Shown here piece after piece: positions 1-64,000 of a DNA stretch of 64,000 nucleotides. This DNA is from Actinokineospora auranticolor. GTDB lineage: Bacteria > Actinomycetota > Actinomycetes > Mycobacteriales > Pseudonocardiaceae. A program made the translations under genes and the position numbers. Where the stretch lies: the NCBI RefSeq assembly GCF_002934265.1, contig NZ_PTIX01000014.1:124001-188000 (forward strand), given 5' to 3'. Position 1 is the stretch's first letter; every line of letters starts with the position of its first letter. Below the pieces are notes generated by a model. The model did no database searches. It saw nothing but the letters and a program-made list of their open reading frames with translations, and was not told the origin of the DNA.

Positions 1-1
1 G

Positions 2-253
2 CTGGCGCTGCGGATCCCGGGCCTGCGCAGGTACCTGCAGGGCCACACCAGGGATGGCGCGTACGGCGTGGGCGAGGCGGTGCTGGACGTGGCCTACCAG
101 TACTGGTTCTCGTCGGTGGCGGAGTTGGAGGAGGCGCGCCGGTCGCCGGAGTTCAAGGTGGCGGAGGAGCAGCTGCTGACGATCGCGCGGCCGCGGTACG
201 TGCACGACCTGGTGGTGGAGGAGCACTGGATCATCGGCCCGGACGCCCGCTGA
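2..253 (+). CDS. EthD-domain protein, C-terminal part
   Basis: The frame is open from base 2 to a TGA at 251-253, so the gene begins upstream of the window and only its last 83 residues are present. The visible part contains a PGLRRYLQGH segment, a variable stretch, then a YWFSSVAELEEARRSPEF segment and an acidic tail. This layout, with a conserved PGLRRY segment followed by a W/F-S-S-x-EL-x-A helix, matches EthD-type small dimeric alpha/beta-barrel proteins. These are often encoded beside catabolic or polyketide-tailoring genes. The catalytic role is not known for most members and no substrate can be inferred here. A strong hairpin follows the stop codon. Confidence 0.6.
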   Translation: MALRIPGLRRYLQGHTRDGAYGVGEAVLDVAYQYWFSSVAELEEARRSPEFKVAEEQLLTIARPRYVHDLVVEEHWIIGPDAR

Positions 254-272
254 CCGGACCTACCGACCTGCT

Positions 273-302
273 CGCGCCTGCCGGAGAACTCCGGCAGGCG
301 CG
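273..302 (+). terminator. Hairpin terminator after the EthD-like gene
   Basis: A perfect 14-bp stem (CGCGCCTGCCGGAG pairing with its complement) spans 273-286 and 289-302 around a 2-base loop, 20 bases after the stop codon. There is no U-tract, as is usual in actinomycetes. The rest of the 254-576 gap holds no convincing gene; only antisense and shadow frames cross it. Confidence 0.7.
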
Positions 303-576
303 GTCGCTCGTTCGGGGGTTGCGGCCTTGTGGTGGAGGTCGTCGAATGACGGGCTGGTCCACCGCGACATGACGTTCGCCGGTGCCGGTAGGGCAGGCGA
401 AGTCACTGTGTGCCGGCGGGGCGAACGGGTGGCTCAGGGATAGGTCGTACTTCGTCAAGTGCACGGAGGGGAACCCGGCTCGTGGAGTAGCGAACGGAGT
501 GTGTTCGCGGGCGAGAAGGCCGGGTTGGTGGGTGGATACGGTGGCGTGGGCTCTCGTGAAGGGAAGGCTTGCGCTG

Positions 577-1788
577 ATGGCCGTGGTGGAGCAGGGGATA
601 GCGCCCCGCAGCAAGGTGGCGCTGGGGATCTTGGGGCTGGGTGCGTTCGTCGTCGGGACGGCCGAGTTGGTCGTGGTGGGGGTGCTCGACCTGATCGCCC
701 TCGACATCGGGGTGCGGGTCAGTACCGCCGGTCTGCTGGTGACCGCTTACGCCGTCGGGATCTCCCTCGGCGGCCCGATCGTCACCGCGTTGACGATTCG
801 GTTGGGGCAGCGGGTCTTGTTGTGGGTTTCGTTGGCCGTTTACGTGGTGGGCAACGGGTTGGCGGTGGTGGCCAGTGATTTCGGGCAGATGCTCGTGGCG
901 CGGGTGCTCACCGGGACGATCCACGGGTTGTTCATCGGGGTGGCGAGTTCGGTCGCCGCGGCGTTGGTGCCCGCCGCGTACCGGGGGCGGGCGATCTCGA
1001 TCGTGTTCGGCGGGATCGGGGTGTCGACGGTCCTCGGCGTCCCGCTCGGCGCGTTCATCGGTCAGGCGCTCGGGTGGCAGGCCGCTTTCGTGGGGATCGT
1101 GGGACTCGGGGTGGCCGCGCTCTGCCTCACCATCGGGCTGGTCCCGGCGGTGCCGGAACTCGGCAGCGCGGACCTGCGCTCCCAGGTGCGCCACGCCCTC
1201 GCCCCGCGCGTGCTCGGCATGCTGGCCGTCGGGCTCCTGCTGATGGGCGGCCAGTTCTCCGCCTTCACCTACCTCGCCCAGTACCTCGGGCGGGTCACCG
1301 GCGTCACGGGCGAGTGGGTGAGCGTCTTCCTCTTCGCCTACGGCATCGCCTGCGCCGCGGGCATCTTCATCGGCGGGAAGTTCGCCGACACCAAGGCGTA
1401 CACCACCCTGGTGACCGCGAACGTCGTCCTCGTCGGCGTCCTGCTCCTCATGCACTTCCTCGGCGGCTCCCCGGTCGTCGCGATCGCCTCGCTGCTGGTG
1501 TGGGGGTTGTTCGGCTTCGGGCTCGTCCCCGCCTTCCAGCTCCGCGTGATCACGCTCGCCGGGGAGGGCGCCGACCTGGCCGCCACCCTGGGCGCTTCGG
1601 CGGTCAACGCGGGTATCGCGATCGGGGCGGTGCTCGGCGGATCCGTGGTCACGAACGCCGGTGACCCGAGCCGGGTCTTCCTGGTCGCCTTCGCCGTCTG
1701 CGCCGTCGCGCTGCCCTTCACCCTGGCGACCCGCTGGTACACCGCGCCGCGGCGCGCGGTACCGGACGAGGCGGCGGTGGCGGTGTAG
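577..1788 (+). CDS. MFS transporter, DHA1/AraJ-like drug efflux family
   Basis: This is a predicted inner-membrane proton-driven exporter of 403 residues with about 12 hydrophobic segments, the normal size for the DHA1 family (AraJ/YdhP, Cmx-type). Family landmarks are an early GTAELVVVGVLDLIA segment in helix 1, a G-R-x-L-x-G-like motif (ARVLTGTIHGLFIG) in helix 4, and the helix-5 segment FGGIGVSTVLGVPLGAFIG, typical of drug-proton antiporters. I start at ATG 577 because a GGGAAGG ribosome site lies 9 bases upstream; the open frame extends to 382 but that N-terminus is non-membrane and improbable. The substrate cannot be told from sequence. The gene stands alone, ending at a bidirectional terminator shared with the next, convergent gene. 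Confidence 0.85.
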   Translation: MAVVEQGIAPRSKVALGILGLGAFVVGTAELVVVGVLDLIALDIGVRVSTAGLLVTAYAVGISLGGPIVTALTIRLGQRVLLWVSLAVYVVGNGLAVVASDFGQMLVARVLTGTIHGLFIGVASSVAAALVPAAYRGRAISIVFGGIGVSTVLGVPLGAFIGQALGWQAAFVGIVGLGVAALCLTIGLVPAVPELGSADLRSQVRHALAPRVLGMLAVGLLLMGGQFSAFTYLAQYLGRVTGVTGEWVSVFLFAYGIACAAGIFIGGKFADTKAYTTLVTANVVLVGVLLLMHFLGGSPVVAIASLLVWGLFGFGLVPAFQLRVITLAGEGADLAATLGASAVNAGIAIGAVLGGSVVTNAGDPSRVFLVAFAVCAVALPFTLATRWYTAPRRAVPDEAAVAV

Positions 1789-1803
1789 GTCCGCCGCACC
1801 GGT

Positions 1804-1843
1804 GGTGCGCCGGGACGACACCCTGCGGTCGTCCCGGCGCACC
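1804..1843. terminator. Bidirectional terminator between convergent genes
   Basis: A perfect 16-bp stem, GGTGCGCCGGGACGAC at 1804-1819 and its complement at 1828-1843, encloses an 8-base loop. It sits between the stop of the MFS gene (1788) and the stop of the leftward flavoprotein gene (1850), so it can serve both transcripts. Confidence 0.85.
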
Positions 1844-1849
1844 CGCGCG

Positions 1850-3478
1850 TCAGCTCTCGGCGCGGTACCGGTGGACCAGCGACACGGCCATCGCGCCCTC
1901 GCCGACGCCCGAGGCGATGCGCTTCACCGACCCGGAGCGGACGTCGCCCGCCGCGAACACGCCCGGCATGCTGGTCTCCAGCGGCAGCGGCAGCCGGGGC
2001 AGGTCCCAGTCCGGCAGCGGGTCATCGAGGTCCGGGCCGGTCAGCACGAACCCGCGGTCGTCGCGCCGCACCACCCCGTCCAGCCACGCCGTGCGGGGCT
2101 GGGCGCCGATGAAGGTGAACACGAACTCGGCCGGGTGCTCCTCCGCCGCCCCGGTGTCCACATCGGACAACGTGATCCCGGTGAGCCGCTCGTCGCCCGC
2201 GGTCGCCGTGATGACGGTGCGCGGCCGGACCTCGATGTTCGGCGTCGCCTCGATCTCGTCGATCAGGTAGCGGGACATGCTCTTGGCCAGGTCGTGCGCG
2301 CGCAGCAACATGGTCACCTTCGCCGCCGTGCGGGCGAAGTGCAGTGCCGCCTGGCCCGCCGAGTTCGCCCCACCGACGATCCACACGTGCGAGTCCGCGC
2401 ACGAACTCGTCTCCGACGCCGTCGCGCCGTAGTAGATCCCCGCGCCCTCGAACCGCTCGGCGTCGACAGCGTCAAGTCGTTGGTACGACAGGCCGCTGGA
2501 GAGCAGCACCGTGCCCGCGCTGATCTCCCGCCCGTCCGACAGCGTCAGCACCCGCGCCCGGCCCGCGCGCCGCAGACCCACCGCCGACACCGGCGACAGC
2601 ACCTCGGTGCCGAACCGGCGGGCCTGGTCCACCGCGCGCCTGGTCAGCTCCGCGCCGGTGATCCCGGCGGGGAAGCCGAGGTAGTTCTCGATCCGGCTGG
2701 ACGTCCCGGCCTGCCCGCCCGGCACGTACGCCTCCAGCAGCACGGTCGAGAGTCCCTCCGACGACCCGTAGACCGCCGCCGCCAGCCCGGACGGGCCCGC
2801 GCCGACGATCACGATGTCGTAGTGCGGCCTGCCCGCGTCCCAGGTGAGGTTGAGCGCGGACAGCAGGTCGGTCTGCGTCGGGTCGGCCAGTTCGGTGCCG
2901 TCGGGCAGCCGGACGACGGGCCGCACCGGCGCGTGCTCCGGGGCGTCCACCTCGACGAACCGGAACGGCTGGTGCAGCCGGGTGAGGAAGTCCCGCAGCC
3001 GGTGCGTGGCCGGGGCGAACCGGTGACCGGTGACGGTGATCCCGCCGTAGGGCGGCTGGTAGTCCGCCCGCCAGTCGTCGAGCAGCTCGTCGAGCACCGG
3101 GTACAGCCGCTCGGTCGGCGGCTCCCACGGCTTGACCAGGTAGTGGTGCAGCCGCACCCGGTTGATCGCGTCGATCGCGACCTCCGTGTCGGCATACCCG
3201 GTCAGCAGCACCCGCCGCGCGTCGGGGCAGCGGTCCAGCGACTCGGCGAAGAACTCGATCCCGGTCATGTCCGGCATGCGCTGGTCGACCAGCAGCAGCG
3301 CGGGCTCCTGGTCCCGCTCCCGCAACCGGTCGATCACCCGCAGGGCCTCCGCCGCCGAACCGGTCGCCACGACCCGGTAGTCGCGCTGGTAGGCCCGGGT
3401 CAGGTCGCGGCGGATCGCCCGCAGCACGTGCGGGTCGTCGTCCACGGCGAGCAGGACCGGGCGAGCGGCGTCAGGCAT
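1850..3478 (-). CDS. Response-regulator receiver fused to thioredoxin-reductase-like flavoprotein
   Basis: This 542-residue cytoplasmic protein has a CheY-like receiver at about 8-130 (acidic pocket DDD near residue 13, phospho-acceptor Asp65 in LLLVDQRMPDMTG, lysine in LVKPWE), then a linker, then a two-Rossmann flavin reductase from about 230. The FAD site is IVGAGPSGLAAAVYG and the NAD(P) site is WIVGGANSAGQAALH. Classical thioredoxin reductase carries CxxC just before the NAD(P) site; here only Cys360 (ETSSCADS) remains, so disulfide chemistry with thioredoxin is unlikely. Fusions of this type are known family members, often paired with a cNMP-binding histidine kinase. A kinase of that layout lies at 23389-24894. 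It presumably responds to phosphorylation; electron acceptor unknown. Confidence 0.9.
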   Translation of the reverse strand: MPDAARPVLLAVDDDPHVLRAIRRDLTRAYQRDYRVVATGSAAEALRVIDRLRERDQEPALLLVDQRMPDMTGIEFFAESLDRCPDARRVLLTGYADTEVAIDAINRVRLHHYLVKPWEPPTERLYPVLDELLDDWRADYQPPYGGITVTGHRFAPATHRLRDFLTRLHQPFRFVEVDAPEHAPVRPVVRLPDGTELADPTQTDLLSALNLTWDAGRPHYDIVIVGAGPSGLAAAVYGSSEGLSTVLLEAYVPGGQAGTSSRIENYLGFPAGITGAELTRRAVDQARRFGTEVLSPVSAVGLRRAGRARVLTLSDGREISAGTVLLSSGLSYQRLDAVDAERFEGAGIYYGATASETSSCADSHVWIVGGANSAGQAALHFARTAAKVTMLLRAHDLAKSMSRYLIDEIEATPNIEVRPRTVITATAGDERLTGITLSDVDTGAAEEHPAEFVFTFIGAQPRTAWLDGVVRRDDRGFVLTGPDLDDPLPDWDLPRLPLPLETSMPGVFAAGDVRSGSVKRIASGVGEGAMAVSLVHRYRAES

Positions 3479-3862
3479 GGCGGTCTCCGCGGGGGTGAGG
3501 TCGGGGTCGCCCGGACCGGGGTGCCGGGAAGAGTTTTCCGGGCAGGGCGGTGCGCGGGCGGTAATCGGTCGTTTCGAGCGTAAGCGCGTTGTCGCGAAAC
3601 GGCCTCCGTGGACCTGACGGAGTGCGCGGGTGATTTCGGGTGGCGATTTCACCGGTAAACGGCAGGCCGCGGCGAACACTTGACGCAATGGCCCACCCAC
3701 TACTCCGGTTCCCCGCCCGACTTGGGCAAGTGATGCCGCCACCCCGGTCGCCGCCTTGTCGCGGCGGGCCCGGCCGCTGTTCACTCGGTGGCGAAACCGG
3801 TTGCCGCGCCCCTTGGGGCGGGCGCAGTGTCGGGTGCACCGGAATAGTCCGCAGGAGAACAA
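3479..3862. other. Divergent intergenic region
   Basis: This is a 384-base gap between the leftward receiver-flavoprotein gene and the rightward DJ-1 cluster, and it must hold promoters for both. It is somewhat less GC-rich than the flanking genes around 3555-3600 and 3630-3690. I could not pick out a well-spaced -35/-10 pair or a clear operator, and I see no coding sequence. Confidence 0.5.
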
Positions 3863-4687
3863 ATGCCGAAGAAAATCCTGTTCGTGCTCTCCGAATACGG
3901 CTACTGGGGTGAGGAACTGCTCGGCCCGGTCGACGCCTGCGACGCGCGGGGGTACGAGACCGTGTTCGCCACGCCGACCGGCAAGCGGCCCGTGGCGCTG
4001 CCGCCGAGCCTGGATCCCGGCTACCTCGACCCGCCGCTGGGCCGTTCGGTCACCACGCCGGAGGTGGCCGTCGCCGCGCGGGCGCTGGACGAGTCCGCGC
4101 GCCTGGACAACCCGCTCAGCCTCGCCGACTGGCTGCCGGAGCGCCCGTACTTCAGCTCCGAGAACCACCAGCGCGGCCTGGAGGCCTACTACCGCGAGGT
4201 GGACCGCGTCGACGAGGACGTCCTCGCCTACGACGCCATGGTCATCGTCGGTGGCTCCGGCCCGATCGTCGACCTGTGCAACAACGAGCGCGTGCACGAA
4301 CTGGTGCTGGCGTTCGTCCGCGCGGACAAGCCGATCGTGGCCGAGTGCTACGGCGTCACCTGCCTGGCCTTCGCCCGCGACTGGGACGACCGGGCCAGCA
4401 TCATCCGCGGCAAGCACGTCACCGGGCACTGCAAGGAGTACGACTACAAGGACGGCACCGGCTTCGTCGGGGTGGACTTCAACATGGGCCCGCCGCCGTT
4501 CCCGCTGGAGTACATCCTGCGCGACGCCACCGCCCCCGGCGGCCGCTACCACGGCAACGTCGGCAGGCCGGTGTCGGTGATCGTGGACTACCCGTTCATC
4601 ACCGCGCGGTCCACACCGGACTCCTTCCTCGCGGGCCGCAAGCTCGTGGAGGTGCTGGAATCCGGCCTGCGCCGCTACGGCTGGTAA
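3863..4687 (+). CDS. DJ-1/PfpI superfamily protein
   Basis: A 274-residue class I glutamine-amidotransferase-like protein. The nucleophile elbow is VAECYGVTCLAF, with the Cys in the family position, and an upstream MVIVGGSGPIVDL strand carries the usual glycine-rich turn. The length and the insert after the first third resemble HchA-like and larger DJ-1 proteins rather than minimal PfpI. Family activities include glyoxalase III/deglycase, chaperone and amidase functions; which one applies cannot be decided. The ATG follows GCAGGAGAAC, a good ribosome site. It is the first gene of a rightward block, followed after 25 bases by a thiamine-diphosphate enzyme and then by another DJ-1 domain, which suggests a shared carbonyl-metabolism role (inference). 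Confidence 0.85.
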   Translation: MPKKILFVLSEYGYWGEELLGPVDACDARGYETVFATPTGKRPVALPPSLDPGYLDPPLGRSVTTPEVAVAARALDESARLDNPLSLADWLPERPYFSSENHQRGLEAYYREVDRVDEDVLAYDAMVIVGGSGPIVDLCNNERVHELVLAFVRADKPIVAECYGVTCLAFARDWDDRASIIRGKHVTGHCKEYDYKDGTGFVGVDFNMGPPPFPLEYILRDATAPGGRYHGNVGRPVSVIVDYPFITARSTPDSFLAGRKLVEVLESGLRRYGW

Positions 4688-4712
4688 CACTTCCCGGAGG
4701 GGGACCACAGCG

Positions 4713-6335
4713 ATGGACGCACGACCGGGCAAGGTCGCCATCTTCGAGCAGTTCGCCGCCGACGGCATCCGGCACATGTTCGGCAACCCCGGCACCGTCG
4801 AGCAGGGTTTCCTCGACGTGCTGGAGACGGTGCCGGGCTTCGACTACGTGATGGGCCTGCAGGAGGCGGTCGTCGTCGGGATCGCCGACGGCTACGCCCG
4901 CGCCACCGCCGGGCCCGCGCTGGTGCAGCTGCACTCCGGCGTCGGCCTCGGCAACGGCATCGGCATGCTCTACCAGGCCAAGCGGGGGCACTCGCCGCTG
5001 GTGGTGGTCGCGGGGGAGTCCGGGGTCGCCTACGACGCCATGGACGCCCAGATGGCCGCCGACCTGGTCGCGATGGCGCGGCCGGTCACCAAGTACGCCA
5101 CCCGGGTCGTGCACCCGGACTCGGTGCTGCGGGTGCTGCGCCGGGCGGTGAAGATCGCCACCACGCCGCCGCGCGGGCCGGTGTTCGTGTCGCTGCCGAT
5201 GGACGTGCTCGACGAGCTGACCGAGGAACCCGCCGTGCCGGGCCCGCGGCTCGACCGGGCCGCCGCGCCGACCCCGGCGGGCGTCGACCGGGCCGCCGCG
5301 GTGCTGGCCCAGGCGCGCAAGCCGATCGTCCTGGTGGGCGACGGTGTGTCGGTGTCCGGCGCGCAGGCCGAGCTGGTCGCGCTGGCCGAGCTGCTCGGCG
5401 CCCCGGTCTGGGGGGTGGACGACTCCGAGGTCAACATGGACGTCGCGCACCCGCTGCACCGGGGGCAGCTGGGCCACATGTTCGGCGCCAACAGCGCCCG
5501 CGCGGTCGCCGACGCGGACGCCGTGCTGGTCGTCGGGACGTACCTGTTCCCCGAGGTGTTCCCCAACCTGACCAGCCCGTTCCGCCCGGACGCCCAGATC
5601 GTGCACGTCGACCTCGACGACTACGAGATCGGCAAGAACTTCCCGGTGGACGTGCCCCTGGTCGCCGACCCGAAGCCGACGCTGCGGGCGTTGGTCGACG
5701 CCATCACCGACCTGGCCCCGGAACGGGCCGCGCGCGCGGCGTCGGTCGACCACCGGCGGACCCCGAGGCCCGCGATCGGGCCGGACAGCCCGATGATCGA
5801 GCGGTTCGCCGCCGAACTGGTCGACCGGGCGGGCGATGAGCTGATCGTCTTCGACGAGGCCCTCACCGCCTCGCCGGGCCTGGTGCGCCAGCTCCGGCCG
5901 CACCGGCCGGGCAGCTACCACCTGACCCGCGGCGGCTCGCTGGGCATCGGCATCCCCGGCGCGGTCGGCGCGAAGATCGCCCGGCCGGACGCGCCGGTCG
6001 TCGGGTTCACCGGCGACGGCGGCAGCATGTACACCATCCAGGCGCTGTGGACGGCCGCCAGGTACCGGGTCGGCGCCAAGTTCGTCATCTGCGACAACCA
6101 GCGCTACCACCTGCTCGACCTCAACATCGAGACCTACTGGCGGGAGCGGGGCATCGACGCCCACGCCTTCCCCGGCGGCTTCGACCTCGGCGACCCGGAG
6201 CTCGGCTTCGTCAAGATCGCGGAGGGGCTCGGGGTGCCGGCCATCCGGGTGGCGCGGCCGGGTGACGTCGCCGAGGCCGTGCGGACCATGTTGGCCCACG
6301 ACGGGCCGTTCCTTGTCGACCTCGTTACCGCGTAG
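4713..6335 (+). CDS. Thiamine-diphosphate-dependent enzyme, benzoylformate-decarboxylase-like
   Basis: A 540-residue three-domain TPP enzyme. The N-terminal pyrimidine-binding domain shows FGNPGTVEQ and the cofactor-activating Glu in LQEAVVVGIADGYAR. A central Rossmann-like domain starts near residue 190 (KPIVLVGDGVSVSG). The C-terminal pyrophosphate domain has the GDG...N motif in FTGDGGSMYTIQALWTA and ICDNQRYHLLDL. The FGNPGT opening resembles benzoylformate decarboxylase and related acetolactate-synthase-like enzymes. The product cannot be assigned: decarboxylation, carboligation or oxidation of a 2-oxo acid are all possible. A GGAGGGGG ribosome site precedes ATG 4713. It is flanked on both sides by DJ-1-domain genes with short gaps, so it is almost certainly co-transcribed with them. 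Confidence 0.88.
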   Translation: MDARPGKVAIFEQFAADGIRHMFGNPGTVEQGFLDVLETVPGFDYVMGLQEAVVVGIADGYARATAGPALVQLHSGVGLGNGIGMLYQAKRGHSPLVVVAGESGVAYDAMDAQMAADLVAMARPVTKYATRVVHPDSVLRVLRRAVKIATTPPRGPVFVSLPMDVLDELTEEPAVPGPRLDRAAAPTPAGVDRAAAVLAQARKPIVLVGDGVSVSGAQAELVALAELLGAPVWGVDDSEVNMDVAHPLHRGQLGHMFGANSARAVADADAVLVVGTYLFPEVFPNLTSPFRPDAQIVHVDLDDYEIGKNFPVDVPLVADPKPTLRALVDAITDLAPERAARAASVDHRRTPRPAIGPDSPMIERFAAELVDRAGDELIVFDEALTASPGLVRQLRPHRPGSYHLTRGGSLGIGIPGAVGAKIARPDAPVVGFTGDGGSMYTIQALWTAARYRVGAKFVICDNQRYHLLDLNIETYWRERGIDAHAFPGGFDLGDPELGFVKIAEGLGVPAIRVARPGDVAEAVRTMLAHDGPFLVDLVTA

Positions 6336-6348
6336 GGGGAGGACCGCC

Positions 6349-9093
6349 ATGACCGAGCTGATCCGGCGAGCCGACGGCAGGCTGGCCGGTCGGGCCATCG
6401 CCATCCTGATGGAGGGCGACTACGTCGAACCGGAACTGCACTACTACGAGCGCCGCTTCGCCGAAGAGGGCGCGAAAGTGGAGTTCCTGACCCGGCTGTG
6501 GGGGCAGGAGCGGTTGACCTTCACCGGGCACGAGTACCGCCTCCCGTTCACAGTGGACGGTGACCTGGAGTCGGTGGACGACGAGCGCTTGCGGGGCTAC
6601 GACGCGCTGATCGTGCCGTCCGGCATGGTGTCGGACCGGCTGCGCTACACCGCCGACGTCGCCGAGCCCGCGCCCGCCGTGCGGCTGCTGCGCCGGGCGT
6701 TCAGCGAGCCGTCGGTGCTCAAGGGCATCATCTGCCACGGCATGTGGCTGGTCTCGCCGATCCCCGAGGTGGTGCGCGGCCGCCGGGTCACCTGCCACAA
6801 CAACCTGCTCGGCGACGTGCGCAACATGGGCGCGGTCTACACCGACCAGGACGTAGTGGTGGACGGCGACCTGGTCACCGCCCGGGCGGCCGACCGCTGC
6901 CACCTGTTCGCCCGCACGCTCATCGACCTGATCGCCGCGCGCGCCGACCGCGGCCTGCGCCGCTCCCTGCGCGAGGAACACGGTGCCCAGGTCCCCATCG
7001 CGGCCGCCGCCATCCCGGCCACCGCGACCGCGGTCGTCACGGCCACCGCGAACGGCGGCGGTTCGGTCGCGGTCCGCGTCGCCAACCCGGCGCGCAGCAT
7101 CCCCGGCGAGCGGTACGTGCCGGAAGCCCGCGGCACCAACGGGAACGGCAACGGCAACGGGTCGGAGAACGGCAACGGCAACGGCAACGGGAATGGGAAC
7201 GGCAGCCACAACGGCGAGGCGAGCCCGCGGGAGACCCCGGCGAACGGGGACGGCGCCGCGCTGGGGTTCAGCTTCTCCGACCTGGTCGCGGGGTACGTCA
7301 CCGGCTACGACCCGGCCACCCGCGTCCTCGACCTGCGCACCAGCGATGACCGCCCGGTCCGCGCGACGCTGACCGACACCACCTCGGCCCAGTTCCTGCG
7401 CAACCTCGGCGACCCGTACGTCGACGCCACCGGGCACGTCGACGAACTGCTCACCCCCGGCCGCCACCTCTACGTCTACGGCGTGTTCTACGCCGAGAGC
7501 GGCGGCCACGCCATGCAGGCCACCGCGCTGGTCTTCCTCGGCCGCGGCGTCGGCGACTACAACTTCGAGGAGGCGAGCTGGTGGCAGCGCCAGCTCGCCG
7601 AACTCGCCCGCTTCTACCGCCGCGCCCAGTTCGGCGAGACCCGGCCGGTGAACTTCGACGACTACCGCACGGTCATCCGCCTCGGCGGCGACAAGAGCGA
7701 CCACCACGTCCAGGAGACCGACACCATCTCCCGGCTGGTCTACGGCATGTCCTCGGCGTACATGCTCACCGGCGACGAGGACTTCCTCGGCGTGGCCGAG
7801 CAGGGCTCGCAGTACCTGCGCGACCACATGCGCTTCGTCGACCGCGACAACGACGTCGTGTACTGGTACCACGGCGTCGACGTGCGCGGCGACACCGAGC
7901 GCAAGCTGTTCACCTCCGAGTTCGGCGACGACTACGACGCCATCCCGGCCTACGAGCAGATCTACGCGCTCGTCGGCCTGACCCAGACCTACCGGGTCAC
8001 CGGCGACCCGCGCATCGCCGCCGACATCGAGGGCACGCTGCGGCTGCTGCGCACGTTCTTCCGCGACCCGGAGCGCGGCGGCTACTTCTCGCACATCGAC
8101 CCGATCCTGCTCAGCCCGCACCACGAGTCGCTCGGCGCCAACCGGTCCCGCAAGAACTGGAACTCCGTCGGCGACCACGCCCCGGCGTACCTGTTCAACC
8201 TGCTGCTGGCCACCGGCGAGCAGCGGCACGTGGACATGCTCGAGGAGTGCTTCGACCTGATCGTCGAGCACTTCCCGGACCAGGGCAGCCCGTTCGTGCA
8301 GGAGCGGTTCCACGCCGACTGGTCCCCGGACCGGGGCTGGGGCTGGCAGCAGGACCGGGCCGTGGTCGGGCACAACCTGAAGATCGCCTGGAACCTGATG
8401 CGGATGAACGCCGTCCGCCCCAAGCAGTCCTATGTGGATCTCGCGGAGCGGCTGGGTGCCTCGATGCCCGAGTTCGGCAGCGACCAGCGGCGCGGCGGCT
8501 GGTACGACCTGGTCGACCGGGGCCTGCCCGACGGCGGCGGCAAGCCGCGGTTCGTCTGGCACGACCGCAAGGCGTGGTGGCAGCAGGAGCAGGCCATCTT
8601 GGCGTACCTGATCCTGGCGGGGGAGACCGGCTCGCCGGACCTCGGCGAGCGGTTCCTCAAGCAAGCCAGGGAAGCGGCGTCGTTCTACAACGCGTTCTTC
8701 CTCGACCACGACGAGGGCGGCGTGTACTTCAACGTCCTGGCCGCCGGTACCCCGTACCTGCTGGGCACCGAACGGCTCAAGGGCAGCCACTCGATGAGCA
8801 TGTACCACGCCGCCGAGCTGTGCTACCTGGCCACCGTCTACACCAGACTGCTGGTCAGCCGCGAACCGCTCACGCTGTGGTTCAAGCCCCGCCCGGACGC
8901 CGACCGCGTGCTGCGGGTGGCGCCGGACGCGCTGCCCCCGGGCGCCGCGCGCCTGCACTGGGTCGAGGTCGACGGCAAGCCGCACGCCGCCTTCGACGCG
9001 GCGAACCTGACGGTCCAGCTCCCCGCCTCGGCGGATTCGCTGACCGTCAAGGCGCACTTGGTCCCGCTGTCCCGTCGAGGAACGGTCCGGTAG
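6349..9093 (+). CDS. DJ-1/PfpI domain fused to N-acylglucosamine 2-epimerase-like barrel
   Basis: A 914-residue fusion. Residues about 14-215 form a DJ-1/PfpI domain with the nucleophile elbow IICHGMWLVSP. Residues about 216-303 are a low-complexity linker containing a run of Asn-Gly pairs (DNA 7138-7215). A small beta-rich segment follows at about 304-405. The rest is an (alpha/alpha)6 barrel of the AGE/YyaL type, rich in W, Y, H and R, with segments such as SHHHVQETDTISRLVYG-like and GWGWQQDRAVVGHN. AGE-family barrels isomerise or epimerise sugars. ATG 6349 is chosen for its GGGGGAGG ribosome site; the frame is open upstream only as an overlap with the TPP gene. It is 13 bases behind that gene. 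The fusion of an aldehyde-handling domain with a sugar-isomerase barrel is unusual. Confidence 0.8.
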   Translation: MTELIRRADGRLAGRAIAILMEGDYVEPELHYYERRFAEEGAKVEFLTRLWGQERLTFTGHEYRLPFTVDGDLESVDDERLRGYDALIVPSGMVSDRLRYTADVAEPAPAVRLLRRAFSEPSVLKGIICHGMWLVSPIPEVVRGRRVTCHNNLLGDVRNMGAVYTDQDVVVDGDLVTARAADRCHLFARTLIDLIAARADRGLRRSLREEHGAQVPIAAAAIPATATAVVTATANGGGSVAVRVANPARSIPGERYVPEARGTNGNGNGNGSENGNGNGNGNGNGSHNGEASPRETPANGDGAALGFSFSDLVAGYVTGYDPATRVLDLRTSDDRPVRATLTDTTSAQFLRNLGDPYVDATGHVDELLTPGRHLYVYGVFYAESGGHAMQATALVFLGRGVGDYNFEEASWWQRQLAELARFYRRAQFGETRPVNFDDYRTVIRLGGDKSDHHVQETDTISRLVYGMSSAYMLTGDEDFLGVAEQGSQYLRDHMRFVDRDNDVVYWYHGVDVRGDTERKLFTSEFGDDYDAIPAYEQIYALVGLTQTYRVTGDPRIAADIEGTLRLLRTFFRDPERGGYFSHIDPILLSPHHESLGANRSRKNWNSVGDHAPAYLFNLLLATGEQRHVDMLEECFDLIVEHFPDQGSPFVQERFHADWSPDRGWGWQQDRAVVGHNLKIAWNLMRMNAVRPKQSYVDLAERLGASMPEFGSDQRRGGWYDLVDRGLPDGGGKPRFVWHDRKAWWQQEQAILAYLILAGETGSPDLGERFLKQAREAASFYNAFFLDHDEGGVYFNVLAAGTPYLLGTERLKGSHSMSMYHAAELCYLATVYTRLLVSREPLTLWFKPRPDADRVLRVAPDALPPGAARLHWVEVDGKPHAAFDAANLTVQLPASADSLTVKAHLVPLSRRGTVR
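7138..7215 (+). repeat. In-frame Asn-Gly hexamer repeat
   Basis: A run of AACGGC/AACGGG hexamers encodes alternating Asn and Gly in the linker of the DJ-1/epimerase fusion. It is expected to be flexible and prone to slippage, so its length may vary between strains. Confidence 0.85.
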
Positions 9094-9104
9094 GGACCGA
9101 ACCG

Positions 9105-9130
9105 CCGACCCGGCCGCCGGGCCGGGTCGG
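9105..9130 (+). terminator. Intra-cluster hairpin
   Basis: A 10-bp perfect stem (CCGACCCGGC at 9105-9114, complement at 9121-9130, 6-base loop) lies between the stop at 9093 and the STAS gene at 9161. It could terminate part of the upstream transcripts or stabilise a processed mRNA end, separating metabolic from regulatory genes. Confidence 0.55.
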
Positions 9131-9160
9131 CACCGCACCACCGGTCAGGAGTCAAGGGCT

Positions 9161-9493
9161 ATGCAACTGTCGAAGCACGTTCAAGGCGGGGTCACCATCA
9201 TCGGTTTGGATGGCGAACTGGACAGCGGAACCGCCGCGCGCACCAAGGCCGGGCTCGACGAGCTGCTGCCCGACCACGGGTCGGTCGTCCTCGACCTGTC
9301 CCGCGCGTCCTACATGTCCAGCGCGGGCCTGCGGGTGCTGTTACTGGTGCACCGGCGGGTCCAGGCGACGGGCGTGGCGCTGTCGCTGGCCGGGCTCACC
9401 CCGGAGGTGCGCGAGGCCATGGTGGCGACCGGTTTCCTGGACTTCTTCACCGTCCTGGACACCGTTCCCGGCGACGAGGTGGTGCCCCGGTGA
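9161..9493 (+). CDS. STAS-domain anti-sigma factor antagonist
   Basis: A 110-residue single STAS domain of the SpoIIAA/RsbV kind. The phosphorylatable serine is in the conserved YMSSAGLRVLL segment, preceded by the typical GLDGELDSGTA strand-helix. In known systems the dephosphorylated protein sequesters a serine kinase/anti-sigma factor and releases the sigma factor. It starts 68 bases after the epimerase fusion with a hairpin in between, and its stop overlaps the GTG of glgX (GTGA), so the two are translationally coupled. A matching kinase (12006) and phosphatase (12424) lie downstream. Confidence 0.92.
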   Translation: MQLSKHVQGGVTIIGLDGELDSGTAARTKAGLDELLPDHGSVVLDLSRASYMSSAGLRVLLLVHRRVQATGVALSLAGLTPEVREAMVATGFLDFFTVLDTVPGDEVVPR

Positions 9494-11634
9494 CCGGTAC
9501 CCTCGACCAACTCCCCGACCGGCTCGACGACGGCGCGACCCAGTTCGTGTCCGGCTACCCCGCGCGCCCCGGTCGGCTGCTGCCCTTCGGCGCCACCCGG
9601 GTACCCGGCGGGGTCAACTTCTCCGTGTACTCCAACAACGCGACCGCGATGGCGCTCGTGCTCTTCGAGCGCGGCAGGCGCGACCCGGTGGCGGAACTGC
9701 CGTTCCCGCCGGACTTCCGGGTCGGTGGCGTGTTCGCCATGACCGTCTTCGGCCTCGACACCGACCGGCTGCGCTACGGCTACCGCGCCGACGGCGAGTT
9801 CCACCCCGAGGCGGGGGACCGGTTCGACCGGACCCGGGTGCTCACCGACCCGTACGCGACCGTCCTGGCCGGACACGAGGAGTGGGGGACGCGGACCGCC
9901 GCCGACGACCCGTACCCCTACCGCGCCGCGCTCGCCCCGGACGACTTCGACTGGGAGGGCGACACCCCGCTCCGGCTGGCCCGCGAGGACCTGGTCATCT
10001 ACGAGACCCACGTGCGCGGCTTCACCCGCCACCCCAGCTCCGGCGTCGCCGCGCCGGGCACCTACGCCGGGCTGGTCGAGAAGATCCCGTACCTGCGCGA
10101 ACTCGGGGTCAACTGCGTCGAGCTGATGCCGGTCTTCGAGTTCGACGAGACCGACAACATGCGCACCGACCCGCGCACCGGCAGGCAGCTGGTCAACTAC
10201 TGGGGCTACAACACCGTGGGCTTCTTCGCGCCCAAGGCGTCCTACGCGGTGACCGGCCGCCACGGCATGCAGGTGGACGAGTTCAAGAACATGGTGAAGC
10301 GGTTGCACCGCGCGGGCATCGAGGTGATGCTGGACGTGGTCTTCAACCACACCGCGGAAGGCAACGAGCTCGGACCCACGATCTCCTTCCGCGGCCTGGA
10401 CAACCGCACGTACTACATGCTCACCCCCGAGGGGTACTACTACAACTTCAGCGGCACGGGGAACACCCTCAACTGCAACCACCCGGTGGTCCGCGGCTTC
10501 ATCGTGGACTGCCTGCGGCACTGGGCCGCCGAGTACCACATCGACGGGTTCCGCTTCGACCTGGCCGCGATCCTGGGCCGGGACCAGCACGGCGCGCCGC
10601 TGGCCAACCCGCCGCTGCTGGAGGCGCTGGCGCACGACCCGGTGCTGCGCGACTGCAAGCTGGTCGCCGAGGCGTGGGACGCTGGCGGGCTCTACCAGGT
10701 CGGCAGCTTCCCCGACTACTGCCGCTGGTCGGAGTGGAACGGCCGCTACCGCGACACCGTGCGCCGCTTCGTCAAGGGCGACCCGGGGATGGCGGGCGAC
10801 CTGGCGACCCGGCTGCTGGGCTCGCCGGACCTCTACGGCAGGCGCGGCCCGGCCGCGTCGATCAACTTCGTGACCGCGCACGACGGCTTCACCCTGCGAG
10901 ACCTGGTGTCCTACAACGACAAGCACAACGAGGCCAACGGCGAGGACAACCGCGACGGCGACAACGGCAACCACTCCTGGAACCACGGCGTCGAGGGGCC
11001 CACCGCGGACCCCGACGTGCTGCGGCTGCGGGCCCGGCAGACGCGCAACGTGCTGCTGCTCCTGCTGACCAGCCAGGGCGTGCCGATGCTGCTCTCCGGC
11101 GACGAGGTCGGCCGCACCCAGTCCGGCAACAACAACACCTACTGCCAGGACACCGAGGACAACTGGTTCGACTGGTCGCTGGTGGACACCGAGGCCGACC
11201 TGCTGGAGTTCACCCGGCTCGCGGTGGCCCTGCGCGCCGCGCACCCGGCGCTGCGCCGGGCCCGGCACGCCGACGGCCGCGCCGACGGGGGCTTCTTCCC
11301 GGACGTGAGCTGGCACGGCACGCGCGCCTGGACACCGGACTGGTCCGAGCACAGCAGGCTCGTCGCCGCGCTGCTCTACGACCGCGGCGACGGCGGCGCG
11401 GACGGGCACGACTGCGTCTACCTGGCGGCCAACGCCTACTGGGAGCCGCTGGAGCTGGAACTGCCGTCCCTGCCCGAGGGCTGGACGTGGCGGGTGGCCG
11501 CCGACACGTTCGCCGACGCCGGGCACCGGATCCACGAGGTGGGCCGCGAACCCGAACTGGGGGACCAGGAGTGGGCGCGGATCGGCCCGCAGTCGGTGCT
11601 CGTGCTGGTCGCGGGCAGCGGCGGCGCGGGCTGA
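9490..11634 (+). CDS. glgX: Glycogen debranching enzyme GlgX
   Basis: A 714-residue GH13 isoamylase-type enzyme that hydrolyses alpha-1,6 branches of limit-dextrin glycogen. An N-terminal CBM48-like module (residues about 25-110, GATRVPGGVNFSVYS) is followed by the barrel. The catalytic regions are present: DVVFNHT, FRFDLAA (nucleophile Asp), EAWDAGG (acid/base Glu) and TAHDGF. Length is normal for GlgX/TreX. The GTG start overlaps the stop of the preceding STAS gene by four bases. A debranching enzyme sandwiched between two STAS genes is an odd context: it suggests that glycogen turnover is produced in step with, or physically linked to, the partner switch. There is no maltooligosyltrehalose synthase or hydrolase gene in the window. 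Confidence 0.93.
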   Translation: MTGTLDQLPDRLDDGATQFVSGYPARPGRLLPFGATRVPGGVNFSVYSNNATAMALVLFERGRRDPVAELPFPPDFRVGGVFAMTVFGLDTDRLRYGYRADGEFHPEAGDRFDRTRVLTDPYATVLAGHEEWGTRTAADDPYPYRAALAPDDFDWEGDTPLRLAREDLVIYETHVRGFTRHPSSGVAAPGTYAGLVEKIPYLRELGVNCVELMPVFEFDETDNMRTDPRTGRQLVNYWGYNTVGFFAPKASYAVTGRHGMQVDEFKNMVKRLHRAGIEVMLDVVFNHTAEGNELGPTISFRGLDNRTYYMLTPEGYYYNFSGTGNTLNCNHPVVRGFIVDCLRHWAAEYHIDGFRFDLAAILGRDQHGAPLANPPLLEALAHDPVLRDCKLVAEAWDAGGLYQVGSFPDYCRWSEWNGRYRDTVRRFVKGDPGMAGDLATRLLGSPDLYGRRGPAASINFVTAHDGFTLRDLVSYNDKHNEANGEDNRDGDNGNHSWNHGVEGPTADPDVLRLRARQTRNVLLLLLTSQGVPMLLSGDEVGRTQSGNNNTYCQDTEDNWFDWSLVDTEADLLEFTRLAVALRAAHPALRRARHADGRADGGFFPDVSWHGTRAWTPDWSEHSRLVAALLYDRGDGGADGHDCVYLAANAYWEPLELELPSLPEGWTWRVAADTFADAGHRIHEVGREPELGDQEWARIGPQSVLVLVAGSGGAG

Positions 11635-11685
11635 GCGGGCCCGCCCCGGCAGTGGCAACCGTGAGAAGTGAGGAGTGAGGGGCAG

Positions 11686-12006
11686 ATGGCATTCGACGTG
11701 ACAACGCACGCGGAGGACGGCGTGCTCACCGTCCGGCTCACCGGTGAGCTGGACTCGCGCGCCGCGCACCGGTTCAACGAGGTGATCGGCGCGGTGCCCG
11801 GCGGCACGGTCAACCGGTTGGTGCTGCACCTGGCCGAGCTGGTCTACCTCTCCTCGGCCGGTCTGCGCTGCCTGGTGTTCGCGCAGCAGAAGCTGGGCCG
11901 GGGCACGGAGATCGTGCTGGTCGGCACCCGGCCGGAGGTCGCGGAGACGATCACCATGACCGGGTTCGACCGCAGCGTGACCATGCAGGACCCCGTGGAT
12001 TCCTGA
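11686..12006 (+). CDS. STAS-domain anti-sigma factor antagonist (second copy)
   Basis: A 106-residue STAS domain with the serine segment YLSSAGLRCLV and the strand VRLTGELDSRAAHRF. It is only moderately similar to the first STAS protein, so it is not a recent duplicate. I prefer ATG 11686 (GAGGGG just upstream, AGGAG at 11670-11674) over an in-frame GTG at 11668, because the STAS fold starts directly with MAFDVTTHAEDG. Its stop overlaps the start of the kinase gene by one base, a standard rsbV-rsbW arrangement, so this copy is the likeliest direct partner of that kinase. Confidence 0.9.
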   Translation: MAFDVTTHAEDGVLTVRLTGELDSRAAHRFNEVIGAVPGGTVNRLVLHLAELVYLSSAGLRCLVFAQQKLGRGTEIVLVGTRPEVAETITMTGFDRSVTMQDPVDS

Positions 12007-12479
12007 TGTCGGCGCCCCGGACGCGGGTGGACCGGGCCGATGACGTGGGCCGGGCGGTGGCCGACGTGGTCACCGCCCTGGCCGCGGCCGCCGGGCTGGA
12101 CCGGGGGCGGGCGTACCGGCTGCGGCTGGCCGCCGACGAGATCACCACCAACACCATGACGCACGGCTACCGCGGCGCGGGCGGCCCGGTCGAGATCACC
12201 TGCGGCGTCGAGCCGGACGCGGCCTGGGTGCGGATCACCGACGCCGCGCCCGCCTTCGACCCGCGCGGCCACGTCACGCGGGTCGACGGTCCGCCCCGGG
12301 AGGGCGGGTACGGCATCCACCTGGTGCTGACCGGCGTGGACGAGTTCGGCTACGAGTGGGCGGGCGGCCGCAACCACTACACGCTGCGGGTGCGGCGGGT
12401 GCGCGTCGAGGAAGGAGGGACCGATGGTGGATCAGCGGACCGGGACACCCCGCGACCGGACGGCGCTCGTGGTCACTGA
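12006..12479 (+). CDS. RsbW/SpoIIAB-like anti-sigma serine kinase
   Basis: A 157-residue GHKL ATPase of the HATPase_c_2 type. The N-box is LRLAADEITTNTMTHGY, followed by a D-x-x-x-x-F-D segment (ITDAAPAFDP) in place of the D-x-G-x-G box and a glycine lid GGYGIHL. Such proteins bind a sigma factor or another target and phosphorylate the STAS antagonist. The C-terminal 25 residues after the catalytic fold are charged and probably unstructured. It overlaps the phosphatase gene by 56 bases. No sigma factor gene is adjacent, so its regulatory target is not visible here. Confidence 0.9.
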   Translation: MSAPRTRVDRADDVGRAVADVVTALAAAAGLDRGRAYRLRLAADEITTNTMTHGYRGAGGPVEITCGVEPDAAWVRITDAAPAFDPRGHVTRVDGPPREGGYGIHLVLTGVDEFGYEWAGGRNHYTLRVRRVRVEEGGTDGGSADRDTPRPDGARGH

Positions 12480-13722
12480 GACCGCGCACGGCGCGCCGGA
12501 GCTGGAGGCGGCGCTGGCCGCCGAGAGTTTCTCGACCCGCCGCGCCGACCCGGCCGCGGTGTTCGGTGTGGACGGTGCGTGGGCGGAGCGCGGCTGGGGG
12601 CCGCCGGACCTGGTGCTGGCCTCGGCCGCGCTGGGGGTGAACCGGGTGGCCCTGATCGCCCGGCGGCTGACCACCGCCGAGCGCGGGCCGACGGTGGTGG
12701 TCTTCCCGGAGGACGACTTCGAGGCGCTGCAGTCGTGCGTGCGGGCGGGCTTCGACTACGTGGTGCCGCCGTTCCTGCCCGCGCTGCTGCGGTGCAGGCT
12801 GACCAGCTGCTGGGAGCGGGGGCAGCTGACCATGGCCGTGCAGGAGATGGCGGCCGAGGCGAGCCTGCGCCAGTACGAGCGCGACCTGAGCGTGGCGCAC
12901 GAGATCCAGGCCGGGTTCCTCCCGGAGGAGCTGCCCGTCCGGCGCGGCTGGGAGCTGGCCACCCGGTTCCTGCCCGCCCGGCAGGTCGCGGGCGACTTCT
13001 ACGACGCGTTCGAACTGGTCAACGGCAGGCGCGTCGGGTTCGTCGTCGCGGACGTGTGCGACAAGGGCGTCGGCGCGGCGCTGTTCATGGCGCTGATCCG
13101 CACGCTGCTGCGGCACACCGCCGAGCACACCGCGGCGTGGAACCTGCTGGACGCGGACGAGGACACCGTGCTCGACACGGCCGCGCGCACCTCGGCCGTG
13201 CCGTCCCCGGTGCTCTCGGTCGGGGCGGGTCCGCTGCTGCAGGCGGTGCTCGGCACGAACCGCTACATGGCCCGCAACCACCTGCGGCAGGGCTACTTCG
13301 CCACGATGTTCTTCGGCGTGCTGGACCCGGCGTCGGGGTCGGTGGTGTACATCAACGGCGGGCACAACCCGCCGGTGCTGCTGCGGGCGGACGGGTCGCA
13401 CCAGCTGCTGGCGCCGACCGGTCCGGCGGTGGGGATGATGCCCAACAGCGTGTACTCGCTGGGGCACACCACCCTGGAGCCCGGCGACCGGCTGTTCGTG
13501 TACACCGACGGGGTGGTCGAGGCCAGGGACTCCCGGGGCTCGATGTTCGGGCTGCCGCGGGTGCTCGACGCGCTCGGCACCCCGGCGACGGCCTCGGCGG
13601 AGGACCTGCTGGTGTCGGTGGAGAGCGGGATGCACCACCACGTCGGCGGCGCCGAGCAGTTCGACGACATCACGATGCTGGCGCTGGTCCGCACCCCGCC
13701 CGAGGCGACCGCGGTGGCCTGA
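12424..13722 (+). CDS. PP2C/SpoIIE-family phosphatase with N-terminal receiver-like domain
   Basis: A 432-residue protein. Residues about 12-120 look like a degenerate CheY-type domain (LVVTETA..., VVVFPEDDFEAL, FDYVVPPF) lacking the clear Asp pocket. A coiled-coil linker around 130-155 leads to a SpoIIE/RsbU PP2C domain. Metal ligands are visible in VAGDFYDAF, VADVCDKG, INGGHNPPVLL, YTDGVVEARD and QFDDITMLAL. It should dephosphorylate the STAS antagonists next door and so switch the module on. The long overlap with the kinase gene indicates coupled translation. It is the last gene of the block; the next 150 bases hold no gene. Confidence 0.9.
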   Translation: MVDQRTGTPRDRTALVVTETAHGAPELEAALAAESFSTRRADPAAVFGVDGAWAERGWGPPDLVLASAALGVNRVALIARRLTTAERGPTVVVFPEDDFEALQSCVRAGFDYVVPPFLPALLRCRLTSCWERGQLTMAVQEMAAEASLRQYERDLSVAHEIQAGFLPEELPVRRGWELATRFLPARQVAGDFYDAFELVNGRRVGFVVADVCDKGVGAALFMALIRTLLRHTAEHTAAWNLLDADEDTVLDTAARTSAVPSPVLSVGAGPLLQAVLGTNRYMARNHLRQGYFATMFFGVLDPASGSVVYINGGHNPPVLLRADGSHQLLAPTGPAVGMMPNSVYSLGHTTLEPGDRLFVYTDGVVEARDSRGSMFGLPRVLDALGTPATASAEDLLVSVESGMHHHVGGAEQFDDITMLALVRTPPEATAVA

Positions 13723-13876
13723 CCCGCCCGGTACTCCCCGGTATCCCCCGATCGCGCGCGCCGGGTGGGCTGAACGCGCGCACCCGGCGTGCGCGGTTTC
13801 ACGTTTGACGACCGGACTCCGTTGTGTGGGAAGGGTTCGCGCGGCGCTTGTCGGTGCCTTCTTCTACCCTCGGACC

Positions 13877-15100
13877 GTGTCGATACTCGGTGGGAAGCTC
13901 GACGGGCAGGTCCGGGTGGACCGTGTTCGGGCGGATCGCGGGCAGGTGGACCCCGGTCAAGCGGGTCCCGTTCAGGAGGGGCCCGCGCAGGCGGAGTCCG
14001 TGCTGCGGAGTCAGCGGGAGTGGGTCGCGGTGCGGCGGGCCGCCGAGGGGTACGGGCGGGAGCTGAACGAGGTCGCCATGCGGCTGTACCCGCGCGACCG
14101 GTGGGTCTTCGGCGACTGCGTGCTCTCGGGGGAGGGCTGGACCCTGCCGCGTCCGGTCGAACTGGACCACGCGCGCCTGGCGTTCACCGCCGCGCACGCC
14201 GCCGCGCCGCGGCTGGGCCCGCTCGACCACGTGCTCCCGCTCGCGACGGAACACGAACGGTTCTCCGACTTCAGCGCGGCGGTCGGCGCGCTGGTGCGGC
14301 CCCGGTTGCTGGAGGACCGGCCGAGCTACCGGCTGCTCGATCTGTCCCATGAGGACGGATTGGCGCTCACCTTCGGCCTGACCACGTACTTCGAGGTCTT
14401 CACCCTGCGCGAGGCGATGGCGCACGAGCTGAAGGCGGCCTGGCTGCGCCGGGGCCGGTCCACGCCGGACTGGTCGGACCTGCCGCTGCGGGCGGCCGTC
14501 GCGGACCCGTTCGACCCGGCCGGGCTGCTGATGTCGCCCGGCATCGGCACGCTGACCATCCGCCGGGACGCCGACGGCGACCGCTTCCTGGTCCACCGGC
14601 GCGACGGCCGGGCGGTGGCCGACGGCGGTTCGCTGTGCACCGTCGTGCCCGCGGGCGAGTTCCAGCCGACCTCGCCCGCCCCGGCCGACGTGCGCGCCGA
14701 CTTCGACCTGTGGCGCAACATCATGCGCGAGTACTCCGAGGAGCTGCTGGGCCACCCCGAGCGGGCGGGTGGGGTCGACTACCACACCGAGGAACCCTTC
14801 CGCGCCATGGACCGGGCCCGCCGCGACGGTCGGTTCCGGGTCTGGCACTACGGCCTGGTCCTGGACCCGGTCACGCTCGGCGCGAGCCAGCGCACGGTGG
14901 CCGTGCTGGACGGGGAGGTCTTCGACGAGCTGTTCGCCGGTCTGGTCACCACCAACGCCGAGGGCTGGATCGTCGGTGAACGGGGCCGGGTGGGCGTCCC
15001 GTTCACCGACGAGGCCATCGGCCGGGTCGAGCGCCTCCTCACGCCCGCCTCCCGCACGCTGGTGCGGATGGCGTGGCGCGACCGGGAGCTGTTCGGCTAG
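13877..15100 (+). CDS. Conserved hypothetical protein, about 407 residues
   Basis: I do not recognise this family with confidence. The protein is acidic and soluble, has no signal peptide, and carries no classical catalytic motif. A short REYSEELLG segment near residue 282 recalls part of a Nudix box but the full motif is absent. The start is uncertain: GTG 13877 is chosen because a TACCCT box ends 6 bases before it, the spacing expected for a leaderless actinobacterial transcript; the frame is open to 13805. The gene ends convergently against the polyketide synthase, sharing the four bases CTAG so that both stop codons (TAG on each strand) overlap. Codon pattern is like its neighbours. Confidence 0.6.
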   Translation: MSILGGKLDGQVRVDRVRADRGQVDPGQAGPVQEGPAQAESVLRSQREWVAVRRAAEGYGRELNEVAMRLYPRDRWVFGDCVLSGEGWTLPRPVELDHARLAFTAAHAAAPRLGPLDHVLPLATEHERFSDFSAAVGALVRPRLLEDRPSYRLLDLSHEDGLALTFGLTTYFEVFTLREAMAHELKAAWLRRGRSTPDWSDLPLRAAVADPFDPAGLLMSPGIGTLTIRRDADGDRFLVHRRDGRAVADGGSLCTVVPAGEFQPTSPAPADVRADFDLWRNIMREYSEELLGHPERAGGVDYHTEEPFRAMDRARRDGRFRVWHYGLVLDPVTLGASQRTVAVLDGEVFDELFAGLVTTNAEGWIVGERGRVGVPFTDEAIGRVERLLTPASRTLVRMAWRDRELFG

Positions 15101-18100
15101 GCCGCCGGTTCCAGCGCCGCGTGCGCGTAGGCCAGCACGTCGCGCAGGCACCGGGTACCGAGGAACTGGTGCACCGGGATCTGCAGCCCCAGGTCGGCGC
15201 GCAGCCTGGCCTGCAGCTTCGCCGCCAGCACGGAGTCCATACCCGCCAGGGGGAGCGGCAGGTCGTGGTCCAGGTCGTCCGGGTCGGTGGCCAGCACCTC
15301 GGCGGTGTGCCTGGCCAGGGTGAGCGCGATGGCGGGTCGGGTGCGCGGCAGGTCGATGCGCACCCCCAGGCCCGGGTCGATCCGCGCGTCCCGCCGCGGG
15401 TCGATGAGCGCGGGTGGTGCCTGGGCCCTCGGCACCGCCCGCACCGGGGCCACCGGCAGCGGCGGCGCGGCCGCGGGTTCGACCCAGTAGCCGCGGGTCT
15501 GCCACGGGTAGCTGGGCAGCGGCACGTACCGCCCGCCCGGGTACAGCGCCGCCCAGTCCGGGTCGCGGCCGTAGGCGTACGCGGTGGCCAGGCTCGTGCG
15601 GAGTTCCTCCTGCCCGACGCCGTCCCGCTCCATCGAGGCCAGCACGACCGCGTCGGCGCCGAGGATGTCGGCGGTCTCCGAGATCGCGCCCGCCAGCAGC
15701 GGGTGCGGGCCGATCTCGACGAACACCACCCGGCCCCGGCCCGCCAGCGCGGACCGCACGGCGGCGGCGAAGTGGACCGGCATCCGCAGGTTGTCCGCCC
15801 AGTAGTGCGCGTCCAACCCGGAGCCGTCCACCACGCGGTCGTAGGCCGTGGAGTGGATCGGCGCGGTCCCGGCCACCGGGCGCAGCGTGGCCAGCTCCGC
15901 GACCAACCCGCTCAGCAACGGGTCCACCTGGGGGCTGTGCGAGGCGTAGTCCACCGGCACCCGGCGGCAGAACACCCCGGCCGCCCGCAGCGGCGCCACC
16001 ACCGCGGCCACCGCGGTGGGCTCGCCGGACAGCACGACCGTGGTGTCGCTGTTGACGACCCCGACGGACACCTCGTCGACCCGGTCGCCGATCGCCGCCG
16101 CGGCCTCCTCCTCGCCGATCCGCACCAGCCACATCGCGCCGGGGCCACTTTCCCCGGCGACCAGGGCGCTGCGCCTGCAGATGACCGCGGCGCCGTCGCG
16201 CACGCTCAGCGCCCCGGTGGTGACGGCCGCCGCGACCTCGCCCATGCTGTGCCCGATGACCAGGTCCGGCGTGATGCCCCAGGCCAGCCAGACCCGCGCC
16301 AGCGCCACCTGCACCGCCCACACCGCGGGTTGGATCCGGTCCACTTCGGACAGGTCGGTGGCGGAGCCGAGCAGGTCGACCACCGACCACCCGGCCTCGT
16401 CCCGGATGGCCGCGTCGCACTCGCGCAGGGCCGCGGCGAAGGTCTCGTCGACCGCCATGAGGTCCGCGCCCATGCCCGCCCACTGACCGCCCTGGCCGGG
16501 GAAGACGAACACCACGTCCGGTCGCACCGACACCCGCTCGGTCACCGAGACCACCGCGGCGGGGTGCCCGCCCGCGGCGAACGCGCGCAGCGCGCCCGCC
16601 ATCCGGCGCCGGTCCGTGCCCACCACCGCGGCCCGGCTCGGGAAGTGCGTGCGCCGGGTGCCCGCGCTGAACGCGATGTCCCGCAGGTCGCCCGCGGTGT
16701 CGCCGTCCTCGAGCAGGAGGTCGGCGTACTTGCCCGCGAGGTCGGCGAGGGCCTGCGGGCCCTGGGCCGACAGCGGGATCACGTACGGGCCCACCGCCGG
16801 GGCCGCGGGCTCGACCACCGGTGCGGGCGGCGCCGAGACGACCACGTGCACGTTCGTCCCGGTCAGCCCGAAGGAACTCGCGCCCGCGATGGCCGGGCCG
16901 TGGCCCGCGGGCCACGGCCGGGCCGCGGTGGCCAGCTCGACCGCGGGCAGCTCGTCGAGCACCGGGTTGCGCCGCCGCACGTGCAGGGTGCGGGGGATCT
17001 CCCGGTGCCGGACCGCCAGCGCCGCCTTGAGCAGGCCGGTCATGCCCGCGGCGAACTCGGTGTGGCCGAGGTTGGACTTCACCGACCCGACCAGCAGCGG
17101 CCGGTCCGCCGGTCGGCCCGGGCCGAGCACGTTGGCCAGCGCGGTCAGCTCGATCGGGTCACCGGCGGCGGTACCCGAGCCGTGCCCCTCCACGTAGTCC
17201 ACTTCGGACGGATCGACGCCCGCGTCCCGGTAGGCCGCACGCAGCATCCGCTCGTGCCCGCCGACCCCGGTGGCCATCATGGTGCCGCCGGTGCGGCCGT
17301 CGCTGGACACCGCGGTGCCCAGGATGGTGGCCAGCACCCGGTCGCCGTCGGCCTGGGCCCGCGGCAGCGGTTTGAGCACCATGGCGATCACGGCCTCGCT
17401 GCGCACGTAGCCGTCGGCGTCGGCGTCGCCGAAGCGGCACCGGCCGGTGGGCGAGAGCATCTCCGCCTCCGACAGCGCCAGGTAGATGTCGGGGGTGATG
17501 AGCAGGTTCGCCGAGCCGACGACGGCGAGGTCGGCGTCGCCGTCGCGCAGCGCCCGGCAGGCCAGGTGGGTGGCCAGCATGGACGACGCGCACATCGCGG
17601 TCACGCTCATGTTGGGGCCGCGCAGGTCGAGGTGGTGGGAGATGAGCCCGGCCACCCCGGCCCCGGAGTCCGCGGTGAGCGCGGCGTGGATGTCGCGCTG
17701 GTCCATGGCGCGCAACAGGTCCCAGTAGCCCGCGGGCGGGCAGCTGGTGTAGACGGCGGTGTTGCTCCCGGCCAGCGACTCGGCCGGGACGCCCGCGTCC
17801 TCCAGCGCCTCCCAGGTGGTCTGCATCAGCAGCCGCTGCTGCGGGTCCAGCCGGGTCGCCGCGTGCGCGGACAGCCCGAAGAACGCCGCGTCGAAGCGGT
17901 CGATCCCGGTGAGGAACCCGCCGCAGCGCGAGACGATCCGGCCCGGCCGCGCGGGCGTCGGGTCGTGCAGCGCGTCGATGTCGATGTGGTCGGGTCGGTC
18001 CCGGGGGATCTCGGTGACCTCGTCGCGGCCCTCGCCGAGCAGCGTCCAGAACTCGTCCACAGTGGACGCGCCGGGCAACCGGCAGGCCACGCCGACGATG

Positions 18101-18123
18101 GCGATCGGGGTGCGCTCGCTCAT
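15097..18123 (-). CDS. Stand-alone type I polyketide synthase module, KS-AT-ACP
   Basis: A 1008-residue single-module PKS. The ketosynthase occupies about 4-425, with Cys178 (TAMCASSML), EGHGSGTAAGDP and NLGHTEFAAG supplying the Cys-His-His triad. The acyltransferase lies at about 530-830 with Ser626 in GHSMGE and YASH at 726-729, the signature usually linked to methylmalonyl-CoA. The carrier domain at about 925-1005 has Ser964 in AGMDSVLAAK. There is no KR, DH, ER or thioesterase, and no docking domain is obvious. It starts at an ATG overlapping the stop of the ATPase gene (ATGA). No other PKS gene lies in the window, so it may make or load a single ketide unit for a partner elsewhere, or be iterative. 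Confidence 0.93.
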   Translation of the reverse strand: MSERTPIAIVGVACRLPGASTVDEFWTLLGEGRDEVTEIPRDRPDHIDIDALHDPTPARPGRIVSRCGGFLTGIDRFDAAFFGLSAHAATRLDPQQRLLMQTTWEALEDAGVPAESLAGSNTAVYTSCPPAGYWDLLRAMDQRDIHAALTADSGAGVAGLISHHLDLRGPNMSVTAMCASSMLATHLACRALRDGDADLAVVGSANLLITPDIYLALSEAEMLSPTGRCRFGDADADGYVRSEAVIAMVLKPLPRAQADGDRVLATILGTAVSSDGRTGGTMMATGVGGHERMLRAAYRDAGVDPSEVDYVEGHGSGTAAGDPIELTALANVLGPGRPADRPLLVGSVKSNLGHTEFAAGMTGLLKAALAVRHREIPRTLHVRRRNPVLDELPAVELATAARPWPAGHGPAIAGASSFGLTGTNVHVVVSAPPAPVVEPAAPAVGPYVIPLSAQGPQALADLAGKYADLLLEDGDTAGDLRDIAFSAGTRRTHFPSRAAVVGTDRRRMAGALRAFAAGGHPAAVVSVTERVSVRPDVVFVFPGQGGQWAGMGADLMAVDETFAAALRECDAAIRDEAGWSVVDLLGSATDLSEVDRIQPAVWAVQVALARVWLAWGITPDLVIGHSMGEVAAAVTTGALSVRDGAAVICRRSALVAGESGPGAMWLVRIGEEEAAAAIGDRVDEVSVGVVNSDTTVVLSGEPTAVAAVVAPLRAAGVFCRRVPVDYASHSPQVDPLLSGLVAELATLRPVAGTAPIHSTAYDRVVDGSGLDAHYWADNLRMPVHFAAAVRSALAGRGRVVFVEIGPHPLLAGAISETADILGADAVVLASMERDGVGQEELRTSLATAYAYGRDPDWAALYPGGRYVPLPSYPWQTRGYWVEPAAAPPLPVAPVRAVPRAQAPPALIDPRRDARIDPGLGVRIDLPRTRPAIALTLARHTAEVLATDPDDLDHDLPLPLAGMDSVLAAKLQARLRADLGLQIPVHQFLGTRCLRDVLAYAHAALEPAA

Positions 18124-19595
18124 GCGGCCCGCACCTCCCGCCCGGCCGGGGTGCCCAGGGTCCCGTTGACCAGCGCCGCGATGCCCACCGCGACCTCCCA
18201 GCCGCAGCCCGGTTTCCCGGCGTGGAACTCGCCCGCCAGCTCGGTCGCCTCGCTGATCCGCGCGGACAGCAGCAGCGCGTCGATCAGGCAGGCGGTCAGC
18301 AGCGGGGTCATCCACGGCACGGTGTCCAGGCAGCCCGCCGCGGCGACCAGCCCGCGCCGCAGGTGCGCCACCGCCGTGGCGGGGTGCCCGGCCGCGGTGG
18401 CCAGCGCCGCCAGCGCGGCGTGCCGGAACAGCGCCGTCTCCCGGTTCGCCGCCGCGGTCGGGTCGGGGACCCGCACCGGCCGCGCGGTCACCGCGAGCAA
18501 CCAGTCCCGGTAGGACTCGACGAGTTCGGTGTCCACGCCGGGGGCCGCCGCCTCGGCGTCCAGGATGGCCGCCGCGTCGCCGACCCGGTGGCTGCCCAGC
18601 CCGACGCACATGGCCCGGGTGAGGGCCCGCTGCGCCGCGTCGGCCCGCGGCCCCGGCGGCGCGCCACCGGCACGGCCGGGGTGGACGGTGTCCAGGACGC
18701 GCGCGCACTCGCCCGGTCGCCCGCGCAGCAGCGCCGCGGTGGCGGCCAGGGTGGACACCTGGTCGCCGACGCCGTGCCAGCCCGCCAGCCTGCACAGCTC
18801 CTCGACCCGGTCCAGGGCCAGCTCGCGCCAGGCCAGCCGGGCGGCGGCGACCAGCGCGTCGGCGTCCGCGTCGGCCAGGGTCGCGGCCCGGTCACCGGGC
18901 GGCTCGCACAGCCTGCGCGTGCCGGTGCCCGGGCCCGCCTGCTCGCCCGCCGCGCCGAGGCACGCCACCAGCCCGCCGTCGACGACCAGTTCGCGCAACC
19001 GCCGGGGGTTCCCGCCGCTGGCCGCGTGCAGCGCGGCCGCGGTCGTCGGGTGGGTGGGGCCGCCCGCCAGCCCGGCGAGCACGGCCGCCACGTCCTGCTC
19101 GCTCAGCGCCGCGAGCTGCACGACCCGCATGCCCGGCTCGTAGCGCAGGCAGTCGGTCGGGTCGGGGCCCCGACCCGGGCCGCGGTCGCTCGGCCGGGTC
19201 AGCAGCAGCGCCAGGTCGCCGCGCCTGCTCAGCGCGCGCAGCGCCAGCAGGCTCGCCTGGTCGGCCAGGTGCGCGTCGTCGACGCCGACGACCAGGCCGC
19301 GCCCGCCCCTGGCCCGCGCGGCCAGCGCGGTCGCCAGGGCGGCCACGGCGGCGTCGTGGTCAGCGGGCGCGGTGGTGAGCACCGGGCGCAGCAGGGCGAA
19401 GGGCGCCGCGCCCGCCGGTCGCAAGCGGACGGTGGTCAGCCGCCGCCCGTCCAGCTCCCGCAGCACGCCGGTCAGCGCGGTGCTGCGGCCGGACCCGGCC
19501 GCGCCGCCGATCACCAGTGGGCCGAACGCCCGTTCGGCGGTCACCGCGCGGATTCGGTCCCACTGCTCTGTTCGACCCACGATTTTCCATGGCAT
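18120..19595 (-). CDS. LuxR-type (LAL-like) ATPase lacking a DNA-binding domain
   Basis: A 491-residue STAND-like protein. The P-loop is GGAAGSGRST near residue 30 and Walker B is GLVVGVDDAHL near 120; the remainder is alpha-helical and TPR-like. LAL regulators are usually near 900 residues and end with a LuxR helix-turn-helix; here the protein stops with no HTH. It could be a truncated regulator or a sensor acting through another protein. Start ATG 19595 is preferred because AGGGGG lies 6 bases upstream; an in-frame ATG at 19637 has no ribosome site. Its stop overlaps the start of the PKS gene, so the two are co-translated and presumably functionally linked. Confidence 0.8.
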   Translation of the reverse strand: MPWKIVGRTEQWDRIRAVTAERAFGPLVIGGAAGSGRSTALTGVLRELDGRRLTTVRLRPAGAAPFALLRPVLTTAPADHDAAVAALATALAARARGGRGLVVGVDDAHLADQASLLALRALSRRGDLALLLTRPSDRGPGRGPDPTDCLRYEPGMRVVQLAALSEQDVAAVLAGLAGGPTHPTTAAALHAASGGNPRRLRELVVDGGLVACLGAAGEQAGPGTGTRRLCEPPGDRAATLADADADALVAAARLAWRELALDRVEELCRLAGWHGVGDQVSTLAATAALLRGRPGECARVLDTVHPGRAGGAPPGPRADAAQRALTRAMCVGLGSHRVGDAAAILDAEAAAPGVDTELVESYRDWLLAVTARPVRVPDPTAAANRETALFRHAALAALATAAGHPATAVAHLRRGLVAAAGCLDTVPWMTPLLTACLIDALLLSARISEATELAGEFHAGKPGCGWEVAVGIAALVNGTLGTPAGREVRAA

Positions 19596-19835
19596 GAGGT
19601 CCCCCTGACGATTGTCTACGCGCACACGTAAAGACATGTCGAAGTCGTGCCAATCCCGGACTGATCACGTGCCGTCGATCCTGGTTCGAGGTGTGGCGAG
19701 CAAGTCCACATGCGACGTAATGCCGCCCCCTCAATGGTGGAAATCACTCGAAGACTTCGAAGACTTTGGTTGCTGAGCGCGGAAACGGTCAACCAGGAAA
19801 TAACGAAATACGCCCGCGTTAGGCCGTTCTCGCGA

Positions 19836-20657
19836 TCACGTGTCCGCTATGTCCGAGTTCAACGGGAGGTGTACGATGATCGCGGTGGCCGGGAACTCGG
19901 GGGAGAACAGCGGCAGGATCCGCAGCGGGCGCAGCCCGAGTTCGGGGTGCCGGAACCGGCGCACCCTGGCCCGGTGCTCCTGCACGTCGTGGCTGTCCCA
20001 CCACCGGGTGAACTCCGGGCTGACCCGGGCCAGTTCGGCGATCAGGTCGCGGGTGCGCGGGTCGGTCGGCCACTTGGCCGCCTCCGCGCGCCACCTGGCC
20101 ACCGAGTCGCGCGCGTCCTGCTCCCAGTCCGCCAGCCGGGCCTTGGCCTGCGGCGCGAGCAGCATCCACCGCACGATGTTGCGCTCGCGCGGGGGGTACG
20201 CCGACCAGTCCTCGTAGTAGGTGGTCGCCGCCTTGTTCCATTCCAGCAGGTCACCGCGGTGGTCGCCGGCGTAGACGGGCAGGTGGTGGTGTTCGAAGAT
20301 GGTCATCGTCGAGCGCAGCATGTCCCGCGCGGCGGGGGCCGGGGTGAGCGGTCCGGGCTTGGTGACCTGGCCGTGCGCCAGCACGTGCATGTAGCGCCGC
20401 TCGTCCTCGCTCATCCGCAGCACCCGGGCGAGGCTGTCGAGCACCTCCGGCGACGGGCTGATCTCCCGGCCCTGCTCCAGGTAGGTGTACCAACTCGTGC
20501 TCACCCCCGCGAGCACCGCGACCTCCTCCCGGCGCAGGCCGCTGATCCGCCTGCGGGTGCCCAGCGGCAGCCCGACGTCGGACGGGCTCACCCGCTCCCG
20601 CCTGCTGCGCAGGAATCTGGCAAGCTCTTTCCGTCCTGCGTTATTGTTGGTGGACAT
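19836..20657 (-). CDS. XRE-family regulator with MmyB-like C-terminal domain
   Basis: A 273-residue regulator. The N-terminal HTH (about 9-80) shows GLRREEVAVLAGVSTSWYTYLEQGR, split here as GLRREEVAVLAGVS and TSWYTYLEQGR, the hallmark of this actinobacterial family. The C-terminal MmyB-like ligand domain contains VYAGDHRGDLLEWN and RNIVRWMLL, W- and R-rich segments thought to bind a small ligand such as a fatty acid. ATG 20657 is preceded closely by GAGGTGAG. The gene reads toward the ATPase-PKS pair with a 240-base gap, which contains a direct repeat of CGAAGACTT near 19748-19765. It could control that pair or the divergent membrane-protein gene. Confidence 0.88.
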   Translation of the reverse strand: MSTNNNAGRKELARFLRSRRERVSPSDVGLPLGTRRRISGLRREEVAVLAGVSTSWYTYLEQGREISPSPEVLDSLARVLRMSEDERRYMHVLAHGQVTKPGPLTPAPAARDMLRSTMTIFEHHHLPVYAGDHRGDLLEWNKAATTYYEDWSAYPPRERNIVRWMLLAPQAKARLADWEQDARDSVARWRAEAAKWPTDPRTRDLIAELARVSPEFTRWWDSHDVQEHRARVRRFRHPELGLRPLRILPLFSPEFPATAIIVHLPLNSDIADT

Positions 20658-20854
20658 CTCACCTCGATCCCGATTCCGCCGGTGCCGGTTTCCCCGGTGC
20701 GGCTCCCCCCGGTACCAGCATTGTCCGGATCTCCCGCGAACGGCACACCCACCGCGCCGGTTCAGTGGAATCCGATGCCCCCATCGGGTCGTCCCATCCT
20801 GGTACCGCCGGTCCCACCACACGTTCGCTCTGCTCTGTCTTATCAGTGCTCGGC

Positions 20855-22015
20855 ATGCTGGGGATACGCCTGAGCAGGGTGCGGGGAGGCAGTGGGTATG
20901 CGCGAGGGAATTCGGATGAGGTCAAATCGGGTGACGGCACGCGGGATTTCGTCGTGCTGACCGCGGTCTGCGCGGTCGCGGGTGCGCTGCTGGTCGTGCT
21001 GGTCTGGCTCAGCGTGCTGCGCACGGTGTTCATCCCGCGGTTCACCCCGACGCGCACCGCCAAGTGGTCGTCGCGCCTGGTCACCGGCGCGTGCACGGCG
21101 CTGGCCAGGCGGCTGCCGCGGCGGGCGGGCGAGCGGGTCATGGAGTACGCGGCGCCGCTGGCGCTGTTCACCATGGCCGCGTGCTGGCTGGTCATCGGCT
21201 CGCTCGGGTTCTTCCTGCTCGGGACGGCGGTGCACGGGTCGGTGCTCGAACTCGGGGAATACGCCCGCATGCTCGTGTTGCGGGCCCGGGACGACGCCGT
21301 CACGGCCTTGGCGCCCGCGATCTGGCTGTCCACCCTGTTGATCTCCGCGGCCTTCACCGTACATCTCCTGCGCTTCACCGACGCCTACAGCAGACGAGAA
21401 CGGCTGGTGACCAGTTTGGCTTCCCGGGCGCGGGAACCGCTGGACGCGGAACAACTGCTCGCCACGCACGCGCGGGGCGGTTCCCGCGACGGATTGGACC
21501 GGCAGTTCAAGGACTGGCTGGATTGGCTCGCCGATGTGCACGCCACGCATTCCGGATATCCGGCCCTCGTGCACTACCGCTCGGTTTGCGGCCTCACCTG
21601 GGTGCGCGCCGCGGTGATCATGTTGGACGCGGCGGCGCTGGTGGCCGCGGTGGCGCCGACCTGGGCGCCGCCGCACACCTCCCCGCTGCTGCACCGCGGC
21701 CGGGCCTGCCTGCAGGACCTGGCGGGCGACCTCGGCTCCCCGCTGCCCGCCGTGCTGGCCCCGGTCAGCCTGCAGGGCCGCGAGGAACGGGCGTTCGGCG
21801 AGACCGTGGCGCTGATGGTCGACGCGGGCCTGCCCGCCGAGCGGGACCCGGACCAGGCGTGGTGGGCCTTCCAGTGCGAACGCGGCCGGTACGCGCCGTT
21901 CGCCGACGCGCTCGGCCACCGGCTCCTGCACGACCGGGTGGAGTTCGAGGACAACCGGGGGCACGGCAGGCCGATCAGGTTGCTCAGGCGCAAGGGGACG
22001 TTCAGTGACGGCTGA
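20855..22015 (+). CDS. Putative membrane protein, two to three transmembrane segments
   Basis: About 386 residues. A first membrane helix (VVLTAVCAVAGALLVVLV) ends in the motif LSVLRTVFIPR, which I associate with actinobacterial membrane proteins related to two-pore potassium channels. A second helix follows (LFTMAACWLVIGSLGFFLLG) and a third (APAIWLSTLLISAAFTVHLL). No TVGYG-like selectivity filter is present, so channel activity should not be assumed. The C-terminal 220 residues are cytoplasmic and helical. The start is uncertain: ATG 20855 has no obvious ribosome site and the frame is open to a GTG at 20765. It is divergent from the XRE regulator. Confidence 0.65.
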   Translation: MLGIRLSRVRGGSGYARGNSDEVKSGDGTRDFVVLTAVCAVAGALLVVLVWLSVLRTVFIPRFTPTRTAKWSSRLVTGACTALARRLPRRAGERVMEYAAPLALFTMAACWLVIGSLGFFLLGTAVHGSVLELGEYARMLVLRARDDAVTALAPAIWLSTLLISAAFTVHLLRFTDAYSRRERLVTSLASRAREPLDAEQLLATHARGGSRDGLDRQFKDWLDWLADVHATHSGYPALVHYRSVCGLTWVRAAVIMLDAAALVAAVAPTWAPPHTSPLLHRGRACLQDLAGDLGSPLPAVLAPVSLQGREERAFGETVALMVDAGLPAERDPDQAWWAFQCERGRYAPFADALGHRLLHDRVEFEDNRGHGRPIRLLRRKGTFSDG

Positions 22016-22129
22016 ACCCGGGGCGGGGGGCGGTTCCCCGGTCGGCGAGCGCGGTGGCGGAACCCACCGCGCTCACGGCCGTGGCACCACCGGGAAACCG
22101 CGTCCGCCGGATCGCGACAGGTTGGTGGC

Positions 22130-23383
22130 ATGCGACAGAGAACCGAGGAGTGGGTACCGTTGACCGGCTATGGGGGAACAGGGACATCCGTACTGGAGAA
22201 CGTCGACGACCTCGCGCAGTTCTGCAAGGAGCTTTTCTCGCACATACCGCGCTCGGATCAGCGGCGGTGGGCGGAGGTCTACACGAGAGGGCTCATTTCG
22301 GTGCCGGGCCGCAAATCCATCCGGCGCATCGCGGACTACATGGTCGGCTGGCGGGCCGACCAGTGCCTGCAGCAGTTCGTCAACCAGAGCCCGTGGCAGT
22401 GGCAGCCGGTGCGGCGCAGCCTGGCGCACCAGCTGGGCGCCGGGCTGCGGCCGCGGGCGTGGTTGGTCGAGGAGGTCGTCTTCCCGAAGAACGGCGACCG
22501 CTCGGTCGGGGTGTGCAAGCAGTACTCGACCTCCGCGCAGCGCATGCTCAACTGCCAGCTGGGCCTGGCGGTCATGCTCGCCGGTGACGACGCCGCCTGC
22601 GCGGTCAACTGGCGGCTGATGCTGCCGCAGTCGTGGGACGCCGACGAGGTGCGGCGCGGCCGGGCGCACGTGCCCGACCACGAGCGGCACGCGCCGCGCG
22701 GGCAGCAGGTGCTGGCCGCGATCGACGAGCTGCTCGACGGCTGGGACCTGCCGCCCGCCCCGGTCGTGGTCGACGCCGAGCAGGACCCGGACACCGAACC
22801 GCTGCTGCAGGGCTTGGAGGAGCGGGGACTGCGCTACCTCGTGCGGGTCGGCGAGCGCACCCCCGCGCTGCCCGCCACCCCGCGCACGCCGGCCGACGCG
22901 CGCCGCGCGCCGACCGTGGGCGAGCTGGTGGCGCTCTCGGCGCGGCAGGGCCGGATGACGGTGAACTGGCGCGACCGGGTGGACGGCACGTCCACCACGT
23001 CCCGGTTCTCCGCCACCGCGGTCCCCGGCGGCCCGCCGCTGGGCGCGCCGGTGCGCCTGGACCCGCGCCGCCCGTACCGACCGGCCCGCGGCGTGCTGGC
23101 CGAGTGGTCGCTCGGCGGCGGTCGCCCGACCGCGCTGTGGATCAACAACCTGGGCAGCGCCCGGCTGCCGGACCTGATCGCGCTGACCAAGCTGCGGTCG
23201 CGGGTCACCGGGGAGATGACCAGGATGCGCGAGGAGTTCGGCCTGCAGAGCTTCGAGGGCCGGTCCTTCCGCGGCTGGCACCACCACGTGACCCTGGTCT
23301 CGGCCGCGCACGTCTACCGGACGCTGCGCAGGCTGGAGGCCGAGCGCGCGGACGAGACCGTGCAACTGCGACCGAGGGCCTGA
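22130..23383 (+). CDS. IS701-family transposase homologue with altered active site
   Basis: A 417-residue DDE-superfamily protein that aligns with IS701-type transposases by its landmarks: WLVEEVVFPKNG..SVGVCKQY, VVVDAEQD and FEGRSFRGWHHH. In active IS701 enzymes the first landmark normally reads D-D-T-G-F-P-K; here residues 114-115 are Glu-Glu and the following two positions are Val-Val. Asp215 and Glu376 are kept. I see no terminal inverted repeats or target duplication around the gene, and it sits tightly between ordinary genes. This suggests a domesticated, possibly non-cleaving, DNA-binding protein rather than a live insertion sequence. The ATG at 22130 lacks a good ribosome site; a TTG at 22157 behind AGGAG is an alternative start. 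Confidence 0.75.
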   Translation: MRQRTEEWVPLTGYGGTGTSVLENVDDLAQFCKELFSHIPRSDQRRWAEVYTRGLISVPGRKSIRRIADYMVGWRADQCLQQFVNQSPWQWQPVRRSLAHQLGAGLRPRAWLVEEVVFPKNGDRSVGVCKQYSTSAQRMLNCQLGLAVMLAGDDAACAVNWRLMLPQSWDADEVRRGRAHVPDHERHAPRGQQVLAAIDELLDGWDLPPAPVVVDAEQDPDTEPLLQGLEERGLRYLVRVGERTPALPATPRTPADARRAPTVGELVALSARQGRMTVNWRDRVDGTSTTSRFSATAVPGGPPLGAPVRLDPRRPYRPARGVLAEWSLGGGRPTALWINNLGSARLPDLIALTKLRSRVTGEMTRMREEFGLQSFEGRSFRGWHHHVTLVSAAHVYRTLRRLEAERADETVQLRPRA

Positions 23384-23388
23384 TCGCC

Positions 23389-24894
23389 GTGGAACCGCCC
23401 CCACCCGCGGCGGGCACCCGAGGCGGACCGCCCGGGGTGTCCACTGTGCCCGGCCCGGATGACGTGCCCCCGCCCGGGGTCCTCGCGCGGCTGCGCGACG
23501 TCGAGCTGTTCGCCGACCTCGACGCCGACGGCCTGCGGTGGGTGGCCGGGGCGGGGTCGGTGGTGCGGCTCGACGACCGGGCCGTGCTGTTCGAGGACGG
23601 CCAGCCGGGCGACCGGTTCTACGTCCTGCTCGGCGGTGAACTGCTGATCACCAAGGTGGTCGAGGGCCGCGAGGAGGTGTTCGGCAGGCACCGCGCCCGC
23701 CCGGAGCGGGACGAGTCCGACCCGGACGGCAAACCCCGCGCGGCCCACCAGTTCACCGGCGAGCTGCCGATGCTGGCGGGCGGCGGTTACGTCGCCAAGG
23801 CGGTCGCGGTCGGCGAGACCACGCTGCTGGCCTACGACCGCGACGGGTTCTACGAGATCCTGGCCCGCTTCCCCCGGGTGTGCCAGGTGCTGCTGCCGGT
23901 GCTGGCCTGGCGGATCCACTCCTACGAGGAACGCGCGGGCAGGCGCACGATGCTGGAGGGGCTGGGCACGCTCGCCGCCGGGCTGGCGCACGAGCTGAAC
24001 AACCCCACCGCCGCGCTCATGCGCACCGCGGGCATCCTCCGGGAGGCCGTGTCCGACCTCGTGCACCGCGCCGCGGACTGGGCGAAGGCGGCGACCCCCG
24101 CCGAACGGGTGCTGCTCGGCGGGGTGATCGCCCGCTTCGGCGGCACCCCGGTGGTCGACGCGCTGGCCGCCGCCGACGCCGCCGACCTGGCCGAGGAGTG
24201 GCTCGCCGAGCGGGGTGTCGACGCCGACCCCGAGCTGGCGACCACGCTGGCCGACCACGGCGTGGGGCTGGCGGTGCTGGCGGAGGTCGCGGAGGGCGTG
24301 CGGGCGGCGGCGCTGCCCGCCGCGCTGCACTGGCTGTGCCTGTCGCTGCACGTCGACGCGCTGGTAAACGACATCACCGAGGCGGGCGGGCGGATCGAGT
24401 CGCTGGTCTCCTCGACCAAGACCTACAGCAACCTCAACCGCGCGCCGCAGCAGGACGTGGACGTGGTGAAGGGCATCGAGGCGACCGTGGCGATGCAGGC
24501 GGCGAAGCTGCGGCGGGTGCGGGTGCGCCGGGAGTACGCGGAGGTGCCGCCGGTGCGCGGGTACCCGAGCGAGCTCAACCAGGTGTGGACCAACCTCATC
24601 GACAACGCGGTGGACGCCATGGGCGGGGTCGGCGAGCTGTGGCTGGCCGCCCGGCGCGAGGCCGAGGACGTGGTGGTGGAGGTGCGGGACAACGGGCCCG
24701 GCGTGCCGCAGGACGTGCTGCCCTGGTTGTTCCAGCCGTTCTTCACCACCAAGGACATCGGCAAGGGCACCGGGCTCGGCCTGCACGTCTGCCGCGACGT
24801 GGTGACCCAGCGGCACTCCGGGACCATCGAGGTCACCTCCGTGCCCGGCGACACCCGCTTCACCGTCCGGCTGCCCGCGGTGCGCGGGTGCTGA
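23389..24894 (+). CDS. Cyclic-nucleotide-domain sensor histidine kinase
   Basis: A 501-residue soluble kinase. Residues about 30-180 form a CAP_ED/cNMP-binding fold (FYVLLGGELLITK, FTGELPMLAGG), then a phospho-acceptor helix GLAHELNNPTAALM with the H-box His, an inserted helical stretch, and a GHKL ATPase: N-box NQVWTNLIDNAVDAMG, G1 DNGPGVP, G2 GKGTGLGLH. Proteins of this layout are frequently encoded next to receiver-flavoreductase fusions like the one at 1850-3478, its probable partner 20 kb away (inference). GTG 23389 is chosen as the first start after the transposase-like gene; a GTG at 23437 is also possible. The next gene starts within its stop codon. Confidence 0.88.
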   Translation: MEPPPPAAGTRGGPPGVSTVPGPDDVPPPGVLARLRDVELFADLDADGLRWVAGAGSVVRLDDRAVLFEDGQPGDRFYVLLGGELLITKVVEGREEVFGRHRARPERDESDPDGKPRAAHQFTGELPMLAGGGYVAKAVAVGETTLLAYDRDGFYEILARFPRVCQVLLPVLAWRIHSYEERAGRRTMLEGLGTLAAGLAHELNNPTAALMRTAGILREAVSDLVHRAADWAKAATPAERVLLGGVIARFGGTPVVDALAAADAADLAEEWLAERGVDADPELATTLADHGVGLAVLAEVAEGVRAAALPAALHWLCLSLHVDALVNDITEAGGRIESLVSSTKTYSNLNRAPQQDVDVVKGIEATVAMQAAKLRRVRVRREYAEVPPVRGYPSELNQVWTNLIDNAVDAMGGVGELWLAARREAEDVVVEVRDNGPGVPQDVLPWLFQPFFTTKDIGKGTGLGLHVCRDVVTQRHSGTIEVTSVPGDTRFTVRLPAVRGC

Positions 24895-25793
24895 TGGAAC
24901 CACCGCACCTGACGGCCTTCGTCGCCGTCGTCGACATCGGCAGCTTCACCCGCGCCGCCGCCCGGCTGCGGATCTCCCAGCCCACGGTGACCGCCCGGGT
25001 GAAGGCGCTGGAGCACCACCTGGGGTCGCAGCTGCTCGAGCGGTTGCCGACCGGCCCCCGGGTGACCGCGGCGGGCGCGGCGCTGCTGCCGTACGCCAGG
25101 GAGATCATCGCGCTGACCGAGCGCGCCAGGGCCGCGGTCGCCGCGGGCGGGGAACCGCACGGGCACGTCGACGTGGGCACCGTGGAGAGCCTGACCAGCT
25201 ACCGGTTGCTGCCGATGATCGAGCACATCTACCTGCGCTACCCGAAGGTCCAGATCTCGCTGCACTCCTCGGCCTGCGGGGAGACCATCACCCGGGTGCG
25301 CGAGGGGCGGCTGGACTGCGCGTTCTTCGTGGACGCCGTGGGCGGCCGGGAGGACCTGGAGACGCGGATCCTGTGCCCGGAACCGCTGGTCCTGGTCGCC
25401 GACCAGGACCACCCGCTGGTCCACGCCCGCGAGGTGGGCGTCGACGACCTGGTGCACGCGACCCTGATCCGGGCCGACAGCGGGGCCGACTACCACCTGG
25501 AGTTCGAGCGGCTGATCGGGCTCGACGTCGCGGTCGACCGGCCGCGGGTCTTCGAGCTGGACTCGATCGACGCGGCCAAGCGGAGCGCGGCGGCGGGATT
25601 GGGCATGGCGCTGCTCCCGACGGTGGCGGTCGCGGACGAGTTGGCGCGGGGCGAACTCCACCGGATCCCCTGGCGGCCGCCCTTCGAGGTGTGCACCCAG
25701 GTCGCGTGGCGGCGCGTGGGCACCGGGCACCCGGCGGTGACCGCGCTGGTGGAGACCGCGACGAAGGTCATCGCGGAGCAGGGGGCCGAGTGA
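24894..25793 (+). CDS. LysR-family transcriptional regulator
   Basis: A 299-residue LTTR: winged HTH at about 5-64 (FVAVVDIGSFTRAAARLRIS, then QPTVTARVKALEHHLG) and a periplasmic-binding-like effector domain (VDVGTVESLTSYRLLP onward). The ATG shares its A with the stop of the histidine kinase gene, so it is translated from the same mRNA. LTTRs usually control a divergent or adjacent operon; the nearest candidate is the convergent TrpB-like gene, whose stop lies 9 bases beyond, so the target is unclear. Confidence 0.92.
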   Translation: MEPPHLTAFVAVVDIGSFTRAAARLRISQPTVTARVKALEHHLGSQLLERLPTGPRVTAAGAALLPYAREIIALTERARAAVAAGGEPHGHVDVGTVESLTSYRLLPMIEHIYLRYPKVQISLHSSACGETITRVREGRLDCAFFVDAVGGREDLETRILCPEPLVLVADQDHPLVHAREVGVDDLVHATLIRADSGADYHLEFERLIGLDVAVDRPRVFELDSIDAAKRSAAAGLGMALLPTVAVADELARGELHRIPWRPPFEVCTQVAWRRVGTGHPAVTALVETATKVIAEQGAE

Positions 25794-25801
25794 CCTCCCG
25801 G

Positions 25802-27094
25802 TCAGCAGTGCCTCGGGGTGGGGCGGTGCGCGGGGTCCACCGGGTGCAGTGCGCGGGTGGCCGCGCGCAGTTCGTCGTCCGTCGGCACCCCGGCCTCCGC
25901 CGCGGCGCCCTCGCGGAACGCGTGCACGTCCGAGTACCCGTGCCCACCGAGGCAAACCAGGACAGGGCCCTCCGGGTGTTCCGCCGTCACCACCTTCTCG
26001 GCCGCGGCGAGCGCGTGCGCCGCCTCCGGTGACGGGACGATCGTCTCGCTCAAGGTGAACAGCCGTCCCGCGCGCAGCGCCGCGCCCTCTTCGACCGCTT
26101 CCGCCTCGATCGCCCCCGTGTGGCGCAGGGCCGAGATCAGCTTCCCGACGGCGGGCACCCGCAAACCGGGCGCGTGGGTGCGCGTCTTGGGGGAGTGCGT
26201 GCCCAACGTGTACACGGCCTGGAAGGGCGCGGTCGGTTCCAGCCGGTCGTAGGCGTACACACCGCGCGTCAGCACGGGCATGCTCGCCGACTCCACCGCC
26301 AGCAGCCGGGGCGCGCGGGTGCCGAACGCCCTGGCCTCGGTCAGGAACGGCAGCGCCAGCCCGCCGAAGTGGGTGCCCGCGCCCGCCGCGCCGATCACGA
26401 CCGCCACCTCGACGTCCACATCGGACAGTTGCTGCCTGCTCTCGATCCCGATCACCGACTGGTGCAGGATGCTGTACGTGGCGCCGAACCCGCCGCAGTA
26501 CCGGACTCCCTCCCGGTCCGCCGCGTAGGTCGCCGCGTCGCCGACAACCCGCGACAGCGAATCGCCGGACGGGCGCACGCTCGCGCCCAGGTTCTCCAGC
26601 ACTTCCGCTTGGTAGCGCTGGGTTTCCAGCAGCGCGCGGGTGGCGAAGACCGTGCAGCGGAGGCCGAACAGGGCGCACGCCGAGGCCAGCGCGACACCCC
26701 ACCGCGCGCCCACCGTGCCCGTGGCGAGTTCGACCGCGCCCGCCTCCCGGTGGTAGTACGCCTGGGCCAGGGCGGTGTTCAGCTGGTGCCCGCCCGCGAC
26801 GTTGCCGCCCTCGTACTTCACGTATACCGGAGCCCGGGCGCCGATCGCGTCCTCGAAAGCGGTCGCCCGCCACAGCCGCGTCGGCCGGTACCGCGCGTAC
26901 GCTTCCCGCACCTCCTCGGGGATCCGCCAGTACTCGCGCTCCTGCGCGCACTGGCGGGCCAGCTCGTCCGGGAGCAGCGGCGCGGCGGAACCCTTGCCGG
27001 AGAAGCGGTCCGGCGGCAGGGGGCCGCGGAGGTAGGGGAGCACGCTGCGCCAGTCGGTCGGCACGGCGGTGGGGGTGGGCGGCGGTGCGGACAT
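25802..27094 (-). CDS. TrpB-like fold type II protein lacking the PLP lysine
   Basis: A 430-residue protein with the fold and landmarks of TrpB2-type tryptophan synthase beta chains: TRLWRATAFE, VYVKYEGGNVAGGHQLNTAL, a central YSILHQSVIGIESRQQL segment and a GGHGYSDV end. In TrpB2 the cofactor lysine sits in a GSHKxNTA motif. Here the position is Gln104 (GGHQLNTA), and the following substrate loop, usually ETGAGQWG, reads GTVGARWG. Both changes argue against PLP-dependent tryptophan synthesis; it may be a pseudo-enzyme or do other chemistry. ATG 27094 has GGAGG 9 bases upstream. It lies 250 bases downstream of, and reads the same way as, a truncated NRPS-like gene. Confidence 0.82.
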   Translation of the reverse strand: MSAPPPTPTAVPTDWRSVLPYLRGPLPPDRFSGKGSAAPLLPDELARQCAQEREYWRIPEEVREAYARYRPTRLWRATAFEDAIGARAPVYVKYEGGNVAGGHQLNTALAQAYYHREAGAVELATGTVGARWGVALASACALFGLRCTVFATRALLETQRYQAEVLENLGASVRPSGDSLSRVVGDAATYAADREGVRYCGGFGATYSILHQSVIGIESRQQLSDVDVEVAVVIGAAGAGTHFGGLALPFLTEARAFGTRAPRLLAVESASMPVLTRGVYAYDRLEPTAPFQAVYTLGTHSPKTRTHAPGLRVPAVGKLISALRHTGAIEAEAVEEGAALRAGRLFTLSETIVPSPEAAHALAAAEKVVTAEHPEGPVLVCLGGHGYSDVHAFREGAAAEAGVPTDDELRAATRALHPVDPAHRPTPRHC

Positions 27095-27345
27095 CGGCGG
27101 TGACCTCCGGTTCTCCACGGGGAGATCGCGGGCGCGATCCCGGCGGGCGGGGTGTGCGCGGGCCTGGACGTCGGACATCGGGACGGGCGCGCTTCCCGGG
27201 CGGTGGCCGGGTGTGTTCGCGGAGGACGGTCGGCCACCCCTGGCCGATCACCGCCATGATGGCGCACACCCCGCCTCCCTGTCCGGCGGTGCGCGCAAGT
27301 GGGTCACCGACGCCGCGGGGTGGACGTCGGTGACCCGGGGGGAGG

Positions 27346-28851
27346 TCAGTCGGGAACGCGGACCAGGTCACCGTGGTCGTCCCAGCGGACGCGCAGGCCC
27401 GTGCGGAAGCGGCGGGCGCCCGCGGGGCCGTGCGGGTCGGGGGTGAACCGGTCGTCGGTCCGGCCCGGGTCGGCGAGGTAGCCGTCGGCCACGCACCGCC
27501 CGCCCAGGTGCAGGTCACCGGGGACACCGGGCGGCGCGAGGTGTCCGGTGCGGTCGACCACCTGGGCGGTGACGCCGGTGATCGGGCGGCCCAGCGCCGC
27601 GCCGTCGCGCGCGGTGAGCGCCACCTGGGTCTCCGGCCGCGCGAACAGCCGCACGACCCGCGCGTCCGGTCCCGGTTCGCCGCCCGTCACGCAGACGTGA
27701 CGCAGGTGTCCCAAGGGGATCCCGGGAAGTTCCACCCCATCACGCAAGTGCACGTGGGTGACGCGGTCCGCCACCACCTGCGCGGCCAAGGGCGTCCGGT
27801 CGCGCGCGATCACGGTGCCGCCCACGGCCAGGGTCGGCACCACCTCGCGGAACAACGCCCCGGGGTCGACGCCCGGCGACGCGAGCACGCGGCTGTCGTG
27901 GTCCATGCTCAAGGAGACGAGTTGCCATGCCGTGAGGTTGAACAGCGGTTCCGCGCTCATCGCCACGTAGCCGCCGTCCACCGGCGCGAGGTAGCCGCCC
28001 GCCCGCTGTGGTCGCTCACCCTCCGCGAGCGGACCGGCCGCGCCGATGAGGTCGTCCGGTGACAGGAGCGTGACGCCCGCCGGGTGGTCGTCGCCGTCCG
28101 GGGGAGCCGCGCCGACGACAACGCGGCAGCCGGTGCGCCGCAACGGATCGCCGTGGTTCGTGGGCGGGAGCAACAGGTATCGCGCACCTATCCGCAACAC
28201 CGCCAGCAGGGTGGTCACCGTGTCGGTGAGCGTGTCGGTTGCCAGGCCGACGACGTCGTCGGCCCGCGCGCCCCGCGCCCGCAGCACGGCGGTGGTGGCC
28301 CGGACGGCTTCCTCCAGGTTGCGGTAGGTGAGCCTGCTCCCGTTCTCCTCCACCGCCACCGAGTCCGCCCGCCGCTCGGCCGTGCGGCGCAGCCAGCCGA
28401 CCAAGTGCCAGACGGGCGGGCGGAACCAGAGCTCGTCCGCGGCGCGCGACTGCTCGGCCGAGGCGTCGGTGAACAGGTCCGCGAGCGGGGTGTCCGGATC
28501 GGCCACCACGCGGGCGAGCGCGCCGTGCAGGGAATCGAGGAGCCCGTCGGCGTAGGCGGCGGGCAGGGTGTGGTCGAGTTCCAGCACCCACACCGGTTCC
28601 ACGTGGGTCGCGACGAGCCGGATCTTCGCCTCCGACCACACCGCTTCCGGTGCCTCGGCCGGGACGTCCAGGGTGGAGAGGTAGTCGCGGAACGGCACGC
28701 GCCAGTCGACGGGCGCGGCGACCGTCGAGTCCGCACCGCCGTGCCTGCCGATCGCGGCACCGAACACGGCCGCGAGGAACGCCGCGGGCGCGCGCCCCAC
28801 CCGACCGGCGGACCGCGCCAGTTCCAGGTCGTCGACCGAGATCGCCTGCAT
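27346..28851 (-). CDS. Truncated NRPS-like protein: condensation remnant plus degenerate adenylation domain
   Basis: About 501 residues. The first 140 resemble the C-terminal half of a condensation domain (DWRVPFRDYLSTLDV, DLFTDASAEQSR). From about 150 there is an AMP-binding fold opening with ADSVAVEENGSRLTYRNL and GLATDTLTDTVTTLLAVL. The A3 phosphate loop (SGTTGxPK) is missing, replaced by GGYVAMSAEPLFNLTAWQ, and the protein stops right after the A7/A8-like FRTGLRVRWDDHGDLVRV. There is no carrier domain. It is an intact open frame with a proper ATG and GGAGGG at 28851, so it may be a maintained non-canonical protein, but catalytic activation of an amino acid looks unlikely. Confidence 0.75.
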   Translation of the reverse strand: MQAISVDDLELARSAGRVGRAPAAFLAAVFGAAIGRHGGADSTVAAPVDWRVPFRDYLSTLDVPAEAPEAVWSEAKIRLVATHVEPVWVLELDHTLPAAYADGLLDSLHGALARVVADPDTPLADLFTDASAEQSRAADELWFRPPVWHLVGWLRRTAERRADSVAVEENGSRLTYRNLEEAVRATTAVLRARGARADDVVGLATDTLTDTVTTLLAVLRIGARYLLLPPTNHGDPLRRTGCRVVVGAAPPDGDDHPAGVTLLSPDDLIGAAGPLAEGERPQRAGGYLAPVDGGYVAMSAEPLFNLTAWQLVSLSMDHDSRVLASPGVDPGALFREVVPTLAVGGTVIARDRTPLAAQVVADRVTHVHLRDGVELPGIPLGHLRHVCVTGGEPGPDARVVRLFARPETQVALTARDGAALGRPITGVTAQVVDRTGHLAPPGVPGDLHLGGRCVADGYLADPGRTDDRFTPDPHGPAGARRFRTGLRVRWDDHGDLVRVPD

Positions 28852-28999
28852 GACCACCCTCCCGCCCTCGTGAACGATTCCAGCGTAGGTCCGTTTCCCG
28901 TGCTGTCGCTTGAGGAATGGCCGTGGTGTCGATAGGGGTCCCCGATGGGGACATAGCGCGTTTTCCGGGAACGTCGGAACAAAGCGCGGGTCTCGCGAC

Positions 29000-29044
29000 C
29001 AGGGCGAAGCCCCCGGCGTGCAGGGGCACCGGGGGCTTCGCTGG
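29000..29044 (-). terminator. Terminator of the subtilisin gene
   Basis: Thirteen contiguous pairs (GCGAAGCCCCCGG at 29004-29016 with its complement at 29029-29041), extended by CCA/TGG at the base, lie directly after the protease stop codon at 29051. No U-tract. Confidence 0.8.
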
Positions 29045-29050
29045 AACCGC

Positions 29051-30895
29051 CTAGACCGTCAGGGTCCAGGAGTCGATCTTGCCGGTGTCGTTGGCGTAGG
29101 TGTCCTGGACGCGCAGCTTCCAGGTCCCGTTCTTCGCCTCCGACGACAGGTTGACCGTGTACGAGCGGTTGATGTTGTCCGCGGACCCGCCCGCCTTGTC
29201 GTGCAGGACGTACGTGCTGCCGTCCGGCGCGACGAGGGTCACGACGAGGTCGGCGATGTACGTGTGCTCGATGTTCACCGCGACCGTGGCGGTCGCGGAG
29301 GCGTTGCCCGTGCAGCCGGACACCGCGACCGGGCTCTCGGTGGTGGCCAGGTCGTTGATCGGGTAGTCGGTCCCGTTGGTGACGGGGCCGCAGGTGCCCG
29401 TCGTGCCCACGGTGAGCGCGAACGCCACCGTCCCGGTGCGCCCCGCGGAGTCGCGGGCGGTGACGGTGACGTTCGCGGTGCCCGCCGCGGTTGGGGTGCC
29501 CGAGATCGCGCCGGTGGACGCGGTGATCGTCAGGCCCGCGGGCAGGCCGGTCGCCGACCAGGTGTAGGGCGCGGTACCGCCCGACGCGCTGTTGTTCAGC
29601 GAGTACGGCTGGCCCACCACGGCGTTCTGGGCGCCGGGGTTGGCCACGGTGACCTCACCGGGCTGGCTGCCGTTCATGAAGGCGGTGTGGAGCAGCACGT
29701 TCGGCGAGCCCGTGCCCGCGCTGGTCACCTTGCCGGTGGTGCCGTTGGTGACCAGTGCGTCGCGGACCTGCTGCGGGGTGGCCGACGGGTTCTGCCCGAG
29801 GTACACCGCCGCGGAACCCGCCACGTGCGGGGACGCCATCGAGGTGCCGGTCATCGTCGCCGAGCCGGTGTTGTTGTTGTACGCGGCCGAGACGATGTTG
29901 GTGCCCGGCGCGAACAGGTCGAGGCAGCGACCGTAGTTGCTCGTCGAGTTGCGGCCGTCGGTGTTGTTGGTGTTGCCGACGGTGATCGCCGCGGGCAGCT
30001 TCTGCGGGCTGTAGCCGCAGGCGTCGTCGCTGGAGTTGCCCGCCGCCTGGACCCACTGCACGCCACTGGCGATCAGGGCCGCCACCGCGTTGTCCATGGT
30101 GGTGTCCGAGCACCGCTGGCTGCACCCGATGCTGTAGTTGACCACGGCGGGCTTGACCGCGTTGGTCTTGATCCAGTTGATGCCCGCGATGATGTCGTCG
30201 TTGCCGCCGGAACCGCCGCAGCTGAGCACCCGCACCGCCACGACGGTCGCCTTCTTGGCGATGCCGTAGGTGGTGCCCGCCGCCGTGCCCGCCACGTGCG
30301 TGCCGTGGCCGTGGCAGTCCTGCGGGGTGCTGTCGTCGTCCACGAAGTCGTAGCCGGGTGCGATCCGACCCGTGAAGTCCTGGTGGTTGGCGTTGATGCC
30401 GGTGTCCATGACGTACACCCGCGCGCCCTGCCCCGGGTTGGCCGGGTAGCTGAACGCGCGGTTGAGCGGCAGGTCCCGCTGGTCGATCCGGTCGTCCCCC
30501 CAGTTCGGGGGGTTGCTCTGGGTGTCGGCCAGGCGCACGGTGGTGACCTGCTGGACGTAGCGCACGGCCGGGTCCTTCGCCACCTCGGCCGCGGCGGTCG
30601 CGGACATGGTGGCGGAGTAGCCGTTGAAACCGGCGTCGTAGGTGTGCCGGACCCGACCGCCGTACCGGTGGGTCAGCGCCGCCGCGGTCGAGCCGACCGA
30701 GTGCAGGCCCTGCCCCTGGGCCTTGAACACCACGATGTACCGGTCCGGCACCGAGTCCGGCGCGCCCGCGTTCAGCACCGCGGGCGCGGTCTCCTCGGCC
30801 GAGAAGGCGGGCGGGGCCACGATGGCGGCGACCCCGGCCAGCGCGGCCGCGGAGACGATGACCGTCTTCGTTCTCAGCGACAAACGTTTCTTCAT
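29051..30895 (-). CDS. Secreted subtilisin-like serine protease (S8) with Ig-like and P-domains
   Basis: A 614-residue extracellular protease. There is an N-terminal signal peptide (MKKRLSLRTKT then a hydrophobic core ending ...PPAFSAEE), an I9 inhibitor propeptide (about 45-125), and a catalytic domain with Asp in VYVMDTGINANH, His in DCHGHGTHVAGT and Ser in GTSMASPHVAGS. A putative Ig-like domain follows (LPAGLTITASTGAISGTPTA) and then a C-terminal proprotein-convertase P-domain ending GTWKLRVQDTYANDTG. P-domains often aid folding or substrate binding. It has its own terminator and a 270-base upstream region, so it is probably a single-gene transcript. Confidence 0.95.
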   Translation of the reverse strand: MKKRLSLRTKTVIVSAAALAGVAAIVAPPAFSAEETAPAVLNAGAPDSVPDRYIVVFKAQGQGLHSVGSTAAALTHRYGGRVRHTYDAGFNGYSATMSATAAAEVAKDPAVRYVQQVTTVRLADTQSNPPNWGDDRIDQRDLPLNRAFSYPANPGQGARVYVMDTGINANHQDFTGRIAPGYDFVDDDSTPQDCHGHGTHVAGTAAGTTYGIAKKATVVAVRVLSCGGSGGNDDIIAGINWIKTNAVKPAVVNYSIGCSQRCSDTTMDNAVAALIASGVQWVQAAGNSSDDACGYSPQKLPAAITVGNTNNTDGRNSTSNYGRCLDLFAPGTNIVSAAYNNNTGSATMTGTSMASPHVAGSAAVYLGQNPSATPQQVRDALVTNGTTGKVTSAGTGSPNVLLHTAFMNGSQPGEVTVANPGAQNAVVGQPYSLNNSASGGTAPYTWSATGLPAGLTITASTGAISGTPTAAGTANVTVTARDSAGRTGTVAFALTVGTTGTCGPVTNGTDYPINDLATTESPVAVSGCTGNASATATVAVNIEHTYIADLVVTLVAPDGSTYVLHDKAGGSADNINRSYTVNLSSEAKNGTWKLRVQDTYANDTGKIDSWTLTV

Positions 30896-31168
30896 GTGCT
30901 GTCGGATTCCTCACTTCGCAGGGTGTGGGGAGCGGGTACGCGTCCCAAACACCCGCTCCACCGCCGAGAACAGTGCAATTCGCCCGGTTCGCCGGACAAG
31001 GCGCCCGGGTTGCCGGTTGAGGGTTTCGCTGTGAACGCCCAGTTCGCGGACTCGCGGGCGGCGCCGGGACCGGAACGTTCACACCCGTACACAGGGCGCG
31101 GAACGGCTCCGCGCCGAACGGGTCCGGCCGGGGCCCGTTCGCGCGCCGGGGGCGGCGACCCGCTACCA

Positions 31169-31196
31169 TGAACGCACGTTCATGAACGCGTGTTCA
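31169..31196. promoter_or_regulatory. Tandem TetR-type palindromic operator
   Basis: Two adjacent near-perfect palindromes, TGAACGCACGTTCA (31169-31182) and TGAACGCGTGTTCA (31183-31196), lie directly upstream of the methyltransferase start codon. The form TGAACG-N2-CGTTCA is typical of TetR-family sites, and a TetR gene is the second gene of the operon, so autoregulation is likely (inference). A TACCAT box at 31164-31169 may be the -10 element overlapped by the site. Confidence 0.75.
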
Positions 31197-31209
31197 CGAG
31201 GGGTGAGGC

Positions 31210-32031
31210 ATGGCTGACGTGGTGAACACCGGGCAGGCCGAGGCGTGGAACGGCTACGAGGGGCGGCACTGGGCCGACAACGCCGACCGGTTCGACGACG
31301 TCAACGGCGGGTTCAACGCCCACCTCCTCGACGCCGTCCGGCCCGGGGACCGGGTGCTGGACATCGGGTGCGGCACCGGCCAGGTGACCCGCCAGGCCGC
31401 CGCCCGGTCCGGGACCGGCGCGGTGCTCGGCGTCGACCTCTCCGCCCCGATGCTCGGCACGGCGGAGCGGCTCGCTGCTGGGTTGTCCACTGTGGACTTC
31501 TTGCGGGCAGACGCCCAGGTCCACCCCTTCGCGCCCGGCTCCTTCGACGTCGCCGTCAGCCGGTTCGGGGTGATGTTCTTCGCGGACCCGGTCGCGGCGT
31601 TCGTCAACGTCGGCCGGGCGCTCGGCCCCGGTGGGCGGCTCCGGTTCCTCTGCCTCTCCGGGTTCGCGGGCACCGACCTCGGCTCGGTCTTCGACGCGAT
31701 GGCCCCGCACATCCCCAACCCGACCGGCGCCGACGGCACCGGGCCCACCTCGTTCGCCGACCCCGACCGCGCCCGCGACGTGCTGACCCGGGCCGGTTTC
31801 CGCGACTTCGCCTGCGCCAAGGTCGAGGCCGACCAGGTCTGGGGGCGCGACGTCCCCGACGCCGCCGCGTTCATGGCCGACTGGGGACCCGTCCGCCACC
31901 ACCTCGGCCAGGTCGCGCCGGAGGCCGCCGAGCGGGCGAAAGCCGCGCTCGTCGAGGCGCTCGGGCGGTTCGCGGTGGGGGGTGCCGTGCGGCTCAAGGG
32001 CGAGGCGTGGCTCGTGTCCGCGGGGATCTGA
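31210..32031 (+). CDS. Class I SAM-dependent methyltransferase
   Basis: A 273-residue methyltransferase with motif I VLDIGCGTGQVTRQA, an acidic strand end VLGVDLS and motif IV-like FDVAVSRFGVMFFADP, as in UbiE/Methyltransf_11/25-type small-molecule enzymes. The N-terminus NTGQAEAWNGYEGRHWA is typical of this subgroup. ATG 31210 follows GAGGGGTGAGGC. The TetR gene starts 5 bases after its stop, so the two form an operon behind the palindromic operator. The substrate is unknown; ligand-induced methylation of a xenobiotic or signal is a reasonable guess. Confidence 0.88.
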   Translation: MADVVNTGQAEAWNGYEGRHWADNADRFDDVNGGFNAHLLDAVRPGDRVLDIGCGTGQVTRQAAARSGTGAVLGVDLSAPMLGTAERLAAGLSTVDFLRADAQVHPFAPGSFDVAVSRFGVMFFADPVAAFVNVGRALGPGGRLRFLCLSGFAGTDLGSVFDAMAPHIPNPTGADGTGPTSFADPDRARDVLTRAGFRDFACAKVEADQVWGRDVPDAAAFMADWGPVRHHLGQVAPEAAERAKAALVEALGRFAVGGAVRLKGEAWLVSAGI

Positions 32032-32035
32032 CGCC

Positions 32036-32644
32036 GTGTCACCGAGGACGGCGGCGGTCCTGCGGGAGCGCGGTGGGGACCTCCGGGAGCACCTGGTGCG
32101 CACCGCCGCCCGGATGATCGCCGCGGGCGGGGCGGTGGGGCTCACCGTGCGGGCCATCGCGCGGGAGGCGGGGGTCGCGGACGGGGTGCTCTACAACCAC
32201 TTCGCGGACAAGGACGAGTTGCTGGCCGACGCCGTGCTGGCGCACGCGCGGGCCGTCGTGTCCGGGCTGGGCGCCTTGCCGACCCCCGGCGACGGCGACC
32301 TGGCCGCCAACCTCCGCGCGCACCTCGACCACGGCCTCGCCCTGCACCGGGCCGTGCTCCCGGTGCTGGCCGGACTGGTCGGGCAGCCCGGCGTCCTGGC
32401 CCGCGTGTCCACAAGGGAGGGTGAGCCGCCCTGGCGCGCGCGGCTGCTGGACTACCTGCGCGCCGAGCGCGACCTGGGCCGCCTGCACCCGGACGCGGAC
32501 GTGGGGGCCGCCGCCGCGGTGCTCGTCGGCGTGTGCCACGACGAGGTGCTCTCCGCCGTGCTCGGCTCCCCGGCGGGCGGGCCGTCCGCCGGGTCGGTCG
32601 TGGCCGTGGTGCTGGACGGGATCGGCGCTCGTCCTATGGGGTGA
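32036..32644 (+). CDS. TetR-family repressor
   Basis: A 202-residue regulator with HTH at about 20-66 (GLTVRAIAREAGVADGVLYN, HFADKDELLADAV) and a helical ligand domain ending in GGPSAGSVVAVVLDGIG. The GTG at 32036 is behind GGGGA and sits just after the methyltransferase stop. It probably represses its own operon through the palindromes at 31169-31196. Confidence 0.9.
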   Translation: MSPRTAAVLRERGGDLREHLVRTAARMIAAGGAVGLTVRAIAREAGVADGVLYNHFADKDELLADAVLAHARAVVSGLGALPTPGDGDLAANLRAHLDHGLALHRAVLPVLAGLVGQPGVLARVSTREGEPPWRARLLDYLRAERDLGRLHPDADVGAAAAVLVGVCHDEVLSAVLGSPAGGPSAGSVVAVVLDGIGARPMG

Positions 32645-32763
32645 GAGCGGAGTCCGAGGTCACGTAGTGCGGTGGCAACGGTGACGGGAAATCACGTTTG
32701 ACCGCCGCCGCGCCGGAGCATGTCCCCATCACCGGTGTCCGTGTGTGGAAAGGTGAGTCCGCT

Positions 32764-33201
32764 GTGACCGCGATCCTGGAGCCCTCGCTCGGATTTCAGC
32801 ACCCCGCCCACCGCGCGCTGCGTGCGTACCTGCACGCCGTGGCCGCGGAACTGGGCATCGGACCGGAGTCGACCACGGTCGACGACGACACGCCGGTCTC
32901 CGGTTACCTGGCCGTCGACCTGCGGCTGCCCTCCCACCCCGGCCGCGACGTCGCCCTGCTGTGGGACGAGCGGCACGGCTGGTCGGCCGCCGTCGAGACG
33001 CACTCCGGGGAGGACCTGATCGTCGTCGGCTACCTCGGCGGCGACACCGTCGCCCCGTCGCCCGCGCGCGTCGCCCGGTTCACCAACGCCCTCCAGCGCG
33101 GCGACCGCGCGGCGGCGTCGACCACCCCGCCCGCCATCCGCGCCGCTGCGGGCCCGGAGGAGTTGGCCGCGCTGTTCCGGACCACCCTCGCTGCCGCCTA
33201 G
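32764..33201 (+). CDS. DUF6292-family protein
   Basis: A 145-residue soluble protein. The core YLAVDLRLPS...DVALLWDERHGWSA and SGEDLIVVGYLGGDTVAP matches what I recall of the DUF6292 family, common in Pseudonocardiaceae, with no known function. GTG 32764 is preferred over the upstream GTG/TTG-type starts because AAGGTGAG lies 8 bases before it. It is followed by a strong hairpin terminator, so it is its own transcription unit. Confidence 0.75.
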   Translation: MTAILEPSLGFQHPAHRALRAYLHAVAAELGIGPESTTVDDDTPVSGYLAVDLRLPSHPGRDVALLWDERHGWSAAVETHSGEDLIVVGYLGGDTVAPSPARVARFTNALQRGDRAAASTTPPAIRAAAGPEELAALFRTTLAAA

Positions 33202-33207
33202 CCGCCC

Positions 33208-33245
33208 CCGCCCGGCCCTCCCGCCGCGTGCGGGGGGCCGGGCGG
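33208..33245 (+). terminator. Terminator after the DUF6292 gene
   Basis: Eleven perfect pairs (CCGCCCGGCCC at 33208-33218, complement at 33235-33245) with a further short inner stem, starting 7 bases after the stop codon. Confidence 0.75.
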
Positions 33246-33361
33246 ACAGCCGTAGGATGCTCCGGAACGACTCCGCGTTGAGCAGCCAGCGCCGATCCAC
33301 GCCACGACGGTGTGGTGGACCGTCAGCGAACAGCGTGGTTGGACGAAGCGGAGTACGACTG

Positions 33362-34132
33362 GTGAGCGAGGAACGAGACCGGGACGGGGCCCTCCCGCCC
33401 GAGTCCACCGTCGGGCCGCTGGCGGGGCAGCTGGTGTCCCTCACGACCGAGCTGCTGGCCGCCGGGTCGCTGGTCGACGTGCTGGAGCGCGTCGTGGTGA
33501 TGGCCAAGGACGTGGTCGGGTCCGCCGACCTGGTCAGCGTGACCCTGCGCGGCCCCGACGGCGCCTTCCACACGCCGGTGCTGACCGACGCCGTGGCCGC
33601 CGAGCTGGACCAGCTGCAGTACGAGTTCGGCGAGGGCGCCTGCGTCGAGTGCGCGCGGCCCGCCGGTCCCGCCGCGGCCTACAGCCCCGACCTGGCCGTC
33701 GACCCGCGCTGGCCGCGGTTCGGCGCGGGGGCCTCCCAGCGGGGATTCCACTCGCTGGCCTCCGCCGCGCTGCTGCCCGACGCCGCCGCGCCCCGGCTCT
33801 CCGGCGCGCTCAACGCCTACTCGCGGGAACCGCACGTCTTCGACCAGCAGGACCGCGACGCGCTGATGCTGCTGGCCACCCACGCTTCCCTGGCCCTGAC
33901 CGCCACCGAGGGCGTCACCCGGGCCCAGCTGCTGGTCGAGCAGCTGCGGGACGCGCTGGACAGCCGGGACGTGATCGGGCAGGCCAAGGGGATCCTGATG
34001 GCCCGCCGCGGCGTCGGGGCCGACGAGGCCTTCGACACGCTGCGCCGGGCGTCGCAGAACATCAACGTGAAGCTGCGGGAGCTGGCCAAGACCCTGGTCG
34101 CCCGCCACCACACCCTCGATCCGCTCGACTGA
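33362..34132 (+). CDS. GAF-ANTAR transcription antitermination regulator
   Basis: A 256-residue protein with a GAF sensor domain at about 20-170 (GEGACVECARP, FHSLASAALLP) and a C-terminal ANTAR RNA-binding domain (LRDALDSRDVIGQAKGILMA, then ADEAFDTLRRASQ). ANTAR domains bind paired RNA hairpins and prevent termination. GTG 33362 has GGAG about 9 bases upstream; an open frame to 33257 lacks a ribosome site. It is followed by a terminator. Its RNA targets cannot be located by eye. Confidence 0.9.
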   Translation: MSEERDRDGALPPESTVGPLAGQLVSLTTELLAAGSLVDVLERVVVMAKDVVGSADLVSVTLRGPDGAFHTPVLTDAVAAELDQLQYEFGEGACVECARPAGPAAAYSPDLAVDPRWPRFGAGASQRGFHSLASAALLPDAAAPRLSGALNAYSREPHVFDQQDRDALMLLATHASLALTATEGVTRAQLLVEQLRDALDSRDVIGQAKGILMARRGVGADEAFDTLRRASQNINVKLRELAKTLVARHHTLDPLD

Positions 34133-34174
34133 ACCCGCGCGCACCCACCCGTGGGGTGTCCGTGCCCGCACCAC

Positions 34175-34208
34175 CCGTCGGGCCGCTCCTCGCGGGGCGG
34201 CCCGACGG
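34175..34208 (+). terminator. Terminator after the GAF-ANTAR gene
   Basis: Perfect 11-bp stem CCGTCGGGCCG (34175-34185) with complement at 34198-34208 and a 12-base loop, 43 bases after the stop. The following 340 bases contain no gene that I can support, only the promoter region of the next gene. Confidence 0.75.
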
Positions 34209-34523
34209 ACGGCTTCACCATGAGCCCCCGTGCTGCTGCTTAACACGCGGGGCTCAAGACCAGGCGGGTCACGCACGCACGAGGACAAGCGGGAGATACC
34301 CACCCGGCGATCATCCATGCGCGTGATCGGGTGACCCGGGTAACCGTTTGGACACGGCCCGCGCCCGGCGGCGCCCCCGCACAATCCGACCGGCGGTGCG
34401 CACCGGGTCGGGTCCGGTCGCGGGCACGCGCACGTCCGATGGCCGACGGCGCGGATCGTCCCATGAATTCCGCGCGTGGACAATCGGTTGCCACGGCCGC
34501 TCCGGAATGGAGCCTGGTAAAAC

Positions 34524-34535
34524 CGCACATGTGCG
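34524..34535. promoter_or_regulatory. Palindrome CGCACATGTGCG
   Basis: A perfect 12-bp palindrome lies 16 bases upstream of the -35 box of the collagen-tailed gene. It could be an activator or repressor site; no matching regulator is evident. Confidence 0.4.
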
Positions 34536-34551
34536 ATGTTCACGCTTTCTC

Positions 34552-34580
34552 TTGTCGCCACCCAGGGCTGGTCGTACGCT
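34552..34580 (+). promoter_or_regulatory. Sigma70-type promoter of the collagen-tailed protein gene
   Basis: TTGTCG (34552-34557) and TACGCT (34575-34580) are separated by exactly 17 bases, and the ATG at 34630 lies about 43 bases after the expected start of transcription. Confidence 0.55.
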
Positions 34581-34629
34581 GTCCCGCGACCGGAGAACAA
34601 TGCTTTGAGGACAGGGCGAAACCTCAACC

Positions 34630-36882
34630 ATGCATGATCAACAACGGCGTGCGCGCCAGGGGAGAAACGAGTCCGAATCGGTCGGGTCGGACGCCGGGGC
34701 GGGCGGGTCCGATGTGGTGGTCCAGTGGCGGTTGGACGTGCTGCGCGACGCGCAGGCCAGGGCGGTGCGCGAGGCGCTGGCCCGGCCACCGCGGCCGACG
34801 GGGTCGCTGAGCAAGGTCATCGCGCGGGTGAATCCGCTGTTCAGGATGCGGGTGACCTGGTCGGACCCCGCGGTCGAGTTCGCCGACGGGCGGTTGCGGG
34901 TGCGGGCCGAGGTGGTCGGTGGGGCCCGGCACGCGGCCAAGGGGGTCAACTTCAGCGCGGCCGGTCCGGTGTCGGTCGACTGCGCCGTGGTGACCGCCGC
35001 GGCCCGGGACGATCTGGTCGAACTCGGATTGGTCCAACCGGGTAAATCCGATATCGACCTCGACGAACTCGTCATTGACTACAAAGGTGGTGGCAAACCG
35101 CCGAATCGACTCGACGAGTGGCTGGTGCGCCGGATCTTCCGCACCGGTATACACCGGAGATTGTTGGCGCCGCTGGCCGCGTTGCCTTTGGATTTCCTGC
35201 CGGAACCGCTGCCGCTGCGCCTGCGGAGCGCCCCGGCGGCGGCCGTGGACGGCATCGAGCCCGCCGAGCGGGTGGTGGGCACCGACCCGCCGCGCGGGAC
35301 CGTGACGCTCATGCTCGCTCTCGCCGCCCCGGAGCGCGCCGCGCCCGCGCGGCCACCGGACCTGCTGTTCGAGCCGTCGGCCAACGTCGCCGTCGCGCTG
35401 CGGGCGCGGGCGTTGAACACCGTCCTGGCCTGGTACTGCGGCACGGGTGGCCTGCGGTTCGCCTTCGAGGAGGTCCAGTGGCGGTGGACCAGGGCCGTGG
35501 TCGCCTACACCGGGGAGCGCGGCCTGCACGTCGTCGGGAAGGTCGAGCGGCCCGGCGGCACCGTGTCGGTCGACCACTCGGTGCAGTTCGGGTTCGACGT
35601 GACCGGCCCGGCGCCCGCGCTGCGCGTGCTGCCCGACCCGGACGACCCGCCGACCCGGCACACCCCGCTGGTGGCCGCGGCGGTCACCGCGCTGCTGCGC
35701 CAGGTCTACCTCGCGGGCACCGGACCGGTGCCCGGCCAGCGGTTCGTGGTGCCGGGCACCTCGGTCGCGGTGGACGCCGACGTGGTCGAGATGTTCGTCG
35801 ACGGCGACCACCTGACGGCCCTCTACCGCCTGCCGCCGGTCGAGGGCGACCTGTTCGAGCCCGACGACGCCGAACCCGAGCCGACGATCGTCGCCGAGCA
35901 CTCGGCGAACGGCGACGTGGCGACGCTGAGCCTCGACGCGGAGCTGGCGGACGCCTCCCGCGGCCCGTACGACTACGTGTGGCGGGTCGGCGAGGAGGAC
36001 GCGCTCACCCGCCACCGCTCGTCGGTCACCGTGCGCGGCGTGCCGTGGCCGCCGCGGGGGCGGGCGGGGACGATCACCCTCAAGGTCATCGACATCGGCG
36101 GCCAAGTCGGCGAGACCGACCACGACTTCACCATCCCGACCGTGTTCCCGGAGCAGGAGGACGACGACAGCGGTACCGGCGACGAGGACAGCTCCCGGGG
36201 CGACAGCGGCGGTGATCCACCTATGGAACCCGCGATCCCCACCGTCCCCGCTCCCGCCGCTGCCCAGACCGCCGCCTTCCCAGCCGCGACGGCCTCGAGC
36301 ACCGCCCTGCCGAGCACCGCCCGGGACGCGCGGGCGGGCGCCCGCGCCGAGGCCACCACCCGCTGTGCCCTCGCGGGCACCAACCGGGCGCGGATGGTCC
36401 CGATGACGGCCGTCGTGCTGGCCATCGCCACCACGGGTCTGGTCAGCGGCGCCGTGGCGGGGACGGTGGTGAGCCTGGTGAACGACCGCAAGCCCATCGT
36501 CGAATCGCCGTCCCGACCCGGCGCCCCCGGTCTTCCCGGTGCTCCCGGAGAACCCGGCAGTCCCGGGCAACCCGGCCTCCAAGGCGAGTCCGGTGATCCG
36601 GGCGTCGCGGGCCCATCCGGCCGCGCGGGCGTGAACGGCCGGCCAGGCACCAACGGCACGAACGGTCCCGCGGGCTCGAACGGCACCGTCGGCGCCCGAG
36701 GCCCGGCGGGTCCCGCAGGACCCGCAGGCCCCGCGGGTCCTCCCGGACAACCGGGCCCCACAGGAGCCCAAGGCCCGGCGGGTCCCACGGGTCCCATGGG
36801 CCCGGAAGGCCCCCGAGGCCCGGTCTGCTGCGACGTCCCCGGCGACGACGCCCCGGTCCCGGGAGACCTGAAAGGCCGCTGA
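34630..36882 (+). CDS. Membrane-anchored protein with collagen-like tail
   Basis: A 750-residue protein of unrecognised N-terminal family. Residues 1-500 form an apparently cytoplasmic region without signal peptide; segments such as VRAEVVGGARHAAKGVNF and the repeated beta-strand pattern could be a lipid-binding-like beta/alpha fold, but this is a guess. Residues about 515-585 are acidic and then Ala/Thr-rich. One hydrophobic helix follows (about 590-616, MTAVVLAIATTGLVSGAVAG). After a short linker, residues 631-732 are 34 uninterrupted Gly-X-Y triplets, then a CC pair and a short acidic tail. With N-in topology the collagen triple helix would be outside the cell, its trimer locked by the cysteines. 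A 17-bp-spaced promoter precedes it and it appears monocistronic. Confidence 0.82.
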   Translation: MHDQQRRARQGRNESESVGSDAGAGGSDVVVQWRLDVLRDAQARAVREALARPPRPTGSLSKVIARVNPLFRMRVTWSDPAVEFADGRLRVRAEVVGGARHAAKGVNFSAAGPVSVDCAVVTAAARDDLVELGLVQPGKSDIDLDELVIDYKGGGKPPNRLDEWLVRRIFRTGIHRRLLAPLAALPLDFLPEPLPLRLRSAPAAAVDGIEPAERVVGTDPPRGTVTLMLALAAPERAAPARPPDLLFEPSANVAVALRARALNTVLAWYCGTGGLRFAFEEVQWRWTRAVVAYTGERGLHVVGKVERPGGTVSVDHSVQFGFDVTGPAPALRVLPDPDDPPTRHTPLVAAAVTALLRQVYLAGTGPVPGQRFVVPGTSVAVDADVVEMFVDGDHLTALYRLPPVEGDLFEPDDAEPEPTIVAEHSANGDVATLSLDAELADASRGPYDYVWRVGEEDALTRHRSSVTVRGVPWPPRGRAGTITLKVIDIGGQVGETDHDFTIPTVFPEQEDDDSGTGDEDSSRGDSGGDPPMEPAIPTVPAPAAAQTAAFPAATASSTALPSTARDARAGARAEATTRCALAGTNRARMVPMTAVVLAIATTGLVSGAVAGTVVSLVNDRKPIVESPSRPGAPGLPGAPGEPGSPGQPGLQGESGDPGVAGPSGRAGVNGRPGTNGTNGPAGSNGTVGARGPAGPAGPAGPAGPPGQPGPTGAQGPAGPTGPMGPEGPRGPVCCDVPGDDAPVPGDLKGR
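36520..36825 (+). repeat. 34 collagen-type Gly-X-Y triplets
   Basis: The nine-base periodicity GGx-NNN-CCN encodes uninterrupted Gly-X-Y repeats, Pro-rich at both ends (GAPGLPGAPGEPG..., GPAGPAGPAGPAGPPG) and Asn/Thr/Ser-rich in the middle (GTNGTNGPAGSNG). A CC pair follows immediately, in the position of a trimer-stabilising cysteine knot. Confidence 0.95.
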
Positions 36883-36933
36883 CCCAGGTGGTGGACGGCA
36901 CGCCCGCGAGCGCTCGCTGTCCACAGCGCACAC

Positions 36934-36966
36934 TTCGCGACATCCTCCTCCCGGGGACGTCGCGAA
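36934..36966. terminator. Possible terminator between convergent genes
   Basis: Eight perfect pairs (TTCGCGAC at 36934-36941 and complement at 36959-36966) with a 17-base loop, between the collagen-tailed gene (ends 36882) and the leftward sigma factor gene (ends 37049). A perfect palindrome, ACCGAGCGCTCGGT, lies beside it at 36970-36983, and near copies of GACCG(A/G)GCGCTCGG recur near 37020 and 37067. Confidence 0.4.
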
Positions 36967-37048
36967 AGCACCGAGCGCTCGGTCATCCCCCCCAACGCCG
37001 GCCTCGGGCGCGGACGGGAAGACCGGGCGCTCGGCCCCGTCCACACCG

Positions 37049-38275
37049 CTAGGCGCGGCGGAGGAAGACCGAGCGCTCGGCTTCGTTCGTGGTGAGGGAG
37101 GCGGCGCGGTGGAACTCCGCGGCCGCCTCCTCCCGGCGGCCGAGGCGGTCCAGGAATTCCCCTCGGACGGCCGGGATCTGCGCGTTGCCCGCGAGCACAC
37201 CGCGCTCCACCAACCCGTCCACCAGGGCTAGACCCGCCGCCGGGCCCGAGGCCATGCCGACGGCCACCGCGCGGTTCAGTTTCACCACCGGGCTCGGCCA
37301 CACCGCCACCAGGGCGTCGTAGTGGCTGACGATCTCCGGCCAGTTCGTCTCCGCGACGCTCACCGCACGCGCGTGGCACGCCGCGATGGCCGCCTGCACC
37401 GTGTACGGGCCCACCGGCACACCCAGCGACACCGCGCGGTCCAGCGCGGCGAGGCCGTGGCGGATCAGCAGCCGGTCCCACCGCCGCCGGTCCTGGTCGG
37501 CCAGCAGGACCGGCCGCCCCGCCGCGTCGACGCGGGCCGCCAGCCGGGAAGCCTGCAACTCCATCAGGGCCACCAAACCGTGCGCTTCCGGCGCGGCGGG
37601 CGCCAACCCCGCCACGACCCGGCCCAGGCGCATCGCCTCCCGGCACAGCTCCGGCCGCGCCCACGCCGGGCCGGACGTCGCCACGTAGCCCTCGTTGAAG
37701 ACCAGGTAGACCACCTCGAGCACGGAACCGAGCCGGGCGTCGAACTCCGCCGCGAGCGGCAGCTCGAACCCCACCCCGGCCAGGGCCCGCTTGGCCCGCA
37801 CGATCCGTTGCGCCACAGTGGACTCCGGCACCTGGTACGCCCGCGCGATCTCCGCCGTGGTCAACCCGCCCACCGCGCGCAGCACCAGCGCGATCCGCGC
37901 GGGCACCGCCAGCGCCGGGTGGCACGCGGTGAACACGAGCCGCAGCAGGTCGTCGCCGATGTGGTCGTCCAGGCGGTCGTCGACCGCAGTCATCGGGTCC
38001 TCGTCCTCGGCGCCCGCGAGCACCGCCAGCTTGTCCCGGAAGGACCGGTCCCGGCGGTGCCGGTCGATGGCCCGGCGCTTGGCCGTGGTCATCAACCAGC
38101 CCGCCGGGTTCGGCGGCACGCCACCGACCGGCCACTGCTCCAGCGCCGCCACCAGCGCGTCCTGCGCCAGCTCCTCGGCCAGGCCGACGTCGCCGGTGAG
38201 CCGCGCCAGCCCGGCCACCAAGCGCGCGGACTCGACGCGCCACACCGCCGCCACCGCCGCGTCCGCGCTCCCCAC
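37049..38275 (-). CDS. ECF42-type RNA polymerase sigma factor
   Basis: A 408-residue ECF sigma factor with region 2 (LAEELAQDALVAALEQWP), region 4 (LTTAEIARAYQVPESTVAQR) and a long C-terminal extension (DUF6596/TPR-like, from about residue 190). This is the ECF42 layout. That group is known to be encoded with DGPF/YCII-type proteins and to need its C-terminal domain rather than an anti-sigma factor for control. The GTG at 38275 starts one base after the stop of the YCII gene, giving coupled translation. The final residues (NEAERSVFLRRA) are typical. Confidence 0.92.
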   Translation of the reverse strand: MGSADAAVAAVWRVESARLVAGLARLTGDVGLAEELAQDALVAALEQWPVGGVPPNPAGWLMTTAKRRAIDRHRRDRSFRDKLAVLAGAEDEDPMTAVDDRLDDHIGDDLLRLVFTACHPALAVPARIALVLRAVGGLTTAEIARAYQVPESTVAQRIVRAKRALAGVGFELPLAAEFDARLGSVLEVVYLVFNEGYVATSGPAWARPELCREAMRLGRVVAGLAPAAPEAHGLVALMELQASRLAARVDAAGRPVLLADQDRRRWDRLLIRHGLAALDRAVSLGVPVGPYTVQAAIAACHARAVSVAETNWPEIVSHYDALVAVWPSPVVKLNRAVAVGMASGPAAGLALVDGLVERGVLAGNAQIPAVRGEFLDRLGRREEAAAEFHRAASLTTNEAERSVFLRRA

Positions 38276-38276
38276 C

Positions 38277-38639
38277 TCAGGCGGGCGGGCCGAAGTCCAG
38301 CACGCGGTGGATCGACGCCGCGCCCTGCCACCCGGGCCACAGGTCCCGGTGCAGCCGCAGGAAGCGGTTCGTCCACTCCTCGACCTCGGCCTTGGTCGCC
38401 ACCTCGTAGATCGCGTAGCTGATCAGCTCCCGGGTCTCGGCGAACGGCCCGTCCACCGCGCTCAGCTCACCGGCGCGCACGGTCAGCCGCGACCCCTCCG
38501 CGCTCGGCGCCAGGCCCGCGGTGTCGAGCAGCACCCCGGACCGCGTGGCCTCCTCGCCCAGCGCGACGATCCCGGCCATCAACTCGGCGGGCGGCGGTGT
38601 GTCGGGGTGCTCGGCGTTGAGCAGGACGATGTAGCGCAT
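38277..38639 (-). CDS. YCII/DGPF-domain protein
   Basis: A 120-residue single YCII-related domain: MRYIVLLNAE, LTVRAGELSAVDGPFAETRE (the DGPF signature) and VEEWTNRFLRLH. It is the standard genomic partner of ECF42 sigma factors and lies immediately upstream in the same operon. Its biochemical role is not established. ATG 38639 is preceded by GAAGGAGAAGACGCC. Confidence 0.92.
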   Translation of the reverse strand: MRYIVLLNAEHPDTPPPAELMAGIVALGEEATRSGVLLDTAGLAPSAEGSRLTVRAGELSAVDGPFAETRELISYAIYEVATKAEVEEWTNRFLRLHRDLWPGWQGAASIHRVLDFGPPA

Positions 38640-38675
38640 GGCGTCTTCTCCTTCTTCGTGAGCGAGTGATGTGTA

Positions 38676-39347
38676 TCAAGCGGTGGGGCCGACCGCGCGG
38701 TAGCGGTCGACGGCGACCGCCGCGCACCAGGCCCAGACCAGCAGCACGGCGGCGGTGAATGCGAGGGTGGCGGCGGCGCCGCCCTGGCCGGCGGCGGCCA
38801 TGGCGAACCCGACCAGGAGGCCGACGCCGGTGACCCGGGAGAACACCGTCCACCCGCGACGCCCCTCCGCCGCGCACCGGCGTCCGACGGCGAAGCACGC
38901 GACGGCCACGGCCACGAACCCGACGACCCCGCACACCAGGTGCAGCAGCCCGTGCCCGCTGACCTCGGCGGGCAGCCCCTCGGGCGCCCCGGCCGGGAAG
39001 CCCAGCGCCGGGTCGGCCCGGAAGAGCCCGGCGCCGACCAGGCTCACCCCGTAGACCGCCACCAACCCGGGCGCCCACCGCGCGGCCGTCGCGCGTCGCA
39101 GCCCCACGGCGAAGGCCACGACCATCAGCCCGGTCACGACGAAGTTCACGACCTGGACCCAGCCGCCCGGTCCGTTGGCCAGCAGGCTCCACTGGTGCCG
39201 GGTCGGGTCGAAGCCGTCCCGGGTGAGCGCTTGGCCGAGCGTGACGAGGACGTAGACCGGGCCCGCCAACACCCCGTAACCAAGCAGCGACTTCGTCACC
39301 CGCTTGGGTCCCACACGGTCGGGTTGGTCAAGCGTTTGCACCGCCAT
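38676..39347 (-). CDS. DUF998-family membrane protein
   Basis: A 223-residue protein with about six hydrophobic segments, fitting DUF998 (for example LLGYGVLAGPVYVLVTLGQA, PTRHQWSLLANGPGGWVQ, ending AWCAAVAVDRYRA). The short GPGGWVQ loop after helix 1 is characteristic. It lies 36 bases upstream of the YCII gene on the same strand and is probably the first gene of the sigma factor operon. ATG 39347 follows GAGGAGAAGAGCC; the frame is open further upstream but without membrane character. Function unknown. Confidence 0.85.
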   Translation of the reverse strand: MAVQTLDQPDRVGPKRVTKSLLGYGVLAGPVYVLVTLGQALTRDGFDPTRHQWSLLANGPGGWVQVVNFVVTGLMVVAFAVGLRRATAARWAPGLVAVYGVSLVGAGLFRADPALGFPAGAPEGLPAEVSGHGLLHLVCGVVGFVAVAVACFAVGRRCAAEGRRGWTVFSRVTGVGLLVGFAMAAAGQGGAAATLAFTAAVLLVWAWCAAVAVDRYRAVGPTA

Positions 39348-39478
39348 GGCTCTTCTCCTCCGAGTGATGACCTGCCGTCGACCCCTCCACGAACGGGAAG
39401 ACCCCGCTTCGACACGGATCCGCGAAAATCTTGGAAACGCCCTCCCGGCGGCCGACAGCAGGGCAAAGGGAGGGCGCG

Positions 39479-39868
39479 GTGGCACGGGTACTGGTGGTCG
39501 ACGACGACGAGGACGTCCGCGACCTCGTCGCGCGGTGGCTGCGCGCCGACGGCCACGACGTGCTCGCCGTCGACGGCGGCGCGCTCGCGCTGGCCGCCAT
39601 CGAGCGGCACGGCCTGCCGCAGGTCGCCGTCCTCGACGTCGACATGCCCGGCATGGACGGCGTGGACCTGCTCCGGCAGCTGCGCCGCGCCGACCGGTAC
39701 CTGCCCGCGCTGTTCATCACCGTGCTGTGGTCCGGCCTCGACCTGGCCCGCATGCGCGACGCGGGCGCCGCCTACCTGCCCAAGCCGTTCACCGGCATGG
39801 GCCTGTGCGCGGCCGTGCGCAGGCTGGCCCCGGACAACCGGGGACCCGCGCGGGACGTGACCCGGTGA
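39479..39868 (+). CDS. Single-domain response regulator
   Basis: A 129-residue stand-alone receiver: VLVVDDDEDVRDLVARW at the N-terminus, phospho-acceptor Asp in VAVLDVDMPGMDG, Thr in LFITVLW and Lys in YLPKPF. There is no output domain, so it probably relays phosphate or acts by protein contact. GTG 39479 sits behind AAAGGGAGGG. Its stop overlaps the GTG of the histidine kinase gene (GTGA), so the pair is co-translated. It is divergent from the DUF998/ECF42 operon, 131 bases away. Confidence 0.92.
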   Translation: MARVLVVDDDEDVRDLVARWLRADGHDVLAVDGGALALAAIERHGLPQVAVLDVDMPGMDGVDLLRQLRRADRYLPALFITVLWSGLDLARMRDAGAAYLPKPFTGMGLCAAVRRLAPDNRGPARDVTR

Positions 39869-41958
39869 GCCACCTGTCGCTGCGCGTCAGCCTGGCCAGG
39901 ACCGCGGTCTTCGCGGTCCTGTACGTGCTGGCCACCTGGGCCGGTCGGCTGACGGTCATGGACAACACCAACCTGAGCCTGGTCTGGCCCGCCGCGGGCG
40001 TGGCCGTCGTCTGGTTCTGCGCCCAGCACCGCTCCCGCGCCCGCTGGCTCGACGCCGTGGTCTTGGCGGCGATCACCATGGCGGTCAACGTGGCCACCGG
40101 CGCCGGTCCGGCGCTCGCGGCCGTGTTCGTGGTGGCCAACCTCGCGCAGGTCTGGGTCTTCCTCTGGCTGATCGTCCGGTTGCGGCCGTCGCTGTGGTCG
40201 CTCGCCGACGGCGGCGGGTTGCGCGGGCCGCGCGACCTGTGGGCCGTGCTCGGCGCGGCCTTCGCGGCGACGGTGGTCGGCGCGGCGATCGGCCCGACCG
40301 GCATGTGGCTGCTCACCGACCGCTACTCCTGGCTGGCCACCGCCGTGTGGCTGGCCCGCAACACCGCGGGCGTGCTGCTGGTCGGCGCGGTCGGGTTGTG
40401 CGTCGGCCGCGCGGGCGCGGTGTACCGGCGGCGCGCGGGCGGCTGCTCCGGCGTGTGGCGGGTCGCCGCCGCGGAAGTCGCCGCGACCCCGCGGTGGCGG
40501 CTCGCGGAGTACGCGGTGATCACCGCGGCCTCCGTGGTCGCGTACGTCCTCGGGTTCGGTGTCGTGCACGGCGCGCCGCTGGCCTTCACCCTGATCGCGT
40601 TCACCGTGTGGGCGGCCACCCGGTTGCCGACCACCTTCGTCGTGCTGCACGACCTGGGCGTCGGCGCCATCGCGGTGCTGTTCACCCTGCACGGCGACGG
40701 GCCGTTCGCCCTGGTCGCCTCGAACTCGGCCAAGGCGCTGGTCGTCCAGCTGTTCATCGCCATCGTCGCCGTGGTCGGCCTGGCGCTGGCGCTGGGCCGC
40801 GACGAGCGGGTCGAGCTGCTGCGCGAGCTGGCGGCGGAGAAGGAGCAGCAGGCGCAGCGCGCCGAGCTGATGTCGGCGATCATCGACTCGATGGCCGACG
40901 GCCTGTCCGTGATCGACCACAACGGCCGCGTGACCCTGCGCAACCCGGCCGCCGTGCGGCTGCTGGGCGGCAACCTGCGGGAGACCGTCATCGAGCCGGG
41001 CGACTACGACGTGCACACCCTGGACGGCGCCGCGCTCACCCCGGGGGACATGCCGCACGCCCGCGTCCTGGCCGGTCAGGAGGTGCGCGACCTGGAGGTC
41101 GTGGTCCGCCGGAGGGGGACGGCCGAGGCGCAGGTGCTGCGCGTCAACGCCACGGCCCTGCCCGACGTGCACGGCAACCACCGCGCGGTGGTGCTGTACC
41201 GGGACGTGACGGCCGAGCGCCGCCACCTCGACGAGCTCGCCAACTTCGCGGGCGTGGTCGCCCACGACCTGCTCAACCCGCTGGCCGTGGTCGAGGGCTG
41301 GACCAGCGTGGCCGACGAGGCCCTCGCGGAGACGCCCGAGTCGGCCGCGGTGGACCACGCGCGCAACAGCCTCACCCGGGTCAGCCGGGCCGCGGGCCGG
41401 ATGCGCGTGCTGATCAACGACCTGCTGGCGTACACGACGGCCCGGGACGCGACCGTCGCGCCGGTGCCGGTCAGCCTGGCGACCGTGGTCGCCGACATCG
41501 CCGCCGCGCGCGCCGACGCCGCGGTGGCCGAGGGCGACCCGGTGCCGCGGTTCGCGGTGGGCAGGCTGGACCCGGTGCTCGCCGACGCGGTGCTGGTCCG
41601 GCAGCTGCTGGACAACCTGATCGGCAACGCGGTGAAGTACACGGCGGCCGGGGTGACCCCGTGCGTGGCGGTCGTGGGGGAGCGCGTCGACGACCTGGTC
41701 CGGGTGACGATCACCGACAACGGCATCGGTATCCCGTCCGGCCACCACGCCGCCATCTTCGACAACTTCCACCGCGCGCACCGCGCCGCGGGCTACGCGG
41801 GCACCGGCCTGGGCCTGGCGATCTGCAAGCGGATCGTGGAACGCCACGGCGGCACCATCACCGCCACCGACGCCCCCGACGGCGGCGCCCGGTTCGAGTT
41901 CACCCTGCCCGCCGCCACCACCTCGCCGACCGACGCCCCCTTGGCCACCCTGGGCTGA
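39865..41958 (+). CDS. MASE1-domain sensor histidine kinase with PAS domain
   Basis: A 697-residue membrane kinase. Residues about 8-305 are a MASE1-like bundle of about eight to nine helices (NLSLVWPAAGVAVVWF, FAATVVGAAIGPTGMWL). A coiled-coil (about 310-335) leads to a PAS domain (MADGLSVIDHNGRVTLRNPA), then HisKA (FAGVVAHDLLNPLAVVEG, phospho-His in AHDL) and HATPase (LLDNLIGNAVKY, ITDNGIGIP, GTGLGLAICKRI). The ligand for MASE1 is not known. The gene is coupled to the receiver gene just upstream, its likely substrate. Confidence 0.93.
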   Translation: MSHLSLRVSLARTAVFAVLYVLATWAGRLTVMDNTNLSLVWPAAGVAVVWFCAQHRSRARWLDAVVLAAITMAVNVATGAGPALAAVFVVANLAQVWVFLWLIVRLRPSLWSLADGGGLRGPRDLWAVLGAAFAATVVGAAIGPTGMWLLTDRYSWLATAVWLARNTAGVLLVGAVGLCVGRAGAVYRRRAGGCSGVWRVAAAEVAATPRWRLAEYAVITAASVVAYVLGFGVVHGAPLAFTLIAFTVWAATRLPTTFVVLHDLGVGAIAVLFTLHGDGPFALVASNSAKALVVQLFIAIVAVVGLALALGRDERVELLRELAAEKEQQAQRAELMSAIIDSMADGLSVIDHNGRVTLRNPAAVRLLGGNLRETVIEPGDYDVHTLDGAALTPGDMPHARVLAGQEVRDLEVVVRRRGTAEAQVLRVNATALPDVHGNHRAVVLYRDVTAERRHLDELANFAGVVAHDLLNPLAVVEGWTSVADEALAETPESAAVDHARNSLTRVSRAAGRMRVLINDLLAYTTARDATVAPVPVSLATVVADIAAARADAAVAEGDPVPRFAVGRLDPVLADAVLVRQLLDNLIGNAVKYTAAGVTPCVAVVGERVDDLVRVTITDNGIGIPSGHHAAIFDNFHRAHRAAGYAGTGLGLAICKRIVERHGGTITATDAPDGGARFEFTLPAATTSPTDAPLATLG

Positions 41959-41987
41959 GGAACCCGCGCGGCGGCCACGGCGTTGGG

Positions 41988-42290
41988 ATGACCATGGACA
42001 CCCTGGAGACGGTGCTCACGTGGAGCATCCCCGTGTCGACCCTGACGGTGGTCGCGGTAGGCGTGTACGAACTGCGCAGGCAGAAACGGCGCGACAAATC
42101 GGGAACCCCGGTGACCGCCACCTACATCAACGAGTTCACCGCGATGTTCTACGGCACCAAGCGCATGGAACTCGACCACCGCGACTCCATGTCCATGATG
42201 CGCGACGAGGAAGCCCAGGGCGGCCCACCCGGCGGCAACGACCTGGATCACGGCATCCAGGTACGCCTACCCCCGGAGAGCGGTTCCTGA
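41988..42290 (+). CDS. Small DUF6191-like membrane-associated protein
   Basis: A 100-residue protein with one N-terminal hydrophobic helix (TLETVLTWSIPVSTLTVVAV) followed by a basic RRQKRRDK stretch and a conserved-looking cytoplasmic tail, VTATYINEFTAMFYGTKRM and ELDHRDSMSMMRDEEAQG. I recall this tail from actinobacterial DUF6191 proteins; the function is unknown. ATG 41988 or the in-frame ATG at 41994 could start it. It follows the kinase gene by 29 bases and may be in the same transcript. Confidence 0.7.
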   Translation: MTMDTLETVLTWSIPVSTLTVVAVGVYELRRQKRRDKSGTPVTATYINEFTAMFYGTKRMELDHRDSMSMMRDEEAQGGPPGGNDLDHGIQVRLPPESGS

Positions 42291-42407
42291 TTTCGGCACA
42301 CCGCAGGGGTGCTCCGTGCCCAAGCCGGACGCGCTGCCCGACCGCGACGGCGAAGGAGTCAGGAGTCTCGCGTCCGGGTTCGACCAAACCTCCAAGATCG
42401 GCAATAG

Positions 42408-42891
42408 TTGTGCGCTTCAATGTCAACAGCGCGAATCGCGCTCAGCAGCAGGCGACTCGTGACCAGCCGGAACTGTCGAGGCAAGGGCAGATTACCGAGC
42501 GCTTCACGAAAGCCATTGAACAATTGGGGCAGACGGGGCCGGACAAGTTCCCAAGTCTTCCTGGTTTCGGGGCGCCAACCTGAGAGGTGCTCGTTTTTCG
42601 GGCGCCAAGATGACGTGGGTCTATTTGACCGACGCCGACTTGACCGACGCCGACCTCAATTCCGCCACTGTGCACATCGGCCACATGGGGGGTGCGAAAC
42701 TCATGCGCACCAATCTGGCCGATGTCGATCTGGCCGAAGTCGGTGGATTGACAACGGAACAACTCCGCTGCGCCATTGTGAGCCCGTCCACGGTTCTCCC
42801 GTCGGGTGGACCGGTCTTCTCCCCTTCGGCCGACGGCCCTGTCGAAGGCGGTGTTTCCCCATCCCCGGTCACCCCGACGACGCGGAGGTAG
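42408..42891 (+). pseudogene. Broken pentapeptide-repeat protein gene
   Basis: One frame encodes QGQITERFTKAIEQLGQTGP up to a stop at 42583, matching the N-terminal helix that precedes pentapeptide repeats in many actinobacterial proteins. The repeats themselves appear in a different frame from about 42556: SSWFRGANLRGARFSGAKM, then YLTDADLTDADLNSA and LMRTNLADVDL, ending at 42891. The two frames overlap at 42556-42583, so one frameshift, and probably a deletion of the region normally between them, has split the gene. The sequence 42380-42760 is less GC-rich than its surroundings, consistent with decay or foreign origin. Confidence 0.65.
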
Positions 42892-42958
42892 CGAGGTCGC
42901 GCCCAATCGTTCGTCGCGGTGACGCCGGGTGCGCGACTTTGGTGTCCCCAAAGGACGG

Positions 42959-43600
42959 TCAGGCGCTGACTCCCGCGATTCGGATGGACGCGGTGCCCTC
43001 GGGCTTGAACCTCGCCAGCCTGCGCGGGGGGACGATCGCGGTGAGCAGGAGTGTCCACATGAAAGTGACGCGTTCGGTCAGGTCCGCGCGGCCGGTCAGC
43101 ACCTGCGAACTCAGCTGCAGCCCCGTGAACGCCCCCACCAGGTGCTGCGCCAGGTCGTCCGGGTCGACCTCCGCGCGCAGGTCGCCGTTCTCCCGCGCGG
43201 CCAGCAGGCAGGTCCGGGTGATGTCGATCCACATCCGGTAGGCGCTCTCGGCGGGCGCGATGAACGACCCCTGCTCGATCACCAGCCGGATCCCGGCCCG
43301 CACCCGCTTGTTGGCCCGCAGGTTCGCCGCGAGTTCGTGGCCCATGTCGATCGCCGTTTGCAGCCCGGGGCGCTCGACCCCGGCCAGCGGCTCGTGGTCG
43401 GACGCGAACTGCTCGGCGATCAGCGCGTTGGCCAGTTCCTCCTTCGAGGCGAAGTGGAAGTACAGCGCGCCCTTGGTGACCCCGGCCTCGGCGAGGATGT
43501 CCGACAGGCTCGCGCCGAGGAAGCCGTACTCGTCGAACTTCGCCGCGGCGGCGTCGAGGATGGCGTTGCGGGTGTGTTCGGCGCGTTCCTGCCTTGCCAC
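42959..43600 (-). CDS. ScbR/ArpA-type gamma-butyrolactone receptor homologue (TetR family)
   Basis: A 213-residue repressor whose N-terminus, MARQERAEHTRNAILDAAAA then GASLSDILAEAGVTKGALYF, is characteristic of the ScbR/ArpA group. The ligand domain keeps the typical W (YRMWIDITRTCLLAA) and LVGAFTGLQLSSQVLTGR segments. Such receptors leave DNA when a butyrolactone-type signal binds. The GTG start at 43600 is 6 bases behind AGGAG. It is divergent from a SARP gene with ARE-like sites between them. No AfsA-type signal synthase is in the window. Confidence 0.88.
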   Translation of the reverse strand: MARQERAEHTRNAILDAAAAKFDEYGFLGASLSDILAEAGVTKGALYFHFASKEELANALIAEQFASDHEPLAGVERPGLQTAIDMGHELAANLRANKRVRAGIRLVIEQGSFIAPAESAYRMWIDITRTCLLAARENGDLRAEVDPDDLAQHLVGAFTGLQLSSQVLTGRADLTERVTFMWTLLLTAIVPPRRLARFKPEGTASIRIAGVSA

Positions 43601-43679
43601 GACGAGCTCCTCCCGGCGACCCGATCCCCGGGGGAGTGTAGCCGATCACCCGGCCGGGTTGCGGGAGAGAAAACCGGGG

Positions 43680-43690
43680 GGTAGGTATGA
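43680..43690. promoter_or_regulatory. ARE-like half-site
   Basis: GGTAGGTATGA agrees at 9 of 11 positions with the ArpA-type half-site consensus GG(T/C)CGGT(A/T)(T/C)G(T/G). It lies in the ScbR-homologue/SARP intergenic region. Confidence 0.5.
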
Positions 43691-43705
43691 TCTTCGGCAG
43701 GGTTG

Positions 43706-43728
43706 ATAAACCGGGTGGTCGGTTTTAT
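43706..43728. promoter_or_regulatory. ARE-like inverted repeat upstream of the SARP gene
   Basis: ATAAACCG (43706-43713), a 6-base spacer and CGGTTTTAT (43720-43728) form an AT-bordered inverted repeat. Its right part, GGTCGGTTTTA, matches the butyrolactone-receptor half-site at 9 of 11 positions. The SARP start codon is 37 bases downstream, so binding would block SARP expression. Confidence 0.6.
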
Positions 43729-43764
43729 TCTGGGCGCACTGGTGCGGCGAACGCGGGAGGCGTT

Positions 43765-44568
43765 GTGGACGTTGGGATACTGGGGCCGCTGGCGGCGCGG
43801 GTGGCCGGTCTGCCGGTCACGCCGACGGCGACCAAGCCGCGCAAGGTGCTGGCGGTGCTCGCCGCGCACGCCGACCAGGTGGTACCGGTCGACGCCTTCG
43901 TCGACGAGCTCTGGGGCGACGCCGCCCCGCGCAGCGCGACGACCACCCTGCAGACCTACGTGATGCAGCTGCGCGGCCTGATCGGCGCCGCGTCGGCCCG
44001 CGCCGGGCAACCGCGCGACCCCAAGCGGGTCCTGGTCACCCGACCCGGCGGCTACCTGCTGGTCACCGGCGAGCTCGACCTGCGCGAGTTCGAGCGCCGC
44101 GCCGAGGCCGGGCACCGCGCGGCCCGGGCGGGCGACGTCGCGGGCGCGGCCGAGCACTTCCGCGCCGCGCTGGCCCGCTGGCGCGGCGACCCGCTGGTCG
44201 ACGTGCGGGTCGGCGCGGTGCTGGCGGCGCACGTCCGGCGCCTGACCGAGGCCCGGCTCAGCGTGCTGGACCGGCGCGTCGACGCCGACCTGCGGCTGGG
44301 TCGCCACCACGAGGTGCTGGCCGAGCTGACCGGCCTCGTCGCCCGCCACGGCACCCACGAGAACCTCTCGGCCCACCTCATGGTCGCCCTCTACCGCGCG
44401 GGCAGGCGCGGCGACGCCGCGCACGAGTACCAGCGCCTGCGCGCCTGCCTGGTCGACGAGCTCGGCCTCGACCCCTCGCCCGCCCTGCGTGGCCTGCACC
44501 GCCGGGTCCTGGCCGCCGACCCGCTGCTGCTCACCCCCGAACCCGTGCGGCTCGACCGCGCGGGCTAG
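43765..44568 (+). CDS. SARP-family pathway regulator
   Basis: A 267-residue AfsR/DnrI/RedD-type activator: OmpR-like winged helix at about 1-95 (KPRKVLAVLAAHADQVVPV, SATTTLQTYVMQLRGLIG, LVTRPGGYLL) and a bacterial transcriptional activation (BTA) domain (LDLREFERRAEAGH, ENLSAHLMVALYRAGRRGDA, DELGLDPSPAL). SARPs switch on antibiotic gene clusters. GTG 43765 sits 4 bases behind GGGAGG. ARE-like sites upstream and the divergent ScbR homologue suggest control by a butyrolactone-type signal. The target cluster is not identified; the small PKS and NRPS fragments 16-28 kb away are possible but unproven. Confidence 0.9.
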   Translation: MDVGILGPLAARVAGLPVTPTATKPRKVLAVLAAHADQVVPVDAFVDELWGDAAPRSATTTLQTYVMQLRGLIGAASARAGQPRDPKRVLVTRPGGYLLVTGELDLREFERRAEAGHRAARAGDVAGAAEHFRAALARWRGDPLVDVRVGAVLAAHVRRLTEARLSVLDRRVDADLRLGRHHEVLAELTGLVARHGTHENLSAHLMVALYRAGRRGDAAHEYQRLRACLVDELGLDPSPALRGLHRRVLAADPLLLTPEPVRLDRAG

Positions 44569-44656
44569 CGCGGTTTCCGAGGGTCTTCCCCGATGCTGGG
44601 TCCCGCGTCCGCTGCCTAAGGTTGCGGACCTGGGGCCCGATCCGGCATGGAGACCG

Positions 44657-45586
44657 ATGAAGGCGATCACGCGGGAGCGCTACGGGTCGGTGGTCGTGCG
44701 GGAGGTGCCCCGCCCCGAGCCCGCGCCGGGCGAGGTGCTGGTGCGGGTCCGCGCGGCCTCGGTCAACCCGGTCGACTGGCAGGACTTCCACGGCCACCCG
44801 TATGTGCTGCGGTTGTCGCGCCCCAGGGTCCTGGGCCGGGACTTCGCGGGTCAGGTCGAGGGCCTTGGCGCGGGTGTGACCGGCTTCGTGTTGGGGGACA
44901 AGGTGTTCGGCGAGGCCGTGGGCGCGTTCGCCGAGTACGTCTGCGTGGACGAGGAGTTCGTCGCGCGCAAACCGGAGAACCTGTCGTACGGGGAGGCGGC
45001 GGCCGTTCCGCTGGCGGGCAACACGGCCCTGGTCGGGTTGCGCGACCTGGGCGTGGTGCGACCCGGGCAACGGGTGCTGGTGACGGGCGCGGCAGGCGGC
45101 GTGGGCACGTTCGCGGTGCAGGTCGCGAAAGCCTTGGGCGCGCGCGTGACCGGTGTCTGCGCCGCGGCGGACTTCGCCGTGGTCCGCGCGCTCGGCGCGG
45201 ACGAGGTCGACGAGGAGTGGGGCCGTGACCGCTTCGACGTGGTGTTCGACCTGGCCGGGGACCGCGGACTGCGCGCTGCCCGCAGACGGCTCACCCGGGG
45301 CGGCACGCTCCTGCTGGCCGTCGGCGGCGGCTACCGGGGCCGCTGCCTGCTCGGCCACCTCGGCGCGCACGCGGTCGCCTGGTTCCTCTCCGGCTTCGTC
45401 CGCCACCGCCTGGTGCCCATCGCGGCCAAACCGAGCAGGCGCAACCTGACGGCCCTGCGGGACCTGGTCGAGACCAACCGCCTGACCCCGGTGGTCGACC
45501 GCGCCTACCCCCTGGCGGAGACGGCGCTCGCCATCCACCACGCCGAGTCCCCGGACGCCCGCGGCAAGACCGTCATCACCGGCTGA
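44657..45586 (+). CDS. Zinc-independent quinone oxidoreductase-like MDR enzyme
   Basis: A 309-residue medium-chain dehydrogenase/reductase: GroES-like N-terminus (PAPGEVLVRVRAASVNPVDW, SRPRVLGRDFAGQVEGLGAG) and NAD(P) Rossmann domain (VLVTGAAGGVGTFAVQVAKA). No structural zinc cysteines, which places it with quinone oxidoreductases and enoyl reductases. The C-terminus SPDARGKTVITG is typical. It likely reduces a quinone or enone with NADPH. A TAAGGT box at 44618-44623 may be a -10 element, but no partner -35 is convincing. It overlaps the convergent TetR gene by 11 bases. Confidence 0.88.
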   Translation: MKAITRERYGSVVVREVPRPEPAPGEVLVRVRAASVNPVDWQDFHGHPYVLRLSRPRVLGRDFAGQVEGLGAGVTGFVLGDKVFGEAVGAFAEYVCVDEEFVARKPENLSYGEAAAVPLAGNTALVGLRDLGVVRPGQRVLVTGAAGGVGTFAVQVAKALGARVTGVCAAADFAVVRALGADEVDEEWGRDRFDVVFDLAGDRGLRAARRRLTRGGTLLLAVGGGYRGRCLLGHLGAHAVAWFLSGFVRHRLVPIAAKPSRRNLTALRDLVETNRLTPVVDRAYPLAETALAIHHAESPDARGKTVITG

Positions 45587-46163
45587 CCGGCGCGCCGGTG
45601 CCGTCGACCCGGAGGTGGTCGACGGTCCCGCGCACCAACTCCGGCAGCACGACGGCCCACATGTCCCCGAGCCGACCGCTGGTGTCGGGCCCCAGCGCCT
45701 CGGCGCCCACGGACAACGCGGACACCAGCGCCGCCGCCGTGTCCACCGGCACGGCGATGTTCCCCGCCCGGGCCAGTTCCGCCCGCACCGCGGCCACCCA
45801 CGCCTCCAGGAACACCCGGAACCGGTGCCCGGCCACCTCGTGCGCCATCCGGAAGCTCGCCCCCACCTCCGGCTCCGCCACCAGCCAGCGGCTCAGCGCG
45901 TGGGTCAGGTCGATGACCCGCTGGACGCCGGTCGACGGGTGGTCGGCCAGCCAGTTCGCGAGGGTGTCGACGGCGCTCGCCTGCACCGCGTCGCAGAGGT
46001 CGTCCTTGGAGGGGAAGTGGAAGTACAGGCCGCCCTTGGTCATGCCGACGGCCCCGGCCACCGCGACCATCCCGGTGGCCTGGTAGCCGTCGCGGCGCAG
46101 CAGTTCGGCGGCGGCGCGCAGCAGCGCGGCCCGGGACCGCTCGGCGCGCGCCTGCTTGGTCAC
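45576..46163 (-). CDS. Second ScbR-type TetR regulator
   Basis: A 195-residue repressor beginning MTKQARAERSRAALLRAAAE with AVAGAVGMTKGGLYFHFPSK, again of the butyrolactone-receptor-like group. Its ligand pocket differs from the first (AEPEVGASFRMAHEVAGHRF), so it may be a pseudo-receptor that responds to other ligands such as the end product. GTG 46163 has AGGAG 6 bases upstream. An ARE-like palindrome lies at 46209-46226 in its promoter, pointing to autoregulation or cross-control with the other receptor. Confidence 0.82.
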   Translation of the reverse strand: MTKQARAERSRAALLRAAAELLRRDGYQATGMVAVAGAVGMTKGGLYFHFPSKDDLCDAVQASAVDTLANWLADHPSTGVQRVIDLTHALSRWLVAEPEVGASFRMAHEVAGHRFRVFLEAWVAAVRAELARAGNIAVPVDTAAALVSALSVGAEALGPDTSGRLGDMWAVVLPELVRGTVDHLRVDGTGAPVSR

Positions 46164-46208
46164 TGGGGCTCCTCGTCGGGGGTGGCCGCTGGGCTGCGGC
46201 AGATTATG

Positions 46209-46226
46209 AACCGACCGACCGGTTTG
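46209..46226. promoter_or_regulatory. ARE-like palindrome upstream of the second receptor
   Basis: AACCG (46209-46213) and CGGTT (46220-46224) flank a 6-base spacer, and GACCGGTTTGT at 46217-46227 matches the ArpA half-site consensus at 10 of 11 positions, the best match in the window. Confidence 0.65.
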
Positions 46227-46291
46227 TCAACCGAGGGGCGGCTGAGCCGGTCCGACCGGTCGCATTCGCGAACGATCCGCGCCTGCGGCTT

Positions 46292-46330
46292 GCGTACTTA
46301 GTACGACGACACGTACCGTGCTAAGTACGC
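46292..46330. promoter_or_regulatory. Inverted-repeat operator of the DrrAB-like exporter
   Basis: GCGTACTTAG (46292-46301) and its exact complement CTAAGTACGC (46321-46330) form a 10-bp inverted repeat; the left arm continues as GTACTTAGTAC, itself nearly palindromic. It lies 34 bases upstream of the exporter start codon. A related sequence precedes the TetR gene at 53216, the probable repressor. Confidence 0.7.
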
Positions 46331-46363
46331 CACGAGTGGCGGTGCCTGGAGAAGGGGGCTCGG

Positions 46364-47326
46364 GTGGGTTCGGAAGATCTCTCGATCGTCGTCGAGGGGC
46401 TGCGGAAGCGGTACGGCGACAAGGTCGCCCTGGACGGTGTCGACCTGCGGGTCCCGAGCGGCACGGCGTGCGGCCTGCTCGGCCCCAACGGCGCGGGCAA
46501 GACGACCACCGTCCGCGCGCTGGCCACGCTCCAGCGCTTCGACGGCGGCCGGGCGGCGGTGGCGGGCTTCGACGTGGCCACCCAGGCCGACCGGGTCCGC
46601 TACCGCATCGGGCTGGTCGGGCAGCGCGCCGCCGTCGACGAGGTGCTGGGCGGCCACCAGAACCTGGTCATGTTCGGCAGGCTGTACCGGCTGGGCGCCC
46701 GCGCGGCCCGCCGCCGCGCGGACGAGCTGCTGGCCCGCTTCGGCCTGGCCGACGTCGGCGACAAACCCGTCCGCACCTACTCGGGCGGCATGCGGCGCAG
46801 GCTGGACCTGGCCGCTGGCATGATCCTCGCGCCCGCGGTGCTGTTCCTCGACGAGCCCACGGTCGGCCTCGACCCGCGCGGCCGCGACGAGGTCTGGGCG
46901 GCCGTGCGCGACCTGGTCCGCCAGGGCACCACGGTCCTGCTGACCACCCAGTACCTCGACGAGGCCGACCGGCTGGCCGACCGGATCTCGGTCATCGACA
47001 CCGGGAAGGTCGTCGCCGACGGCACCCCCGCCGAGTTGAAGGCCCGGATCGGCGCCGACCGGATCGACGTGGTGGTCCACGACCACCAGGACCTTCCCGC
47101 CGCCGTCGCCGCTCTGCGCGTAGTAGCCGCGGGCGAGCCGGAGGTCGACCGGGACAACCGCCGCGTGTCCGCGCCGGTCACCAGCCGCGGTGGCGCGCTG
47201 GCCGACGTGGTGCGCGCCCTGGACGCGGCCGGCGTGTCCACCGAGGACGTGGTGCTGCGCCGTCCGACGCTCGACGAGGTCTTCCTGCGGCTGACCGGCC
47301 GCGAGTCCCAGGAGGTACCCGCGTGA
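46364..47326 (+). CDS. DrrA-like ABC exporter ATPase
   Basis: A 320-residue nucleotide-binding subunit: Walker A GPNGAGKTTTVRAL, signature YSGGMRRRLDLA, Walker B VLFLDEPTVGLD and switch His in LLTTQYLDEADRLAD-type form, with the DUF4162-like C-terminal domain typical of daunorubicin-resistance ATPases. It powers export of a hydrophobic compound together with the permease whose GTG overlaps its stop. The GTG at 46364 follows GAGAAGGGGG. A palindromic operator lies upstream. Confidence 0.93.
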   Translation: MGSEDLSIVVEGLRKRYGDKVALDGVDLRVPSGTACGLLGPNGAGKTTTVRALATLQRFDGGRAAVAGFDVATQADRVRYRIGLVGQRAAVDEVLGGHQNLVMFGRLYRLGARAARRRADELLARFGLADVGDKPVRTYSGGMRRRLDLAAGMILAPAVLFLDEPTVGLDPRGRDEVWAAVRDLVRQGTTVLLTTQYLDEADRLADRISVIDTGKVVADGTPAELKARIGADRIDVVVHDHQDLPAAVAALRVVAAGEPEVDRDNRRVSAPVTSRGGALADVVRALDAAGVSTEDVVLRRPTLDEVFLRLTGRESQEVPA

Positions 47327-48150
47327 CCATGACCGTTCCCGTTGCCCCGCACGAGAACCGGGCGGGCCTGCGCTGGACCCTGACCGACGCGTGGACGCTC
47401 ACCCGGCGCAACCTCGCGCACTGGTCCCGGAACCCGGCCGTGCTGCTCACGTCGTTGGCCTTCAACGTCCTCATCGTGCTGATGTTCGGCTTCCTGTTCG
47501 GCGGCGCCATGGTCGTGCCCGGCGGCGGTGGCTACCGCGAGTTCCTGATGCCCGGCATGTTCGCCATGACCATGGTCTTCGGCATCAGCATGACGACCAC
47601 CGCCGTCGCCACCGACCTCGAACGCGGGGTCACCGACCGGTTCCGCTCGATGCCGATGGCCCCGGCCGCCGCGCTGATCGGCCGCGCCGTGGCGGACCTG
47701 CTGTTCGCCGTGGTCACCCTCGTCACGATGATGCTGCTGGGCCTGGCGATCGGCTGGCGCGCGACCGGGTCGCCCGGTGCGGCGCTGGGTGCCGCCGGGC
47801 TGATCCTGTGGCTGCGCTTCGCCCTGGTGTGGGTGGGGATCTACCTGGGTCTGGTGCTGAGGGGGCAGGAGGCGGTGGCGGGCGTGCAGATCCTGGAGTT
47901 CCCGCTCGGCTTCCTCTCCGGGGCCTTCGTCGCCCCGGCGACCATGCCCGCCTGGCTCGGCGCGGTCGCCGAGTGGAACCCGCTGTCGTCGACGGTCCAG
48001 GCGACCCGGGAGCTGTTCGGCAACCCGGGCTGGGGCGGCGAGTCGTGGATCGCCGGGCACGCGCCGCTGATGGCGGTGGTCTGGCCGCTCGCGCTGGTGG
48101 CGGTGTTCCTGCCGCTTGCAGTGAGGCAATACCGATCCTTGAGCGACTGA
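47323..48150 (+). CDS. DrrB-like ABC-2 type permease
   Basis: A 275-residue permease with six hydrophobic segments, the usual ABC-2 layout: a cytoplasmic N-terminus, LLTSLAFNVLIVLMFGFLFG, the EFLMPGMFAMTMVFG segment and GVTDRFRSMPMAP, the conserved coupling region of DrrB-type proteins. GTG 47323, 7 bases behind AGGAGG, overlaps the ATPase stop. It forms the channel of a drug or metabolite exporter and is the last gene of that operon. Confidence 0.92.
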   Translation: MTMTVPVAPHENRAGLRWTLTDAWTLTRRNLAHWSRNPAVLLTSLAFNVLIVLMFGFLFGGAMVVPGGGGYREFLMPGMFAMTMVFGISMTTTAVATDLERGVTDRFRSMPMAPAAALIGRAVADLLFAVVTLVTMMLLGLAIGWRATGSPGAALGAAGLILWLRFALVWVGIYLGLVLRGQEAVAGVQILEFPLGFLSGAFVAPATMPAWLGAVAEWNPLSSTVQATRELFGNPGWGGESWIAGHAPLMAVVWPLALVAVFLPLAVRQYRSLSD

Positions 48151-48282
48151 GGCGGCGGAGGCGGCACTATCGGACGCGTCGCCCGCTGGGGGTGGGCGAC
48201 ACCCACGTGGGCCGCGGGCGGCAGCGCCGGTCACGCGGTGCTGGACAGGGTCGTTCCCGGGCAGCCGGGGTGAAGGGGGCAG

Positions 48283-51036
48283 ATGGTGCTGGGCCGGTGC
48301 GCGGTGGTTTTCGAACCCGGGGACCCCGCGCGGGCCGGGACGTTCCTGGTCCACGGGGACGACCCGCCGGAGTGGGGCGAGCGGGCCGTGGCCGTGCTCA
48401 CCGAGCCCCGGGGCGGCCGGGTCGGCCTGCGGAAGGTGACCGGGCGGCGGGTGCCGGTCGACGCGGCGCTCCCGCTGCTCGCCGCGCTCGGCGCGGACGC
48501 CCACCCGTCGGCCCGGTTCCACGCCGCCGCCGTGCGCGCCGCGCTGCGCCTGGCCGCGCGCGGCAGGGTGCTGCCCGGCGTCTCGGCGGGCGGGGCCGAT
48601 GCCTGGCGCATGGGACCGTTCGACGTCGCCGACGTCGAACGGCTCCGCGCGCTGGCCGCCGCCATGCCCGCGAGCGCGCGGTCGATCCCGGTCGACCCGA
48701 CCGCCCCCGACCCGGTCCTGCCCGACGCGGAAACCCTGCTGCGCGCGCTGTTCGACGCCGTCGCCGACACACTCCCGCGCACGGCAGGTGCCGAACTGCT
48801 CACCGGCGACCCCCGCTACGCCGCCGCCGAACCGACCGGGACCGACGCCGAGTGGGCCCGGCAGGTCGCCGCCGGGGTCGACGCGGGGCTGCGCGTCGCG
48901 CTGCGGCTGGAGTTGCGCGGCGACCCGGCGGACACGCCGTTCACCGCCGTCGTCCGGCTGCGCGACCTCGCCGACCCGACCCGGGTGGCGGACGCGGCGG
49001 CGCTGTGGTCCGGCCGGGAGCACCGCTTCGGTGACCGCGCCGCCTTCGAGGCGATGCTGGCCGTGCGGCGCGCGGCGCGCGTGTGGTCGCCGCTGGACGG
49101 CCTGCTCGCGGCGGCCGAGCCGGTCGAGGTGGAGCTGCTCGACGAGGACGTGGCCGACCTGCTCGGCGGCGCCGAGGCCCGGCTCGCCGCGGCGGGCGTG
49201 GACATCGAGTGGCCGCCGGGGCTCGGCCGCGACCTCGGGGCCCGCGCCCGGGTTCGCGCCCCGGGGGAGCCGCCCGCCGACGTCGCCGCGTTCTTGCGCG
49301 CCGCACCGCCGCAGGCGTTCCAGTGGCAGCTGACCCTGGCGGGCGAACCGCTCATCGAGTCCGAAATGGACACTGTCGGTCGATCCCGGCCCGTGGTTCG
49401 GCTGCGGGACCGGTGGGTGCTCGTCGAGCCGGACCTGGCGCGCAAGGCGCGGGAGCCCGCGCTGCCGCCGCTGCCCCCGTGGGAGGGGCTCGGCGCGGCG
49501 TTGATCGGTAGCGCCGAGGTCGAGGGCGGCCTGGTGTCCGTCGTGGCGGACGGGTGGCTCGGTGAACTCGTCGACCGGGTGGCCGACCCCGACGGCGGTC
49601 CGGAGGAACTGGACCAGCCCGCCGCGCTCACCGCGACCCTGCGCGACTACCAGCGGCGCGGCCTGCGCTGGCTGCACCGGATGACCGCGCTCGGCTTCGG
49701 CGGCTGCCTCGCCGACGACATGGGTCTCGGCAAGACGATCACGCTGATCGCCCTGCACCTGCGGCGCGCCGAGGACCCGGCCACCGCCGGACCGACGCTG
49801 GTGGTGTGCCCGGCCTCGGTGCTGGGCAACTGGGAGAGCGAGATCGCCCGGTTCGCGCCGGGCACCCCGGTCCGGCGCTTCCACGGCGGGTCGCGGTCAC
49901 TGTCCGATATGGACAACGGGTTTGTGCTGACGACCTACGGCACCATGCGCGTCGAAGCGGCGGAACTGGCGGGCAGGCACTGGGGACTGGTGGTCGCGGA
50001 CGAGGCCCAGCACGTCAAGAACCGGCTCAGCGGCACCGCGAAGGCACTGCGCGCGATCCCGGGCGGGGCGCGGGTCGCGTTGACCGGTACCCCGGTGGAG
50101 AACAACCTGACCGAGCTGTGGGCGCTGCTCGACTGGACCACCCCCGGCCTGCTCGGGACGGCGGGCGCCTTCCGGCGCGGGTGGTCGCGGACCATCGAGG
50201 TCGACCGCGACCGCCGCACCGCCGACCGGCTGTCGCGGCTGGTGCGGCCGTTCCTGTTGCGCAGGCGCAAATCCGACCCCGGGATCGCGCCGGAGCTGCC
50301 GCCGAAGATCGAGACCGACCACGGCGTCGAGCTGACCGCCGAGCAGGTCGCCCTCTACGAGCGCGTGGTGCGCGAGGTGCTGGCCGAGATCCGGGCGGGC
50401 GCGACGGAGATCGCGCGGCGCGGGCTCGTGCTCAAGCTGCTGGTCGGGCTCAAGCAGGTGTGCAACCACCCGGCGCACTACCTGAAGGAGACCGGCACCC
50501 CGGCGCGGTCCCGCTCGGAGAAGCTGCAACTGCTCGACGACCTCGTCGGCACCGTCCTGGCCGAGGGCGGCGCGGTCCTGGTCTTCACCCAGTACGTGCG
50601 GATGGCCCGCCTGCTGGAGCAGCACTTCGCCGACCGCGGCGTGCCCACGCGGCTGCTGCACGGCGGCACACCCGTGCCGCGGCGCGAGGAGATGGTGCGG
50701 CGGTTCCAGAGCGGGGAGGTGCCCGTGTTCCTGTTGTCCCTCAAGGCGGCGGGCACCGGTCTCAACCTGACGAGGGCCGACCACGTGGTCCACTACGACC
50801 GCTGGTGGAACCCGGCCGTCGAGGCGCAGGCCACCGACCGCGCGCACCGCATCGGCCAGACCAAACCCGTGCAGGTGCACCGGTTGATCACCCGGGGAAC
50901 CCTGGAGGAGCGCATCGCGCGCCTGCTGGAGACCAAGCGGGCACTGGCCGACGCCGTCCTCGGCGGCGGTGACGCCGCCCTGAGCGCACTCTCCGACGCC
51001 GAACTGCTCCGCCTCGTCGAACTGAGGACCCCGTGA
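48283..51036 (+). CDS. SNF2/SWI2-family helicase-like ATPase
   Basis: A 917-residue bacterial SNF2 protein. An N-terminal region of about 440 residues (SNF2-associated) precedes the two RecA lobes: motif I ADDMGLGKTITL, Ia LVVCPASVLGNW, II VVADEAQHVKN, III LTGTPVENNLTELW, and lobe 2 with VFTQYVRMARLL and motif VI QATDRAHRIGQTKPV. These proteins translocate on duplex DNA and are commonly paired with a SWIM zinc-finger protein, as here, in an operon of still unclear function, perhaps DNA repair or transcription recycling. ATG 48283 has AAGGGGG upstream; its stop overlaps the next start. Confidence 0.93.
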   Translation: MVLGRCAVVFEPGDPARAGTFLVHGDDPPEWGERAVAVLTEPRGGRVGLRKVTGRRVPVDAALPLLAALGADAHPSARFHAAAVRAALRLAARGRVLPGVSAGGADAWRMGPFDVADVERLRALAAAMPASARSIPVDPTAPDPVLPDAETLLRALFDAVADTLPRTAGAELLTGDPRYAAAEPTGTDAEWARQVAAGVDAGLRVALRLELRGDPADTPFTAVVRLRDLADPTRVADAAALWSGREHRFGDRAAFEAMLAVRRAARVWSPLDGLLAAAEPVEVELLDEDVADLLGGAEARLAAAGVDIEWPPGLGRDLGARARVRAPGEPPADVAAFLRAAPPQAFQWQLTLAGEPLIESEMDTVGRSRPVVRLRDRWVLVEPDLARKAREPALPPLPPWEGLGAALIGSAEVEGGLVSVVADGWLGELVDRVADPDGGPEELDQPAALTATLRDYQRRGLRWLHRMTALGFGGCLADDMGLGKTITLIALHLRRAEDPATAGPTLVVCPASVLGNWESEIARFAPGTPVRRFHGGSRSLSDMDNGFVLTTYGTMRVEAAELAGRHWGLVVADEAQHVKNRLSGTAKALRAIPGGARVALTGTPVENNLTELWALLDWTTPGLLGTAGAFRRGWSRTIEVDRDRRTADRLSRLVRPFLLRRRKSDPGIAPELPPKIETDHGVELTAEQVALYERVVREVLAEIRAGATEIARRGLVLKLLVGLKQVCNHPAHYLKETGTPARSRSEKLQLLDDLVGTVLAEGGAVLVFTQYVRMARLLEQHFADRGVPTRLLHGGTPVPRREEMVRRFQSGEVPVFLLSLKAAGTGLNLTRADHVVHYDRWWNPAVEAQATDRAHRIGQTKPVQVHRLITRGTLEERIARLLETKRALADAVLGGGDAALSALSDAELLRLVELRTP

Positions 51037-52346
51037 TGAGCGCCTACGACGATGACGAGTACGACGGCCACCTCGCCGCCCTGTTCGCCGACGACGAGGA
51101 AGCGGACGCGGAGGCCGACCTGGTCGACCCCGGTCGACGCGCGGTCGCCTTCGCGCCGTTCCCCCCGGGGAGGCGGTACGGCAAGAAGTTCGCCGACACG
51201 TGGTGGGGCAACGCGTGGGTCGAGGCCATGGAGGACACGGCCCTCGACCACGAGCGGCTGCGCAAGGGCCGCGCCCACGCGTTCGCCGGCCTGGTCGGGG
51301 TGATCACGGTCAGCCCCGGTCGCGTCTCGGCGCCCGTGCACGACGGCGACCACACCCGCCCCTACGCGACGGTGGTGCGGATCGCGGAGCTCACCGACGC
51401 GGGCTGGGACCGGTTCCTGGACAAGGTCGCCACCCGCGCGGGCCACATCGCGGCGCTGCTGGACAAGGACATGCCCCGCGACCTCGTCGGCGCCGCGTCC
51501 GACGCCGGGGTGCGGTTGCTGCCGGACTACGGGGACCTCGACCCGGAGTGCGACTGCCTCGGCTGGGACAGCCCGTGCGAGCACGCGGCGGCCCTGGCAT
51601 ACCAGGTGTCGTGGCTGCTGGACCGGGACCCGTTCGTCCTGCTGCTGGTCCGCGGCCGCGGCGAGGCGGAGTTGACGGCGGAGTTGCACCGCCGCAACAC
51701 CCGTGGAACGACAGGCGATCCCGTGGCGGTGCCCGGGGTTGCGGCGGCGGAGGCCTGGGCCGCCGAGGTCGCCGACCTGCCCGCCGACTCCGAGCCCGCT
51801 TCCATGCTGGACCTGTTGCCGGTACTGGAAGACGTCGAGGCCAAGTCCCCTGTGGACAATGCCGCACTGGTGGCCCTGGCGGCAGCCGCCGCCGAACGCG
51901 CCCGGGCCTTGCTGGCGGGCGATGACCTCAACCTGTCCCAGTGGCCGGACGCGGTGCGCCTCGCGGCCCACACCGACTTGGTCGAGCGAACGGCCGCACG
52001 CACCGGCCGCCCCACGGACTTCACGCGCGCCGTCCACGCCTGGGAGATCGCCGGCGCGGCGGGCCTCGCGGCGCTGGAGCAGACGTGGGCGCCGCCGCGG
52101 GAGACCACTACCAGGACCCGAGCGGAGTTCGAGGAAGCCTGGCGGGACAGCGGGTTCGGCGAGCCACCCGCGCTGAAGGTCTGGCGGAACCGGTGGACGG
52201 TCGAGTCCAAGGGCATCCAACTCCGCCTGACCCAGGACGGCCGCTGGTACCCCTTCCGCGCCGACCCCGCCGGGGGCTGGGCGCTCGCGGGCACCCCCAC
52301 CGACGACCTCGCCCTCTCGCTCGTCGAACTGCTGCGGGACGAGTAA
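51033..52346 (+). CDS. SWIM zinc-finger protein
   Basis: A 437-residue protein with a SWIM motif CxCxnCxH at about 169-184 (PECDCLGWDSPCEHAAAL). The N-terminus is acidic, then a conserved FADTWWGNAWVEAME segment. The C-terminus is helical and probably contacts the SNF2 partner. GTG 51033 or ATG 51036 starts it, overlapping the SNF2 stop, so the pair is translated together. SNF2-SWIM pairs are widespread in actinobacteria. The pair separates the exporter from the TetR gene discussed at 52452. Confidence 0.92.
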   Translation: MMSAYDDDEYDGHLAALFADDEEADAEADLVDPGRRAVAFAPFPPGRRYGKKFADTWWGNAWVEAMEDTALDHERLRKGRAHAFAGLVGVITVSPGRVSAPVHDGDHTRPYATVVRIAELTDAGWDRFLDKVATRAGHIAALLDKDMPRDLVGAASDAGVRLLPDYGDLDPECDCLGWDSPCEHAAALAYQVSWLLDRDPFVLLLVRGRGEAELTAELHRRNTRGTTGDPVAVPGVAAAEAWAAEVADLPADSEPASMLDLLPVLEDVEAKSPVDNAALVALAAAAAERARALLAGDDLNLSQWPDAVRLAAHTDLVERTAARTGRPTDFTRAVHAWEIAGAAGLAALEQTWAPPRETTTRTRAEFEEAWRDSGFGEPPALKVWRNRWTVESKGIQLRLTQDGRWYPFRADPAGGWALAGTPTDDLALSLVELLRDE

Positions 52347-52451
52347 GTCTGGGTGTCAGTCGGTCGGGTGGTTCCACTGTGGGCCGCAGCTTGGCCGCAC
52401 CGTCTCGCTTTGTCCTTGGTGGGACTGTTGCGGGGCAGGTGAGCTGGGAGG

Positions 52452-53216
52452 TCAGTCGGCCCGCTGCTGGGCTATCAGGTCGGCCACGCCGTCGAGGATG
52501 CGGTCGAGCCCGAAGCGCAGGGCGTGGTCGGCGTTGTACGCGGCCTGGTGCTCGGTGCCCGCCGCCGTCCCGACGCGGTCGGCGGTCGGGTGGTCGCCGG
52601 GGCGGGTGAACCGGGCGAGCCACGGGGCCTGGCTGCGCCACCACTGCTCGTCGGTCAGGCCCGTGCTGCGCTCCAGTTCCACCACGTCCGCCGCGGCCCG
52701 GGCCGTGTTGCGGACGTGGCCCAAGACCAGCGTCAGCACCGAGTCCAGTGTCACGTCGTCGAGGCCGGTGTCCGCGAGGGCGGTCAGCTCGCGCTCGTAC
52801 TTGGCGATCAGGTTCGGGCCCAGCACGGGCCTGCTGGTTTCCACGTACGACAGCCACGGGTGCGCCCGGTACAGCTCCCAGTTGCTGCGCGCGACCCCCT
52901 CCAACCGCTCCCGCCAGCCGCTCGCGGTGGGGTCGAGCGGGGGCAGCTCGCCGTAGACCGTGTCCATCATCAGGTCGATCAGCTCGGCCTTGCCGGGGAC
53001 GTAGGTGTAGGGCGACATCGTCCCCACCCCCAGCGCCTCGCTCACCCGCCGCATGGTCAGCGCGCCGACCCCCTCGCCGTCCGCGATCGCGATGGCAGCC
53101 CTGGTGATCCGGTCGACGCTCAGCTCGGTGCGGCCTTCGCGCGGGGACGGTTCCCGAGTCCGCCACAGCAGCGCCAGGCTCCGGGTGGGGTCGGACTTGT
53201 CTCGGCCTCGTGTCAT
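52452..53216 (-). CDS. TetR regulator with Tet-type C-terminal domain
   Basis: A 254-residue repressor. The N-terminal extension (MTRGRDKSDPTRSLALLWRT) and HTH (ITRAAIAIADGEGVGALTMR, RVSEALGVGTMSPYTYVPGK) plus a TetR_C_1-type ligand domain are typical of regulators of DrrAB-like or TetA-like exporters. ATG 53216 is closely preceded by GGGGGG. Its promoter holds a sequence related to the exporter operator at 46292-46330, which suggests that it controls that exporter although the SNF2/SWIM pair lies in between. Confidence 0.88.
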   Translation of the reverse strand: MTRGRDKSDPTRSLALLWRTREPSPREGRTELSVDRITRAAIAIADGEGVGALTMRRVSEALGVGTMSPYTYVPGKAELIDLMMDTVYGELPPLDPTASGWRERLEGVARSNWELYRAHPWLSYVETSRPVLGPNLIAKYERELTALADTGLDDVTLDSVLTLVLGHVRNTARAAADVVELERSTGLTDEQWWRSQAPWLARFTRPGDHPTADRVGTAAGTEHQAAYNADHALRFGLDRILDGVADLIAQQRAD

Positions 53217-53234
53217 AGTCCCCCCAGAATAGCC

Positions 53235-53260
53235 GCGTACCAAGTACGATACTACGTACG
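53235..53260. promoter_or_regulatory. Operator-like element of the TetR gene
   Basis: GCGTACCAAGTACGA (53235-53249) matches GCGTACTTAGTACGA of the exporter promoter (46292-46306) in 13 of 15 bases, and is followed by a second GTAC palindrome (ACGTACG at 53254-53260). It lies 19 bases upstream of the TetR start. Confidence 0.6.
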
Positions 53261-53532
53261 ACCACCGGCGTGGGCCGCTCCCGTCGGAAACCCGATCGAA
53301 CCGCGCCCGACAACCGGCCGTGCTGGTTGGACGAGGGCTACCGGCGTAGACGAAAGACCGGGGGCACCCCCTTTCCCCCGGCGCATACCGCCATCTCCGA
53401 AGTGGCGGGCGGACGGCCCCGCGCACCCGAGCCCCCGACGGCGCGCGGGGCCGTCCGATCAGGCCTGGCTTGGATCGAGGTCGCACCCGCCCACCTGCCC
53501 GGCCACCTCGCAACCCACCCCGCCGAGCCCAC

Positions 53533-53970
53533 CGGCCGCCGACTTGTGCCCACCCGAGCCGCACTTGCCCGCCTGCCAGGCTCGCCCGCAACTTCTTCCA
53601 CCCGGTCGAGCCGAGTCCATTGGCCGCCGACCTGTGTCGGCCCTACCCGCCCACCCAAGCCGTACGTGCCCGCTCGCCAGGCCCGCCCGCAACTTTCTCC
53701 ACCGGGTCAAGCCGAACCCGCCGGCCGTCGACCTATGTTGGCCCTGCCCGCCCGCTAGGCCCGCTCCGCAACTTCCTCCACCTCGTCAAGCTGAGCCCAC
53801 CGGCTGCTGACGTGTCCCAGCCCGACCTTTCACCCACCCAAGCCGAACCTGCTGGCCGCCGACCTGTGTCGGCCCTACCCGCCCACCCAAGCCGCACTCG
53901 CCCACCTGCCAGGCCCGTCCCGCAACCTCCTCCACCCCGCCAAGCCGAACCCGCCAGCCCCCGACGTCTG
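53533..53970. repeat. GC-rich imperfect tandem repeats
   Basis: About six degenerate copies, spaced mostly 79-105 bases, of a unit with two conserved blocks: GGCCGCCGACCTGTGTCGG and, later, GCAACTTCCTCCACC followed by GTCAAGCCGAACC. Copies begin near 53533, 53622, 53723, 53802, 53854 and 53956. The copies at 53622-53662 and 53854-53894 are identical over 41 bases. Long open frames cross the repeats on both strands but encode only Pro/Arg-rich low-complexity sequence, so I treat the region as non-coding. Confidence 0.75.
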
Positions 53971-54012
53971 CCAACCCACACCCCACCCAACCCACCGCGC
54001 CCCTGTTCACTG

Positions 54013-54154
54013 CTCGATGGGGTGGAACGTCTTTGTGTGGGAGGACGGACCTGCCAAGCTCGCCCGCGGGTGGGGTGGGCTTGCCCCTCCCACCGCTTTG
54101 CCCCACCGCAGGTCCGTAGGGGCCCCGCACAAAGACGTTTCACCCCATCGAGCG
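54013..54154. repeat. 142-bp hairpin element with 26-bp terminal inverted repeats (MITE-like)
   Basis: The ends, 54013-54038 and 54129-54154, are inverted copies matching at 25 of 26 bases (outer part GCTCGATGGGGTG, inner part ACGTCTTTGTG). Inside, ACGGACCTGC and its complement (near 54046-54055 and 54109-54118) continue the pairing, and the centre has complementary G- and C-rich runs. The whole element can fold into one long stem. There is no open frame of note. It lies in the gene-poor 53.2-54.3 kb gap next to the tandem repeats. Confidence 0.7.
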
Positions 54155-54311
54155 CAGCTCGAAAACTCGCGCTAGAACCACGAGAGAACGCAACCCCGCT
54201 GGAACCGCACCAACCCCGACCCCGCCCCGCTGGTTCAGAACCCACCGAAGCCGGACCCGCCGCACCCCCGGCAGCCGGGCCGTCCGATCACGCCGGAGAA
54301 CGCCGGCCCAC

Positions 54312-55079
54312 CTAGTCCACAGTGAACATCAAGCCCACATCGAGTTCCCAGGCCCGGCGCAACGCCCACCCGTCCAGCGACCGCTGCCAGCGAGTGGTCC
54401 GCGGGTTGTCCCCGAGGACCACGAGCAGCCCATCCGCGCGCGGCGCGGCCACGCCGTCGAGTACCGCGCGGACCGCGTCGTCCCAGGCCAGTTCGCGGCG
54501 GGGGCCGTGCTCCCCCCAGGTCGGGGCGGGGCCCGTGGTCAGCACCAGCGCGCCCCGGCGGGCGTCCGCGCAGCCGGGTTCGGTGATCGCCAGCACGTCC
54601 GCGTCGGCGCCCGCGTCCGCCGCGGCGGTGACCGGCAGCCCGGTGCGCTTGGCCGCGTCGGCGGCGAACCCGACGGCGTTCGGCCCGGTCACCCGGACGC
54701 GGCGCAGCGTGGGCAGCGCCCTGGTCAGCGCGCGCAGGCAGGCCCACGCGACCGGACCGGTGCCGCACAGGCCCAGCACGTCCGCCCCCGGCGGCGCGAA
54801 GTAGCGGGCCACCAGACCGGCGGGCAGCGCCGTGCGCCACGCGTCGAGCGCGTCGGCGGCGAGCCGGGCCAGCACCGCGCCGTCGTCCTCGGCCAGCAGC
54901 GTGACCACCGCGCCGCCGCCACCGGGCGCGCGCCGCACCGGCACGCCGTCCGGTGTCTCGAACGCGTCGGGGTCGCTCGGCCCGCCGAGCAGGTCGAGCG
55001 CGAGGTGGAACCCGGCCTCCAGGAACACCGGGTCGTCGCCGAGGTGTTCCAGGTCGCGACGGGACAGCTTGACGGGCAC
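54312..55079 (-). CDS. Short ornithine-cyclodeaminase/mu-crystallin-like protein
   Basis: A 255-residue protein with a single Rossmann fold: LGLCGTGPVAWACLRALTRA, then RRVRVTGPN and DADVLAITEPG. This arrangement is that of ornithine cyclodeaminase and mu-crystallin, but the usual length is about 320-350 and the conserved substrate residues at the N-terminus are not recognisable, so the substrate is open. It may be a divergent or reduced member. GTG 55079 is preceded by GGGAG. A well-spaced promoter is at 55112-55140. Confidence 0.6.
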   Translation of the reverse strand: MPVKLSRRDLEHLGDDPVFLEAGFHLALDLLGGPSDPDAFETPDGVPVRRAPGGGGAVVTLLAEDDGAVLARLAADALDAWRTALPAGLVARYFAPPGADVLGLCGTGPVAWACLRALTRALPTLRRVRVTGPNAVGFAADAAKRTGLPVTAAADAGADADVLAITEPGCADARRGALVLTTGPAPTWGEHGPRRELAWDDAVRAVLDGVAAPRADGLLVVLGDNPRTTRWQRSLDGWALRRAWELDVGLMFTVD

Positions 55080-55111
55080 GGGACTCCCGGGGGAATCGGC
55101 GAATTACGCTG

Positions 55112-55140
55112 AGGATAACGGCGAATCCGCGGCGCGGCAA
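55112..55140 (-). promoter_or_regulatory. Promoter of the cyclodeaminase-like gene
   Basis: On the minus strand TTGCCG (55135-55140) and TATCCT (55112-55117) are separated by 17 bases, followed after about 32 bases by the GTG at 55079. This is a good sigma70-type match. Confidence 0.55.
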
Positions 55141-55499
55141 CACAGTCCACGTTATCCACGCTGCGTCCGAATGTTGTGTGAATGTGGTCGGGAGTGCACC
55201 GAAGTGATTCCGCCGAACGGGTGGATATCGCCCCGGATTCCAGTCCACTACGGTTCGTTGCCACCGGTGTGCCGCGGATCTCATAGCACACGGAACCGGT
55301 CGATCTGGGCAAAACGGGGAAGCCCGCGCATTACCGTGACTTCACGATGTGCCGCCCGGTCGGGCAGCGGAATGTGCCATCCGACGCCCTATATCGGTCG
55401 TGCCCCGCGCCGGTCCGTGCCAGGATCGCGCCGTGCCGACACGCCGGAGCGGTGCCGCGTCGGCGCCCCCACCGACCCCGGCCGCCCCGCCGGGTCCCG

Positions 55500-55879
55500 G
55501 AGCCGTCCCGGCGGCAGGTCAGCGGCGTCTCCGCCGCCACCCTCCGGGCGATCGCGGACCTCGAACGCCCGGGTGAACTCGCCGAGGCGCCTGCCCGCTG
55601 GTCCGCGTTCGCACCCGGCCCACTGCGCCGACTCCGCGAGTACGTCCGCGGGACCGCGATTGCCGCGGCTGGGCCGCCGAGTCGCGGCACCGCGAGATCC
55701 CGAGAGCGGCCTTGTGCGCCCCACCGAAGAACGCCGCGCGGGAGTTGCGAACGCTCATCGACCCATTGGACAACGTATACCGCGCCCGCATCGCCCCGCA
55801 CTGCCTCGGCGACGGCTTGCGCATCCTCCTCGACAACGACGTGAATCGCCTTTGGTACCGCGCCGCCTTCGGGGATTAA
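55500..55879 (+). pseudogene. Possible frameshifted gene of unknown family
   Basis: Two overlapping frames each look protein-like. The first gives SAATLRAIADLERPGELAEA and LRREYVRG-like sequence up to about 55650. The second gives ESRHREIPRAALCAPPKNAA and RELRTLIDPLDNVYRARIAP, ending RLWYRAAFGD at TAA 55877-55879. Joining them near 55645-55655 by a one-base shift would give one continuous small protein. No start codon with a ribosome site is clear. The rest of the 55080-55935 gap holds only the promoter above. This is a tentative call. Confidence 0.3.
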
Positions 55880-55935
55880 CCACCAGTTACGGCGCCGTCG
55901 GCGAGGATAGGTGGCGCCGACCGGAGGGACACCAC

Positions 55936-56859
55936 ATGCGGTTGATCATCGACACCGACCCGGGCATCGACGACGCCCTGGCCCTGCTCTACCTCGCCGC
56001 CCAACCCGGCGTCGAGATCGCGGCCGTGGGCAGCGTGCACGGCAACGCCCCCGCGCCGCGCACCGCCGCCAACGCGCGGCGGGTGCTGGATGAGGCCGGT
56101 CTGCGCGACGTCCCCGTCGCCGTCGGCGCCCACCGGCCGCTGGCCCAGCCGCTGCGGACCTCGGAGTTCGTCCACGGCGACGACGGCCTGGGCGGCGAGG
56201 GCGGCGACGTCGACGTCACCCGCGGCGAGTCCGCCGCCGAGCAGCTGGTCCGGCTCGCGCGCGCCAACCCCGGGCGGTTCACCCTGCTGGCGCTCGGCCC
56301 GCTGACCAACGTCGCCCTGGCCCTGCTCCTCGAACCCGACCTGCCCGACCTGCTCGACGCGGTGGTCGTCATGGGCGGCGCCATCCGCGTCCCCGGCAAC
56401 CGCACGGCCCACGCGGAGGCCAACGTCCACCTGGACCCGGAGGCCGCCGACCTGGTCCTCGGCGCCGGTTTCCGGCTGACCCTCGTCGGCCTCGACGTCA
56501 CCGAGGCCGTCCGCGTCGACAGCGCCTGGATCGACGCCCTCAACGCGTCCCCCGCGCCCGTGGCCCGCTTCTCCGCCGCGGCCCTGCGCTACTACGTGGA
56601 CTTCTACACCAAGGCCCTGGGCTACCGGACCTTCACCCCGCACGACCCGCTGGCCGCCGCGATCCTGCTCGACCCCACCCTCGCCACCTACGACCACCTG
56701 GCGGTCGGCGTCGAGCTGACCGGCACCCACACCCGGGGCCGGACCGTCGCCGACCTCCGGGGGAACCGCGCCGAGGGGACCGGCCACCGCATCGCCGTGG
56801 CCAGGACCGTCGACACCGCGCGGTTCCACAGTGGACTGCTCGCGGCGCTCACCCGCTGA
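55936..56859 (+). CDS. Ribonucleoside hydrolase (IunH/Rih family)
   Basis: A 307-residue nucleoside N-ribohydrolase. The calcium-binding signature is IIDTDPGIDDALAL at the N-terminus, with the GGAIRVPGNRTAHAEANVHL loop, VGLDVTEAVRV and the catalytic His in FTPHDPLAA. It cleaves nucleosides to base and ribose in salvage; pyrimidine or purine preference cannot be read. ATG 55936 has GGAGGG 7 bases upstream. Its end overlaps by 11 bases the convergent EcfA gene. Confidence 0.93.
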   Translation: MRLIIDTDPGIDDALALLYLAAQPGVEIAAVGSVHGNAPAPRTAANARRVLDEAGLRDVPVAVGAHRPLAQPLRTSEFVHGDDGLGGEGGDVDVTRGESAAEQLVRLARANPGRFTLLALGPLTNVALALLLEPDLPDLLDAVVVMGGAIRVPGNRTAHAEANVHLDPEAADLVLGAGFRLTLVGLDVTEAVRVDSAWIDALNASPAPVARFSAAALRYYVDFYTKALGYRTFTPHDPLAAAILLDPTLATYDHLAVGVELTGTHTRGRTVADLRGNRAEGTGHRIAVARTVDTARFHSGLLAALTR

Positions 56860-57526
56860 GCAGCGCCAGGTACGCCGCGACCGCCTCGGCCGGGGTGCCG
56901 TCGGCCACGACGCGGCCCTCGTCGAAGACGACCGCGCGGTCGAAGTCCGCCAGCAGGTCCAGGTCGTGGGAGACCACGACCACCTGCTGCGCCAACCCGG
57001 CGACCACCGCCACGACGCGGCGCTTGTTGCGCAGGTCGAGCAGCGTCGTCGGTTCGTCGAACACGATGTACGCCGGATCCGTCACCAGCACCGCGGCGAT
57101 GGCCAGCAGCTGCTTCTGCCCGCCGCTGAGCAGGTGCGCGGGGTGGTCGCGGTACTCCGCGAGCCCGAAGTCCGCCAGTGCCCGGTCCACCAGCCCGGGG
57201 ATCGACACCTTCGGCACGTCGTGGTGCTTGAGCCCGAACGCCAGGTCCTCCGCCACCGTGGGCATCACGATCTGCACGTCCGGGTCCTGGAACACGAACC
57301 CGACCCGCCGCCGGACCTCGCGCCCCCGTTTCCGGGTGTCCAGTCCGTCCACCCGTACCCGACCCTCGGTCGGCACGATCAGTCCATTGAGGAGCCTGGC
57401 GAACGTGCTCTTGCCCGAACCGTTGGCGCCGATCACCGCCACGCGCCGCTCGGTCAGCGCCAAGTCCACACCGCGCAGGACCCAGCGGTCGCCGAAGCGG
57501 TGACCCACACCGGAAAGCTCGATCAC
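56849..57526 (-). CDS. bioM: ECF transporter ATPase (BioM/EcfA-like)
   Basis: A 225-residue ABC ATPase: Walker A GANGSGKSTFARLL, Q-loop FVFQDPDVQIV, signature LLSGGQKQLLAIA, Walker B YIVFDEPTTLLD and switch His VVSHDLDLL. The FQDPDxQ sequence is characteristic of energy-coupling-factor ATPases. One ATPase gene only, so it would work as a homodimer, as BioM does. It is the last gene of the operon, with its start overlapping the bioY stop by four bases. It energises biotin import with the EcfT protein encoded at 58587. Confidence 0.88.
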   Translation of the reverse strand: MIELSGVGHRFGDRWVLRGVDLALTERRVAVIGANGSGKSTFARLLNGLIVPTEGRVRVDGLDTRKRGREVRRRVGFVFQDPDVQIVMPTVAEDLAFGLKHHDVPKVSIPGLVDRALADFGLAEYRDHPAHLLSGGQKQLLAIAAVLVTDPAYIVFDEPTTLLDLRNKRRVVAVVAGLAQQVVVVSHDLDLLADFDRAVVFDEGRVVADGTPAEAVAAYLALLSG

Positions 57527-58083
57527 GCGCCCGCCCGCTCGCGCGGCTCGACCAGGGGGTAGGCCCGGCGCACCGCCACGGCCGCCAGGGACGCCACGAC
57601 CACCTTCGCCGCGTCACCGGGCAGGAACACGACAGATCCCGTGAACGCCCTCCCCAGCGGCAGCCCGCCCACCACCGCCATCCACGGGATGCCGATCGCG
57701 TACAGCACCAGCGCCCCACCCACGGCGTTGCACAGCAGGGCGAGCGCCAGGTTGTACCGGCGCCAGCACAACTCCGTGAGCAGTCCCACGACGAACGCCC
57801 CGACCGGGTACGCCAGGACGAACCCGCCCGTCACCCCCATGATCACGCCCAGCCCGCCGCGCCCGCCCGGCAGCACCGGCAGGCCGATCGCCACCAGCAC
57901 CACGAACAGCAGGATCGCCGACCCGCCGCGCCGCGCGCCGAGCACCGAACCCGCGAGCATGACGCCCAGCGTCTGCGCGGTGAACGGCGCGGGCACCAAC
58001 GGCAACTCGATCAGCGGGAAGAACCCCAGCACCACCATGATGGCCGCGAAGAGCGCGACCAGGGCGATGTCCTTGCTGCGCAC
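57523..58083 (-). CDS. bioY: BioY biotin-specific S component
   Basis: A 186-residue membrane protein with six hydrophobic segments and BioY landmarks: LVPAPFTAQTLGVMLAGSVL, LGARRG, GGRGGLGVIMGVTGGFVLAY and LPGDAAKVV near the C-terminus. It binds biotin from outside. I start at GTG 58083, which has GGGGGA 5 bases upstream and gives the family-typical VRSKDIALVALFAA; an in-frame GTG at 58101 has no ribosome site. It lies 63 bases downstream of the avidin-like gene and overlaps bioM. Confidence 0.93.
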   Translation of the reverse strand: MRSKDIALVALFAAIMVVLGFFPLIELPLVPAPFTAQTLGVMLAGSVLGARRGGSAILLFVVLVAIGLPVLPGGRGGLGVIMGVTGGFVLAYPVGAFVVGLLTELCWRRYNLALALLCNAVGGALVLYAIGIPWMAVVGGLPLGRAFTGSVVFLPGDAAKVVVASLAAVAVRRAYPLVEPRERAGA

Positions 58084-58146
58084 CTGTTCCCCCAGTTCCA
58101 CAAAGGAGGGTGCGCACGGTGCCGGGCCGCGCGCACCCGGTTCCGG

Positions 58147-58590
58147 TCAGCCTCGGGGCCCCAGCACGTCCAGCGGGTGTGAGGAGGCGTGCCCGAGCGC
58201 GAGCCGGGCCTCGACCTCCTCGTCGGTCGCGGGTTGCCGGTAGAACTTGTCGACCGCGACCATCGTCGACTCCCAGACGCTCTTCACGGTGCTCTGCACC
58301 ACCATCAGCCAGGTCGTGGAGATCCACTCGCGACCGACGGCGAAGTACTGGCCGCTCCACGTGGTGAGCGAGTTCGAGTCGTTCACCCCGTTCTGCCACG
58401 ACACGCTCCACCCGACGGCCGCCCCGTAGCCCGCGGTGGGCGCGGCGTTGTACTTCCCGACGAGCGCGTAGACGCCGGGCGCGTTGCCCACCAGGGACTG
58501 GTAGGTGCCGGTGAGCGTGACCCCGTCGGACGCGGTGGCGATCGTCATCTTGGAATTGAGCTCGTTGTACCAAACTCCGTTGACGCTCAT
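58147..58590 (-). CDS. Avidin/streptavidin-family biotin-binding protein, no signal peptide
   Basis: A 147-residue single avidin barrel. Every streptavidin biotin contact has a counterpart: Asn and Ser in WYNELNS, Tyr, Ser and Asn in GTYQSLVGN, Trp in VGWSVSW, Ser, Thr and Trp in SNSLTTWSG, Trp in ISTTWLMV, and the late Trp and Asp in VWESTMVAVDKF. The last tryptophan, which in streptavidin caps the neighbouring subunit, is kept. Streptavidin and known bacterial avidins are mostly secreted; here the protein starts directly at the barrel, so it should be cytoplasmic. The C-terminal 30 residues (EVEARLALGHASSHPLDV) are extra. It overlaps ecfT by 4 bases and precedes bioY, placing it inside the biotin uptake operon. 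Confidence 0.93.
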   Translation of the reverse strand: MSVNGVWYNELNSKMTIATASDGVTLTGTYQSLVGNAPGVYALVGKYNAAPTAGYGAAVGWSVSWQNGVNDSNSLTTWSGQYFAVGREWISTTWLMVVQSTVKSVWESTMVAVDKFYRQPATDEEVEARLALGHASSHPLDVLGPRG

Positions 58591-59249
58591 TGATCCCCCT
58601 GCGGATCGCTGGTTCGGACGGCCCGCACGCTAGCGCGGGACCGCCGGGAGCGCTCCCCGGAGCCGACGCCCCGCGCGTCCAGCGCCTCGCCCAGTCCGTC
58701 GGCCAGCCGCAGGGTCCGCACCAGCAGCGGGACCAGGAACGCGGTGCTCCGCTCGACTCCCCGGGCGCGCTGGGCGGCGCGCACCAGATCGGCCTGTTCC
58801 TTGATCACCGGGATGAACCGGATGGTCATCGCGACCACCAACCCCACCCGCTCCGGCCGCACCCCGAGCGGGCGCAGCGGCCGCAGCGCCGCCTCGACCG
58901 CGGCCACCACCGCCGAGGTGCGGGTGGTCAGCGTGACCAGGTTCGCCAGCGCGACCAGCACCAGCACCCGCAGCCCGACCAGCGCGGCGACGACCCACCC
59001 GGCGATCAGCACCTGCGTCGCGACGATCAACACCAGGAACGGCAGCACCGGCGCCGACTGCCGCCAGGCCACCCGCGCGGGCACCCGAGCCAGCGCGTAC
59101 AGCAGCGCCACCGCGCCCAGCGACGCGCCCAGCACGGGCGCGGACCCGGCGAAGAACACCGCCGTGCCGACCGCCACCAAGATCGACAGCTTGACCCCGG
59201 CGGGCAACGCGTGCACCGGGGTCCGGGCGTCGTGGTAGAGGCTCAACAT
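58587..59249 (-). CDS. bioN: ECF transporter transmembrane protein (EcfT/BioN)
   Basis: A 220-residue membrane protein with about five helices and the two Ala-Arg-Gly coupling motifs of EcfT proteins, AAQRARGVE and EALDARGVG, that grip the ATPases. MTIRFIPVIKEQADLVRAAQ is the usual segment before the first. Together with BioY and the single ATPase it forms a dedicated biotin importer. It starts 2 bases after the synthetase stop and overlaps the avidin-like gene. Confidence 0.9.
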   Translation of the reverse strand: MLSLYHDARTPVHALPAGVKLSILVAVGTAVFFAGSAPVLGASLGAVALLYALARVPARVAWRQSAPVLPFLVLIVATQVLIAGWVVAALVGLRVLVLVALANLVTLTTRTSAVVAAVEAALRPLRPLGVRPERVGLVVAMTIRFIPVIKEQADLVRAAQRARGVERSTAFLVPLLVRTLRLADGLGEALDARGVGSGERSRRSRASVRAVRTSDPQGDQ

Positions 59250-59251
59250 GG

Positions 59252-60691
59252 CTACCGCACAGTATCGCCCGCCCGGTCGAGCACCATCTCGCGCACCCGC
59301 GCCCGGTCGACCTTGCCCGTTGGGCGGTGCGGAAGGGCAGCGAACTCGAACAGCCGCTGCGGGCACTTCTGCCGCGACAGGTGCTCGGCCGCCCGGTCCC
59401 GCAACGCCGCCAGGTCGAGCCGCGCCGCACCGCGCCAGCGCACCGCCGCGCACACCACCTCGCCCCAGTACCCGTCCGGCAGACCGACCACCGCGGCCTC
59501 CGCGACCTCGCCCAACCGCAGCAGGGCCGCCTCGACCTCCTCCGGGTAGACGTTGACCCCGCCGCTGACCAACATCCCGCGCGTCCGCCCCAGCAGGTGC
59601 AGGTGGCCGCCCGCGTCGAGCCGCCCGATGTCGCCGGTGGTGAAGAACCCGTCGGCGTCCGGGCCCGAGCCGTCGTCGGGGGAGAGGTAGCGGGTGAACA
59701 GCATGTCGCTGCGCACGTGCACCCGGCCGGGTTCGCCGGGCGGGACCTCGGTGCCGCCGGGACCGCGCACCGACAGCTCCACCCCCGACACCGGCCTGCC
59801 CACCGAGTCCTCGGGACCGGTGCCGCCGTGCAGGACCGACACCAGGCTCAGCTCGGTCGCGCCGTAGACCTCGGCGGTGTCGGCCCCGGGGAACAGCTCG
59901 ACCGACCGCGCGCGCCGGGCCGGTGACCACTTCGCGCCCGCGGACAGCACGGTCCGCACCAGCGGGAAGTGGCCGCGGCCGTGGTCGACCAGCGCCTCGA
60001 ACATGGTCGGGACCAGGTACAGCACGGTCACCGGGTGCTCGCGGACCCGGGTCAGGACCAGGTCCGGGTCGAAGCGGGGCAGCAGGTGCAGGGTCGCGCC
60101 CGCGGCCAGGGCGTGCACGGCGCCGAAGAGGAAGTGCGAGTGGCCCAGGGAGCCCGGGACCAGCACGTGGTCGTCCGGGCCGATGCCGAACTCCTCGTCG
60201 TAGCGGTCGAAGGTGCGCGTCCACGAGCGGTGCGCGCGGACCGCGGCCTTGGGGCGACCGGTGCTGCCGGAGGTGAACCCGACGTAGAACGGTGCGGTGT
60301 CGGGGACCTCGGGCAGGTGCGGCGCGCGCGGCCGCGACGCCACCCAGTCGCGCAGCCCGCCGAGGGGGACGCCCGGGACGTCGTGGTCGGTGCCGGTGAA
60401 CACCAGGCTCGGCCGGGTCTCGGCGAGGACCGCCGCCACCTCGGCCCGGCTCCACGCCGGGTCGTAGACCTGCACCGGCACACCGGCGAGCGCCGCCCCG
60501 AGGAAGACCTCCAGCACCTCCACCCGGCGGTCGGCCAGCAGTGCGACCCCCGCGGCGTGCTCGGGGCCCAGGGCGTGGGCGAAGGCGCGGGCCCTGGCGA
60601 GCAGGGCCGCGTAGTCGACGGTCGCGCCGTCGCCGGAGACGACCGCCGGTCGGTCTCCCGCGTGCGCGGCGAAGCGGGCGGCGATCGTCAT
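59252..60691 (-). CDS. Acyl-CoA synthetase-like AMP-forming ligase
   Basis: A 479-residue ANL-superfamily enzyme with A3 FTSGSTGRPKAAVRAH, A5 EVYGATELSLV, A7 FFTTGDIGRLDAGG, hinge LLGRTRGMLVSGGVNVYP and the catalytic lysine in RPTGKVDRARV. Its acid substrate is unknown. First gene of the biotin operon, only 2 bases from bioN. This context suggests activation of a biotin precursor (pimelate-like) or of biotin itself to a CoA thioester, but nothing in the motifs proves it. ATG 60691 is used; the frame extends upstream without family similarity. Confidence 0.9.
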   Translation of the reverse strand: MTIAARFAAHAGDRPAVVSGDGATVDYAALLARARAFAHALGPEHAAGVALLADRRVEVLEVFLGAALAGVPVQVYDPAWSRAEVAAVLAETRPSLVFTGTDHDVPGVPLGGLRDWVASRPRAPHLPEVPDTAPFYVGFTSGSTGRPKAAVRAHRSWTRTFDRYDEEFGIGPDDHVLVPGSLGHSHFLFGAVHALAAGATLHLLPRFDPDLVLTRVREHPVTVLYLVPTMFEALVDHGRGHFPLVRTVLSAGAKWSPARRARSVELFPGADTAEVYGATELSLVSVLHGGTGPEDSVGRPVSGVELSVRGPGGTEVPPGEPGRVHVRSDMLFTRYLSPDDGSGPDADGFFTTGDIGRLDAGGHLHLLGRTRGMLVSGGVNVYPEEVEAALLRLGEVAEAAVVGLPDGYWGEVVCAAVRWRGAARLDLAALRDRAAEHLSRQKCPQRLFEFAALPHRPTGKVDRARVREMVLDRAGDTVR

Positions 60692-60817
60692 GGCGAACGC
60701 CGCCGTGGTGCGGATGCCACGCCTTCGGACCTTACGAGGGTTGTCGAAGCACCGCACGCCATGGCAGCCGTCCGCAATTCGTTCGGCGCGGTCGCGGCCC
60801 GGTGCGAGCATGGGCCC

Positions 60818-61372
60818 ATGAACCCACCCGAGCGCTGGACCCAGGCCACCGTCCACCCCGACATGTGGGCGGACCCGGCGGACGACCCCCGCGAGAGCGA
60901 CGGTCCCAGCCCGGACGGTGAACTCGCGACGCTGCGCGGCTACCTGCGCGACTACCGCCTGACGCTGCGGATGAAGTGCGACGGCCTGACCCCCGCGCAG
61001 CTGGCCCACCGCTCGGTCCCGCCGTCGACGATGTCGCTGCTGGGCCTGGTGCGCCACCTCGCCGAGGTGGAGCGGGACTGGCGCACGTGGATCACCGACG
61101 AGGACCTGCCCAAGCTCTACGGCCCGCGCGACGGCGACTTCGACGGCGCGGTGGGGGAACCGGCCGCGGTGGCCGCCGCCTTCGCGGACCTGGCCCGGGA
61201 GCAGGCGGCCACCGACGCGGAACTGGACCGGCACCCGGACCTCGGCGCGGCGCCGGGGCGCAGGTCCATCGCGATCCGCGACCTGCTGGTCCACCGGATC
61301 GAGGAGTACGCCCGGCACTGCGGCCACGCGGACCTGCTCCGGGAATGCGTGGACGGTCGTGTCGGCCAGTGA
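60818..61372 (+). CDS. DinB/DUF664-family protein
   Basis: A 184-residue four-helix-bundle protein: LRGYLRDYRLTLRMKCDGLT, LVRHLAEVERDWR (metal-binding His), and LLVHRIEEYARHCGHADLLR with the later His pair. This is the DUF664 branch of the DinB family, mycothiol-dependent or metal-binding enzymes in actinobacteria. It is divergent from the biotin operon with 126 bases between them. ATG 60818 lacks a strong ribosome site and may be leaderless. Confidence 0.88.
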   Translation: MNPPERWTQATVHPDMWADPADDPRESDGPSPDGELATLRGYLRDYRLTLRMKCDGLTPAQLAHRSVPPSTMSLLGLVRHLAEVERDWRTWITDEDLPKLYGPRDGDFDGAVGEPAAVAAAFADLAREQAATDAELDRHPDLGAAPGRRSIAIRDLLVHRIEEYARHCGHADLLRECVDGRVGQ

Positions 61373-61677
61373 CGCGGTCCGTGGTCCGTCCGGTTGAGCG
61401 TGGGTCGGCGATGCTCCGTCCCCATCGCGTCTCAGCACCGGGATCACCCACGAGTCCACGGCCGACTGGCATTCGGCGAACGCCGTAAGGAGCTGGCTCG
61501 TGTCACCCGTCGGTGAGACCTGACAGCGGCACGCGCCCATCTTCGCCGCCCACGGCGTTCCGGCCTGCTGCCCGGACCACCGGCGAGACCGTCAAGTCGG
61601 CCTGGACATCGATATCGGACTCGCGAACATCGCTCGGGATAGACCACGCACATTCCTTTTACTTGCCGATGTTGTGC

Positions 61678-61698
61678 ATTTGCGGCATCGACGCAAAT
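61678..61698. promoter_or_regulatory. Inverted repeat ATTTGCG-N7-CGCAAAT
   Basis: A perfect 7-bp inverted repeat (61678-61684 and 61692-61698) ends 13 bases before the MFS start codon, in the least GC-rich stretch of the window (about 61600-61730). The form and position suit an operator. The 61373-61677 stretch between it and the DinB gene has no gene that I can support. Confidence 0.6.
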
Positions 61699-61711
61699 CC
61701 ATTCGGTATTT

Positions 61712-62968
61712 ATGCTCGCCGATATGGCGGCTCTTTCCACGGTGACCTACCGGCGTTTGTTCCTCGCCCAGGTCGTCGCGTTGGCGGGGACCGGGTTGAC
61801 CACCGTCGCGTTGGGGCTGCTGGCCTACGACCTGGCCGGTGCGGACGCCGGGGTGGTGCTGGCCGGGGTGTTCGCGGTGCGGATGGCGGCCAACGTCCTG
61901 GTCGCGCCGATCGCGGCGGCGGTGGCGGACCGGGTGCCGCGGCGGGTCCTGCTGGTGTCCTTGGACTCGGTGCGGTGCGCGGTCGTGCTGGTGTTGCCCT
62001 GGGTGGGTGCGGTGTGGCAGGTCGTCGCGCTCGTGGGGGTGCTCCAGGTCGCGTCGGCGGCGTTCACCCCCGCGTACCAGGCGGTGATCCCGCTGGTGCT
62101 GCCGGACGAGCGGGACTACACGCGGGCGCTGTCGCTGTCCCGACTGGCCTACGACCTCGAAGGCGTGCTGAGCCCGGTCCTGGCGGCCGGGTTGCTCGCG
62201 GTCGTCGGGTTCTCGTGGCTGTTCGTCGGGACCGCGCTGGGTTTCCTGCTCTCGGCGGCGCTGGCGCTGAGCGTGCGCCTGCCCGACACCGCGCCCGGGT
62301 CCGCGCCGGTCCTGGCCCGCACCCTGGTCGGCATCCGCCACTACCTGCGCGCCCCGCGACTGCGCGCGCAGCTCGGCCTGAACCTGGGGGCGGCCGCGGC
62401 GGGGGCGATGGTGCTGGTGAACACGGTCGTGCTCGTGCGGGCGGGGTTCGGGCTCGGGCAGGTGTCGGTGTCGGTCGCGCTGGGCGTGTTCGGCGCCGGG
62501 TCCGCGACCGCCGCGCTGCTGCTGCCCCGGGTACTCGACCGGCGACCGGAACGCGTGGTGATGGTGCGGGCCTGCGGCGCGCTCGTGGTGCTGATGACCG
62601 CGGGCGCGGTACTCCTGTGGGCCGGTGGCGGGTGGTGGGTGCTGCTGGTCCTGTGGTTCGCCATCGGCACGGCCTGCTCCGCCGTCCTCACCCCGGTCGG
62701 CCGCCTCCTGCGCGCCGCGGCCGCGCCCGCCGACCTGCCCGCCGTCTTCGCCGCCCAGTACGCGCTCTCGCACGCCTGCTGGCTGGTCACCTACCTGCTG
62801 GCGGGCCTGCTCGGCGGCGCGCTCTCCCCGGCCGCCGCCCTCGGCTGCCTCGCGCTCGTCGCGCTCCTGGGCCTCGCCCACGGCACGCGGACCTGGCCGG
62901 GGGAACCGGCCGACGAGTCCATAGTGGACCGTGATCACCGGTGGCGGTCGGCGATGGCCCGCAGGTAG
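61712..62968 (+). CDS. MFS transporter, MFS_3-like exporter
   Basis: A 418-residue transporter with 12 predicted helices (TYRRLFLAQVVALAGTGLTT at the start, IAAAVADRVPRRVLLVS as the helix 2-3 loop motif). This subgroup includes enterobactin exporter EntS-like and macrolide efflux proteins. ATG 61712 or in-frame ATG 61724 may be used; neither has a ribosome site, so the transcript may be leaderless with TATTTATG overlapping the start. The upstream inverted repeat suggests specific repression. Its 3' end overlaps the convergent SDR gene by 34 bases. Confidence 0.85.
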   Translation: MLADMAALSTVTYRRLFLAQVVALAGTGLTTVALGLLAYDLAGADAGVVLAGVFAVRMAANVLVAPIAAAVADRVPRRVLLVSLDSVRCAVVLVLPWVGAVWQVVALVGVLQVASAAFTPAYQAVIPLVLPDERDYTRALSLSRLAYDLEGVLSPVLAAGLLAVVGFSWLFVGTALGFLLSAALALSVRLPDTAPGSAPVLARTLVGIRHYLRAPRLRAQLGLNLGAAAAGAMVLVNTVVLVRAGFGLGQVSVSVALGVFGAGSATAALLLPRVLDRRPERVVMVRACGALVVLMTAGAVLLWAGGGWWVLLVLWFAIGTACSAVLTPVGRLLRAAAAPADLPAVFAAQYALSHACWLVTYLLAGLLGGALSPAAALGCLALVALLGLAHGTRTWPGEPADESIVDRDHRWRSAMARR

Positions 62969-63726
62969 TCGTGGACACCGCCGCGGCGCCCCACCCAGGA
63001 CGCCAGGCGGGGGGAGAGCGCGCTGACCGCGTTCGCGATCCGCGCCACCGGCGGGGCGACGGTGATCTCCGCGCGGTCGCGGCGCACGCACCGCAACACC
63101 GCCGCGGCGACGTCCTCCGGCCCGACGCGACCGAGCGCCCGGGGACGCCCGCCCGGCGCGTCGGTCTCGGCGACCAGTGTCGGGTGGACCACGGACACAC
63201 CGACCCCGGTACCGCGCAGTTCCTCCCGCAACGCCCGGGTGAAGCCGACAACGCCGTGCTTGGCCGCGGAATCCAGGACGCCGTACGGGTAGCCGGTCCG
63301 GCCCGCGACGGAGCCGATGGTGACGATGTGGCCCCGCCCGGCGGCGAGCATGTCCGGCAGCAGGCGGGCGGTGAGCGCCTGGGTGGCGATGAGGTCGAGC
63401 CCGATCACCCGGCGCACGTCGCCCGCGGTGACGTCGCGGAAGTGCGCGACGTGCGCGGCGGCCGGGTTGGTGACCAGCAGCGTCGGTGGGCCGAGCACCT
63501 CGCGCACGACGCGCACGACCCGTTCCCGCTCGTCGTCGTCGGTGAGGTCGGCGGGCACGACGAAGGTGTCGTACCCGGTCAACCGGCGTTGCGTGGCGCG
63601 CGGGTCGTCCTCGGCGCGGGCGACGATGGCGAGCCGGACCCCCGCGCGGGCGAGGTGTTCGGCGACCACCGGCCCGATCCCGAGCGCGGCCCCGGTGAGC
63701 ACGGCCACGGCACCGTCCAGTTCCAC
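62935..63726 (-). CDS. Short-chain dehydrogenase/reductase with Asp in place of the catalytic Tyr
   Basis: A 263-residue classical SDR by fold: cofactor motif VLTGAALGIGPVV (TGxxxGxG), LLVTNPAAAH for the NAG motif, IGSVAGRTGYPYG with the catalytic Ser. The YxxxK motif reads LDSAAKHGVVGF, that is Asp152 and Lys156, so the catalytic tyrosine is missing; a single T-to-G change (TAT to GAT) would explain it. The enzyme may be inactive, or use the Tyr in GYPYG. GTG 63726 follows GGGGGTG. Role unknown. Confidence 0.85.
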   Translation of the reverse strand: MELDGAVAVLTGAALGIGPVVAEHLARAGVRLAIVARAEDDPRATQRRLTGYDTFVVPADLTDDDERERVVRVVREVLGPPTLLVTNPAAAHVAHFRDVTAGDVRRVIGLDLIATQALTARLLPDMLAAGRGHIVTIGSVAGRTGYPYGVLDSAAKHGVVGFTRALREELRGTGVGVSVVHPTLVAETDAPGGRPRALGRVGPEDVAAAVLRCVRRDRAEITVAPPVARIANAVSALSPRLASWVGRRGGVHDYLRAIADRHR

Positions 63727-63952
63727 TGCCGCACCCCCATCCACTGGTTCCGTCGACCGTAGCAGGACTCGGATACGGCGTTCGGGTGATGAAAAAGTGT
63801 TGGCAGCCAAAGGAAGTGGTAGACCAGGAGCGAAGGCTCCGGTACCGGCCGTACGGGCGCGCCTGGGAACCGCGGTGTGAACGGCCGAACCGCCCCGGAT
63901 CCGTGTCGCGCCTAGTACCGTGAACGTCCACGTGCGGCCTAGGGGGACCACC

Positions 63953-64000
63953 GTGAGCACAGGGCAACCACCACCCGCCCGATTACCCGCGGACGCCGCC
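63953..64000 (+). CDS. Start of an unidentified gene, truncated by the window end
   Basis: GTG 63953 is preceded 6 bases earlier by AGGGGG and the frame runs open to the end, encoding VSTGQPPPARLPADAA. Too little is visible to assign a family. The 63727-63952 gap upstream holds its promoter region and no other gene that I can support. Confidence 0.5.
   Translation, partial: MSTGQPPPARLPADAA

Follow-up and report, generated by a model that had tools for sequence, protein, structure and literature searches.

Results

An avidin gene inside a biotin importer operon

In the soil actinomycete Actinokineospora auranticolor, a gene for an avidin-family protein with a nearly unchanged biotin pocket and without export signal lies between the genes of a predicted biotin importer and overlaps one of them, and this arrangement recurs in a second species. 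By sequence comparison, the importer operon, its ligase gene and a short-chain dehydrogenase (SDR) gene nearby resemble genes in streptavidin and acidomycin-type loci, and the apparent link of an avidin-importer locus to biotin-antimetabolite clusters is new here. We tentatively regard the operon as a biotin uptake-plus-protection unit, in which a cytosolic avidin would bind imported biotin mimics.

The window, i.e. the whole stretch of 64,000 nucleotides analysed (contig NZ_PTIX01000014.1, positions 124,001 to 188,000), contains five leftward genes filling positions 56849-60691, and both the coordinates and the frames given to them in an initial annotation were confirmed. They are as follows, together with the SDR gene:

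59252..60691, minus strand: acyl-CoA ligase of the AMP-forming type, 479 aa (in Pfam, AMP-binding at 4e-58 and the C-terminal domain; in NCBIfam, PRK07638, an acyl-CoA synthetase, as the best model, under the cut-off of the model)
58587..59249, minus strand: EcfT, BioN-like transmembrane coupling protein (CbiQ/EcfT PF02361, 6.9e-13)
58147..58590, minus strand: avidin-family protein, 147 aa (Avidin PF01382, E 5.6e-22), C-terminal tail with SSHPLDVL
57523..58101, minus strand: BioY, biotin-binding S-component (BioY PF02632, 2.2e-34)
56849..57526, minus strand: EcfA, BioM-like ATPase (ABC_tran 1.9e-26; TIGR04520 6.3e-63, under its cut-off)
62935..63726, minus strand: SDR, outside the operon (adh_short 1.4e-36)

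The ligase and EcfT genes are separated by 2 bases, the EcfT/avidin and BioY/EcfA pairs each overlap by 4 bases, and 45 bases lie between the avidin and BioY genes, or 63 if BioY starts at 58083, a start which the gene-caller starts of its relatives make more likely than 58101. The sole solved-structure match of BioY is the biotin transporter 4dve (E 2.7e-21), with the PGD..K segment aligned, and EcfT is 72% and 73% identical to its counterparts in Actinokineospora enzanensis and Streptomyces olivoreticuli, respectively. Together BioY, EcfT and EcfA constitute the gene set of a BioY-type biotin ECF transporter and are predicted to form a biotin importer; the spacing points to one operon, and we infer a single transcript for all five genes. 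The arrangement is similar to that of BioYMN importers such as bioYMN of C. glutamicum, with S, A and T components in one operon, and differs from it, as far as the excerpt of PMC3398298 goes, in the avidin gene between the T and S genes and in the upstream ligase. A hairpin in the avidin-bioY gap was dropped as a candidate element: although strong in the window, it had a z of only -1.1 to -1.4 and no counterpart in A. enzanensis; no regulatory palindrome common to four upstream regions (window ligase, A. enzanensis ecfT/bioB gap, bioA and S. olivoreticuli ligase) was found by script or by inspection.

The avidin protein

The protein belongs to the avidin family over its full length (78.7 bits against PF01382, cut-off 24, positions 2-115 of 116), its best solved-structure matches being streptavidins and tamavidin 2. 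The initial claim that all biotin contacts are kept was a slight overstatement: at 14 of the 17 positions which we take to be the biotin contacts of streptavidin, all four tryptophans and the residues that form hydrogen bonds among them, the protein is identical to S. avidinii streptavidin, and the other three carry the mild changes A86S, L110M and S112V. The absence of a signal peptide was borne out, since the ATG is preceded by only ~13 open codons, none of them another start codon, which leaves no space for one, and the protein is predicted to be cytosolic. In a 47-row tree it falls outside the 16-row clade of secreted avidins (support 100/99), and the NCBIfam streptavidin model gives it 122.7 bits against a cut-off of 300.

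A pocket-occupying C-terminal tail is known in streptavidin C1, which has a C-terminal helix and a tail with a proline motif at the place of the SHP of the window avidin, although it is of the secreted type and has NP where the window avidin has HP (PMC7924230, excerpt). Of the 31 signal-less avidins of the tree, 20 have HP in the tail, where shuffling gives a mean of 4.5; the rows are related and do not make an independent count.

Avidins without signal peptide are not new, and the earlier statement that known bacterial avidins act outside the cell was not supported. In the tree 31 of the 47 avidins lack a signal peptide and the secreted ones form one clade, in agreement with a 2021 survey, the excerpt of which reports signal peptides in only about half of the putative bacterial avidins (PMC8033661). 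The signal-less avidins of that survey are of the same family and likewise without export signal; a linkage to an importer is not mentioned in the sections of the survey used here, section 7 included. A general tie of signal-less avidins to biotin genes found no support: the 25 commonest neighbour families listed include phosphofructokinase, Usp, CBS and AAA/FtsH, and none of them is a biotin family (122 proteins from 28 signal-less loci, drawn from 174 listed, in which single matches would not show). Biotin synthesis genes were seen near two of these 28 loci, L094 and, more weakly, L076. A mobile origin was rejected: a relative was found in no phage record and in two Streptomyces plasmid records.

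A genome scan with the single avidin protein as a query gave no matches, and the scan with an alignment gave 57 avidin loci. The tree comprises rows from these, with 18 left out, and 7 of another 20 loci. The 18 were L053 (identical to L030); L070, L071 and L073 (same-strain copies of L066); L075 (sav2-type, by oversight); L083, L093 and L096 (Actinomycetospora, two others being retained); and L100-L109 (divergent or partial). Left out of the 20 were L028 and L029 (duplicates), L033-L037 (Actinomycetospora), L038 (start lost), L023 and L039-L041 (divergent) and L024 (no clear avidin). Signal peptides were called by script, not SignalP, as a hydrophobic stretch 5' of the domain, and by eye for L031 and L032.

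Recurrence of the arrangement

The order ecfT-avidin-bioY-ecfA is not confined to one strain. It is repeated in A. enzanensis, the avidin of which is 58% identical and overlaps ecfT by 4 bases as well; a second bioB stands 86 bases upstream of this operon and divergent from it, and the operon is without a close relative of the window ligase. The genes ecfT-bioY-ecfA occur without avidin in three other Actinokineospora, and the operon is without avidin at 13 of the 15 BioY loci examined in Pseudonocardiaceae (the wider loci from 17 genomes with this BioY, G473 and G474 excluded). Among 77 avidin loci (some duplicate) BioY or EcfT was found, besides the window, only in A. enzanensis and S. olivoreticuli. 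In the latter, ligase-EcfT-BioY-EcfA is flanked by a streptavidin gene on one side and by MFS-SDR-NRPS on the other; this NRPS is of the acidomycin type and shares 68-69% identity with the NRPS of six sav2-type loci. A stretch of ~16 kb in Amycolatopsis sacchari contains both avidin-bioB-SDR and NRPS-AMP ligase-(dioxygenase-like)-BioY-EcfA-EcfT, with a BioY of another type (52% identical). Genes in the fetched loci were called by a simple GC-based caller, which missed bioF in L202, and MFS, P450, dioxygenase, bioA and bioD are names read by eye unless a family match is given.

Relatives of the SDR and of the ligase

The SDR gene stands alone, 2.2 kb from the operon with two unrelated genes between. 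Of 382 Pseudonocardiaceae genomes only two contain this type at E <= 1e-62, in both cases with an avidin no more than 5 kb away, and the same search found none in A. enzanensis. The SDR is 52-60% identical to the SDRs in eight other avidin loci of the streptavidin/acidomycin type and 52-55% identical to that of the six sav2-type loci, which share the order avidin-MFS-SDR-NRPS with the acidomycin cluster as published (PMC13111796, excerpt). The window has an acd-type SDR close to an avidin and does not have the NRPS and AMP ligase that stand beside avidin-MFS-SDR in acd clusters. Searches of the window, of the adjoining 5.9 kb and of 32 kb around the A. enzanensis operon gave no relatives of the NRPS, AMP ligase, P450 or MFS of the acidomycin type, and the NRPS and AMP ligase of S. 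olivoreticuli match in the window only the ligase, at 31% and 28%.

Six avidin loci contain ligases with 56-60% identity to that of the window. The same range applies to the ligase of five sav1-type loci, which we take to be, by gene order, MkpE of the alpha-methyl-KAPA cluster. The view of the ligase as the special partner of the avidin was not supported. More distant relatives of the ligase (30-42% identical) are present, in each case together with a thiolase and EcfT, in 6 of 20 actinomycete BioY loci without an avidin match, and on the basis of these loci and of the A. enzanensis avidin operon an avidin-specific ligase role was rejected. The 20 loci were chosen by us from 120 BioY genomes (4 from the same taxonomic order, 10 from a single Streptomyces-type family and 6 others). 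A comparable case is that of yhfT, presumably of the PRK07638 type. The association of bioY with yhfS-yhfT in Staphylococcus and Bacillus likewise places an acyl-CoA ligase in the biotin regulon (excerpts of PMC6391492 and PMC11089781), with BirA control common to both in Staphylococcus (PMC6391492); the window operon differs in having an avidin and no thiolase.

The streptavidin BGC nexus of Streptomyces avidinii and S. virginiae is similar to the window in the very similar avidin pocket, the related SDR (52-55%, six sav2-type loci) and the related ligase (56-60%, five sav1-type loci). However, its streptavidins are secreted (PMC13336041, excerpt), no BioY or EcfT match lies within the stretches of at most 12 kb around them, and the window is without a nearby relative of the NRPS, P450 or BioF-like cluster genes.

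Discussion

In the mechanism that we propose, EcfT, BioY and EcfA would import biotin, by which any block of biotin synthesis would be bypassed, and the cytosolic avidin, co-produced with the importer, would bind biotin-like antimetabolites (acidomycin and relatives) and take them out of circulation. We infer that such mimics may be bound inside the cell, having come in via the same importer or formed there, and that the C-terminal tail probably gates the pocket by competing for it, so that free biotin would not all be locked up. The ligase would represent an older companion of BioY operons, acting on an acid, perhaps a biotin-related one.

Acidomycin inhibits the bioB enzyme (biotin synthase). 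The proposal is supported by the neutralisation of acidomycin by Sav1 and Sav2, the latter binding it in the biotin pocket (PMC13336041, section 2.8, excerpt), by the rarity of the SDR and its position beside avidins, by the likeness of the ligase to those of sav1-type loci, by the S. olivoreticuli and A. sacchari loci and by the second bioB beside the A. enzanensis avidin operon. The initial annotation had suggested an intracellular trap, store or sensor of biotin. The signal-less avidin, its near-intact pocket, the overlap with ecfT of a biotin ECF importer and the occurrence in two species support that suggestion in part; in our view, the likeness of the SDR and the ligase to streptavidin, acidomycin and alpha-methyl-KAPA loci favours mimic protection over a plain store or sensor. 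Against uptake plus protection we count the isolation of the SDR and its absence from A. enzanensis, the cluster NRPS, AMP ligase, P450 and MFS not found nearby, the prevalence of operons without avidin at the family BioY loci examined, the few avidin loci with importer genes and the dN/dS of 0.56 of the avidin, the least constrained among the four shared genes. Furthermore, a full-affinity cytosolic avidin would capture scarce biotin ahead of any mimic. The broader statement that the cytosolic avidin and an ECF vitamin importer are functional partners, the avidin being a sponge against imported mimics or a trap that makes uptake one-way, has in our judgement close to an even chance.

The source genome contains bioB and a bioF-like gene and, as read by eye, bioA and bioD; the cell therefore probably does not depend on import alone for its biotin. 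These genes would also suit a hoarding of biotin, in which importer and cytosolic avidin remove it from the surroundings and starve the neighbours, the cell using self-made biotin; this would be the streptavidin strategy made intracellular. The avidin/ecfT overlap in both species, the nearly unchanged pocket and the secreted streptavidin of S. olivoreticuli beside the same importer operon are consistent with it, but self-made biotin would be trapped as well, at the cost of one avidin site per biotin, and we consider hoarding unlikely. It is also doubtful that the protein is a generic cytosolic avidin, protecting against feeders or competitors upon cell lysis and placed in the operon by a retained insertion accident. 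Signal-less avidins are indeed widespread, their commonest listed neighbour families include no biotin family, and three congeners have the importer operon without avidin; nevertheless, two species have retained the gene, at 58% identity, together with its pocket and its 4-base overlap with ecfT, avidins lie near importer operons in two other genera, and biotin synthesis genes accompany two of the 28 signal-less loci. Least convincing is a buffer, carrier or sensor in which a tail-gated avidin takes biotin from BioY and hands it to biotin protein ligase, since, despite the recurrent HP motif and the pocket-occupying tail of streptavidin C1, we know of no avidin that releases biotin fast, and most of the examined family loci manage without an avidin in the operon.

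The role of avidins for their producers is still debated. The window and the loci of S. olivoreticuli and A. sacchari unite an avidin, a biotin importer and genes of a kind known from antibiotics against biotin synthesis, a further biotin synthase being also present in two cases. The locus makes an intracellular avidin testable in a small system, and an avidin near BioY or BioB may serve as a guide to further antibiotics of the biotin pathway. If the partnership with the importer is true, avidins would have an intracellular job, and secreted streptavidin would be one derived use.

Results

Operon composition and conservation

The initial annotation described a leftward operon of five genes, a make-up borne out by the gene coordinates and family matches:

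59252-60691 (-), AMP-forming ligase
58587-59249 (-), EcfT
58147-58590 (-), avidin
57523-58101 (-), BioY
56849-57526 (-), EcfA

BioY occurs in five of the 16 Actinokineospora genomes, and in two of these, the source strain and Actinokineospora enzanensis DSM 44649 (NZ_KB894407.1), ecfT and bioY flank the avidin gene, which has an identical 4-base overlap with ecfT; in the other three ecfT directly adjoins bioY. The order ecfT-avidin-bioY, whose conservation the initial annotation had proposed to check, is thus shared beyond one strain. Across the Pseudonocardiaceae BioY (E <= 1e-40) was detected in 17 of 386 genomes, and among the 15 of these loci examined the same two carry avidin within the operon, so the insertion is probably a derived trait found in part of a single genus, retained while avidin diverged to 58% identity. 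The dN/dS ratios obtained by a simple counting method (avidin 0.56, BioY 0.13, EcfT 0.44, EcfA 0.21) indicate that avidin is under constraint, but the least so of the four. The stretch separating avidin from bioY (58100-58140) contains a strong GC-rich hairpin that has no counterpart in A. enzanensis. Judged by title and abstract start, none of the matches listed describes an avidin gene within an operon for biotin import, most subscription journals lying outside the coverage.

The source genome (8.4 Mb), in which the window occupies C14:124001-188000, contains one avidin match and one BioY match (E <= 0.001). It carries a bioB above the family cut-off, standing with bioA and bioD (both named by eye), and elsewhere a bioF-like gene with 61% identity to a BioF-like enzyme from S. 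avidinii and a score of 398 bits, below the bioF cut-off of 426. Judging from this gene content, biotin is probably synthesised by the strain itself.

The avidin protein

The initial annotation had the protein retain all the biotin contacts of streptavidin; 14 of 17 pocket positions are identical and the remaining three differ. The absence of a signal peptide was confirmed, there being no space for one. In a tree of 47 avidins the 16 with a signal peptide form one clade (support 100/99) and the 31 without one lie on the other side, where the window and A. enzanensis proteins pair (99/97) and the records include some labelled Bacteroidota, Nitrospirota, Planctomycetota, Acidobacteriota, Chloroflexota and one archaeon, several of them MAGs. 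The motif HP is present in the tail of 20 of the 31 signal-less avidins (shuffle mean 4.5, maximum 10 in 1000) and in 0 of the 16 secreted ones, 11 of which carry NP, although the rows are related and these counts are not independent. According to an excerpt of PMC7924230, the NP-bearing tail of streptavidin C1 sits in the biotin site; a tail retained in the cytosol might soften the biotin trap.

In a tally of adjacent genes pooled over 28 loci with signal-less avidins, phosphofructokinase, universal stress, CBS and FtsH-type proteins each turn up 2-4 times, a set that recalls dormancy or low-oxygen genes. A Chitinophagaceae MAG has two closely spaced avidin genes (L087:4321 and 6001), and in a Rickettsiales MAG a signal-less avidin is convergent to bioB, near bioD and bioA (L094:5293-8700).

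Comparison with streptavidin gene neighbourhoods

The window proteins were compared with 77 avidin loci (20 and 57 from two scans, some duplicate). Apart from the window, two distinct loci have BioY and EcfT, those of A. enzanensis and Streptomyces olivoreticuli. In the latter, ligase, EcfT, BioY and EcfA are 58, 73, 78 and 73% identical to the window genes, and the importer operon is convergent to a secreted streptavidin gene, in the order avidin, importer operon, MFS and SDR (short-chain dehydrogenase), NRPS, AMP ligase, P450. Its NRPS is 68-69% identical to those of six sav2-type (acidomycin-type) loci, and in Streptomyces sp. RLA021 the acidomycin cluster runs avidin, MFS, SDR, NRPS, AMP-binding protein, P450 (excerpt of PMC13111796). 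Relatives of the window SDR (62935-63726, minus strand; 52-60% identity) are found in eight other avidin loci, the six sav2-type ones, S. olivoreticuli and Amycolatopsis sacchari; in the family scan, with six candidates scored per genome, it was detected at E <= 1e-62 in 2 of 382 genomes, the source and A. sacchari, each time beside avidin. A Mycothiol-S-transferase family gene (60818-61372) and an MFS gene (61742-62968) lie between the operon and the SDR, and the 3' ends of the MFS and SDR genes overlap by 34 bases.

In A. sacchari avidin, bioB and SDR lie on one strand and NRPS, AMP ligase, a dioxygenase-like gene, BioY, EcfA and EcfT on the other, all within ~16 kb. Since the BioY there belongs to another type (52% identical), the importer was acquired separately. 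The avidin-side bioB is 78-79% identical to the second bioB of A. enzanensis, which stands 86 bases from ecfT. Taking these gene orders together, avidin, importer and a further bioB come together in differing arrangements. The second bioB was located at:

L050:16524-17594, A. enzanensis locus
L114:7996-9066, genome G406
L188:6806-7894, genome G447

This type (68-71% identical to Streptomyces bioB) occurs in genomes, or relatives of genomes, whose usual bioB belongs to a different type, and at two of these three loci it stands at a BioY operon. The other bioB of A. sacchari (contig C64:7590-8576, locus L213) is listed with one in-frame TGA, the second-type bioB being beside avidin.

The ligase

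Relatives of the window ligase (56-60% identity) are present in five further Streptomyces loci with sav1-type streptavidin, beyond S. olivoreticuli. In S. avidinii and S. virginiae they adjoin genes for a BioF-like enzyme, ketosynthase and P450, and from this gene order we take them as MkpE, encoded in the alpha-methyl-KAPA cluster. According to PMC13336041, the product of that cluster was unaffected when mkpE was disrupted. The window ligase (E <= 1e-60) was found in none of the other 15 Actinokineospora genomes. A ligase of 30-42% identity stands alongside thiolase, BioY and EcfT in 6 of 20 chosen actinomycete BioY loci; yhfS-yhfT and bioY of Staphylococcus are both under BirA control (excerpt of PMC6391492); and in genome G449 a short ligase remnant lies directly upstream of ecfT (L190:7568-7930). 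The ligase appears to be a long-standing BioY companion rather than a component of an avidin system.

Discussion

According to PMC13336041, acidomycin acts by blocking BioB, and streptavidins bind it. We tentatively propose, as the likeliest reading, that importer and cytosolic avidin together may provide uptake plus protection from biotin mimics, whose binding by the avidin we infer. Relatives of the NRPS, its AMP ligase, P450 and MFS were found near neither the window operon nor that of A. enzanensis, which counts against protection. Hoarding of biotin by the importer and the avidin is unlikely, and a merely incidental cytosolic avidin is likewise improbable. A full-affinity avidin in the cytosol would compete for the cell's own biotin, a difficulty that protection and hoarding share with a role as biotin buffer or sensor, itself quite doubtful. 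Under the protective reading, a cell meeting an acidomycin-like compound would have as options the import of biotin, another BioB and the binding of the compound. Import and binding would go together in the window operon, and A. enzanensis, with its further BioB, would have all three.
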